A stretch of 31,855 nucleotides of DNA from a virus. A model generated the notes under the pieces. That model was not told the origin of the DNA, did not search any database, and was given only the letters and a program-made list of their open reading frames with translations. How positions within the stretch are numbered: the stretch's first letter is position 1; every line of letters starts with the position of its first letter. Both the position numbers and the translations under genes were made by a program. This document shows positions 1-31,855 of the stretch, piece after piece. The DNA lies in IMG/VR virus record IMGVR_UViG_3300042516_002783, positions 1 to 31,855 of that record; one strand, written 5' to 3'.

Positions 1-338
1 CCACAGTCGGATTTGTCGTGGTATCCTTGCTCTACATGATTCACTTGCACGACACCAAGTGGAAACTCTTGAGCAAGGACAACAAGATTCGTCACCTTGA
101 ATCCGAGTTGCGCCACTACAGCAGTCTCTACTTTTCGGGATGTGGTTGCAAGAAGAACCACGCACACACCGAGGAAGCGGAAAGTAGTAAGCCCAATGAG
201 AAGCACAGCAGCGGATGGTTTTCGTCCCTGTTGAAGATGGGTGTCTTGGCTGCGTTTGCCTACCTTGCCTACTTCCTGTACAAGAAGTACAAGCAGCGGT
301 CAAAGCCCGTTCCCGTCACAGCAGAAGTCATCAACTGA
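1..338 (+). CDS. Small membrane protein, 5' end cut by window
   Basis: The frame is open to the left edge, so the gene starts outside the window. The GTG at 18 is an internal codon of a hydrophobic segment (about TVGFVVSLLYMIHL), which reads as a first membrane helix. A charged middle with a CGCKK cluster and a His/Lys/Glu-rich stretch follows. A second membrane segment lies near the C terminus (about GVLAAFAYLAYFLYKKYK) and ends in a basic tail, so the protein probably spans the inner membrane twice. A well-placed ribosome site follows for the next small membrane gene, 20 bp downstream, suggesting one transcript. I recognise no family. Confidence 0.6.
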   Translation, partial: TVGFVVVSLLYMIHLHDTKWKLLSKDNKIRHLESELRHYSSLYFSGCGCKKNHAHTEEAESSKPNEKHSSGWFSSLLKMGVLAAFAYLAYFLYKKYKQRSKPVPVTAEVIN

Positions 339-358
339 AACACAGAAAGGAGAAAGCC

Positions 359-460
359 ATGAATAACTTTTGGAAGTACATCAAAACCGTAGCCATCGTC
401 ATGGGAGTGTCCATGATGGCATACTACGGCTACCAGCAGATCCGCAAAATTTTTGCTTGA
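359..460 (+). CDS. 33-residue single-span membrane peptide
   Basis: This short reading frame begins at an ATG preceded by AGAAAGGAGA with good spacing. The product is 33 residues: a short basic-aromatic N terminus (MNNFWKYIK), one hydrophobic helix (about TVAIVMGVSMMAYYGY) and a basic end (QQIRKIFA). It follows the two-helix membrane protein by 20 bp and is followed by a strong terminator, so the two probably form the end of one operon. Phages often encode such inner-membrane peptides, but the role cannot be told from sequence. Confidence 0.6.
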   Translation: MNNFWKYIKTVAIVMGVSMMAYYGYQQIRKIFA

Positions 461-487
461 CAGCACAGACCGTTCACGGAAACAAGA

Positions 488-514
488 AGCCGCTCCTCAC
501 GGGGCGGCTTTTTT
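488..514 (+). terminator. Rho-independent terminator
   Basis: A 9-bp stem AGCCGCTCC / GGGGCGGCT (one T-G pair) with a TCAC loop is followed by a run of T. It closes the operon of the two small membrane proteins. Confidence 0.9.
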
Positions 515-538
515 CATAGATACTTTTGGAGGTTCGTC

Positions 539-859
539 ATGCTTGACAGTGAAAAAATCATCGGTATTGATTTGGTTCGCATTGACGGCGAACACGGCAT
601 CTACGGAATATACGAATCCGTGGACGGCGGGGAGGAGTGGATGCCGCTGCTAGAGTCTCGCAAAATATGCGTCCTTTTGGATTATGCGAAAGCACGGTAT
701 GACGAATCCACGCCAATGGTATTGCCGCAGCAGATTCAAAGCATTCTCACATACGAAATCATGGAAGAGGCAGCAGAGTTGAAGCGAAAGAAGGCACAAG
801 CGGAGAAGACCAAACTAAACTGGTTTGCGCGACTCCTGCTATTTTTTGAGCGAGGGTAA
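539..859 (+). CDS. Hypothetical protein, 106 aa, acidic-to-basic
   Basis: The ATG has a clear GGAGG eight bases upstream. The first half reads as a mixed alpha/beta domain (IIGIDLVRIDGEHGIYGIYES). The second half is helical and charged (EEAAELKRKKAQAEKTK) and ends in an amphipathic or membrane-associating segment (LNWFARLLLFFERG). The gene stands directly after a terminator, so it must be read from an unseen promoter or by read-through. The next gene starts 4 bp after its stop, so the two are co-translated. No family recognised. Confidence 0.6.
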   Translation: MLDSEKIIGIDLVRIDGEHGIYGIYESVDGGEEWMPLLESRKICVLLDYAKARYDESTPMVLPQQIQSILTYEIMEEAAELKRKKAQAEKTKLNWFARLLLFFERG

Positions 860-863
860 GCCT

Positions 864-1037
864 ATGAAAAAGTCCGAGAAGGAACTCAACGAAGACCTCC
901 TGAACGCAGCAGCACTTGCCGTTCACTCGTATGAAGAATACCTTCTGGATCAAATAGGTTGGCGCGAATTGGCTCAAGTCATGGACGCGCTACGCAAGAG
1001 CGTGACAGCCGTTGATAAGCACAAACTTTCAAAGTAA
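864..1037 (+). CDS. Hypothetical small protein, 57 aa
   Basis: I start it at the ATG at 864, which follows the preceding stop by 4 bp and has GAGGG at 852-856 as ribosome site. An earlier in-frame ATG at 825 lies inside the preceding gene and has no such site. The product (MKKSEKELNEDL...) is highly helical and charged with no membrane segment. Function unknown; likely co-translated with the gene before it. Confidence 0.55.
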   Translation: MKKSEKELNEDLLNAAALAVHSYEEYLLDQIGWRELAQVMDALRKSVTAVDKHKLSK

Positions 1038-1119
1038 TCCGTTTTCCTGAAGTATTGACTTTTATATTCGGGTGAATTTTCCACTCGTATAAGTATCTGT
1101 GTCCAGTGTGAAGATGAGA

Positions 1120-1134
1120 TGTATTAAGAATACA
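1120..1134. other. Perfect 6-bp inverted repeat in a 211-bp gene-free gap
   Basis: TGTATT-aag-AATACA lies in the gap 1038-1248, about 65 bp upstream of the promoter at 1199. It could be an operator or a small RNA hairpin. Nothing else in the gap looks like a gene. Confidence 0.3.
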
Positions 1135-1198
1135 CCAGTACACAACTGTATACCACAGGGACACCCCAAATCAAATACAGGAACACCGATGAGAGGGA

Positions 1199-1226
1199 TT
1201 GCATTCCCCCTCCGTCATGCTATACT
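1199..1226 (+). promoter_or_regulatory. Sigma70-type promoter, 16-bp spacer, extended -10
   Basis: TTGCAT, 16 bp, TATACT with TGC directly before the -10 (extended -10). It sits 22 bp upstream of the start at 1249. It is one of five such promoters in the window with the same 16-bp spacing. Confidence 0.7.
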
Positions 1227-1248
1227 TACTACCGTAAAGGAGTCAGGC

Positions 1249-1506
1249 ATGAGCGCGTATCGGCTACACATCGACATCCCTCTGCCTTTGAGTGAAGCAG
1301 ATGCCCTCACCATTTCCGAGATGGTGGTGGGAACACTTCAGTCCCCTCAACTCCTTCAGGAACTCCAGAGCCGTGGAGTCTCCTCTATTAACTACCGTTT
1401 GGGACATGACGAGGATCGGCAACGGAGCAACTATTTCGTGAAGACTCCGAGTGGTCATGTCACCAATCAGAAGAGCCGAATCACCCTTACCGAGGAAACG
1501 CCATGA
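1249..1506 (+). CDS. Hypothetical protein, 85 aa
   Basis: Start chosen at ATG 1249 because AAGGAG precedes it and the promoter at 1199-1226 ends just upstream; the frame is open further upstream but would run through that promoter. The N terminus (MSAYRLHIDIPLPLSEADAL) looks like a beta-strand followed by a helix, as in small ferredoxin-like folds. The C terminus is polar. Its stop overlaps the next start as ATGA, so the two genes are translationally coupled. Being first behind a host-type promoter, it is probably expressed early. Confidence 0.65.
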   Translation: MSAYRLHIDIPLPLSEADALTISEMVVGTLQSPQLLQELQSRGVSSINYRLGHDEDRQRSNYFVKTPSGHVTNQKSRITLTEETP

Positions 1507-1682
1507 AGATTCAGATTGAAAAGACCACGAAGAAGAGCAAGACCGCAAAGAAGACTGCACCCGTGCCGTGCTACAAGCGTGAGGACATTGAGAGCATTCT
1601 CACGAACATCATGTTTGTGTCCGTGAGCCTTGCGGCAGTGCTGCTTACCCTGTCTCTGCTCATCACGGTCATCAAGCACTAA
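1503..1682 (+). CDS. Single-span membrane protein, 59 aa
   Basis: The frame starts in an ATGA overlap with the preceding gene and encodes 59 residues. The first 20 residues are Lys/Thr-rich (MKIQIEKTTKKSKTAKKTA). A long hydrophobic helix of about 24 residues (IMFVSVSLAAVLLTLSLLITV) follows, with a short basic end. The basic N terminus suggests it stays in the cytoplasm. Together with the gene before it this forms a two-gene early unit. No family recognised. Confidence 0.6.
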   Translation: MKIQIEKTTKKSKTAKKTAPVPCYKREDIESILTNIMFVSVSLAAVLLTLSLLITVIKH

Positions 1683-1780
1683 AAGAACCACTGGGCGGTG
1701 GGCGGACGGCTTCGCAGACCTGCTTATACCAGGTTCATTCAGGATCGACACCTGAACCGCCTATTCTAGAAAACTCCACC

Positions 1781-2095
1781 ATGCACTACGACAACTACAA
1801 CTCTGACGACACCAACGATTACAACTCGCACTTCAACAGCGGCTTTGAAGCCAGCACCGATCAGGTGGCTTTCGTGGACTACGAGGGTGACGGCTTGTGG
1901 GCTTTCGGGATTCTTGAATTGGATGCCACGGGAAAGCCGCAGATTCGTGAAACCATTGATCGTGACTCCGACCTAAATAAGTTGGTGAAGCGGGCAGTGA
2001 TGGATTGGGGTGCCGACCCCACGGAACTGCTTGTTTCGTCCTGTGGTCGTGAAATCGCACTCCTTGCCCTCAAGGGCAAGAAGATCGGAGAATAA
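1781..2095 (+). CDS. Hypothetical acidic protein, 104 aa
   Basis: The product opens with a low-complexity Asp/Asn/Tyr/Ser stretch (MHYDNYNSDDTNDYNS) and then a compact domain with predicted strands (QVAFVDYEGDGLWAFGILEL) and a helix-rich end. No convincing Shine-Dalgarno sequence precedes the ATG, so the start is less sure than for its neighbours. A 98-bp gap upstream holds an imperfect hairpin (GGTTCA ... TGAACC, 1732-1758). The next gene begins 1 bp after the stop. Function unknown. Confidence 0.55.
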   Translation: MHYDNYNSDDTNDYNSHFNSGFEASTDQVAFVDYEGDGLWAFGILELDATGKPQIRETIDRDSDLNKLVKRAVMDWGADPTELLVSSCGREIALLALKGKKIGE

Positions 2096-2096
2096 G

Positions 2097-2354
2097 ATGA
2101 GTACCCCCAAGAAGACAACGCAGATCACCCTTGACATGAACATCGGGGACGCACAGTTTCTGCGGATCGCAAAGATGGCTCATGCAAACAACATGACCTT
2201 CAACGAGCAGATCAATCAGATTGTGCAGAGCGCGGTCGCAGGGCTTGATCGTCCTGCGGTCGCTGTCCCCGCAAGTCTCAACATTCGCAAGGCATCAGAG
2301 ATTGAGCCTTACGAGCCAAAGCCGTTCGGATTCGCTGCCAAGCCGCAGGGTTGA
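2097..2354 (+). CDS. Small phage protein, ribbon-helix-helix-like, 85 aa
   Basis: Start taken at ATG 2097, behind GGAGAATAAG; a longer frame to 2010 overlaps the previous gene and lacks a ribosome site. Residues 7-45 (ITLDMN... followed by IAKMAHANNMTFNEQINQIV) give a short strand and two helices, the layout of ribbon-helix-helix DNA-binding proteins and of small proteins common in T4-like phages. The C terminus is Pro-rich and unstructured. DNA binding is an inference from this pattern, not from a named hit. Confidence 0.6.
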   Translation: MSTPKKTTQITLDMNIGDAQFLRIAKMAHANNMTFNEQINQIVQSAVAGLDRPAVAVPASLNIRKASEIEPYEPKPFGFAAKPQG

Positions 2355-2401
2355 TACCCTCTCGCGGCACACACCACGGAGTACGATATGGAGGTGAAGC
2401 C

Positions 2402-2620
2402 ATGCGAGATCGGGAAGCGGAAGAGTTACAAGCCCTTCGGGAGTTGGCGAAAGCCTTTGATGATCTATGCGGCGACCTGCCGCGACTCGAAAAGTACAGA
2501 CGCGACAAGAGCGGTCGTATCGGGTACACCCCTCTCACCCTCGCTCTATTCAGATCCGCGTACCGCGCTCTGAACGATTGGAAACGCTTGATAAAGAAGG
2601 AAGAGAAGCATGGGAATTGA
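2402..2620 (+). CDS. Hypothetical helical protein, 72 aa
   Basis: I choose ATG 2402 because GGAGGTGAAGCC precedes it; the upstream in-frame ATG at 2351 overlaps the end of the previous gene and has no such site. The product is almost wholly helical and highly charged (MRDREAEELQALRELAKAFD). No domain recognised. The next gene starts inside its last codons in another frame, so the two are coupled. Confidence 0.6.
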   Translation: MRDREAEELQALRELAKAFDDLCGDLPRLEKYRRDKSGRIGYTPLTLALFRSAYRALNDWKRLIKKEEKHGN

Positions 2621-2741
2621 CAACGCATTCGGAAACCTGTTGGCGATTTTCTTGGGCGCAGTGGTGTTCGCGTTCGCGTTCACTGCGGCTGATCGACTGT
2701 TCAACCTGCCGTGGAAGCCGCGCCCTCGCCGCAAGAAGTAA
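2610..2741 (+). CDS. 43-residue single-span membrane protein
   Basis: Starts within the end of the preceding gene, with AAGGAAGAG as ribosome site. One hydrophobic helix (about FGNLLAIFLGAVVFAFAFT) is followed by a very basic C terminus (WKPRPRRKK), so the C terminus probably faces the cytoplasm. It is the last gene before the terminator at 2759. Confidence 0.55.
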   Translation: MGIDNAFGNLLAIFLGAVVFAFAFTAADRLFNLPWKPRPRRKK

Positions 2742-2758
2742 AAAAGACTCCAACTTGC

Positions 2759-2796
2759 ACTCCCGTGCCGCCTAAATAGTGGCACGGGAGTTTTTT
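2759..2796 (+). terminator. Rho-independent terminator with late-promoter motif in its loop
   Basis: A perfect 11-bp stem ACTCCCGTGCC / GGCACGGGAGT is followed by six T. The 11-nt loop contains CTAAATAG (2772-2779), which matches the late-promoter motif seen elsewhere in the window. Confidence 0.92.
2772..2778 (+). promoter_or_regulatory. Candidate T4-type late promoter CTAAATA
   Basis: CTAAATA lies in the terminator loop, 56 bp before the start at 2834. If used, late transcription would begin on the 3' side of the same hairpin and read the next gene without passing the complete terminator. Confidence 0.45.
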
Positions 2797-2833
2797 CTTT
2801 TTTGTCCTGATCCCGCCACAGGAGGACAGAAAG

Positions 2834-3631
2834 ATGGCACACAAACACAGCGAGGGTTCGCCGTGTGAATGTGAGAAACTAAAGAATGCCGAGCGGGAAG
2901 AACTCCGCGAGGGTCTTAAGAGATGTGTTGAAGCCCGTGAAGCCGAGCGGCGGGAACGGGAAGCCGAAATCTCAAAACGGGCAGACGAAGCCGAGGCTGA
3001 AGTCAAAAGCCTGAAGAAGCGACTTATTGCATTCCAACTGGCTACTGCGGTTGGGGTGGCTGTGATCGGTCAGGAAGCGTTTGACAAGATCACTGCAAAG
3101 ATGGATGCCGCGCAGGAGATGCAGGAAAAGATCACGGGCGGGGCGGCTCCCGTTTCCGATGGTGGCGGCAAGAAACCACAGGCAATGGACACCATCGGGC
3201 AACCGTTTGGCGGTCGTCCGTGGCAGAAGCCGCAGCGCATCACCATACAGGAAGATCGCGGCAACGGCGACATCAGTGGAATATTCGCTGGCGGAAAACC
3301 CAAGCCCTCCACCGATGCGCCTCCTGCCGTGCCTGATGTGGCAGTGCGGCAGCGGTCGGTTGGTGACGAGATTGCCCGCCTTGCCACGGCTGCGGACATT
3401 CCGCTTGCGGTTCCGTTCGCGGCGGTGGAGGATCCGTATGCGGTGTTCCTGACACCAAGCACACTGCCGTTTGATGTGTACAGCACAACGCTGGCATTAG
3501 GCAACAACTACGGTTTCGGAGAGTATTACGGTATCGGTGGGGGTGGAGCAATCGCTCCGTCCGTGCCGTCACCATCTCCGCTCACGGTGTTTGCCGTTGG
3601 CGGACTGATGCACAATCGCAGACGAGCATAA
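2834..3631 (+). CDS. Membrane-anchored coiled-coil protein with PEP-CTERM-like tail
   Basis: 265 residues, start behind GGAGGACAGAAAG. Residues 1-62 are a charged coiled coil (many Glu/Arg/Lys) with an early CEC motif. Residues about 63-82 (LIAFQLATAVGVAVIG) form one hydrophobic segment, plausibly a signal anchor with the N terminus inside. Then follows a Pro/Gly/Ala-rich low-complexity region. The last 22 residues (244-265) read VPSPSP, a short hydrophobic stretch LTVFAVGGLM and HNRRRA. This is the layout of PEP-CTERM exosortase sorting signals (VPxPS, hydrophobic segment, Arg cluster). The next gene carries a clearer version. Surface display through the host exosortase is inferred. Confidence 0.65.
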   Translation: MAHKHSEGSPCECEKLKNAEREELREGLKRCVEAREAERREREAEISKRADEAEAEVKSLKKRLIAFQLATAVGVAVIGQEAFDKITAKMDAAQEMQEKITGGAAPVSDGGGKKPQAMDTIGQPFGGRPWQKPQRITIQEDRGNGDISGIFAGGKPKPSTDAPPAVPDVAVRQRSVGDEIARLATAADIPLAVPFAAVEDPYAVFLTPSTLPFDVYSTTLALGNNYGFGEYYGIGGGGAIAPSVPSPSPLTVFAVGGLMHNRRRA

Positions 3632-3640
3632 GGAGAGTAG

Positions 3641-4273
3641 ATGCAAAAGAAGATATTGGCAGGAGTCGGCGCAGCAGCAGTCAGTGCGTCCGCTATGGGC
3701 GGATTGGTTGACGGCAGTTTTGAAAACAACGATGTCTATTACGGTTGGGGATTTGTTCAGGGCGGAATTGACACTTCATGGCTTACTACTGCTCCCGACA
3801 ATCTCATTGAGATTTGGGGAGAGTACATGGAGATTTCTGCATATGACGGAACCCGTTGCGCGGAACTGAATGCAAACTACGCTTCTACTCTGTATCAGAC
3901 CGTGGCTCCCGTTGGTGCGGGTGCGGCGGTGAACTGGCATTTCGCACACCACGGGCGTTACGGCACGGACACGATGCGCCTCACGATCACGGATCTCGGC
4001 GCGGATCAGGTGTGGGGCGGTGGCGATGATACCACGCTGTTTACGAATGAGTTTTCCGCAGACAACACCGCGTGGGTGCTGAACTACGGAGGCGTTACCT
4101 CTTTGGGAAATTCCATGCGGTTTGCGTTTGAGGCGGTGAGCGCAGTGGGCGGCAACACGCAGGGGAATCTGATTGACTGGTGTGATTTCGGCGTGGGTGT
4201 TGTGCCTACGCCTGGTGCAATTTCTCTTTTGGCAATCGGAGCATTTATTTGTGGTTTGCGCCGCCGCCGCTGA
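3641..4273 (+). CDS. Secreted beta-sandwich protein with PEP-CTERM sorting tail
   Basis: 210 residues behind AAGGAG, 9 bp after the preceding gene. Residues 1-20 (MQKKILAGVGAAAVSASAMG) are a Sec signal peptide. Residues about 21-185 resemble the secreted beta-sandwich domains typical of PEP-CTERM and DUF642-like proteins: GSFEN start, IEIWGEYM, ELNANYASTLYQTV, a FAHHGRYGTDTMRL segment and GGDDTTLFTNEF. Residues 188-210 are VPTPG, a hydrophobic segment AISLLAIGAFICGL and RRRR, a near-textbook PEP-CTERM tripartite signal of the VPTPGA type seen in Planctomycetota. Phages rarely carry this signal. It probably coats the host envelope or extracellular matrix, perhaps altering adsorption; this is inference. 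Confidence 0.8.
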   Translation: MQKKILAGVGAAAVSASAMGGLVDGSFENNDVYYGWGFVQGGIDTSWLTTAPDNLIEIWGEYMEISAYDGTRCAELNANYASTLYQTVAPVGAGAAVNWHFAHHGRYGTDTMRLTITDLGADQVWGGGDDTTLFTNEFSADNTAWVLNYGGVTSLGNSMRFAFEAVSAVGGNTQGNLIDWCDFGVGVVPTPGAISLLAIGAFICGLRRRR

Positions 4274-4279
4274 TATACT
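4271..4279 (+). promoter_or_regulatory. Candidate extended -10 promoter
   Basis: TGATATACTGT matches the extended -10 of the other early promoters, but no good -35 lies 16-18 bp upstream. It overlaps the stop of the PEP-CTERM gene and precedes the overlapping gene pair starting at 4340. Confidence 0.4.
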
Positions 4280-4339
4280 GTGACTGCAATACATACTGTA
4301 GGCAAAACGCCTGTGACTATATGTGAAAGGATTACAGAA

Positions 4340-4504
4340 ATGGAAGGTATTCATGGCGCAGGAAAAGGTGACTCTTATCGGAAGGTTGATCGCGTGGCTT
4401 GGGAGGCTGGTTGGGAGGCTGCTTTCGGCAAAGCCAACACTGGACGAAAAGCCACCAAGCGGAAGCCGCGTGGTCGGGCGGTTAAGCGACCGCGAAATCC
4501 ATAA
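4340..4504 (+). CDS. Small phage protein with GKGDxYRxVD motif, 54 aa
   Basis: Start at ATG 4340 behind AAAGGA with 8-bp spacing. The 54-residue product begins MEGIHGAGKGDSYRKVD and continues RVAWEAGWEAAFG; this GKGDxYRxVDxxxWExxWExxFG pattern is one I know from many small tailed-phage proteins of unknown role. The C terminus is very basic (RKATKRKPRGRAVKRPR), which suggests nucleic-acid binding. Most of the gene overlaps the next gene in another frame (152 bp shared). Confidence 0.65.
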   Translation: MEGIHGAGKGDSYRKVDRVAWEAGWEAAFGKANTGRKATKRKPRGRAVKRPRNP

Positions 4505-4757
4505 GCAGATGCTCCTACGCATCATGCGTGATCTGAGCGAGGAATACTACGCTTCAGGTTGGATTAGCGGCTTGGAGCATTACCTGTGGAATCTTGCTTT
4601 GCGGCAGAACACCGTGGAGGGACAGATGCTCTTGCGTTGCGCGGAGATCAGCGGTGGATGGTGGATCTGGGACGACAAGGCAGGTGGTCATGTGTTTGTT
4701 CCGCTTGCAGCATGGCAGAGTGCGTATCGTGAAGATGAAATGCTTGAGCCAGCATAA
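4353..4757 (+). CDS. Hypothetical protein overlapping the previous gene out of frame
   Basis: 134 residues from ATG 4353, which has its own ribosome site GGAAGG five bases upstream. The first 50 residues share DNA with the preceding gene in a different frame: an amphipathic helix (VTLIGRLIAWLGRLVGRLL) and a linker. The remainder (MLLRIMRDLSEEYYASGWISGLEHYLW and on) is alone in its DNA and clearly coding, with conserved-looking aromatic residues. An alternative start at Met 4509, just after the upstream stop, would avoid the overlap but has no ribosome site. Function unknown. Confidence 0.6.
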   Translation: MAQEKVTLIGRLIAWLGRLVGRLLSAKPTLDEKPPSGSRVVGRLSDREIHKQMLLRIMRDLSEEYYASGWISGLEHYLWNLALRQNTVEGQMLLRCAEISGGWWIWDDKAGGHVFVPLAAWQSAYREDEMLEPA

Positions 4758-4760
4758 ATA
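4754..4760 (+). promoter_or_regulatory. Candidate late promoter ATAAATA before the tmRNA
   Basis: ATAAATA overlaps the stop codon of the gene ending at 4757. A transcript starting a few bases after it would begin near the 5' end of the tmRNA acceptor piece. Confidence 0.4.
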
Positions 4761-4766
4761 ACTACG

Positions 4767-5092
4767 GCATTGTTGATCGTGGACGGAAACGCAAACAGCA
4801 CGGGGGTTCGACTCCCCCCGACTCCATTAAAAGATGCGCGAATGCGGAGTGACTGCATCACCCGCCTCTTCCCGCAGTCAAGTCCTCCAGTTGCAGTGGG
4901 GGCAAATATACGGGGTTGATACGGAATCGACTGGTGCGGAGTACTGAAGCAGGAGATGTCCGAGGCGTGTGGCGGATCCTCGTTAAAAAAACTGCCACAA
5001 CCATGATTGCCAACCGAATGGCAATGGCGGCTTGAAGCCGTGGGGACTGATCCTCCCGCATCTGAACGGATCAGGAGAGCCGCAAGGCTCTC
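4767..5092 (+). ncRNA. ssrA: Circularly permuted two-piece tmRNA
   Basis: The 3' (acceptor) piece comes first: a T arm GGGGG-TTCGACT-CCCCC (4802-4818), acceptor strand CGACTCC (4819-4825) and discriminator A4826, with no encoded CCA. An 85-nt intervening segment (4827-4911) follows. The 5' (coding) piece then starts at 4912 with GGGGTTGATACGGAATCGAC, matching the canonical tmRNA start GGGGCTGATTCTGGATTCGAC. GGGGTTG pairs with CGACTCC over 7 bp (two G-U). A tmRNA-like helix CGAGG/CCTCG (4961-4982), an A-rich stretch and the tag frame follow, then a region able to fold as a pseudoknot. Permuted tmRNAs are known from alphaproteobacteria, some cyanobacteria and some betaproteobacteria. The acceptor-piece 5' end (about 4767) is a guess. 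Confidence 0.9.
4994..5035 (+). other. tmRNA proteolysis-tag reading frame
   Basis: After the A-rich stretch ending at 4991, the frame GCC ACA ACC ATG ATT GCC AAC CGA ATG GCA ATG GCG GCT TGA encodes ATTMIANRMAMAA. The Ala resume codon, an A at -4 and the hydrophobic end MAMAA fit known tags (E. coli ANDENYALAA). The exact resume codon is inferred. Confidence 0.75.
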
Positions 5093-5101
5093 TTTTCTTT
5101 T
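5075..5101 (+). terminator. Rho-independent terminator of the tmRNA
   Basis: Stem GAGAGCC / GGCTCTC with a GCAA loop, then TTTTCTTTT. It ends the tmRNA transcript 29 bp before the next gene. Confidence 0.9.
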
Positions 5102-5129
5102 ATACATACAGGACACGGAGGAAACACAC

Positions 5130-5372
5130 ATGAGTTACTTGTTCAATGAAGCGAAGCCATTTGCAAACAATACTTCAGTTGGGAAATGCAAGGGCGTTCT
5201 ATTAACAAATACAACTGGTAGTGCAGTGCTTGCAGACCTGTGGACCTACGGCGATCTTGGAACCACTGCTGCCACCCGTGTGTCTATTACAGGCAATTCC
5301 ACCGAAATTTTTCATATAAGAGTATGGGGAATTTCTTTTGGAGGGGGATTGACTGGCGCGGTTCTCGCCTGA
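5130..5372 (+). CDS. Hypothetical protein, 80 aa, beta-rich
   Basis: Start at ATG 5130 behind GGAGGAAACACAC. The frame is open upstream to 5007, but that part lies in the tmRNA and its terminator, so I reject it. The product begins MSYLFNEAKPF and looks all-beta (KGVLLTNTTGSAVLADLW, RVSITGNSTEIFHIRVWGI), which resembles small phage head- or tail-decoration proteins; this is a shape argument only. A strong ribosome site immediately after a terminator implies some late read-through or an unseen promoter. Confidence 0.6.
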   Translation: MSYLFNEAKPFANNTSVGKCKGVLLTNTTGSAVLADLWTYGDLGTTAATRVSITGNSTEIFHIRVWGISFGGGLTGAVLA

Positions 5373-5401
5373 TTAAAATACTGCGGGATCGGATTCCGCT
5401 A

Positions 5402-5429
5402 TTGACCCACCCGCCGCACACGCTATACT
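5402..5429 (+). promoter_or_regulatory. Sigma70-type promoter, 16-bp spacer
   Basis: TTGACC, 16 bp, TATACT. The expected start site, 6-7 bp after the -10, falls at 5435-5436, exactly the ATG of the next gene. Confidence 0.75.
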
Positions 5430-5435
5430 GTGTGC

Positions 5436-5633
5436 ATGGCAAAGCGAGTTCTAGATCCTATTGACATTGAAGCCGAGCGGCAAGGCGCAGCAGTAGCCCG
5501 AGGACGGCAGCAGCAGTGCAAGCCGTTCGGTTTCAACAAGCGTACCCACAAGGAGCGCAAGGCGCGGCTTGACGGCGAGTTCCGTCAGCAGTGCCGTACC
5601 GTGAAGACCCGTATGTTCGTGGAGACTTGGTGA
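5436..5633 (+). CDS. Small basic protein, probably leaderless mRNA, 65 aa
   Basis: ATG 5436 begins MAKRVLDPIDIEAERQG; an in-frame GTG at 5430 overlaps the promoter region and is unlikely. The predicted transcription start coincides with the ATG, and no Shine-Dalgarno sequence is present, so the mRNA is probably leaderless. The product is Arg/Gln/Lys-rich (GAAVARGRQQQCKPF, KRTHKERKARLDGEFRQQC) and probably binds nucleic acid. Its stop overlaps the next start (TGATG), so the zinc-finger gene is coupled to it. Confidence 0.6.
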   Translation: MAKRVLDPIDIEAERQGAAVARGRQQQCKPFGFNKRTHKERKARLDGEFRQQCRTVKTRMFVETW

Positions 5634-5848
5634 TGCCCCGTACCTGTGACAACTGTAACTGTGTCATTCCCCCTGCGCGTCTTGAGGCTCTGCCCACCAC
5701 TACTACTTGTGTGAAGTGTTCGCGGGTCACCACATTCGTTGGATTCATGGACTGGTCGCACAAGACTGCTCCTGAACTGGTTGTCGTGAACAGTGCAGAC
5801 AGTGAGAACTTGCGCCGAGCGCAACGGATCAACGCCCGAGCGCGTTGA
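5633..5848 (+). CDS. DksA/TraR-type C4 zinc-finger protein, 71 aa
   Basis: Start at ATG 5633 in a TGATG overlap, with GGAGACTTGG upstream. Residues 5-29 contain C5-x2-C8, then IPPARLEALPTTTTC and a second C26-x2-C29. This is the DksA/TraR zinc-finger signature (CxxC, IPxxRLxALP, CxxC). Short TraR-like proteins bind the secondary channel of RNA polymerase and mimic ppGpp/DksA. This copy lacks the long acidic coiled-coil tip of full DksA, so it may only keep the finger. It shares an early-type operon with the basic protein before it. Confidence 0.75.
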   Translation: MPRTCDNCNCVIPPARLEALPTTTTCVKCSRVTTFVGFMDWSHKTAPELVVVNSADSENLRRAQRINARAR

Positions 5849-5853
5849 ACTAC

Positions 5854-5925
5854 GCGGGTTTCGTATAGAGGCTATTACGCGGGTTTTCCAAACCCGTCAC
5901 GGGAGTTCGATTCTCCCAACCCGCA
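5854..5925 (+). tRNA. tRNA-Gly (TCC)
   Basis: Acceptor GCGGGTT / AACCCGC, discriminator A, anticodon stem CGGGT / ACCCG with loop TTTCCAA (anticodon TCC), T arm GGGAG-TTCGATT-CTCCC. No CCA is encoded. Confidence 0.9.
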
Positions 5926-5940
5926 TTCAGGAGAACACAC

Positions 5941-6183
5941 ATGAGTAAGAAGCAAGAACTAAATCAGAACATGGATCTTTTCATCACGATCAATCCGCAC
6001 CGCCCCGATGAGCCGAGTCTGCACATCAAGGGCGTAGATACTGCTGAAGTGGTGGATACATACAGTATTGGTGAGGTGGAAGACCTGATTGACAGGCTGC
6101 ACCTTGTGCTTGGTGAAATGGTTCACAAGCAGAACATCATGGAGTTGAGCAAGGCTCCCACGCTTTGGGACAGTATTGACTGA
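5941..6183 (+). CDS. Hypothetical acidic protein, 80 aa
   Basis: Start behind AGGAGAACACAC, 15 bp after tRNA-Gly. The product (MSKKQELNQNMDLFITINPH...) has a strand-rich N terminal half and a helical C-terminal half (VEDLIDRLHLVLGEMVHKQN). No catalytic motif or membrane segment is visible. It sits between two tRNA genes, so its mRNA is probably cut by tRNA processing at both ends. Function unknown. Confidence 0.6.
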   Translation: MSKKQELNQNMDLFITINPHRPDEPSLHIKGVDTAEVVDTYSIGEVEDLIDRLHLVLGEMVHKQNIMELSKAPTLWDSID

Positions 6184-6189
6184 CACATC

Positions 6190-6261
6190 GCCTTGGTAAC
6201 TCAATGGTAGAGTAATTGGCTTTTAACCAATAAGTTGTGGGTTCGAGTCCCGCCCAAGGCA
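6190..6261 (+). tRNA. tRNA-Lys (TTT)
   Basis: Acceptor GCCTTGG / CCAAGGC, discriminator A, anticodon stem ATTGG / CCAAT with loop CTTTTAA (anticodon TTT), T arm GTGGG-TTCGAGT-CCCGC. No CCA is encoded. Confidence 0.93.
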
Positions 6262-6280
6262 CGATAAAAAGGAAACGCAA

Positions 6281-6805
6281 ATGGCAAAGAAGAAGATCAA
6301 GAAGCCCGTCAGCAAACGCACAACTCGCGCCACCCTTGACGAACGCAACAAGCGTCTTGGCAAGACCGATGCTCCCAAAGCCCGCAAGCCTCGCGCCAAG
6401 AAGCCCGAGAGCGTGGTCACCACCGAACCCGCCGTCAAGACACTCTGGCGCGAAGGCAGCGTAGAGGAGTTCCTTGCGGATTACGAGAATCACGGTCGTC
6501 CCTGTCCGACCGTGGTTTCGCAGGTTGTGTCGTGGACTCCTCCTGCTCCTGAAATTTCAAAGAGCGGTTCTGCCCCCGTGGTTCCTGTGGAGGTGGAGTG
6601 GACGCGGGTTTCCAAGAATGGGTGGAGCGATGCTGCTGGTGAACTGTACGATGACTTTATTTCAAGAATGAAGAAGTCGGACTATACCACTAAAGTTTTT
6701 GAATTTGCGTTTAGTCACCCTCTCATTTTTGGAATTAGTTTCTGCACCGCTCTCACCGCCGTTGCTGTGGGCGTTGCCGTGCTTGCCCGATATTTTAGAT
6801 GGTGA
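6281..6805 (+). CDS. Tail-anchored membrane protein with basic N terminus, 174 aa
   Basis: Start behind AAAAAGGAAACGC, 19 bp after tRNA-Lys. Residues 1-48 are Lys/Arg/Ala/Pro-rich and resemble nucleic-acid-binding tails (MAKKKIKKPVSKRTTRATLD). The middle is Pro-rich. Residues about 148-171 (PLIFGISFCTALTAVAVGVAVLA) form one C-terminal membrane helix with a short basic end. A cytoplasmic basic domain tethered to the inner membrane could hold DNA or a polymerase at the membrane; this is a guess. No family recognised. Confidence 0.6.
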   Translation: MAKKKIKKPVSKRTTRATLDERNKRLGKTDAPKARKPRAKKPESVVTTEPAVKTLWREGSVEEFLADYENHGRPCPTVVSQVVSWTPPAPEISKSGSAPVVPVEVEWTRVSKNGWSDAAGELYDDFISRMKKSDYTTKVFEFAFSHPLIFGISFCTALTAVAVGVAVLARYFRW

Positions 6806-6838
6806 GCAAATGAAATACTGGAATGTTGCCCATAGGGG

Positions 6839-6866
6839 TTGACATCCACCGCAGACCTGTTACAAT
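6839..6866 (+). promoter_or_regulatory. Sigma70-type promoter, 16-bp spacer, extended -10
   Basis: Consensus TTGACA, 16 bp, TACAAT with TG at the extended -10 position. It gives a leader of about 75 nt for the gene at 6948. Confidence 0.85.
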
Positions 6867-6893
6867 CTACTCATCGAAACGCGGAACGATGTT

Positions 6894-6930
6894 TGAGCCG
6901 ACATCCGAAGCGTAAACTTTCAGAGGCTCA
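6894..6930 (+). promoter_or_regulatory. Leader stem-loop
   Basis: TGAGCC (6894-6899) pairs with GGCTCA (6925-6930) within the 5' leader of the winged-helix-like gene. It lies upstream of the ribosome site and may stabilise or regulate the mRNA. Confidence 0.35.
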
Positions 6931-6947
6931 CATTTGGAGATTTCGTT

Positions 6948-7223
6948 ATGAAGACTGCTAAGATTTCGAACCGTCGGCGCGTCCTGAACTACCTCGCTTC
7001 TGGCAAGACCCTCACGGGCAGCCAGGCTGCCAGCAAGTTCGGCGTGAAGAACTTCCGCGCCATGATCAGCGACATTCGTTCGCAGGTTGAGGCGTTCGGC
7101 AACTGGGAGGTCACGCAGACCGTTCGCAACGGCGAGACTGTCTACGGCATGGAGGACACCCATGACGGTGACCGCACCTACGGCTTCCGTCAGGACGGTT
7201 CGCGCTACCTGATCAACGCCTAA
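6948..7223 (+). CDS. Winged-helix-like DNA-binding protein, 91 aa
   Basis: Start at ATG behind TTTGGAGATTTCGTT. Residues 5-50 (NRRRVLNYLASGKTLTGSQAASKFGVKNF and following) give three helices with the spacing of a winged helix-turn-helix. The second half (WEVTQTVRNGETVYGMED, GDRTYGFRQDGSRYLI) supplies strands for the wing. Such proteins are common in T4-like phages. It has its own strong consensus promoter and a terminator, a monocistronic layout that suggests high early expression. Likely a transcription regulator or DNA-architecture protein; the target is unknown. Confidence 0.7.
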   Translation: MKTAKISNRRRVLNYLASGKTLTGSQAASKFGVKNFRAMISDIRSQVEAFGNWEVTQTVRNGETVYGMEDTHDGDRTYGFRQDGSRYLINA

Positions 7224-7247
7224 TTCGTTGATCTGACTCATGCCCTT

Positions 7248-7286
7248 GGGGTGGTTGCGACCGATTGGCGCAGCCACCCCTTTGGG
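7248..7286 (+). terminator. Probable rho-independent terminator
   Basis: A 12-bp stem GGGGTGGTTGCG / CGCAGCCACCCC (one T-G pair) with a 9-nt loop is followed by TTTGGGTTT. The U tract is interrupted, so it may be leaky. Confidence 0.7.
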
Positions 7287-7311
7287 TTTACACTCTAACA
7301 AAAGGAAAATG

Positions 7312-7698
7312 ATGAACAACAAGAATTCTATTTTCGTTTCGTATGCGGTGCTTGTTCTCGCGGGTTTCGGTGGCACCGCCCTCATCGGCTTCACGGGCAA
7401 GAGCGGCGACATCAACGCCACGGTCGCGTTCCTTGGCTTCTACGGCTTCCTCTGCACCACGGGCGCATTCTATGTGCTTGGCAAGCAGAAGGCGGCTATT
7501 GAATCGCTTGTTGAACACATCAACGAGGTGAACGATTCGCACTACAAGAACGCGGAGAGCATCCACCGCCGCGTTGATGATGGACTCGCTGCTCTTGAGC
7601 GTGACACGCAGAAGCAGATGGATTCGTTGTGGGTGAACATTGATCGCCTTGAGACTGATTTTGAGAATTGCCGCACTTGCACTCCGTGCAAGAAGTGA
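7312..7698 (+). CDS. Membrane protein with C-terminal coiled coil, 128 aa
   Basis: Two consecutive ATGs stand at 7309 and 7312; the second has better spacing from AAAAGGA, so I start there. Residues about 7-28 and 38-58 are two membrane helices (FVSYAVLVLAGFGGTALIGF; VAFLGFYGFLCTTGAFYVL). Residues 60-122 form a charged coiled coil (KAAIESLVEHINEVND, ESIHRRVDDGLAALERDTQ) ending CRTCTPCKK. A cytoplasmic coiled coil anchored by two helices is expected. A terminator follows at once. Confidence 0.65.
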   Translation: MNNKNSIFVSYAVLVLAGFGGTALIGFTGKSGDINATVAFLGFYGFLCTTGAFYVLGKQKAAIESLVEHINEVNDSHYKNAESIHRRVDDGLAALERDTQKQMDSLWVNIDRLETDFENCRTCTPCKK

Positions 7699-7708
7699 AC
7701 CCCCTTTG

Positions 7709-7743
7709 CGGCTTGTGGGTGAAATATCCCCCAAGCCGTTTTT
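7709..7743 (+). terminator. Rho-independent terminator
   Basis: Stem CGGCTTG / CAAGCCG, extended by GGG/CCC past one mismatch, then five T. It ends only 3 bp before the deaminase-like gene. Confidence 0.85.
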
Positions 7744-7746
7744 GAT

Positions 7747-8184
7747 ATGAACGCCAAACAGATTCAGCGTCTGCTCCGAATTGCGTATCCCCTGTGCTTG
7801 GACATTCCCCGTCCGAAGAAGCACATCTCCATTGTGCTGCACAAGGGTCGCATTGAATCCATTGGCTCCAATCTGCTGAAGACCCACCCCGTGGCAGTGA
7901 AGCACGGCTACCTGTTCGGAGAAATGCATTCTGAACTTGATGCATTTTTGAAACTCGGAGATCGGAAGCGTGGCTTGACCCTGTTCAACATCCGCTTCAA
8001 CCGATTCGGACAGATGCGTATGTCCCGTCCGTGCTTCCGCTGTATGCCGTGGTGCGTGGGGTGCTTTGACGAGATTTGGTACACCACGGACGAAGGAGTC
8101 ATGCTGCACGGCGAGGGGCTGACTCCTATAAATAGTAGGAGTATCAAGGAGATTCTAAATGAAAAAGTTCACCCAATATCTTGA
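7747..8184 (+). CDS. Zinc deaminase-like protein (HxE / PCxxC), 145 aa
   Basis: Residues H61-S-E63 (in GEMHSELDAF) and P95-C96-x2-C99 (RPCFRCMPWC) match the zinc-binding and catalytic motifs of the cytidine deaminase superfamily, where H/C/C hold zinc and Glu moves the proton. Strands flank them as expected: ISIVLHKGRIESIG before, GLTLFNIRFNRFG between, FDEIWYTTDEGVML after. The substrate is unknown; a free nucleotide, RNA/DNA base or tRNA is possible. No ribosome site precedes ATG 7747, which lies directly after a terminator, so expression is puzzling. The end overlaps the next gene by 26 bp, and a late promoter lies inside the 3' end. Confidence 0.7.
   Translation: MNAKQIQRLLRIAYPLCLDIPRPKKHISIVLHKGRIESIGSNLLKTHPVAVKHGYLFGEMHSELDAFLKLGDRKRGLTLFNIRFNRFGQMRMSRPCFRCMPWCVGCFDEIWYTTDEGVMLHGEGLTPINSRSIKEILNEKVHPIS
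8127..8134 (+). promoter_or_regulatory. T4-type late promoter TATAAATA
   Basis: Perfect T4 late consensus TATAAATA, 24 bp before the ATG at 8159. It is centred in an inverted repeat ACTCCTA / TAGGAGT (8122-8142). Confidence 0.8.
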
Positions 8185-9010
8185 TTCGCGCGGACTACAG
8201 GAGGCTCTGTCACGCAAGGAAGCCACCGAGGTTTCACTTGTTGAAGCCAAACTGTCCCGCGTGTTCCAATATGTGGAAGACGATAAGAAGGACTTTGGCA
8301 TTCTCAGCGCGTTCCGTGGCTCCAACTCCGACAAGGAAAACAAGGCTCGTCACGAAGAACTGAAGAGGGCTATTCGTCAGATGGGCTACGGATTCATTGA
8401 ACTCCGTGGCGGCTACAAGGGCGATGAAGGCTATGTGGAGGAGTTGAGTCTGCTCATTCCAAACATCACGAAGAAGGGCATTGTTGATTTGGGGCGGCAG
8501 TTCCAACAGCACTCCGTGATGTACAAGAACGATCAGGACTTCTACTACATTGGCACGAACGAAGAGGCTGGCGTGGGCAAGGTTCTCATGCGCTTCAAGA
8601 AGGGCGAGGGTCAGGACAATCTTGAACTTGCGAAGCACAAGGTCGTGGACTTCTTCTCGCAACTGAAGAAGGGCGCACACTCTGAAAAGAAGTTCGTGTT
8701 CAATGTGAAGCCTGATACGGCAAAGCAAACCGCGCAGGGCAAGGAAGCGGAAGCCAAGGTTGCCCAACGCCACCGTCCAGGCGACATCTGGAAGACATCA
8801 AGCGGGCTGTGGGGCGGCATGGACGATCAGGGCAACTACGAGTACTTTGATGACGAGCAATCCGCCAAGAAGTTCTCAAAGAAACACCGCAAGGGGTATC
8901 GCATCCAAGAGCGCGAAGAGTGGAATTTCGCAAAGGCTGCGTACCTACGGCGAGGCGAAGATCCCAAGTGGATTACAATCTACGAGGATTCCTCTGAAGA
9001 AAACGACTAA
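8159..9010 (+). CDS. DUF3293-like protein, probable late/virion protein, 283 aa
   Basis: Start behind AAGGAGATTCTAA and a perfect late promoter. Residues about 40-150 match my memory of DUF3293: GILSAFRGSNSDKENKARHE, then EELSLLIPN, LGRQFQQHSVMYKN and DFYYIGT. The C-terminal third is Lys-rich, with a compact end domain (GDIWKTSSGLWGGMDDQGNYE...). The N terminus MKKFTQYL resembles phage proteins packaged into proheads, and LQE-A (13-16) and LVE-A (27-30) fit the T4 gp21 protease preference (L/I-x-E). A packaged internal protein is possible but unproven. Confidence 0.6.
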   Translation: MKKFTQYLDSRGLQEALSRKEATEVSLVEAKLSRVFQYVEDDKKDFGILSAFRGSNSDKENKARHEELKRAIRQMGYGFIELRGGYKGDEGYVEELSLLIPNITKKGIVDLGRQFQQHSVMYKNDQDFYYIGTNEEAGVGKVLMRFKKGEGQDNLELAKHKVVDFFSQLKKGAHSEKKFVFNVKPDTAKQTAQGKEAEAKVAQRHRPGDIWKTSSGLWGGMDDQGNYEYFDDEQSAKKFSKKHRKGYRIQEREEWNFAKAAYLRRGEDPKWITIYEDSSEEND

Positions 9011-9013
9011 ATA
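9007..9013 (+). promoter_or_regulatory. Candidate late promoter CTAAATA
   Basis: CTAAATA overlaps the stop of the DUF3293-like gene and lies in the inverted repeat CGACT-AAATA-AGTCG (9004-9018), 14 bp before the next start. Confidence 0.5.
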
Positions 9014-9027
9014 AGTCGGAGGAGTAA

Positions 9028-9132
9028 ATGAAGAAAACCACAAAGTCAGCATTGAAAAAATCACTGCTGCGAAACGCTGTGCAAAATATACGGCGTGAAA
9101 TAGTGGATCGCACCAAGGGTCAAAAGAAATAA
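9028..9132 (+). CDS. 34-residue very basic peptide
   Basis: ATG 9028 follows a strong GGAGGAGTAA ribosome site. The peptide (MKKTTKSALKKSLLRNAV...) carries 12 Lys/Arg among 34 residues and no hydrophobic span, so nucleic-acid binding or virion packaging with DNA is plausible. A candidate late promoter lies 14 bp upstream. Confidence 0.55.
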   Translation: MKKTTKSALKKSLLRNAVQNIRREIVDRTKGQKK

Positions 9133-9152
9133 TCGTGTAGCACCGTGGGGGA

Positions 9153-9180
9153 TTGACCCGCCCACTCATTCTGATACAAT
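9153..9180 (+). promoter_or_regulatory. Sigma70-type promoter, 16-bp spacer, extended -10
   Basis: TTGACC, 16 bp, TACAAT with TGA just before the -10. It lies 21 bp before the start of the secreted protein gene. Confidence 0.8.
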
Positions 9181-9201
9181 CATGTGTGAAAGGAGTTCGT
9201 A

Positions 9202-9627
9202 ATGAACTTTAGCACTCTCGTTTCGGCAGTCGTGATTTCCCTCTCGCTCTCGTCCGCTGCATCGGCGCAGTGGAGCAGCGGCGGCTTTAGTGTCGGCGTT
9301 GGCGGTTCGTACAACAAGACCACGCTGCCGAACGGTCAGTCCATCACCAACAACAACCTCAATTGGGGTGTTGGTTTGGGTGGCTCGTCCTTCAACGCTC
9401 CTGTCTACGGTGGCTATGGCTACGGTGGCGGTGGATACGGTTACGGCGGCTACGGCGGCGGTTGGGGATACGGTGGTGCGGCTGTGATGCCGTACTACGG
9501 CGGTGGCTGCGCTCCTGTCGTGGTTCCGTACTCGCCCTTCACCCGTTGCTACGCCACTCCGATGTACGCTCCGCAGTACCCGATGGCTCCTGCCGCGTGT
9601 CTGCCCCAGGCTCCGATTTGCTGGTAA
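9202..9627 (+). CDS. Secreted Gly/Tyr-rich protein, 141 aa
   Basis: Start behind GAAAGGAGTTCGTA. Residues 1-22 (MNFSTLVSAVVISLSLSSAASA) are a Sec signal peptide with an A-x-A cleavage site before Q23. The mature chain starts beta-like, then residues about 70-95 are Gly/Tyr repeats (YGGYGYGGGGYGYGG). The C terminus is Pro/Tyr/Met-rich with four Cys that could form disulfides in the periplasm. It has its own host-type promoter, so it is probably made early and exported by the host. Low-complexity Gly/Tyr proteins tend to self-assemble; a periplasmic or surface role is inferred. No phage homologue comes to mind. Confidence 0.75.
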   Translation: MNFSTLVSAVVISLSLSSAASAQWSSGGFSVGVGGSYNKTTLPNGQSITNNNLNWGVGLGGSSFNAPVYGGYGYGGGGYGYGGYGGGWGYGGAAVMPYYGGGCAPVVVPYSPFTRCYATPMYAPQYPMAPAACLPQAPICW

Positions 9628-9659
9628 GGAATAGAATGAACACTCATACTTGTTAACTA

Positions 9660-9892
9660 TTTTGGTAATGCCCATCCCTCCTGCTACCACAGATCATGGT
9701 CGCCTGACGAGCATTGGAACAGCAGGAAAAGCCAAGAAATACTCCGTTAAGTCCAGAAGCACATACGCATACACCCAATGACACTAGTTGGGTTGGCAGG
9801 AGAGGAATGCTTGGAGAGTAGAGACTATGTTGGGGTTCTCTACAACGGTGGCTTCAGAGTACCGTGGCACACAGCACTCGTCTGAAATGGTT
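9660..9892 (+). ncRNA. Unassigned structured RNA upstream of the tRNA array
   Basis: The 265 bp from 9628 to 9892 hold no plausible reading frame but several perfect helices: CCTGCT/AGCAGG (9680-9685 with 9721-9726) enclosing ACCA/TGGT, CCCAA/TTGGG (9774-9792), GTAGAGA/TCTCTAC (9818-9843) and TTCAGA/TCTGAA (9853-9886). A strong terminator follows directly. It could be the 3' part of the transcript from the promoter at 9153 or a separate RNA. I matched it to no family; T4 also has two stable RNAs of unknown role in its tRNA cluster. Ends are approximate. Confidence 0.5.
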
Positions 9893-9924
9893 CGGCGGCT
9901 CCATTCAAAAGCCGCCGCTTTTTT
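9893..9924 (+). terminator. Rho-independent terminator
   Basis: Stem CGGCGGCT / AGCCGCCG with a 9-nt loop and a run of six T. It ends the structured RNA, and the next element begins at the base after the T run. Confidence 0.9.
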
Positions 9925-10013
9925 GCGTAGTCAGCGTCCAGGCTGCTAGGGTCACCTACTTGCAAGGGGTGATCTGATACAGAGCAACAGAGGTGCAAGT
10001 CCTCCACTACGCT
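9925..10013 (+). ncRNA. Cloverleaf-like RNA with complementary loops (aberrant tRNA?)
   Basis: The ends pair perfectly over 7 bp (GCGTAGT / ACTACGC), like a tRNA acceptor stem, with three or four arms inside. The 3' arm resembles a T arm (GAGG-TGCAAGT-CCTC), but the second loop base is G instead of T. The middle arm (GGTCACC / GGTGATC) is longer than an anticodon stem and has a 9-nt loop, ACTTGCAAG; read as an anticodon it would be TGC (Ala). Loop bases ACTTGCA are perfectly complementary to the T-like loop TGCAAGT. TCTG-ATA-CAGA forms a possible variable arm. At 89 nt it has class II tRNA length. It may be a degenerate tRNA or a different RNA. Confidence 0.45.
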
Positions 10014-10016
10014 TTT

Positions 10017-10089
10017 GGTCCTGTCGTCTAGTTGGCTAGGATACCGCCCTTTCACGGCGAGAACACGGGTTCGAATCCCGTCAGGATCA
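10017..10089 (+). tRNA. tRNA-Glu (TTC)
   Basis: Acceptor GGTCCTG / CAGGATC (one G-U), discriminator A, anticodon loop CTTTCAC (TTC), T arm CGGG-TTCGAAT-CCCG. No CCA is encoded. Confidence 0.93.
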
Positions 10090-10094
10090 TTTCG

Positions 10095-10183
10095 GGACAG
10101 GTGGCAGAGTGGTCGAATGCGGCGGTTTGCTAAATCGCTGAAGGCAGATATGTCTTCCGAAGGTTCGAATCCTTCCTTGTCCG
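10095..10183 (+). tRNA. tRNA-Ser (GCT)
   Basis: Acceptor GGACAGG / CTTGTCC, discriminator G, anticodon stem GCGGT / ATCGC with loop TTGCTAA (GCT), long variable arm (class II, 89 nt), T arm GAAGG-TTCGAAT-CCTTC. No CCA is encoded. Confidence 0.92.
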
Positions 10184-10184
10184 T

Positions 10185-10255
10185 TCCCTTGTTGTGTAAA
10201 GGTAGCACAGGAGATTTTGATTCTTCTAGTCTAGGTTCGAATCCTAGCGAGGGAA
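10185..10255 (+). tRNA. tRNA-Gln (TTG)
   Basis: Acceptor TCCCTTG / CGAGGGA (one G-U), discriminator A, D stem GTG/CAC, anticodon stem GGAGA / TCTTC with loop TTTTGAT (TTG), T arm CTAGG-TTCGAAT-CCTAG. No CCA is encoded. Confidence 0.9.
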
Positions 10256-10256
10256 C

Positions 10257-10339
10257 GGGAGTGTACTCAAGCGGTCAACGAGGGCAGACTGTAAATCTGC
10301 TGCCATTCGGCTACGAAGGTTCGAATCCTTCCGCTCCCA
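10257..10339 (+). tRNA. tRNA-Tyr (GTA)
   Basis: Acceptor GGGAGTG / CGCTCCC, discriminator A, anticodon stem GCAGA / TCTGC with loop CTGTAAA (GTA), long variable arm as expected for bacterial tRNA-Tyr, T arm GAAGG-TTCGAAT-CCTTC. No CCA is encoded. Confidence 0.93.
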
Positions 10340-10342
10340 TTC

Positions 10343-10414
10343 GCCGTCTTAGCACAGTGGTAGTGCAGTTGATTTGTAATCAACAGGTCATCGGTTCGAA
10401 TCCGATAGGCGGCT
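10343..10414 (+). tRNA. tRNA-Thr (TGT)
   Basis: Acceptor GCCGTCT / AGGCGGC, discriminator T, anticodon stem GTTGA / TCAAC with loop TTTGTAA (TGT), T arm ATCGG-TTCGAAT-CCGAT. No CCA is encoded. Confidence 0.92.
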
Positions 10415-10460
10415 TTTGTTAAGGCATGGTTCAAGCGCACAGGAAAGGAATATAGAGTGT

Positions 10461-10658
10461 ATGGACACACTCTTCTATCTTTCAATCGGAATATCGGCAG
10501 CGTCCCTCCTTGCAGCGGGAACGCTGAAACTGTACGCAATCGCCTATCAGCGTGGCTACGATGCTGGTTACGAAGCATCCGAGCGGTGCGGGCTGTGTGG
10601 CTTCAGAGAGATTCGTGAGCCGTATCGCTCATACACCCGAGATGCGGTCGGTGTTTAA
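10461..10658 (+). CDS. Small membrane-anchored protein with CxxC, 65 aa
   Basis: Start at ATG 10461; an AAAGGA lies upstream but at long spacing, and the frame's earlier start at 10416 follows the tRNA by 2 bp. Residues 3-24 (TLFYLSIGISAASLLAAGTLKL) form one membrane helix. The C-terminal domain has a CGLC motif (redox or metal site) followed by RE/R-rich sequence. It is the last plus-strand gene of this block and its end overlaps the convergent gene's stop by 4 bp. Function unknown. Confidence 0.55.
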   Translation: MDTLFYLSIGISAASLLAAGTLKLYAIAYQRGYDAGYEASERCGLCGFREIREPYRSYTRDAVGV

Positions 10659-11920
10659 TACGCGCTGATGTGCAGGGTGAGCGCAGGTTTGGTTTCAGAC
10701 AGAACCACCTGTGTGTCTAGTCCGTTTCGATTTTCCGAAATCGTAGACTCGTTCAGGAATATCCGCACACGGCTCTTGTAGCGGGTTTCATCTGTCACGG
10801 CAGACACGGTGAAGTCCTTGGAGTTGCTGTTTGCTGCCGTAGTGAAGTAGCGCACACTCAATTTTTGATCTTCTGTCAGCGCAAGTGCTTCAGTCTTGAG
10901 TGTCACGGACGGATTTTCAAGTTGCAGTACATACGATCCGTATGGAATGGTGGTTTCCGCAGCAAACTCCACTGTGGTTGAGTGCGCGGTGACTCCGCTA
11001 GGGAACACTAGACCGCTCAACAGCACTGAATTTTCGGTTGGTCTGTCCAAAACGGTGCAAACGCTGTCCCCGAATGTGATGCTGTTGTTCTCATCGGGAT
11101 CCAACAGCGTGAAAGTCGCTCCCACGCCTACCGAATGCTGAAATGCGGCGAACTGCTGCTGCCCTTTTTCGCTTCCGTCCGCTAGAGTGAGTAGTGATGA
11201 GCCTTCATTCGCCTCAATTTGCACGAAAACACCTTCAGTTCTCATGCTATTGGTGTCGCCAGCAGCCAAGAAGCGGCAGTTTTGCAGTATTCCGTCACCA
11301 AGCAAGCCCTCTTGCGACTCCCAAGAGTGAAATTTCACCGTTTCAGTCGTTGGTAGGGTGCTTTTCACTGCTACTGCGAGCGTTTCTGCACCCGAAATGC
11401 TCCATTGGGTGATGTAATCGCTCAAATCAAACACCAATTTGCTGTCTGTGAGCGTTGCAGAGGGCGTTTCACCCGACAGAGGTGGCTGAACATCGCCTCC
11501 CGCCACCGTCCACGCGGTCTGTGCTGCCTCTGTGGGCTTGTACCACGACACCGAGCCGTCTGTTGGGGACGAAAGCGGCAGCAATATGGCTTCGTAGTCG
11601 CCGCCAGTGGCACCATCCGCCAGCGTGAGCGTCAAAAATGCACGATCTATGCCGTATGGTCGGTCGCCAGTCTCTTTCAGTATTCGTGAAAGTGGCTGAA
11701 ACAGCACAACTGCTCGGTATTCCGCATCGCCGCTGAATCCGCACTTCAGATATTCTCTGTGACGCAGCAGCAGTTCGCCGTCTTCGCTGTCGGGAAGAGC
11801 CACAAAACCGCTTCCGATGGGATCGTAGGCGGTTCTGCTTCCTGTGGCGTTTGTTATGAATGTGTCGGTATCGCCGTTCCCGCCGAACAGGTTGATTTCT
11901 AGTGGGATCAGCGATGCCAT
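10655..11920 (-). CDS. Probable virion structural protein, 421 aa
   Basis: Second gene of a minus-strand pair; its ATG follows the upstream stop by 1 bp with no ribosome site, so it is likely translated by coupling. Residues 1-210 look like a jelly-roll domain of the DNRLRE type: RAVVLFQPLSRIL, then RAFLTLTLADGA, a WYKPTEAAQTAWT segment and LVFDLSDYITQW. The C-terminal half is beta-rich (FTLLDPDENNSITFGD, then repeated strands). The partner gene is fibre-like and both lie near baseplate genes, so a fibre or virion-surface role fits. No precise family is claimed. Confidence 0.6.
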   Translation of the reverse strand: MASLIPLEINLFGGNGDTDTFITNATGSRTAYDPIGSGFVALPDSEDGELLLRHREYLKCGFSGDAEYRAVVLFQPLSRILKETGDRPYGIDRAFLTLTLADGATGGDYEAILLPLSSPTDGSVSWYKPTEAAQTAWTVAGGDVQPPLSGETPSATLTDSKLVFDLSDYITQWSISGAETLAVAVKSTLPTTETVKFHSWESQEGLLGDGILQNCRFLAAGDTNSMRTEGVFVQIEANEGSSLLTLADGSEKGQQQFAAFQHSVGVGATFTLLDPDENNSITFGDSVCTVLDRPTENSVLLSGLVFPSGVTAHSTTVEFAAETTIPYGSYVLQLENPSVTLKTEALALTEDQKLSVRYFTTAANSNSKDFTVSAVTDETRYKSRVRIFLNESTISENRNGLDTQVVLSETKPALTLHISAY

Positions 11921-11921
11921 T

Positions 11922-13691
11922 TTATGATGCGTAGAACGAGAATGTCATTCCTGAACCAGTATTGTGTGGCGCGAAGGACGCTGAATACGGAGGATAGAAC
12001 ACTCGGAGTTTGTTGATGTTGTCTGCCTCTATGAACAGTTCCTCACCGTGATACAGGGCATACGATGCGGTTCCTGCTGTTGCACCAAAAGTAGCCACAT
12101 CTGCCTCCGAGATGATGCACATGAACTCGTTGGAAGATGCGGACGCGCCTGTTGCCACGCGAGAAGCCTTGATACGAATACCAGTGTTGCAGGTGAATCC
12201 TGCAAGGCTGTTGTATTCGGTGAGGCTCTTTGCGGCATTTCCGACATATCCCGTGCGAGACATGAAGGATGGCTGCATCTTGTTGTGAACCACCGATACT
12301 GCAAGGGTGTCCTGCGTTCCTGCACACACTCCCCCGACTCCATCGGTAAGCACTGTTCCGCTCATCGTTGTGAGGGCAGCAGCCACCTGATCGCGGATGA
12401 GTGTGTAGATGGAGAACTTATCAGAGAAGTCAAATGCACCAACGCTCTGCGAGTCAGCGTATAGAGCCTTCTTCACGGCAGCCATGAAGTCGGTGTTCGT
12501 CTTGATGCTGTTTGCGGTTGTGTTGATGGTGGAGATATTGCTGCTGAAATCTTTCACTTCAACAGGCAGGTATCCGCCGCTTGCACCACGAACCGTAACG
12601 GGATCTCCGCTTGTGCTGCCCGTCACCCACACGCCGTATGCAGCATATGTGGAACCTTGTACAGGAATCGCTCCTGCATATGTGGCTGTGATGCCTATTT
12701 GAGCAGAGAATGTGGCAGTGGCATTTACTGCAAATGTGATGCCGCTGTTTACGAGGCTCACATTGATTGCTGCTCCGCACCATCCTGCGCCAGTGGTTGC
12801 TCCGACCTGTGCGAGTGATCCGTTAGACAACAGTCCCGTTACATAAGTCGGAACAGTCTTGAGCGGAGAGGCAGCGTTGTCCAATGCTCCCTGACCGACC
12901 ACCGTGACAGAATCGGTTGAGGACGACAGGTCGCGGATGTCTAGGTTTGTTGCAGCAACCGTGATTCCGCTGGTTGTCGTAGAGATGTTTACATTCAGGG
13001 CGTTGCCCGTGGTGTGAATCGGTACGGTGTTTGCACCCGCACTCTCAAATCCAAACAGACCAACAGACACAGAGGAAGCCGTTCCGCCACCGAACACCAC
13101 AATGCTGTCGCTGTTGGCTGTGAGTCCGCGAATATTCACGGTTCCGAAAGTGACACCGACAGCCGTTGCGCCACTTACACCGAACACCCCAAGATTAGAG
13201 AACGAGGACACGGTGACAGGCAGCGAACCGCTGGTAGTAATCCCTACGGGGTATCCGCCGCTCAAGCCCTGAACAGCCACATAGTCTATGGAAGCAGTCA
13301 CTCCGAGAGTGGAGCCAATCACGCCGCCGTACAGGTTTCGGATATCAAGATCGGTGCTTGCAACCGTCAGAGTGCCAACAGTAATGCCTACTGCCTGACC
13401 GCCTGACACGCCAACCACGGTGAGAGAGGTGCCTGTGATGCCGACAATCGTGGTGGCGAGGCTGTAGAATCCAGACGGAGCCAAATATTCGTAACGAGTC
13501 CACGAACCACACAAGCCAACGGGAAGCGGTGTGCTGTTGCTGACATAGTTCGCGGTATTGTCTGCACCGTAGGCAACCTTCACCAACTGAAAGTGAGCAG
13601 TTTCACCACCAGTGGGCTTGACATAATCGCTGGCTATGGTATAAGTAGTGCCACTGGTAACAATCTGATAGTTGTCGCTGGTTGCTCCCAT
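11922..13691 (-). CDS. Repetitive fibre-like virion protein, 589 aa
   Basis: The chain is Gly/Ser/Thr/Val-rich, nearly free of Lys/Arg in its first two thirds, and built of short beta repeats. A pattern near V-x-G-x-SG-[GA]-x-x-VG-[IV]-T recurs (for example VVGVSGGQAVGIT, VQGLSGGYPVGIT, VFGVSGATAVGVT), with variants TVASTDLDIRNL and TVAATNLDIRDL. The C-terminal 200 residues are less repetitive and may be the receptor or assembly head. Such triplet-rich beta repeats are typical of long tail fibres and whiskers. It lacks a visible late promoter on its strand in the 57 bp I can inspect. Confidence 0.65.
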   Translation of the reverse strand: MGATSDNYQIVTSGTTYTIASDYVKPTGGETAHFQLVKVAYGADNTANYVSNSTPLPVGLCGSWTRYEYLAPSGFYSLATTIVGITGTSLTVVGVSGGQAVGITVGTLTVASTDLDIRNLYGGVIGSTLGVTASIDYVAVQGLSGGYPVGITTSGSLPVTVSSFSNLGVFGVSGATAVGVTFGTVNIRGLTANSDSIVVFGGGTASSVSVGLFGFESAGANTVPIHTTGNALNVNISTTTSGITVAATNLDIRDLSSSTDSVTVVGQGALDNAASPLKTVPTYVTGLLSNGSLAQVGATTGAGWCGAAINVSLVNSGITFAVNATATFSAQIGITATYAGAIPVQGSTYAAYGVWVTGSTSGDPVTVRGASGGYLPVEVKDFSSNISTINTTANSIKTNTDFMAAVKKALYADSQSVGAFDFSDKFSIYTLIRDQVAAALTTMSGTVLTDGVGGVCAGTQDTLAVSVVHNKMQPSFMSRTGYVGNAAKSLTEYNSLAGFTCNTGIRIKASRVATGASASSNEFMCIISEADVATFGATAGTASYALYHGEELFIEADNINKLRVFYPPYSASFAPHNTGSGMTFSFYAS

Positions 13692-13730
13692 TTGATTCTC
13701 CGCTGTGCAGGGTCTTGGGCTGATCCGTTT

Positions 13731-13737
13731 CTAAATA
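13731..13737 (+). promoter_or_regulatory. Candidate late promoter CTAAATA
   Basis: CTAAATAG lies 39 bp before the chosen start of the gp33-like gene. The motif is on the plus strand, in the gap between the divergent fibre gene and gene 33. Confidence 0.45.
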
Positions 13738-13775
13738 GAGTACTACCTATGTATATTTCCGAAAGTAAGGCTGAC

Positions 13776-13991
13776 ATGGACATCAACAATCTACGATTCC
13801 CCCGTGAAGTAGAGAATCATGTAAAGAAGTACGAAGTTTCGTATATTGACGCTGTGCTGGCGGTGTGCGAGCGGTTCGGTATTGAACCACAGGTCGCCGC
13901 GAAATTCCTCAGCAAGCCCATCATTGAAAAAATCAAGGCTGAAGGGCAGGAACTTAATCTGCTCCCGAAGAAAACGCGACTTCCTGTTTGA
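13776..13991 (+). CDS. 33: gp33-like late-transcription coactivator, 71 aa
   Basis: The sequence (MDINNLRFPREVENHV, SYIDAVLAVCERFGIEP, AAKFLSKPIIEKIKAE and the end LNLLPKKTRLPV) matches the T4-like, especially cyanophage, gp33 pattern. In T4, gp33 binds the beta flap of host RNA polymerase and links it to the sliding clamp through a C-terminal hydrophobic motif, activating late promoters with gp55. I start at ATG 13776, which has AAGG in a good place; an in-frame ATG at 13749 lacks a ribosome site and would add nine residues. Gene 32 follows directly, and its promoter overlaps the stop. Confidence 0.75.
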   Translation: MDINNLRFPREVENHVKKYEVSYIDAVLAVCERFGIEPQVAAKFLSKPIIEKIKAEGQELNLLPKKTRLPV

Positions 13992-14015
13992 CACGCAGCA
14001 GACCTCTGCTATACT
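13988..14015 (+). promoter_or_regulatory. Sigma70-type promoter of gene 32
   Basis: Consensus TTGACA, 16 bp, TATACT with TGC before the -10. The -35 overlaps the stop codon of gene 33. The leader to the gene 32 start is about 73 nt. Confidence 0.85.
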
Positions 14016-14021
14016 GTCTAC

Positions 14022-14094
14022 ATAGTCGTGACTGAACTGTTTGTCACACACACTTCATACACCGTACATACCGTACACAACAAGGAGACACGCA
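14022..14094 (+). promoter_or_regulatory. Gene 32 leader, possible autoregulatory operator
   Basis: A short stem GTGAC / GTCAC (14028-14047) is followed by about 35 nt almost free of G (A/C/T-rich, with ACCGTACA twice) up to the ribosome site AAGGAG. T4 gp32 represses its own mRNA by binding an unstructured leader next to a folded element; this leader has the same layout. Function inferred. Confidence 0.45.
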
Positions 14095-15036
14095 ATGGGA
14101 TTCAAAGACCTCAAGTCCGCTTCCAAGAACTCGTATCAGACTCTCGCATCCGAAATGGACAAGATGGCGAAGAAGTCCGAGTCTTACAAGGATGACCGCT
14201 TTTGGAAGGCGGAAACAGACAAGACAGGCAATGGCTACGCGGAGATTCGCTTCCTTCCCGCACCCGATGGCGAGGATCTGCCGTGGGCGCGTGTGTGGAG
14301 CCACGGTTTCCGTGGACCAGGTGGTTGGTACATTGAGAACTCGCTCACCACGATTGGGCTGAAGGATCCCGTGTCCGAGATGAACAACCTCCTGTGGGAG
14401 AGCGGTTCCGACAAGGACAAGGCGATTGCCCGTGATCGCAAGCGGCGACTGTCGTACATCAGCAATGTGCTTGTGGTCAGCGACCCCAAGCACCCCGAGA
14501 ACGAGGGCAAGGTTTTCCTGTTCAAGTACGGCAAGAAGATTTTTGAGAAGATTCAGGGTGCGATGAACCCCGAGTTTCAAGACGAGAAGCCGATGAACCC
14601 CTTTGACTTTTGGGGTGGAGCAAACTTCAAGTTGAAGATCCGTCAGGTGGATGGCTACGCAAACTTTGACAAGAGCGAGTTTGCTGCTCCGTCAGCCCTG
14701 CTTGGTGGTGATGACTCTGCGCTTGAGAAGATGTGGAAGACGCAGCACTCCCTGAAGGAGTTCACCGATCCGAAGAACTTCAAGTCCTATGACGAACTGA
14801 AGGCTCGTCTTGAACAGGTTCTTGGTGGTAACATCCGCGCAACTGCATCGGACGCGGTTGCGAAGGGTGGCGCGGAGAAGGCTGCGTTTGATGACGAGGA
14901 CTCTGCTCCTGTGCGTAAGCCATCCACTCCTCCACCCGCAAAGAAGCCTGCTCCCGTGAAGGAAGCCGTCAAGACCGATGACGATGACACGGAAGACGCT
15001 CTGTCCTACTTTGAGAAGTTGGCAAGCGAAGACTAA
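14095..15036 (+). CDS. 32: Single-stranded DNA-binding protein gp32
   Basis: 313 residues (T4 gp32 has 301), start behind AAGGAGACACGCA. The core matches T4-type gp32: a basic N terminus (MGFKDLKSASKNS), RFLPAPDGEDLPWARVW, then NVLVVSDPKHPENEGKVFLF and KYGKKIFEKIQGAM, FDFWGGANFKLKIRQVDGY and a very acidic C terminus (KTDDDDTEDALSYF). It coats single-stranded DNA and recruits replication and recombination proteins through that acid tail. The zinc-binding His/Cys cluster of T4 gp32 is missing: the region reads LKDPVSEMNNLLW, as I recall for cyanophage forms. Confidence 0.92.
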   Translation: MGFKDLKSASKNSYQTLASEMDKMAKKSESYKDDRFWKAETDKTGNGYAEIRFLPAPDGEDLPWARVWSHGFRGPGGWYIENSLTTIGLKDPVSEMNNLLWESGSDKDKAIARDRKRRLSYISNVLVVSDPKHPENEGKVFLFKYGKKIFEKIQGAMNPEFQDEKPMNPFDFWGGANFKLKIRQVDGYANFDKSEFAAPSALLGGDDSALEKMWKTQHSLKEFTDPKNFKSYDELKARLEQVLGGNIRATASDAVAKGGAEKAAFDDEDSAPVRKPSTPPPAKKPAPVKEAVKTDDDDTEDALSYFEKLASED

Positions 15037-15059
15037 ATCCCCTTCGGTTTCGCAGAGAG

Positions 15060-15083
15060 AGGCGCACGAAAGTGCGCCTTTTT
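15060..15083 (+). terminator. Rho-independent terminator of gene 32
   Basis: Stem AGGCGCAC / GTGCGCCT with a GAAA loop, then TTTTC. It also separates gene 32 from the convergent tape-measure gene. Confidence 0.92.
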
Positions 15084-15086
15084 CTT

Positions 15087-17096
15087 TTACATCTGAACCG
15101 TTCTGAACTGCATGGTCTTCAGCGTGGGTTCGTTGTTGCGAATCTTCAGGTCATCGTTGAAGTTGTTCGTGATGTTGCTCACGCGAGTGTTCACTGCGGA
15201 GTTGTTCACCGTGGGTGCTGCGGTCGCTGTCCCCGCCGCTGCCTCTGCCTTTGCAGCACCGAGTGCGCTTTGCTCTGCGGAATACTGCGACACCATCTTG
15301 CCTACCGTGGTGTTCGGTGAAGCAGGAGCGGTGATCTTTGCAGCCTCTTCTGCTGCCTTGGTGTCTTCCACCGAGATAAGCGAACCAACGCCAGGAATGG
15401 ATTCAACCAAGTCGTATATTCCCTTTGGTCCAATCGCATCAGCGATAGAGTTCGCAACGAGTTCTCCGAGATACGAGCCACCGATGCTGCCTGCAATCGT
15501 GCCAAGCGGTCCGAGTGCGGTGCCAAGCGCACCACCACCAAGTCCACCGAGTACAGAACCAAGGGTTCCTACAAGTGTTCTTCCGATCTGTTCTTTCTTC
15601 TGATCAGTAGACAGGTTTGGATCATTCTTTATGTATCCAATATTAAGCGCACCTATAGCAGTGTTGATGAGTGCGCCCAAACCAGGAATGCTGACGAGAG
15701 ACTTTGCAATCTTTCCTGCACTGGACTTTATTCCGCTGCTGAGTGCTTTCACAGGATTCAGGCTTCCGACAATATCCTTGGCTTTGCCGAACATATTGCC
15801 GAAGAATCCACCTGCCTTTGATGCTGCGCTACCAACGGCTTTGCCTACACCCGTGTTTGCAATCGCGGATCCTGCTTTTGCAGCAAACCCGCCGACTGCC
15901 TTCACACCCGAAGAGATGAGTCCCCCTGTTCCACGCACGGCAGAACCAGCAAGCCGCGCTGCGCCTCCTGCCATTGACATTACTCGTTTACCAACACCAG
16001 ATCCAAGCATGGTGGAAATCGTGCTTCCCAAGAAGTCTTTTACGGTTCCAAGAATGGACGACAGTATCCCGCCCTTCTTCTCTCCGTCTTTTCCACCTAT
16101 AGCCTTCTTGACTATTCCTGCACCCTTGCCCTCAAGTTCTGCCTCACGAGCCTTCAGTTCTGAAGAATCGCTTTCTGGTGAGAACCTGCTCTCCAGCATC
16201 GTGCGGATTTTAGTGATCTCTTTGTGTATGGCACCAAGTGTGGACGGTACGCCCTTTCCTGCACCACTAAGGTCAAGACCTGGAATGTCTGATGCACGGG
16301 TGCCGCCGAGTCTTGCAGCCATACCCCTGCCGCTACCACCGCCCAAATCATCAATGTCCAGTTCGCTTGTTTTTCTTCCGCGTCGGGAAATTGTTTCTTG
16401 GAGAGATCCTGAATACTTTTCGATGTCTTCTAGTGTTTCTCTGCGATCTTTCAAGAACCCACTGAGCAGTCCGCCAATCACAGGAACCTTTGCAGCCAAT
16501 CTCTCTGGCAAGGTTTTTTTGAATGACTGTGCTTTTTCTTTCAAGAATTCGCCAAACGATGTTCTCTTTTTGAGTTGATCTTCTACGGGCTTGATGATTT
16601 CATCTAGTTTGGTGGCAATATCAGATTGTTCGCCCTCTGTCTTTTTTGCAAGTTCACGAATAAACCGCAGCCTAGAGTATATCATTTTTGCGTCTTCCAT
16701 AGACGCTTTTAGCGAGCCTTCGGATAGGACAACCGCTTCTTTCATTAACTGATACGCGGCTGCTCCAGCAGGATCGTCTTGATCGAACTTTTGGCGATTT
16801 TCGGATATGAACCTTTCTACCACGGAACGCACACCCTGCTTGTCGGCAGTTCCAATGACATAATTTTCAAGTTCGGAAGTTTCCATGCCCATCGACTTCC
16901 GTTGACGGATAAGTGCTTGCAGTAATCCGATTTGCTGTGCTACGGCTGCGTCTGTTGCGGGAGCGTTTCCCGTTTGTATTGGTGGTTGCTGTGGTGCTTT
17001 GAATTCAGGCTTGAGCGCACCAAAGCGACCGCCGATCCGCTCTTGGCGGGCAGACATCATTCTTCGATATTCTGCATTGGTGACCTTTTTAGCCAT
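15087..17096 (-). CDS. 29: Tail tape-measure protein (gp29-like)
   Basis: 669 residues (T4 gp29: 590), start behind GGGGGAGAA. Residues 1-230 are helical. The middle is a long run of hydrophobic Gly/Ala-rich segments (LGSTISTMLGSGVGKRVMS, GGLISSGVKAVGGFAAKAG, LGSVLGGLGGGALGTALGP) typical of tape measures that must cross the inner membrane. The C terminus ends in an Asn-rich stretch and FRTVQM. It sets tail length by spanning the tube; its size suggests a tail of roughly 100 nm by the usual 0.15 nm per residue. It lies directly after gp26/gp51 as expected for hub-tape assembly. Confidence 0.85.
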   Translation of the reverse strand: MAKKVTNAEYRRMMSARQERIGGRFGALKPEFKAPQQPPIQTGNAPATDAAVAQQIGLLQALIRQRKSMGMETSELENYVIGTADKQGVRSVVERFISENRQKFDQDDPAGAAAYQLMKEAVVLSEGSLKASMEDAKMIYSRLRFIRELAKKTEGEQSDIATKLDEIIKPVEDQLKKRTSFGEFLKEKAQSFKKTLPERLAAKVPVIGGLLSGFLKDRRETLEDIEKYSGSLQETISRRGRKTSELDIDDLGGGSGRGMAARLGGTRASDIPGLDLSGAGKGVPSTLGAIHKEITKIRTMLESRFSPESDSSELKAREAELEGKGAGIVKKAIGGKDGEKKGGILSSILGTVKDFLGSTISTMLGSGVGKRVMSMAGGAARLAGSAVRGTGGLISSGVKAVGGFAAKAGSAIANTGVGKAVGSAASKAGGFFGNMFGKAKDIVGSLNPVKALSSGIKSSAGKIAKSLVSIPGLGALINTAIGALNIGYIKNDPNLSTDQKKEQIGRTLVGTLGSVLGGLGGGALGTALGPLGTIAGSIGGSYLGELVANSIADAIGPKGIYDLVESIPGVGSLISVEDTKAAEEAAKITAPASPNTTVGKMVSQYSAEQSALGAAKAEAAAGTATAAPTVNNSAVNTRVSNITNNFNDDLKIRNNEPTLKTMQFRTVQM

Positions 17097-17125
17097 TTCT
17101 CCCCCGTAGGCTCATCTTAAATAGG

Positions 17126-17314
17126 TCACAGTTGTCGTTTTCCGCTGACTTGCTCCCGTTCTTTTTTCAGATGAGCAATCAGCATTTGTATGTATACCTC
17201 TCGTTCCCAAGGCATCATCCCCTCTACTTCGGCAAGGGAGTACCCGTGGTGCTGCATGAGGTTGAAGTTTAGTTGGTAGAATGCCCCCAAGTCATTGTGA
17301 CAGAGGGCTATTGA
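17126..17314 (-). CDS. 51: gp51-like baseplate hub assembly domain, entered by -1 frameshift
   Basis: This frame encodes SIALCHNDLGAFYQL, NFNLMQHHGYSLAEVEGMM, PWEREVYIQMLIAHL and a basic end. The pattern NFxLMxHHxYSLxExExMxPWEREhY is the gp51 signature as I know it from T4-like phages. There is no usable start: the only ATG candidates lie inside the conserved core, and no ribosome site precedes them. The frame is -1 to gp26 and joins it at a slippery T TTT TTT just before the gp26 stop, so the product is probably the C-terminal 62 residues of a 299-residue gp26-gp51 fusion. In T4 genes 26 and 51 are neighbours but separate. Confidence 0.75.
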   Translation of the reverse strand, partial: SIALCHNDLGAFYQLNFNLMQHHGYSLAEVEGMMPWEREVYIQMLIAHLKKEREQVSGKRQL

Positions 17315-17320
17315 AAAAAA
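17283..17320 (-). promoter_or_regulatory. -1 programmed ribosomal frameshift signal
   Basis: Read on the minus strand, GAT TTT TTT CAA TAG ends gp26 and carries the heptamer T TTT TTT in the correct phase (17314-17320). After a 5-nt spacer comes a stem-loop (17283-17308): GCCCTC / GGGGGC, then GTCA / TGAC around a CAA loop. Slippery site, spacer and structure all fit the known -1 frameshift layout. Confidence 0.75.
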
Positions 17321-18024
17321 TCAGACACGCTCTTCAGTTCCGCTTTCGCGGGTGTCTTGCAGTGCGGACAGGTGTACTTGAACTCATAGTGTAGTTCGGG
17401 TGCGGATTGCAAGTAGTCCATGATCTTGGCAAACTGATCAGGCAGCATATTGTCCACGAAGTTTGACAGTTCTTGCGGATTGATGTCCTTTGTTTCGTGA
17501 ACCTGATCGTTCAGTATCACGGACTCAATGCACTTATTTGCGAGATCAAAAGCAATTTCCACCTCGTTCTCATCGTGATTGATGTCGTGTATGGACGGAT
17601 ACCGCAGCACAAGCGACAGATTGTCGGTGATCACCACCGTGCCGTCCACTGCTGTCTTTTCTCGTTGCTTGATGGTGACTTCATCAAGACGGATCTTGAT
17701 TGAGGTGTCCTTGCCGCACTTTGCACACACCACTTGCGGCTTTACCTCTTCGCCCACTGACTTTGATCGTATTTGCAGGAAGGCGTACTCTGCGTCAGCC
17801 ACGCACAGCCTGCGGGTGTCCGTGGAGTTGTTCGTGCAGGCTAGGATCACATTCCGCATGGCATCGTTTATCTGATTCATGCTTTTTGATTGCAGCGCAA
17901 CCAGCAGAACCTTTTCTTCCTTTACCACGAAAGGTCTGAACTTCGTGGTGATGCCAGATACGGGAAGCGTCATGGTGTACTGCGGTAGAGCCGCATTCGT
18001 CAGATTCAGTGTGTTCATATTCAT
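17308..18024 (-). CDS. 26: Baseplate hub protein gp26-like
   Basis: 238 residues, start behind AAAGGATGAAT (MNMNTLNL...). Residues 18-90 match the T4-like gp26 pattern: LPVSGITTKFRPFVVKEEKVL and AFLQIRSKSVGEEV. Cys100-x2-Cys103 and Cys219-x2-Cys222 can form a zinc ribbon. It acts in assembling the baseplate hub, onto which the tape measure and tube are built. The gene ends in a run of seven T directly before TAG, which is a -1 frameshift site into the gp51 frame. A late promoter CTAAATA lies 24 bp upstream. Confidence 0.85.
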   Translation of the reverse strand: MNMNTLNLTNAALPQYTMTLPVSGITTKFRPFVVKEEKVLLVALQSKSMNQINDAMRNVILACTNNSTDTRRLCVADAEYAFLQIRSKSVGEEVKPQVVCAKCGKDTSIKIRLDEVTIKQREKTAVDGTVVITDNLSLVLRYPSIHDINHDENEVEIAFDLANKCIESVILNDQVHETKDINPQELSNFVDNMLPDQFAKIMDYLQSAPELHYEFKYTCPHCKTPAKAELKSVSDFFQ

Positions 18025-18047
18025 CCTTTAGTCAACAGAGTCAAATG

Positions 18048-18054
18048 TATTTAG
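18048..18054 (-). promoter_or_regulatory. Late promoter CTAAATA of gene 26
   Basis: Minus-strand CTAAATACA stands in the 33-bp gap between the tube-like gene and gene 26, spaced as expected for a T4-type late start. Confidence 0.55.
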
Positions 18055-18057
18055 TCG

Positions 18058-18771
18058 TCAGCGGGGAGTGTTCATTATGGACTGCATTTTTTGAGGATCG
18101 TAGAATCCATTCACGGTTCCATCGTAACCCATCCGATTCACCTGTCCGCCGTTTGATGTGAGGAACTGCTGTGGAGCGGGTGGTCCGACAAACTCCTCTG
18201 CTGCCACCGCAGTCGGACGAGCCAATCCAATGTATTCGGGTGTGTATTTTCTGAAAGCAAGAGTGATGTCCTGCTTCAGGAAATCGTTGTCCTTGTCGTA
18301 TGCCACTTGCAGATCACCGATAGCCTTTGGATACACCTCTTCCACATAGAAGCGGTGGGCGGGATCATCTGCTCTCGTCATCACGGCTATTTCCAAGTTT
18401 GTCACATAGTCATCGTAATATCCGAACTTGTAGTTGGAGCGGCTGCACACAAGATCCATCCAGTCCTCAAAGAACTTGCGCTCACGCAGATCGGCAGACA
18501 GTATCACGGATAGGGTCATCTCTCCTGCGTAGATTGGTTCATACGGCATATTCCGCGCAGGACCGTAGAAGCGATACGGCGTGGTTGACAGTGAGCGACC
18601 AGGTATGGTGATGGAGTCGCACCGCACCATCAGATTCCTGATGAACTGAATGTTCGTGGTGCCGAAGCCTGCTGGCGTGTTGATCATCACTTCATAGCGA
18701 TTGCTGAAAGCCAATCCGCTTTGAGTGATGCTGTTTATGAGTTCGTTGATGTTTGACGGAACGAATGCCAT
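18058..18771 (-). CDS. Tail-tube / tube-initiator family protein (gp19/gp54-like)
   Basis: 237 residues. After a helical N terminus, residues 24-180 follow the tail-tube fold pattern seen in gp19/gp54-like proteins: NRYEVMINTPAG, VRCDSITIPGRSLST, GEMTLSVILSADLRERKFFE, then VTNLEIAVMT and DITLAFRKYTPEYIG. The C terminus is Gln/Asn/Pro-rich and flexible. Its place between gp26 and gp4 and the lone copy here suggest a baseplate tube initiator (gp54 role) rather than the main tube, but sequence alone does not decide. It starts 2 bp after its upstream neighbour's stop with GGAGGCAG as ribosome site. Confidence 0.7.
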   Translation of the reverse strand: MAFVPSNINELINSITQSGLAFSNRYEVMINTPAGFGTTNIQFIRNLMVRCDSITIPGRSLSTTPYRFYGPARNMPYEPIYAGEMTLSVILSADLRERKFFEDWMDLVCSRSNYKFGYYDDYVTNLEIAVMTRADDPAHRFYVEEVYPKAIGDLQVAYDKDNDFLKQDITLAFRKYTPEYIGLARPTAVAAEEFVGPPAPQQFLTSNGGQVNRMGYDGTVNGFYDPQKMQSIMNTPR

Positions 18772-19362
18772 TTATCTGCCTCCCCGCAATACTTGGCTTC
18801 TGCTGTCTCGGTAAACCGTTACTGGTTTTGCCCCGCTGAATCGTGAAGTGTTGGATGCCACCATGTCTTCCCACAGACTGAACGGAACCACTGCGGGTCG
18901 CCGTCTCATGCCTTTCCACAGATAGCGTCTGTAGCACGGCTTGAAGTACTTGAACTGTCTTCGCGCATTCAAACGGTCGTAGTCTACACGCAGACGAGTT
19001 CGCCACTCTTCGTTTGCTTTTATTGTCGGTAGACCTCGCATCACCGAGTCAAACAAGAACTTTCTAAAATCTGGTGCGATGAAGTGCAGATTCACTCCCT
19101 CAAATCCCCCTCTATACACATCCGTTATCAACACCAAAGGGAATGTATCGTAATATGTATTTCGTGAAACAAAAGAATCGCTGACTGGCTCGTATTTGAA
19201 GAACACCATCTGTCCATCAAAAAGGCGATTGGGTATGGATAGTTGACCGCTCTTTTGGAGCATCTTTACGAACTGAATGTATGTCTGATCTGTGGCACCA
19301 AGCACAGAGGTGGTTTCCTCCAGCAGTGCCTGCAAGTCAGCCTTCATCTCGTCTTCGGTCAT
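18772..19362 (-). CDS. Conserved T4-like phage protein, 196 aa
   Basis: I start at Met 19362, which overlaps the gp4 stop as ATGA and has AGGAAACCCCA before it; an upstream in-frame ATG at 19410 would overlap gp4 by 52 bp. The protein carries MVFFKYEP, NTYYDTFPLVLITDVYRGGFEGVN and LHFIAPDFRKFLFDSVM. The YDxFPLV and GFxGxNLH pattern is one I associate with uncharacterised structural proteins next to gp4 in T4-like phages. The C terminus is Arg-rich. A virion or assembly role follows from position only. Confidence 0.6.
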   Translation of the reverse strand: MTEDEMKADLQALLEETTSVLGATDQTYIQFVKMLQKSGQLSIPNRLFDGQMVFFKYEPVSDSFVSRNTYYDTFPLVLITDVYRGGFEGVNLHFIAPDFRKFLFDSVMRGLPTIKANEEWRTRLRVDYDRLNARRQFKYFKPCYRRYLWKGMRRRPAVVPFSLWEDMVASNTSRFSGAKPVTVYRDSRSQVLRGGR

Positions 19363-19799
19363 TGGGGTTTCCTGAAGAGGTCGTCTTCGGTCAATATTTT
19401 GAACTCCCATCCTTTGGCTTCCGATACCCGTCTAGCCGCGTCCCATTTAGCCTTGTTGGTGATCCATGTCTGCACTTCTGTGATGTAGCCTCTGGTAATC
19501 CGCTTTCGCTTCTCGGGTTCGCGGCACTGCTTCTTGGGCTTGATTTCCACCAACCATGTCTTGATGCCTTCGGCGGTGCGTATCTCTACCAAGAAATCAA
19601 CGAAATACCTATGAGGCTTCTTGTCTAGCGGATTCATGTACGGAATCACCACTTCTTCGGATGCCCATCGCAGCACATTTGCGCTGCTGTCGCAGAACTT
19701 CATAAACTTCCGCTCCCACATACTACGGTAGACGATCTTCGTGGGATCGCCAATGTATTTGGAGGGGTTGTCTGGCTGAAATTTGCCTTTGTATGCCAT
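19359..19799 (-). CDS. 4: Head completion nuclease gp4
   Basis: 146 residues (T4 gp4: 150). It shows PSKYIGDPTKIVYRSMWERKFM, ASEEVVIPYMNPLDKKPHRY, FVDFLVEI and WLVEIKPKKQ. E29, D68 and E85-x-K87 form the active-site pattern of restriction-endonuclease-like (TnsA-type) nucleases. In T4, gp4 (gp50) is needed to finish filled heads before tail joining. It is the first gene of the minus-strand tail block; 37 bp separates it from the divergent gene 48. Confidence 0.88.
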   Translation of the reverse strand: MAYKGKFQPDNPSKYIGDPTKIVYRSMWERKFMKFCDSSANVLRWASEEVVIPYMNPLDKKPHRYFVDFLVEIRTAEGIKTWLVEIKPKKQCREPEKRKRITRGYITEVQTWITNKAKWDAARRVSEAKGWEFKILTEDDLFRKPQ

Positions 19800-19801
19800 A
19801 C

Positions 19802-19808
19802 ATAAATA
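19802..19808 (+). promoter_or_regulatory. Candidate late promoter ATAAATA in a palindrome
   Basis: ATAAATA lies in the palindrome TACATA-AA-TATGTA (19799-19812), in the 37-bp gap between divergent genes 4 and 48. It is oriented toward gene 48. Confidence 0.55.
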
Positions 19809-19836
19809 TGTAGCCGATTTTCAAAAGGAACTGCCC

Positions 19837-21345
19837 ATGTCAGCCATACCACAATCCCTTTTTGATCCTGCTTTCACTTCCAGTGGAAAGCCGTTCATTT
19901 CCACCAATCGGTACGGCAACGGGCGGTACAGTCAGCAGGTGTACAACGATCAGATTGGTGATGAGGTTCTGCGACAACTTGAGGGAACTCCGAAAGTGAC
20001 CCGAGGCTCCCGCATTCGCCCATCGGTTCTGCGGTATCCCATAGACATCGGAAGCGCACAGGTTCCCCATGTCATGCAGTTCAAGGTGTTCTGGCGGTGG
20101 GAAGCCAAGGACTTGCGGCAGGGATTGGAAAATGCCAAGGCGGAATCCAAAAAGACCATTCAGAATCTGCAAACGCTGTCTGGACTCATAGATGGTGGTG
20201 ATCTCACGCCAGAGTCGCTGTATCGCTCTCCTCTCAGCAACGAGAGCATTGCCGCGCTTGAGAGTATGGTGGTTGATCCCAACACCCTGAAGATCGTGGA
20301 TCCAAACGGAACAGACAGCATTGCGACCCTGTTGCAGACGAATCCTGGTAAAGCCAGGCAGATATTGGAGCAGACGATTATTTCAGAGCAGACCCGACTC
20401 TCTAGCATCGAATCGGAACTGAATAACGGTGCAGGCAAGGTTGGTATGGATGAACAGGAACGGCTGCTTGTGCAGAATCGCTTGAGTGAAAACATTGAGC
20501 GAACAGGCGTGGGTGAGTCCGCAGTAAAGGGAGCGGCGGTGGGAGCAGCCGCAGGTGGTTTGCTTGGATTCTTGTTTGGTGGCGGGAAAGGTGCCGCAAT
20601 CGGAGCGGCTGCGGGTGGAGCAGCAGGAGCAGGACTGGCTGCTGGCGGCGTTGAACTTGCCAAGAACTTTTCAACAGAAGCGGTATACGATCAGATGGTT
20701 TCGGTTTACCTTCCGTTCTGCACGAAAGTAAACAACGAAGACTCGTTTGTCTATGAGGACAGCAATCAGGCAGCAGCAGGCGCAGTGTTTGATGCGCTTG
20801 GTGGCGATGTGTCAAGCGTGGCAGGGCAGGCTGTCGGGGCAGGCGCACAGTTGATCGGAGACAAGTTTGCGCCAGGTGCTGTTCAGGCAGCGCGAGGAAC
20901 AGTGATCAATCCTCGTCTTGAAAAACTGTTCAGGCAAAAAGAGTTCAGAACTTTTTCTTTCGCTTGGGAGTTCTATCCACGCAACAGGACTGAAGTGGAT
21001 GCCATACGGGACATCATTGAGACATTCCGTTACCATGCCCATCCTGCGATGAGCGATCAGCAGGGAACGGCAGAAGAGAATAAGGTTCAGATCGTGCTGC
21101 GTACTCCTGGCGAGTTTGAAATCAGGTTCCTGTCGTCCAATCCTGATCCCAACTCCGCAGGATTCGTAGAAAACGAATACCTACCAAAGATCGGCAGATG
21201 TTCGCTTACTAGTATATCAATCGACTACACACCAAACTCCATATTCAGCACATTCGCAGACAACTCACCCACCGCAGTCACGATGACTCTCAACTTCAGC
21301 GAGTTGGGTCTGCTCACCCGCGAAACGGTAGATAAGGGCTTCTAA
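19837..21345 (+). CDS. 48: Baseplate tail-tube cap gp48
   Basis: Start at Met 19837 behind AAAAGGAACTGCCC; the frame is open to 19783 but that part overlaps gene 4 and the late promoter. 502 residues against 364 in T4. The N-terminal part (LRYPIDIGSAQVPHVMQF) and the C-terminal part (FAWEFYPRNRTEVDAIRDII, FRYHAHPAM, ISIDYTPNSIFSTF and LNFSELGLLTRE) match the gp48 family. It caps the baseplate and starts the tail tube. Between them, residues about 110-290 are extra: a helical stretch, then a Gly/Ala zipper (229-270, GAAVGAAAGGLLGF and repeats) that looks membrane-active. The stop overlaps the next start. Confidence 0.85.
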   Translation: MSAIPQSLFDPAFTSSGKPFISTNRYGNGRYSQQVYNDQIGDEVLRQLEGTPKVTRGSRIRPSVLRYPIDIGSAQVPHVMQFKVFWRWEAKDLRQGLENAKAESKKTIQNLQTLSGLIDGGDLTPESLYRSPLSNESIAALESMVVDPNTLKIVDPNGTDSIATLLQTNPGKARQILEQTIISEQTRLSSIESELNNGAGKVGMDEQERLLVQNRLSENIERTGVGESAVKGAAVGAAAGGLLGFLFGGGKGAAIGAAAGGAAGAGLAAGGVELAKNFSTEAVYDQMVSVYLPFCTKVNNEDSFVYEDSNQAAAGAVFDALGGDVSSVAGQAVGAGAQLIGDKFAPGAVQAARGTVINPRLEKLFRQKEFRTFSFAWEFYPRNRTEVDAIRDIIETFRYHAHPAMSDQQGTAEENKVQIVLRTPGEFEIRFLSSNPDPNSAGFVENEYLPKIGRCSLTSISIDYTPNSIFSTFADNSPTAVTMTLNFSELGLLTRETVDKGF

Positions 21346-22253
21346 TGGCTTACTTCTCAAAGTTTCCAATATTGCAGTATCCCGTTCGGGACGGCAATCA
21401 GTTCAGGTTTGCGTTCGTGGCAAACTTGCTGCGCCGCGTTGGGTTGAGCCAAGAACTCAAAGGCACAGACGGTGCATTCATTGAGTACAACATCAAGGAC
21501 GGAGAGCGTCCTGAACACATTGCGGAGAGGGTGTACGGAGATCCATCGTTTCACTGGCTGGTGATGATGACAAACGACATCGTGGATCCGTATCACGGTT
21601 GGTACAAGTCTGGTAGTGCGATGGAGCAGTATGTGCAGACCAAGCACGGCAGCAAGTCTGTGTTCATCGGAACCACGGGTGATGGATATTTCTACAGTCA
21701 GTACATCGGCACGGGTTCCTCGCTTTCGCAAGGCTCCATTTCTTCGGATGTGATTGACTACACCCCTACGCTTTGCCGACTCACTGTTCGCGGTGGCGAG
21801 TTTCAGGAAGGAACCGCTACTGTCACCGTGAGCGGCGCAACCGCCTACGAAGTTCAGATATTCCGCGTTGATCCGTCCATCACCGCCGTGCATCATTTTG
21901 AGTTTCAGCACAGCAGCGGTATCTGTGCTGCAAACGATGAGTTCACGGTAGATCCCTTGAGTCAGCAGAACTCAAGTTTCTCGCTGGTCGGGGGCGTGAT
22001 CGGCTACACGGCAGACGAGTATCCGCAGACAACGCAAGGCATCACCTATCAGTCCACCGCAGGAACCGTTGATTTCTGGGAAACTTATATTGGTAGGTAC
22101 ATGGGTGTGTCGGGTGCTAAAGTTGAAACCTTTGCCGTCAGCAACCTGTCATACGAAAACACGATAAATGATCAGAAGAGAACCATCAAGATCCTGCATC
22201 CTCGCTACAAGAGAGAAGCACTTGCTCAACTAGAGGCACTGTTGAGGGTATAA
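21345..22253 (+). CDS. 53: Baseplate wedge gp53
   Basis: 302 residues against 196 in T4, starting in a TAATG overlap with gene 48. The first 100 residues are the conserved part: MAYFSKFPILQYPV, DGERPEHIAERVYGDPSFHW and LVMMTNDIVDPYHGWYKS. The middle holds an inserted beta-rich domain (about 105-240). The end returns to the common form (NDQKRTIKILHPRYKRE). It joins wedges into the baseplate around the hub. Order 48-53-27-5 differs from T4. Confidence 0.85.
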   Translation: MAYFSKFPILQYPVRDGNQFRFAFVANLLRRVGLSQELKGTDGAFIEYNIKDGERPEHIAERVYGDPSFHWLVMMTNDIVDPYHGWYKSGSAMEQYVQTKHGSKSVFIGTTGDGYFYSQYIGTGSSLSQGSISSDVIDYTPTLCRLTVRGGEFQEGTATVTVSGATAYEVQIFRVDPSITAVHHFEFQHSSGICAANDEFTVDPLSQQNSSFSLVGGVIGYTADEYPQTTQGITYQSTAGTVDFWETYIGRYMGVSGAKVETFAVSNLSYENTINDQKRTIKILHPRYKREALAQLEALLRV

Positions 22254-22254
22254 A

Positions 22255-23580
22255 ATGGCAGACCACGGCAATGACATCCTATCAGCAGGAAACTATGTCC
22301 TTGACAGAATGTCCATGCATTCTCTTGTCAGCGGCAAGCAGTTGGACTTGCGAAACCTGTTCAAGCGGATAGAGATTTACGAAGACCTGTTCTCTCCTTA
22401 CACCACCGCAAAGGTGTATGTGGAAGATGCCCACAACTTTCCCGAGAGGTTTCCGATCACGGGACAGGAAAAGATAGAGATAGCCTTCAAGACGGATGTG
22501 AATGCCTTGCCTATGGTGGAACTCGTGTTTCGCCTGTACAAGTTGGATGGACACAAGATTTCTGAAAATGGCAAGTCGCAGGAGTATGTGCTGCATCTCA
22601 TCAGTGAAGGCGGATACATGAACTTTTCCCAATACTGCGGTTACGCGGTGAACGGAACGGTTTCAGGAATGGTGGGAACGGTTTTCCGCAAGCACTTCCC
22701 CGAAACGGTGTGGAAGGATCGTCTTGAAATACAGCCCACGAAGGACAACTACTCGCTGGTGCTGTCTGGTGCATACACTCCGTTCAAGGCTGTGAGTTGG
22801 CTCACCTCTCGCGCTCTTACCACCACAGGCAAAGAGTACAGCCCGTTCATGTTCTATGAAACCCTTGATGGTCACCGCTTCAAGAGTCTGTCTTCCATCA
22901 TTGAAGCAGGATCTAAAAATCCCATCACATATCTGTACACCATCGGCAACATCGGAACCGCAGAAGGCACAAAGCAGGAACTCGGGTTCAGCAGCGTTCT
23001 GCCCAATCGGTATCACAAGATTCAGAAACTAGAGGAACTGTCACGATTTGATGCGGCTGAAAACATAATAACAGGTCTGGTCGCTGCTCGTATGCAGGTT
23101 CACGATCTGGTGAGAAAAGAAGATCGTCATATGCAGTTCTACGAGGGAGATGTTTTTGATTCCATGAAGAAGTTGGGCGATGTGCAGAGAATCCGAAAAG
23201 GTGATGCACCTCTAGAAAATGCATTGAAGACTGGCGGTGGAGCGTACTTCTATATGCCGTCTACTCCGTACACTGTACATACAAAGGGAAATCAGATCAT
23301 TGACAACTTTCAAACCGAGTCGGTATTCCTGAAGCGCAAGTATCACATGAATGCGTTCCTCACGCAGAAACTGGTGATGCAGGTTTTCGGAGACAGTCGC
23401 CGCCGTATTGGTGATGTGGTTCGCATTCGGGTTCCCAAGCCGCAGTCGGATGTCACGGCGATTCAGGATCGGGACGACAAGAACCTGAGCGGTGAATACT
23501 TGGTGACAAGCATCAAGCACACTCTCGGCACAGCGTACTCCTGCAAGATGGAACTGTCTAGAAACGGCATGGGGGTGTAA
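22255..23580 (+). CDS. 27: Baseplate hub gp27-like
   Basis: 441 residues (T4 gp27: 391). RNLFKRIEIYEDLFSPYTTA, FPITGQEKIEIAF and ELVFRLYKLDGHK are typical of the hub fold; the middle has KAVSWLTSRALTT and PFMFYETLDGHRFKSL; the end (KLVMQVFGDSRRRIGDVVRI, LSGEYLVTSIKHTL) matches the second tube-like domain. Three copies form the cup under the tube and hold the gp5 spike. The gene starts 1 bp after gene 53 and its stop overlaps gene 5. Confidence 0.85.
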   Translation: MADHGNDILSAGNYVLDRMSMHSLVSGKQLDLRNLFKRIEIYEDLFSPYTTAKVYVEDAHNFPERFPITGQEKIEIAFKTDVNALPMVELVFRLYKLDGHKISENGKSQEYVLHLISEGGYMNFSQYCGYAVNGTVSGMVGTVFRKHFPETVWKDRLEIQPTKDNYSLVLSGAYTPFKAVSWLTSRALTTTGKEYSPFMFYETLDGHRFKSLSSIIEAGSKNPITYLYTIGNIGTAEGTKQELGFSSVLPNRYHKIQKLEELSRFDAAENIITGLVAARMQVHDLVRKEDRHMQFYEGDVFDSMKKLGDVQRIRKGDAPLENALKTGGGAYFYMPSTPYTVHTKGNQIIDNFQTESVFLKRKYHMNAFLTQKLVMQVFGDSRRRIGDVVRIRVPKPQSDVTAIQDRDDKNLSGEYLVTSIKHTLGTAYSCKMELSRNGMGV

Positions 23581-24689
23581 TGTCAGGATTCCTAGGAAAA
23601 GACGGATTCGTGTGGTGGCACGGCGTTGTAGAGGATGTGGGCGATCCCCTGTATCTTGGGCGGTGCCGCGTTCGTGTTTATGGATTCCATGTCCATGACA
23701 AGACTGAACTGCCGACCGAATGCCTGCCGTGGGCATATCCCATGCAGCCCATCACCAGTGCTGCTCTTTCAGGAATAGGGCAGTCTCCCACGGGACTGCT
23801 TGTGGGTTCCCATGTGTTCGGATTTTTCCGAGACGGCGAGGACGCGCAGGATCCCGTGATCATCGGGTCTTTCGGCGGTGTTCCACTGAAGGAAGCCGAT
23901 GTAACGAAAGGCTTTGCGGATGGCAGCGGACGGTATCCTGCAAAGCAGAGTGATGTGGATGACGAGAAGTTTCCGCTTGGTGTGTCCGTGATCGGAGAGC
24001 AGGACACGAACCGCCTTGCGCGAAACAGCGACAAGGAGGAGATGAAGTCCACTGTCGCAGCGTACAAGACTTCAACGGTACAGAAGGACATCCAAAGCAC
24101 TCCAGACATCAAGGGCGCATCCAAGTGGAGCGAGCCGTCCACTCCTTATGCAGCAGAATATCCAAAGAATCATGTTCGCTACACGGAGAGCGGACATATT
24201 GAGGAATGGGACGACACGCCAGGCGCGGAGCGAATACACCATTTCCACAAGTCAGGATCGTTCACTGAAATCGGAAACGGATGGGAAACGAGTCCAGACG
24301 GAACCCGCGTACAGCGGATCGTGGGCGATGATTACGAAATCATACACGGCAACAAGAAGGTTCACATATCAGGCAGCGAAGGCTTGAACCTTGTCGTTGA
24401 CGGTGCCATAAATCTCACCATCAACGGTGGCGGCAACATACAGATAAACGGCAATACGAACATACTGGCAAGCAATGATGTGAATCTTCAGATTGAGGGT
24501 GCGCTGAAAGCATCAGGCAAGCAGATGGAGTTCTACGCTGACGGCGACATCGGATTCTCGGGACGCTCCATATCTTTCATCACCGACAGCAATGTCATGG
24601 TGTTGCAGCAGGGCAAGCGCATTGAAGTAAACTCTGGCAAGCCAGCGGTCACTCCGACACGGGTTGATGTAAAGGGAGGCGGCTCTTGA
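23580..24689 (+). CDS. 5: Central spike gp5-like, no lysozyme domain
   Basis: 369 residues against 575 in T4. Residues 8-105 are the OB-fold base (WWHGVVEDVGDPLYLGRCRV, LLVGSHVFGFFRDG, DPVIIGSFGGVP). A helical and coil linker follows, then GNGWETSPDGTRVQRIVGDD and beta-helix repeats (LNLVVDGAINLTINGGG, IQINGNTNILASNDVNLQI). The trimeric lysozyme module found between these parts in T4 is absent. The gene starts in an overlap with gene 27. Puncturing the outer membrane is the expected job; cell-wall cutting must come from elsewhere, perhaps the PAAR fusion downstream. Confidence 0.85.
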   Translation: MSGFLGKDGFVWWHGVVEDVGDPLYLGRCRVRVYGFHVHDKTELPTECLPWAYPMQPITSAALSGIGQSPTGLLVGSHVFGFFRDGEDAQDPVIIGSFGGVPLKEADVTKGFADGSGRYPAKQSDVDDEKFPLGVSVIGEQDTNRLARNSDKEEMKSTVAAYKTSTVQKDIQSTPDIKGASKWSEPSTPYAAEYPKNHVRYTESGHIEEWDDTPGAERIHHFHKSGSFTEIGNGWETSPDGTRVQRIVGDDYEIIHGNKKVHISGSEGLNLVVDGAINLTINGGGNIQINGNTNILASNDVNLQIEGALKASGKQMEFYADGDIGFSGRSISFITDSNVMVLQQGKRIEVNSGKPAVTPTRVDVKGGGS

Positions 24690-24895
24690 ACTACAGAGGA
24701 AGACACCGAAAGTATGTGGAAGGCTCGTCCGACTACGAGGTCTATGTGTACGGCGATGTCGTGGAGCGAAACGGTGTTTCGTATGTGTGCAATGTCGCGG
24801 AGACATCAGGTTACATTCCCGAAGACGAGGGTTCTGGCTTTGTCGTGCTAGGTGATCGTCTTGGAACCACAGTGATTGAAGGCGGAACATATTAA
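24686..24895 (+). CDS. Small carbohydrate-binding-like protein, TTG start, 69 aa
   Basis: The only suitable start is TTG 24686, overlapping the gp5 stop by 4 bp and preceded by GGGAGGCGG. The chain YEVYVYGDVVERNGVSYVCN and TSGYIPED...FVVLGD follows the pattern of small chitin-binding type 3 / CBM5-12 modules (YxxGDVVxxNGxxYxC), found free or fused in phage tail proteins. It may ride on the spike or bind host surface glycan; this is inferred from the pattern and its place between gp5 and the PAAR tip. Confidence 0.6.
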   Translation: MNYRGRHRKYVEGSSDYEVYVYGDVVERNGVSYVCNVAETSGYIPEDEGSGFVVLGDRLGTTVIEGGTY

Positions 24896-24904
24896 GGAGT
24901 TGTA

Positions 24905-26929
24905 ATGCCAGGCAATGGAGTTTCTAGAGCATATCTTGACACGGCGGGCGGCACGATTCAGGTCGGCAACCCAGATTTTTTCTTGGATGGCTTGCCTGTA
25001 GCCGTTCAGGGAAATCCCGTGCAGAGTCACGGCAAGAATGAACACAGCAATGCAGTGATGCTAAACGGAACTCCGAGTTTCCTGATCAACGGTATTCCTG
25101 TATGCACATCTGCAAGCCAAGCCAGTTGCGGACACCAAGCCACTGGTTCGTCCACCTTCACGGTCGGAACATCAAGCAGAGGCACGGAAAGCAGAAATCC
25201 TGGTGTTGCTCCACAGTTTTCGTATACTCCTCCCGAGACTCCGCGACCGATATGGGTTGCTACTTGGTACGCCCCCGTCACGGGAAAGACCACTAAAAGT
25301 GCGAGTGCTGATCTTTTGACTTCGGATGATTTCAACAGATACGAATATGTGAAGCCGCTGATATGGTTGACTGCGCCGAATGCATCGCAATCGTACATTG
25401 ATGATTCTGCCACCCAATACTTTTCCAAAATTCAGACCGTTGCTGCATACAGAGACAGAATGAACGGGATTGTGAACGGACTGAATGCCCTGCCAGAGGG
25501 TATGCGAGTGTTGGCTCCAGTCTACTATTGGGGCGGATATGTGTACTACGCTAGTCCGACCGAGAAACGAGCAGACATTGACACCTTCTTGGCAAACAAT
25601 CCGCCAGAGTTTCCTGGCGACTACAACACATACAACGCTGGCAATTTTGCGGTGTACGGAGATCGCGCTCACGGAGTATTTCTCTTCAATCGCAGATCAG
25701 ACAACCTCAAGGGCAGCGGGTGGACACTTGCCTCTATATGGGGAGCCACCGCCATAAATCAGATATATCAAGATTGGAAAGTCATGTGTTCGGGACTGAA
25801 GCAGCGCGGCGCGAACATTGATTATCTTGTGTTTGATACCGAGGGATTTCCCGCAGATGCGTTCAACGCACAGCCAACTGCGGAACTTGCTAAAGTGGCA
25901 CTACAGACAATGCAAGCCGATCCTCGCGCAGAGCAGGAGTGGTATGGCGCACGACCTCTCAATACCGTACTGAAGCAGGACGGAAAGTATCCAAACAACA
26001 GCGCACTAGAGGCAGCCACGACGCGGCACCCGCAAAAGAATCCTAGTTACATCTATTGGAACGGTGGTCTTGCGTCCATAAGAAACGCGAGTCTCACCTA
26101 TTGTTTCCATGATACGGCAAAGGAACACTATCCTGACATCGGCATGAGCAACTACCGATGCTATGCCACGAAAGACCGCGATTGGGCATACGATGTGTAT
26201 GGGCATCCGAAATTTGAGGAAAAAACTGTTGGAGACAGCAGTTCTCCCAATCTCTATTGCTCTTGGAATTTTGATTTTGCTTGGGTAATTGATCCGTATG
26301 ATGATACCCGCATCATCAGAAACGAAACAAATGCCACGACATTGGCTTTGCCAACATTTAAAAACAGCATATGGAACTGTTTCTTGGTGGATATGCAGCA
26401 GATCAGGGCTGCTAGACGGACAAGTCCTGACGATAAACTGCGACCGTGGTTGCGATCCAAGGCACTGAAGCCTAGTTCCGCTTATGTGGTTGGCATAACA
26501 CAGGGGCAAGCAAACTCTCCTAGTAGTGGCGAAAATTTCTATTATGAACTTGTTCGTCACTCTGCGGTCATGGGCGCAGAACACTTCTATTTCTTTAATG
26601 CAACGGATGCTCTTGCCGATGCTCCTGCTGGCATATATGACACTAGTTGCTCTGAACTAAATGCCATAATGACCGAAGTGAATGACTTACTCGGCGGCTT
26701 CTCGCCAGAAGTGGTTACGAAGAGTCGCATTTCCTTCAAGACGGATTATGTGGTGAGCGGCACGAAAGCAGCAGGCGGCGACAACGCAGGCAGGTATGTG
26801 TGGAGAATAACTCCAAAGCCTGGTCTGACGCTCATAAGCGAAACAGGACGACCACTGACGGTGGACTCCGATGGTGGCGCGTGGCTCGTTACATCGTCTG
26901 TCATCATACCTAAATATTCTGTTCAATAA
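24905..26929 (+). CDS. PAAR spike tip fused to a glycosidase-like domain, 674 aa
   Basis: Residues 1-90 are a PAAR domain: MPGNGVSRAYLDTAGG, VAVQGNPVQSHG, MLNGTPSFLINGIPV and CGHQATGSSTFTVGTS, with His/Cys positions for the metal at the tip. Residues about 115-600 form a large alpha/beta unit that looks like a TIM-barrel glycoside hydrolase: PIWVATWYAP, RVLAPVYYWGGYVYY, YLVFDTEGFPADAF (acid residues at a strand end), SAYVVGITQG and AEHFYFFNATDAL. A small beta domain ends the chain. T4 has a bare PAAR tip (gp5.4). Here the tip would carry an enzyme into the envelope. The activity is unproven. Confidence 0.75.
   Translation: MPGNGVSRAYLDTAGGTIQVGNPDFFLDGLPVAVQGNPVQSHGKNEHSNAVMLNGTPSFLINGIPVCTSASQASCGHQATGSSTFTVGTSSRGTESRNPGVAPQFSYTPPETPRPIWVATWYAPVTGKTTKSASADLLTSDDFNRYEYVKPLIWLTAPNASQSYIDDSATQYFSKIQTVAAYRDRMNGIVNGLNALPEGMRVLAPVYYWGGYVYYASPTEKRADIDTFLANNPPEFPGDYNTYNAGNFAVYGDRAHGVFLFNRRSDNLKGSGWTLASIWGATAINQIYQDWKVMCSGLKQRGANIDYLVFDTEGFPADAFNAQPTAELAKVALQTMQADPRAEQEWYGARPLNTVLKQDGKYPNNSALEAATTRHPQKNPSYIYWNGGLASIRNASLTYCFHDTAKEHYPDIGMSNYRCYATKDRDWAYDVYGHPKFEEKTVGDSSSPNLYCSWNFDFAWVIDPYDDTRIIRNETNATTLALPTFKNSIWNCFLVDMQQIRAARRTSPDDKLRPWLRSKALKPSSAYVVGITQGQANSPSSGENFYYELVRHSAVMGAEHFYFFNATDALADAPAGIYDTSCSELNAIMTEVNDLLGGFSPEVVTKSRISFKTDYVVSGTKAAGGDNAGRYVWRITPKPGLTLISETGRPLTVDSDGGAWLVTSSVIIPKYSVQ
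26910..26916 (+). promoter_or_regulatory. Candidate late promoter CTAAATA
   Basis: CTAAATATT overlaps the last codons of the PAAR fusion gene, 24 bp before the next start. Confidence 0.45.
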
Positions 26930-26939
26930 AGGAGAGCGT

Positions 26940-27731
26940 ATGGCAGACTGTCCGTGCAAGCAAACCCTGACTGACGGCGAAAGAGGAATTCTCAATTTCG
27001 GATTGACGAACGAGATGTTGCGTAATCCGAACGCTGCTGCTATTGGTATAGCACGGCAGTTGGGTGGCGCAAACGCATTCAGGATAGAACAACTCATACA
27101 GGCTGCACAGGTGGGTGGTCCCACCAATGCGCTTACCACCGCACTTCCCGAACTCAATCGGGTAAAAGGCGCAATCAATGTGCTTGACAATCGCGTTGAT
27201 GCTTTTGAGAACGAGTGCAATCGTTTCACGGATCCCAATCAGTTGATCAACATCATCAGTTCGTTGAGCCTGTTTGCGGAAATGCAGTGCGCTCTGGGAA
27301 TAGAAGGTCTGGACATCGGGGTGGGTCTGAATGTCGTGAATCAGAACGGTCAGTTGTCCATCAACTATGCGGTCGCGGCAAATGTGGATCTTGAAAAAAT
27401 ACTCAATCAGTTCTCCGACAACAACCTCGGAACCGCAACCGCCGATGCCGTGAGGCAGTTTCAGGAGGCTCTAGGCAAGGCGGCGGGCGCACTGGACGCT
27501 GCAAACGGCGCAATCGCAGGTCTAATGGATGCAGCAGAAGCCCTACAGAATCAGGCAGCAGACTTTATTCAAAAATATACGAGCATCAATGCGCTCGCCA
27601 ATCTTATAAATGAGGCAAACACCGATCCGTGCTTCAAGTTGGGCAGCACGCTAAACGGCAGTCTTGTGAGTCCAGATTTCTTGAATGCAGTTCGTGGAGG
27701 TACGCCCACAGGATTTGGAGGCTACCGATGA
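26940..27731 (+). CDS. Probable virion protein of the baseplate cluster, 263 aa
   Basis: Start at Met 26940 behind AAAGGAGAGCGT; the open frame upstream overlaps the PAAR gene. A Cys pair (CPC) opens the chain. The rest is mostly helical with hydrophobic heptads (LNRVKGAINVLDNRVDAFEN, LEKILNQFSDNNLGTATAD, GAIAGLMDAAEALQNQAAD). I associate this type with structural proteins between the PAAR tip and gp25 in cyanophage-type genomes. It could be a hub or tip chaperone. The stop overlaps the next start. Confidence 0.55.
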   Translation: MADCPCKQTLTDGERGILNFGLTNEMLRNPNAAAIGIARQLGGANAFRIEQLIQAAQVGGPTNALTTALPELNRVKGAINVLDNRVDAFENECNRFTDPNQLINIISSLSLFAEMQCALGIEGLDIGVGLNVVNQNGQLSINYAVAANVDLEKILNQFSDNNLGTATADAVRQFQEALGKAAGALDAANGAIAGLMDAAEALQNQAADFIQKYTSINALANLINEANTDPCFKLGSTLNGSLVSPDFLNAVRGGTPTGFGGYR

Positions 27732-28390
27732 AAGATGCTGCTGATTTTTTGAGTTCTTTCAGAGACTTTGCCCTTGCATTCGGAGAACTGCTCGGGGTGC
27801 TGCTTGCTGGCATAGGAATCGGTGCATGGGGAATCCTGCGTAAGAAAAAAACCATGTGGAGTCCGCAGAAGGAGCGGCGGTTCGTGGAAGCCCACACCCA
27901 AATACACGAAATGCTTACTGAACTGCGGGTCACGGTTCGCGCCTGCCGTTGCTTGATCTTTCAGTTCCACAACGGTGGTTCATTCGCGGACGGAACCTCC
28001 ATCAAGCGGTTTTCGGTGACCCATGAGTCGTGCGCTGCCCCCACGCAGAGCATGATCCTTGAATCGCAGGATGTGCTGCTCACGCGATACATGGATATCG
28101 TTCCCCTGATGGAAGAACGGGCAGGGAAAATAATACAGGTTGACACCCTACAGCCGTCCGCATTTCGTTCTGGACTTGAGATAAATAGCGTAGAATACTT
28201 CAGTGTCGTACCGCTGAAGTGCATGGACGGACTTACTCCGATGGGATTCCTGTGCTGCCACTGGTGTTCGGCGGATTCGCTGGATGAGATTGAGAAGGAA
28301 GGCATCACGCAGCAGTCGTTGGAGCAGTTGATAGAAGACAGCACACAGAACATAAACGCATACCTGTCATACAATCAGGGAAATAAGTAA
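27728..28390 (+). CDS. Membrane-anchored GAF-like protein, 220 aa
   Basis: Start in an ATGA overlap. Residues 13-36 (FALAFGELLGVLLAGIGIGAWGIL) are one membrane helix followed by a basic stop (RKKK). Residues about 50-200 look like a GAF/sensor domain: VRACRCLIFQFHNGG, FADGTSIKRFSVTHES, VEYFSVVPLKCMDGL and MGFLCCHWCSAD. Such phage proteins beside gp25 are familiar to me as unnamed conserved genes, and their purpose is unknown. A sensor in the inner membrane within a baseplate operon is unexpected; docking of tail assembly to the membrane is one guess. Confidence 0.6.
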   Translation: MKDAADFLSSFRDFALAFGELLGVLLAGIGIGAWGILRKKKTMWSPQKERRFVEAHTQIHEMLTELRVTVRACRCLIFQFHNGGSFADGTSIKRFSVTHESCAAPTQSMILESQDVLLTRYMDIVPLMEERAGKIIQVDTLQPSAFRSGLEINSVEYFSVVPLKCMDGLTPMGFLCCHWCSADSLDEIEKEGITQQSLEQLIEDSTQNINAYLSYNQGNK

Positions 28391-28800
28391 TGGCACTACG
28401 GATAACGAGCAACAGCACCAAGCCAGTATTCTCTGACATAGACCCGAACTTCACGCGCAGTCCGAAGACAAACGACTTGCTCACGGTTCGGGACGATGGT
28501 GCTGTCCGTTTGGCACTGAAGTGCCTGCTGTCAACATCTTTCGGAGAGCGGCTGTTTCAGCCCACCATCGGCGGATCACTTCGTCCGCTCCTGTTTGAAC
28601 CCATTGATGCCATCACCACGATGGAGATCCGCGACCGCATTCTGCAAACCATCAACCGCCATGAGCCGCGAGTCGGAAATGTGCTGGTTGATGTGATTGC
28701 CAATCCTGATCAGAACTACTACACCGTCAATGTTGAATATTCCGTGATAGGCGTTGGAAAAACCGACAGGGTATCTGTCGTACTAGAAAGGCTGCGCTGA
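28390..28800 (+). CDS. 25: Baseplate wedge gp25 (GPW/gp25 family)
   Basis: 136 residues (T4: 132), starting in an overlap with the GAF-like gene. It has DIDPNFTRSPKTNDLLTVRD, AVRLALKCLLSTSFGERLF, QPTIGGSLRPLLFEP and INRHEPRVGNVLVDV, the full gp25 pattern including the EPR motif. gp25 binds the inner baseplate and nucleates sheath contraction. Its stop overlaps gene 6. Confidence 0.92.
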   Translation: MALRITSNSTKPVFSDIDPNFTRSPKTNDLLTVRDDGAVRLALKCLLSTSFGERLFQPTIGGSLRPLLFEPIDAITTMEIRDRILQTINRHEPRVGNVLVDVIANPDQNYYTVNVEYSVIGVGKTDRVSVVLERLR

Positions 28801-30617
28801 TGGCTAACACGAACAGTTTCAACATTGTGGGTCTTGACTTTGATGACGCAAAATCGTCATTGAAGGCGTTCTTGCAGTCGCAGGAAACGCTGAAAGACTA
28901 CAACTTTGACGGATCGGTGCTGTCCACTGTGCTTGATGTGCTGGCATACAACACCCACTATCAGGCGTTCTACGCAAACATGGTGGCAAACGAGATGTTC
29001 CTTGACAGCGCGGCTCTCCGTCCGTCCGTAGTTTCTCATGCAAAGACTCTTGGATATGTTCCGACATCACGCCGATCAGCAAAAGCCGTGCTTGGCATCT
29101 CTGCCGCTGGCGCATCGGAAAGCACCTATCTTGCGCGTGGATCCGAGTTCGTGGGAACCGATCTTGCAGGAACGCAGTACCGTTTCGTGCTGCTTGACAC
29201 CGTTTACGCAAACTCCGAAACGCAGCAGTTTGAGGATGTGGAGGTCTACGAGGGAACCCTGCGCCGCATGAGTTATGTGTATGACCCAACGAAGAAGCCG
29301 TCTTCCGTGCTGCTCATCCCGAATGACAAGATTGACACCAGCACCATCAAGGTGCGCGTGAAGGCTTCGGCAAACGACAACACAGGCATAGAGGACACAT
29401 GGACATATTCGGAATCGTATATTGACCTGACACCCACTTCAAAGGTGTTCTTCCTTCAGGAGAAGGAGTCGGGGATGTATGAACTGTTCTTTGGTGACGA
29501 TTTCCTCGGTCAGCAGCCAGATGCAGGAAACATCGTGATCGTGGAGTATCTTGAAACAAACGGTGATGAAGGCAACGGCATTGAATCGTTCACATCCAAT
29601 ATTGCTGGTCTTGGAAACATCGGCGTGTTCAGCGCATCCTCTGGTGGTGCATTGGAAGAGAGCGTTTCCAAGATCAAGTTCCTTGCTCCTCGCTTCTATC
29701 AATCGCAGAATCGTGCGGTCACAGAGGATGACTATACCGCTGCCGTGATCAAGGACTATCCTGCTGCGGATTCGGTATATGTTTATGGAGGAGAAACGGT
29801 AACTCCTCCGCAGTATGGCAAGGTTTTCGTTGCCGTGAAGCCGCGCACGGGAACCGCGCTTACCACCGAAGAGAAGCGCAGTCTTGCAAAAACGCTGAAG
29901 GAAAACCGCTCGGTGGTCACGGTCACGCCCGAAATCGTGGATCCCGACTACATTGATCTCGTGATTGACTCGCTCGTCACATACGATCCTACCCGCACAT
30001 CGCTCGGAGTCGGAACCCTGAAGGCTCTCATGGTGGCTTACATCTTCACCTATTCCGCCACCACACTTGAGCGATTCGGTTCAAACTTCTATCTGTCCAA
30101 ACTCACGGAAGGGCTGAACCGCCTTGACTCGTCCATCTTGAGCAACGACACGAAGATCAAGATTCGCAAGACCGTGAACTTGAGCAAACTGGTGCTGTCA
30201 AAGGGATTCACCGTGGATTTCAGAAATCCCCTGTATCATCCCCACAGTGGTCACTCCACGATTGTTTCGTCTTCCACATTCTCCCATGTGGACACGGACG
30301 GAACTGTCATCAGCGATGTTTTCGTGAATGATGACGGCAACGGAATACTGAATCTTGTTGCAAAGAACAGCGGCGGCACGATCTACACCGTGTATCCGCG
30401 CATCGGAACCGTGGACTACGACAACGGAAAGATCGCGTTCAACTCGGCGTTCGCTCCCGTAAGCACATCGGTGCTGTTCACGATCACCGTAGAGCCACGC
30501 AACGAGGACATCTTCGTGTTTGAGAACAAAATCGTGCGGATCAACAGAGGCTACTCTGATTCCGTGAAGTTGAGCGTTCAGTCGCAAACGAACCGCAAGC
30601 AGAACCTGAAAGCGTAA
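28800..30617 (+). CDS. 6: Baseplate wedge gp6
   Basis: 605 residues (T4: 660). The N terminus (GLDFDDAKSSLKAFLQSQET, LDVLAYNTHYQAFYANMVAN, EMFLDSAALRPSVVSHAKTL) is the classic gp6/gpJ-type wedge sequence, followed by LGYVPTSRRSAKA and the VKFLAPRFYQSQNRAVT-like core (here KIKFLAPRFYQSQNRAVTED). gp6 dimers form the continuous ring of the inner baseplate. The last 120 residues add a beta-rich domain. Confidence 0.92.
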   Translation: MANTNSFNIVGLDFDDAKSSLKAFLQSQETLKDYNFDGSVLSTVLDVLAYNTHYQAFYANMVANEMFLDSAALRPSVVSHAKTLGYVPTSRRSAKAVLGISAAGASESTYLARGSEFVGTDLAGTQYRFVLLDTVYANSETQQFEDVEVYEGTLRRMSYVYDPTKKPSSVLLIPNDKIDTSTIKVRVKASANDNTGIEDTWTYSESYIDLTPTSKVFFLQEKESGMYELFFGDDFLGQQPDAGNIVIVEYLETNGDEGNGIESFTSNIAGLGNIGVFSASSGGALEESVSKIKFLAPRFYQSQNRAVTEDDYTAAVIKDYPAADSVYVYGGETVTPPQYGKVFVAVKPRTGTALTTEEKRSLAKTLKENRSVVTVTPEIVDPDYIDLVIDSLVTYDPTRTSLGVGTLKALMVAYIFTYSATTLERFGSNFYLSKLTEGLNRLDSSILSNDTKIKIRKTVNLSKLVLSKGFTVDFRNPLYHPHSGHSTIVSSSTFSHVDTDGTVISDVFVNDDGNGILNLVAKNSGGTIYTVYPRIGTVDYDNGKIAFNSAFAPVSTSVLFTITVEPRNEDIFVFENKIVRINRGYSDSVKLSVQSQTNRKQNLKA

Positions 30618-30620
30618 TAG

Positions 30621-31855
30621 ATGGATCCCAAGAACATAATCCTCAATACCGAAGCCGAGGCACTGGAAGACATACTGTCTCCGTTCATTGAAGAGCAGTT
30701 TCCGTCTTTCATTCGCACGGACTATCGGAAACTTGTCCTGTTCATCAAGGCATACTACGAGTGGCTTGATCAAAAGGACAACGCGGGATATGTGCTTGGC
30801 AAGTTGGACACCATCTACGATTCAGACCGCAGCCTTGACGAGTTCTACTCGCACTTCAAGAACACCTATCTGCTCACCTTCCCCGAAGTGCTTGCCACTA
30901 ATCCAAGCGGAAACAAGCCGAACAAGAACACCCTTCTGAAGAAAATCCGTGACTTCTACGGAAACAAGGGAACGGAGAGCGCGTACAAGTTCCTGTTCCG
31001 CATACTGTACGACAGCGACCTTGAGATTTACTATCCAAAGGAAGACATCCTGAAGGTTTCGGACGGACAGTGGGTGGAACCAAAATCCGTCAAGACCACT
31101 TCTTCCAACGGATCGGCACTTTTCGGCGGCAACAACGGACAACTCAATCAGTATTCTGGAACGCAACTCGTTGCCAGTGCTTTCATTGAGAGCGTTGTGC
31201 AGTACTCGTTCAACGGATTGCCCGTCACTGAGTTCTTCATTTCCGACATCAACGGCACCTTCCTGCCTGGTCAGGAAGTGTATATTGCGAACGGTGACGA
31301 GGAGTGGAAGGAAGTTGCGTACTCCGTGCTTGGCGATTTCTTTGTTGAGAATGCTGGTGAGGGATATCGCATCGGAGACACGGCGACCGTCATTGACTCA
31401 AACGGAGTGGGCTTCTCTGCAAAGATTGATCAAGTGAGTTTTGCGGGTGGTGTCAAGAAGATTGGCATCGCAAACTCTGGAATCAACTACTCTGGCGACC
31501 TTGTACTGAACATCTTCAGCGAGAGCGGAGCGCAATCTGCTCGGGTGCTTGCGGTTCGCAGTGCCGTCACAAACTATCCTGGATACTTTGCGGGAAATCG
31601 CGGCAAGATTTCGTCAAACAAGAAGATACAGGACGGACACTACTACCAAGACTTCTCGTATGTGCTGAAGGGCGAAGTCTCGTTTGAGACATATTTTGAT
31701 CTGCTGAAGAGCATCATTCACCCTGCTGGCATGAGGATGTTCGGATCGGTGCTGTTCAAGAGCGAGTTGGACAACGCTCTGACCTCTTCTGCCCAAGCCA
31801 CATATTACGAAGTTCCCGTGATCGGGCGATACACGCCGTACACCACTGGCACAAC
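30621..31855 (+). CDS. Baseplate wedge protein, gp7-like N terminus, 3' end cut
   Basis: ATG 30621 follows gene 6 by 3 bp and the frame stays open to the right edge (411 codons), so the gene is incomplete. The N terminus (LSPFIEEQFPSFIRTDY, LVLFIKAYYEWLDQKD, LKKIRDFYGNKGTESAYKF, LFRILYDSDLEIYYPKED and SDGQWV) matches the wedge initiator family found after gene 6 in cyanophage-type T4-like phages. A later part (QDFSYVLKGEVSFETYFDLL, KSIIHPAGMRMFGSVLF) is also typical. Whether it corresponds to T4 gp7 or gp8 cannot be fixed here. Confidence 0.75.
   Translation, partial: MDPKNIILNTEAEALEDILSPFIEEQFPSFIRTDYRKLVLFIKAYYEWLDQKDNAGYVLGKLDTIYDSDRSLDEFYSHFKNTYLLTFPEVLATNPSGNKPNKNTLLKKIRDFYGNKGTESAYKFLFRILYDSDLEIYYPKEDILKVSDGQWVEPKSVKTTSSNGSALFGGNNGQLNQYSGTQLVASAFIESVVQYSFNGLPVTEFFISDINGTFLPGQEVYIANGDEEWKEVAYSVLGDFFVENAGEGYRIGDTATVIDSNGVGFSAKIDQVSFAGGVKKIGIANSGINYSGDLVLNIFSESGAQSARVLAVRSAVTNYPGYFAGNRGKISSNKKIQDGHYYQDFSYVLKGEVSFETYFDLLKSIIHPAGMRMFGSVLFKSELDNALTSSAQATYYEVPVIGRYTPYTTGT

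Follow-up and report, generated by a model that had tools for sequence, protein, structure and literature searches.

Our analysis of uncultured T4-like phages, in which unrelated proteins carry the same surface-sorting label, suggests that the surface-sorting machinery of the host is borrowed late in infection. The window analysed, a 31855-base IMG/VR virus record that is a fragment and contains eight tRNA genes, carries two adjacent genes, gene 1 and gene 2, for which the original prediction proposed PEP-CTERM-like tails (Table 1). Both open reading frames are in place, and 37 of the 39 gene 2 copies (the window and 38 contigs) have the tail, as does every one of the 23 full-length gene 1 proteins that were aligned. 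The comparison across loci makes chance an insufficient explanation, and confirms that these tails are real, conserved and PEP-CTERM-like.

Table 1. Coordinates of the features discussed, in the window and in related phage contigs.
Feature	Record	Position	Strand	Description
Intrinsic terminator-like hairpin	Window	2759-2791	+	13 pairs, T run; closes the upstream unit
CTAAATA, late-promoter-like motif	Window	2772-2778	+	In the hairpin loop, 62 nt ahead of gene 1
Gene 1	Window	2834-3631	+	265 aa; Cys pair, long helix, disordered linker, PEP-CTERM-like tail
Gene 1 tail, VPSPSPLTVFAVGGLMHNRRRA	Window	3563-3628	+	VPSPS-hydrophobic-RRRA; pattern in 23/23 aligned gene 1 proteins
Gene 2	Window	3641-4273	+	210 aa; putative signal peptide, predicted CBM4/22-like jelly roll, PEP-CTERM-like tail
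Gene 2 signal-peptide-like N terminus	Window	3641-3703	+	Residues 1-21; hydropathy and helix 2-17
Gene 2 tail, VPTPGAISLLAIGAFICGLRRRR	Window	4202-4270	+	VPTPG, 14 hydrophobic residues, RRRR
T4-type single-strand DNA binding protein (presumed)	Window	14041-15036		phrog_224
Baseplate wedge protein	Window	28800-30617		phrog_219, E 7e-161
Gene 3 (example)	L052	5929-6381	-	TIGR02595, 17.7 bits
Signal peptide and tail protein, textbook-looking, phage-borne	L053	4264-4893		Tail VPAPASIALLGLAGLIGKRKRN; TIGR02595, 16.4 bits
Signal peptide and tail protein, textbook-looking, phage-borne	L105	2304-2978		Tail APAPSAIALLGLAGIVGRRRR

We identify the window as a T4-like myophage because it encodes both a baseplate wedge protein, 37% identical to the counterparts in Pelagibacter phage HTVC008M and Methylophilales phage Melnitz, and a protein that, from its PHROG match, we liken to the T4 single-strand DNA binding protein. 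The collection of isolate phages held no good relative of gene 1, gene 2 or a third tail-bearing family, gene 3. Matches labelled as Listeria phage, in unannotated records 12.7-16.6 kb long, were discarded as uninformative on the window's phage, because the same domain is found in a Listeria pilin gene. The window also encodes a 674-residue PAAR-motif protein (24905-26929; phrog_281), whose long C-terminal region is of no recognisable kind.

Gene 2 begins after a gap of 9 nt from the gene 1 stop, with GGAG ahead of its start, and has relatives on 38 IMG/VR contigs of up to 157 kb. Our signal peptide and membrane helix calls rest on hydropathy and on AlphaFold helices; by hydropathy, the N terminus is hydrophobic in 29 of 29 gene 2 proteins, and the AlphaFold model places a confident jelly roll (pLDDT 83) between an N-terminal helix (residues 2-17) and a C-terminal one (191-209). 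The secreted beta-sandwich of the original prediction is thereby borne out as a predicted jelly roll of the carbohydrate-binding-module (CBM) type: its best solved matches are CBM4-2 (Z 16.2, rmsd 2.4 over 146 residues), CBM16, CBM61 and CBM22, and the modelled fold is that of a CBM4/22-like module. The likeness to CBM4, CBM22, CBM16 and CBM61 is one of fold, with Z 13-16 for aligned stretches of about 140-149 residues; by sequence, gene 2 matches neither a solved chain nor Pfam, the gene 3 profile likewise matches no solved chain, and sugar binding by gene 2 is putative. The nearest named sequence relatives are bacterial isopeptide-forming fimbrial, DUF11 and immunoglobulin-like surface proteins of Streptomyces, Enterococcus and Listeria, at 31-40% identity over 39-88% of the protein. 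In bacteria this domain is part of genes whose annotation is that of fimbrial or surface proteins, whilst in phage gene 2 it is followed by a PEP-CTERM-like tail. Matches of nine of 29 gene 2 members to a MARTX model (12.1 bits, where the cut-off is 700, for the single member with a score given) were attributed to the shared adhesin-like domain and set aside.

Gene 1 is less conserved than gene 2, its identity to the window falling to about 20%. Its AlphaFold model, of low confidence (pLDDT 55), consists of a long helix (residues 12-100), a disordered stretch and, towards the C terminus, a short helix (250-260), and hydropathy places a hydrophobic stretch at residues 64-80 inside the long helix; the protein appears to combine a coiled coil with one hydrophobic helix, and has no signal peptide. 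An assignment as i-spanin was dropped, as the coiled coil comes before the hydrophobic helix. Across alignment A6 every full-length protein closes with a proline step followed by a hydrophobic run and basic residues, the last mostly [NT]-R-[KR]-R or near it, and the tails are less hydrophobic than those of gene 2 (11-residue mean 1.28-2.41). No sorting-signal HMM matched the gene 1 tail, either in the window or in its relatives, and two loci (L038 and L039) carry short, tailless gene 1 proteins. At another locus, L012, a deletion took out most of gene 2, and the alignment blocks pass from gene 1 into the last codons of gene 2, such that gene 1 acquired the gene 2 tail in frame and now ends in TPRRRNI, the ending of gene 2 in L004. 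This deletion-fusion, albeit a single event, is what selection for a tail would be expected to leave. Elsewhere in gene 1, the segment TPSTLPFDVYSTTLALGNNYGFGEYYG (window 3426-3539) is nearly identical in the distant L011 between dissimilar flanks, as in a mosaic module.

How far, then, do the tails agree with the PEP-CTERM signal? Over the 29 gene 2 proteins of alignment A5, mean pairwise identity falls from 0.70 for the body to 0.43 for the tail and 0.29 for the signal-peptide region, so that the ends drift in sequence yet keep their pattern, as would be expected of targeting signals. At least three basic residues lie within the last nine in 29 of 29 gene 2 proteins, and the run of ~14 hydrophobic residues before a C-terminal basic cluster is that of PEP-CTERM. 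The two of the 39 gene 2 copies that lack the tail are L050, cut by the contig end, and L049, which is frameshifted; the broken copy in the latter (5001-5905) has a tail remnant in another frame. On the other hand, the near-invariant Pro-Glu-Pro of TIGR02595 is missing from the window, where the tails read PTP (gene 2) and PSP (gene 1), as well as from all 29 gene 2 tails of A5, and it appears in 2 of the 23 gene 1 tails (L004, IPEPQ; L042, VPEPST). The signal (TIGR02595/PF07589) was described by Haft et al. (2006), in whose account Pro-Glu-Pro is near-invariant (PMC1569441).

In a frame search of the record, the window gene 2 tail scores 16.6 bits against TIGR02595 (cut-off 16), but in the stricter scan of the whole 210-residue protein it reaches 8.0 bits, below the cut-off, and HMM support for the window alone is borderline. 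Whole-protein scores of gene 2 relatives lie at or just under the threshold (L029, 16.1; L002, 15.7; L035, 15.4 bits), and 9 of 34 gene 1/2 records exceed it, seven through the gene 2 tail, as assigned by hand comparison of positions, and two through other proteins. None of 14 control genomes matched at E up to 0.001, nor did any at the looser limit of 0.1 used with the gene 3 records; once E values as high as 10 were admitted, 12 of the 14 did, two of them above the cut-off, and single weak matches are therefore not to be over-read. In the HMM check that had been proposed, gene 2 lies above the cut-off in the frame search and below it as a whole protein, and gene 1 gives no match; a PEP-CTERM-like identity is supported by the conserved tails and the near-threshold relatives, but the Glu is missing from the window tails. 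Given the absence of Pro-Glu-Pro from the window tails, we do not file them as strict members, but regard them as PEP-CTERM-like variants that probably work like PEP-CTERM.

Beyond the window, the tail pattern was found in 23/27 gene 1, 26/29 gene 2 and 23/27 gene 3 ORFs over all loci, against 1/1208 others, the lone exception being a secreted PEP-CTERM-like protein of contig G010. Because the pattern was devised with the tails of both genes of the pair in view, independent evidence comes only from the background rate and the third family; pattern and ORF picking together overlook some cases, such as the L053 protein. Gene 3, first reached through a match on G009, is unrelated to gene 1 and gene 2, is about 150 residues long without a signal peptide, and occurs on 29 IMG/VR contigs (loci L071-L099) plus G010 and G001. 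Its tails are VPAPGVLAMLGIAAIIARRKR-like, with Pro-Glu-Pro in 1 of 21 (L096), and TIGR02595 exceeds its cut-off in 14 of 28 gene 3 records, 13 of these at gene 3 itself. The two longest contigs, G015 and G021, had nothing flagged besides gene 1 and gene 2. In L105 (2304-4100), the PEP-CTERM-type protein of this phage contig adjoins a secreted protein with dockerin-like repeats.

Set against the PEP-CTERM/EpsH system (TIGR02595/PF07589), the phage tails have in common the C-terminal position, a proline motif, ~14 hydrophobic residues and a basic cluster, to which can be added the putative signal peptide on gene 2 and the occurrence of several unrelated proteins per lineage. They differ in that phages encode them, that Pro-x-Pro-Gly stands in place of Pro-Glu-Pro, and that no exosortase accompanies them in the record. 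A signal peptide is also missing from gene 1 and gene 3, which is unusual for PEP-CTERM proteins and argues against one exosortase account for all of them. Three further exosortase-dependent/PEP-CTERM families (NF038120, NF038125 and NF041927) match phage proteins weakly, at the tail where coordinates are given and far below the curated cut-offs where these are given.

The setting of the gene pair bears on its timing. The hairpin that closes the upstream unit holds in its loop a CTAAATA motif, which we take to resemble a T4-type late promoter; six copies occur in the window against 0.98 expected, and [CAT]TAAATA lies at most 110 nt upstream of gene 1 at 16 of 21 loci, compared with 3.9% of random windows. 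A similar layout, with the motif in the terminator loop, is seen in L002, L003, L018 and L029. A holin-like protein adjoins gene 2 in L033 (phrog_2359 at 9.5e-11, with a sub-threshold Pfam holin match) and next to the pair in L008 lies a lipoprotein (3831-4124) whose C terminus has a hydrophobic stretch; the neighbours tested in the window itself received no PHROG name. The late-promoter-like motif and the holin-like neighbour point to a role at the time of lysis as at least as likely as superinfection exclusion, one of the functions put forward at the outset, and tip the balance slightly towards the exit of progeny.

These neighbours also feed the chief rival to exosortase sorting, namely plain membrane anchoring, in which the tails would be ordinary C-terminal anchors and both proteins accessory lysis proteins of the inner membrane (holin regulators or spanin-like partners), with no exosortase involved. 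The holin-like gene and the lipoprotein beside the pair in relatives, the internal helix of gene 1, and the position of most tails below the TIGR02595 cut-off are all in keeping with such anchors. However, generic anchors require no Pro-x-Pro-[GS] at a fixed place followed by a short hydrophobic run of 13-14 residues and a basic end, a layout that extends to the unrelated gene 3, recurs in the ordinary PEP-CTERM-type proteins of sister contigs (L053, L105) and is next to absent from the other ORFs. We consider plain anchoring unlikely, and lean modestly towards a T4-like phage lineage that supplies its own substrates to PEP-CTERM/exosortase-type sorting by the host, with a late role at the surface or in egress.

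Whose exosortase could this be? None of the 51 phage records scanned contains PF09721 exosortase, and any processing would therefore use that of the host. A gene 2 profile search of genome contigs gave five loci, all in Actinomycetota (one a Coriobacteriia MAG) or Bacillota, which identify no host and were rejected as pointers; the bacterial sequence relatives found for gene 2 belong to Actinomycetota, Bacillota and other lineages, none of them Planctomycetota. Between phage-conserved genes, G010 encodes another two proteins with the tail, together with one dockerin protein (PF00404, 29.3 bits) and one prepilin that bears an FFDGHV motif (TIGR02532, 21.1 bits). In L011 a subtilase is followed by GC-type dockerin-like ends, which are seen in L081, L091 and L092 as well. 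GC-type dockerins and H-X9-DG prepilins are linked to Planctomycetota. Cohesin/dockerin modules are recorded from freshwater Planctomycetes (PMC6461901), and PEP-CTERM from Planctomycetes (PMC1569441). These features of the sister contigs hint at a plausible Planctomycetota-like host. The subtilase was abandoned as a host clue, its matches being spread over many lineages, and the G010 prepilin, searched for the same end, had no plasmid match. The host-like secretome cassette of two tail proteins, dockerin protein and FFDGHV prepilin lies within a phage contig (L024, 7723-9976, minus strand, and L054, 9404-10492, minus strand).

Under host-mediated sorting, gene 1 and gene 2 would be produced together from the late-type promoter. 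Gene product 2 would be exported by its signal peptide until the C-terminal tail halted in the inner membrane with its arginines inside, whereupon the host exosortase would cut at or near Pro-x-Pro; the cut product could then reach the cell's outer surface or the matrix and there bind polysaccharide through its CBM-like domain. Gene product 1, with a tail of the same type, would insert via its internal helix. Most likely the two products would cover the dying cell's envelope and polysaccharide or loosen them, letting progeny exit without re-binding debris or neighbours. PEP-CTERM genes have been implicated in aggregation (Gao et al. 2018, as cited in PMC12642866).

Could the tails instead be decoys, phage substrates that flood the host exosortase and leave host surface and matrix proteins unsorted, with a polysaccharide coat weakened during infection? 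That unrelated phage proteins have the tail alone in common, and that gene 3 has no signal peptide, would suit such a scheme, but the best conserved part of gene 2 is its body (at the 0.70 pairwise identity given above), which a decoy does not need, and we hold the idea to be improbable. More improbable still is a gene 2 product that acts on the virus particle as a polysaccharide-binding adhesin or decoration protein, a role suggested by its many Foldseek matches to tail fibres and phage carbohydrate-binding domains, since T4-like virions assemble in the cytoplasm, from which a signal peptide and hydrophobic C-terminal tail would remove it.

Our literature search, which covered titles and abstract openings with subscription papers mostly outside its scope, met no mention of phage-encoded PEP-CTERM proteins. 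We are evenly divided on the fullest form of host-mediated sorting, in which at least three unrelated proteins of a widespread T4-like phage lineage would come under exosortase-type sorting by the host, as the first virus-encoded exosortase substrates, and would re-dress the envelope and matrix of planctomycete-like cells around lysis. How exosortases act on their substrates, and why environmental bacteria need them, is little understood so far. That a virus retains such tails on unrelated proteins across a large divergence would imply that this kind of sorting is important at the cell surface while infection proceeds, and the phage tail proteins are small, testable candidates for exosortase substrates. 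They would help to show how phages cope with Planctomycetota-like envelopes, and would provide a sequence signature by which to find the phages of exosortase-bearing hosts.

Follow-up and report, generated by a model that had tools for sequence, protein, structure and literature searches.

A predicted -1 ribosomal frameshift that would fuse gp51 to gp26, a candidate tail assembly chaperone of a T4-like phage

Does the gene for gp26 in a T4-like phage specify one protein or two? The question is raised by a minus-strand locus in an IMG/VR fragment of such a phage (record IMGVR_UViG_3300042516_002783; the whole stretch analysed, 31,855 nucleotides, is referred to below as the window), where gp26 ends at a heptamer typical of slippery sites and the -1 frame remains open beyond the stop codon. 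The original prediction, a -1 frameshift producing a gp26-gp51 fusion, gains support from the conservation of the site, the constraint on the -1 frame and the stem-loop of the window's clade. It is very likely that this one gene would yield two tail assembly chaperones, gp26 and the fusion, by way of a -1 slip on T TTT TTT.

The gp26 locus and its junction

The window encodes relatives of gp48, gp53, gp2, gp4, gp5, gp25 and gp32 as well as a tail-tube protein, according to profile matches. The features of the locus, in the 5'-3' direction of the minus strand, are the following.

18058 to 18771, minus strand: tail-tube-family protein, upstream neighbour of gp26 (PHROG_45, tail tube, E 4e-33)
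17308 to 18024, minus strand: gp26, putative short tail assembly chaperone (TAC-N-like), zero-frame product of 238 aa (PF12322, PHROG_150, AlphaFold2)
17321 to 17323, minus strand: -1-frame stop codon TGA, immediately preceding the heptamer (sequence and frame scan)
17314 to 17320, minus strand: in-phase slippery heptamer T TTT TTT, separated from the gp26 TAG by one sense codon
17309 to 17313, minus strand: 5-nt spacer CAATA between heptamer and stem
17283 to 17308, minus strand: stem-loop GCCCTC T GTCA CAA TGAC TT GGGGGC, putative frameshift stimulator (MFE -14.4 kcal/mol)
17126 to 17314, minus strand: -1-frame extension, 62 codons and TGA, gp51-family C-terminal domain (PHROG_634)
15087 to 17096, minus strand: 669-aa Gly/Ala-rich protein with hydrophobic stretches, downstream neighbour, tape-measure candidate by position

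The zero-frame product matches Pfam PF12322 (T4_baseplate, E 1e-55) and PHROG_150 (E 8e-55), its AlphaFold2 model has a mean pLDDT of 88.8, and its C-terminus, ...SVSDFFQ*, is spelled GAT TTT TTT CAA TAG on the minus strand. This gene end with its in-phase heptamer, the 5-nt spacer and the 6+4-bp stem-loop are all as originally described; the strand, left unstated there, is minus. The 62 codons of the -1 frame, proposed to encode a gp51-like domain, indeed match PHROG_634 ("baseplate hub assembly catalyst") with E 1e-23; their translation, SIALCHNDLGAFYQLNFNLMQHHGYSLAEVEGMMPWEREVYIQMLIAHLKKEREQVSGKRQL, begins with SIALCHNDL and ends with QL*. The junction of the predicted fusion reads DFF-SIALCHNDLGAF, and the fusion would be about 299 aa long.

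With a -1-frame TGA touching the heptamer on its 5' side, the gp51 frame cannot be entered from a start codon within gp26. Further downstream, just two formal start codons occur before the domain's midpoint, a TTG at codon 9 (17288-17290), from which the ORF listing gives a 54-aa ORF, and the first ATG, at codon 20; in the window sequence, no Shine-Dalgarno-like run was seen 5' of the TTG. The claim that this frame lacks a start codon and ribosome site of its own thus stands with respect to the ribosome site and to any ATG before codon 20, but has to be qualified for the TTG.

The stem-loop lies 5 nt from the heptamer, within the 5-9 nt expected of a downstream stimulatory structure, and is considerably more stable than 300 synonymous recodings of the -1 frame (mean MFE -6.4, against -14.4 in the window), none of which reaches its stability. 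An in-frame T TTT TTN occurs somewhere in 21% of synonymous recodings of the window gp26, so the heptamer of one sequence is unconvincing, and its evidential weight comes from conservation across relatives.

The gene order is tube, gp26, gp51, tape-measure-like, where the identity of the last gene is positional in the window, tape-measure profiles giving no direct match to the 669-aa gene, and profile-based in HTVC008M and S-PM2: the HTVC008M gene at the same place matches tape-measure PHROGs (E 1e-11) and the S-PM2 gene in the corresponding place is a tape measure by profile. Located between a tail-tube gene and a candidate tape-measure gene, gp26 would occupy the usual slot of a tail assembly chaperone.

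Elsewhere in the window, on the plus strand, the gp48-like tube cap (19783-21345) includes, beyond its T4_tail_cap match, a Gly-zipper stretch (Pfam YMGG, E 8e-5), and a 674-aa protein (24905-26929) is an unusual spike-tip fusion, with a PAAR motif in its first ~76 residues and a long remainder that matches nothing in Pfam. The product of 8159-9010, with matches to the S-adenosylmethionine lyase family (PF23780, E 2e-10) and to DUF3293, is possibly an anti-restriction or host-takeover enzyme. A secreted-looking protein (3641-4273) ends in PTPGAISLLAIGAFICGLRRRR, which resembles a PEP-CTERM sorting tail, NCBIfam giving no more than a sub-threshold match; such a tail is odd for a phage and may hint at the host. 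Eight tRNA genes lie between 1692 and 10414, five of them head to tail within 10016-10414.

Conservation of the junction among T4-like phages

Two panels of relatives were compared, the first consisting of 90 loci (63 unique) and the wider one including 96 distinct heptamer-bearing junctions, with 63 representatives at <80% identity. These junctions come from the window's clade and from Kyanoviridae, Emdodecavirus, Mylasvirus and Menderavirus, and include those of S-PM2, P-HM1, S-CAM1, P-SSM4, HTVC008M, Mosig, Melnitz, phiM19, nt-1 and Moby; two loci of the wider panel are unreadable, L182 (truncated) and L221 (gp26 ORF out of frame past the site). Conservation of the slippery site, which the original prediction called for, is complete in the first panel (a zero-frame heptamer in 90/90 loci), and all 96 heptamer-bearing junctions of the wider panel hold it in phase, 45 as T TTT TTT, 49 as T TTT TTC and 2 as T TTT TTA. 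In 91 of these 96, no more than one codon separates it from the gp26 stop, and the A-site codon is TTT or TTC in 62 of the 63 representatives and TTA in one; in Rhizobium phage RHph_Y68 the site is T TTT TTG. At the other Phe-Phe pairs of the same gp26 genes, T TTT TTY is found in only 2 of 41 cases. Under gp26 codon usage, the fixed choice of Phe codons together with the preceding NNT has a log10 probability of about -28, an over-estimate of the significance since related loci within clades are treated as independent representatives.

The heptamer is wanting in T4 and in Ackermannviridae-type loci, seven of which are the sole readable junctions of the wider panel without one. In these loci (L124-L141) a gp51-like domain nevertheless goes on in the -1 frame (ELMPWHLDML), and the gp26 stop is part of TAATG in some and of TAATT in others; gp51 is unannotated in one such phage, Klebsiella phage T751.

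At every one of the 96 junctions the -1 frame stays open for 56-73 codons, with the first ATG at codon 15 or later in 76, and many relatives have no start codon of any kind until codon 18-20, inside the conserved domain. The -1 residues 5' of any start codon are conserved as well: His6 is invariant and Leu4 is present in at least 90%.

The stem is a property of lineages. In the window's clade its mean MFE is -13.7, compared with -6.7 for synonymous -1 recodings, and it falls in the lowest 5% of recodings in 9 of 10 window-like representatives as opposed to 19 of the 53 others. Lineages outside that clade have different stems or none (L080, L088, L109); a single universal stem was accordingly rejected, marine stems being different. 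The idea that an internal Shine-Dalgarno sequence 5' of the slip site acts as a stimulator was rejected too: GAGG or AGGA is common at -12 to -15 in representatives outside the window's clade, but no more so than the encoded amino acids would require (median fraction 0.29 for those representatives and 0.23 for the window's clade).

Other readings of the junction

The foremost alternative is termination and reinitiation, in which ribosomes would stop at the gp26 TAG and restart at the TTG (17290), releasing a free 54-aa gp51 domain, with the heptamer incidental. The 54-aa TTG ORF does exist in the window, and several relatives have annotated gp51 starts at the junction, namely a TAATG or TGATG overlap in the -1 frame in nt-1, Moby and RHph_Y68 and an ATG just past the gp26 stop in S-PM2. 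However, the eight -1 codons 5' of the TTG are conserved, most of their variation falling on third positions (in the window's clade, 3, 2 and 6 variable columns before the start codon at codon positions 1, 2 and 3, respectively). The late start codons of many relatives and the TTG without a Shine-Dalgarno-like run before it also argue against reinitiation, which moreover leaves the invariant in-phase heptamer unexplained; on balance, it is improbable. In nt-1, Moby and S-PM2 the heptamer is kept alongside an ATG near the junction; relatives of this kind may use both routes, with reinitiation adding a separate gp51.

The junction ATGs of nt-1, Moby, RHph_Y68 and S-PM2 are the deposited gp51 starts, whereas the records of S-CAM1, ACG-2014d, S-WAM1 and Sf-CH1b hold the conserved frame with no annotated gp51. 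The separately annotated gp51 of S-PM2, HTVC008M (Kyanoviridae) and P-HM1 is the same domain in the same -1 frame adjoining the same heptamer as in the window; the difference is that in these records gp51 either stands as a gene in its own right, with a start picked further downstream, or is left out. If frameshifting is the correct reading, the annotation of many T4-like marine and freshwater phage records, in which gp51 is missing or has a downstream start, would need to be corrected.

Transcriptional slippage, whereby RNA polymerase would add a base in the T run and give rise to mRNAs with gp26 and gp51 in one frame, is even harder to credit. Slippage of this type on T runs is known in bacteria, and the run is 7 T long in the window and 8 in some relatives. 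Nevertheless, 49 of the 96 junctions read T TTT TTC and so have just 6 T in a row, as far as is known too few for efficient transcriptional slippage; in addition, the T run keeps a constant codon phase, that of a tandem-slip heptamer, and a stable RNA stem at ribosome-entry distance suits ribosomal slippage. The last alternative, that Phe-Phe is a protein constraint at the gp26 C-terminus and the gp51 frame a decaying or unexpressed remnant, can be practically dismissed: Phe-Phe is the consensus gp26 end even in the absence of the heptamer (T4 ...KEFFELL), but the choice of Phe codons is fixed, as is the NNT before them, and every lineage retains an intact, conserved -1 frame.

Under the preferred reading, -1 ribosomal frameshifting, most ribosomes would stop at the TAG and make the short form, gp26. 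Some would shift into the -1 frame on T TTT TTT, aided by the stem-loop five bases downstream, and read 62 more codons to give the long form of about 299 aa. We infer slippage, its partial efficiency and the chaperone function of the two products from the features described above.

Relation to T4 gp51 and to known tail assembly chaperones

Residues 1-201 of T4 gp51 (249 aa) belong to PF12322, the family of gp26 (8e-55). The final ~45 residues correspond to the -1 domain (E 6e-10 by hhalign), and this C-terminus of T4 gp51 has 43% identity over 42 residues with PspYZU05 gp51. T4 gp51 matches PHROG_150 over its full length (1e-87), and the conceptual gp26-gp51 fusion covers positions 4-278 of 282 of the same profile with 222 bits, against 187 for gp26 alone. 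T4 gp51 being a gp26-family domain followed by this C-terminal domain, the predicted fusion shares its architecture. By these matches, gp26 and gp51 of the window are assigned to the T4 gp26/gp51 family, in which the long form would consist of PF12322 and a C-terminal helical domain, and the window phage would obtain the products of T4 genes 26 and 51 from one gene.

Structures of gp26 and of the -1 domain were predicted apart. A fold search of the PDB returned only weak TAC matches, HK97 gp13 (2ob9, E 2.2) and 3fgx (E 5.7), the latter termed a TAC (PMC9603447); BFVD returned gp26-family proteins, and a sequence search against solved structures gave nothing useful.

The T4 system is like that of the window in that the protein families are the same and the long form carries the domain of the short one. 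It differs in that each form has its own gene, the two genes being divergently oriented and T4 lacking the heptamer, whereas in the window one gene with a predicted -1 shift would serve for both. A separate gp51 with its own start, which had been set against a fusion in advance, was thus found in T4, yet this protein itself holds a gp26-like domain and, being bipartite, supports the fusion as the working form. T4 gp26 and gp51 have both been labelled "hub assembly chaperone" (PMC3004832), a label compatible with the tail-chaperone reading. With regard to the origin of these arrangements, the chances are about even that T TTT TTY frameshifting is ancestral in T4-like phages, that T4-type phages later duplicated the gene, hard-wiring the product as gene 51 and replacing a translational ratio with two separately controlled genes, and that Ackermannviridae took a third route (TAATG/TAATT, no heptamer).

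The slippery site of lambda differs from T TTT TTT of the T4-like phages, and the T4-like short form is longer than that of lambda. The G/GT comparison made in the original prediction probably amounts to more than analogy: a lambda G/GT-type role is the probable function of gp26 and gp51 because their position would be that of tail assembly chaperones. Many short copies would coat the tape-measure protein and a few long copies would recruit tube subunits through the extra domain, as do the short form and the rare long form of lambda (PMC5009743). The lambda G:G-T ratio has been measured at about 30:1 (PMC5009743). The "hub assembly catalyst" gp51 of T4 would thereby be tied to the lambda-type tail chaperone mechanism.

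The closest parallel in other phage families, Vandenendeviridae/Andersonviridae, is the TAC locus of phage Adele, in which, as in the window, the short chaperone gene has a conserved poly-T -1 site near its 3' terminus and, as in window-type loci, the open -1 frame has been wrongly annotated as a gene of its own; the conserved motif there is GTTTTT instead of T TTT TTY (PMC12846349). Among T4-like phages themselves, tail assembly chaperone genes were identified by Vladimirov, Gautam and Davidson (2022, Virology 566:9), as reported by papers that cite this work (PMC10885494; PMC12846349), one of which describes a short gene and a fused long gene (PMC10885494). The other refers to the 2022 study for poly-T signals of -1 frameshifting in the TAC-N genes of T4-like phages (PMC12846349), so that the frameshift variant seems to have been noticed already. 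In a literature search in which that study was represented by the papers citing it, no description of the Kyanoviridae site was found. The chaperone reading of gp26/gp51 is already published, and the window is a well-supported further case of a known kind.
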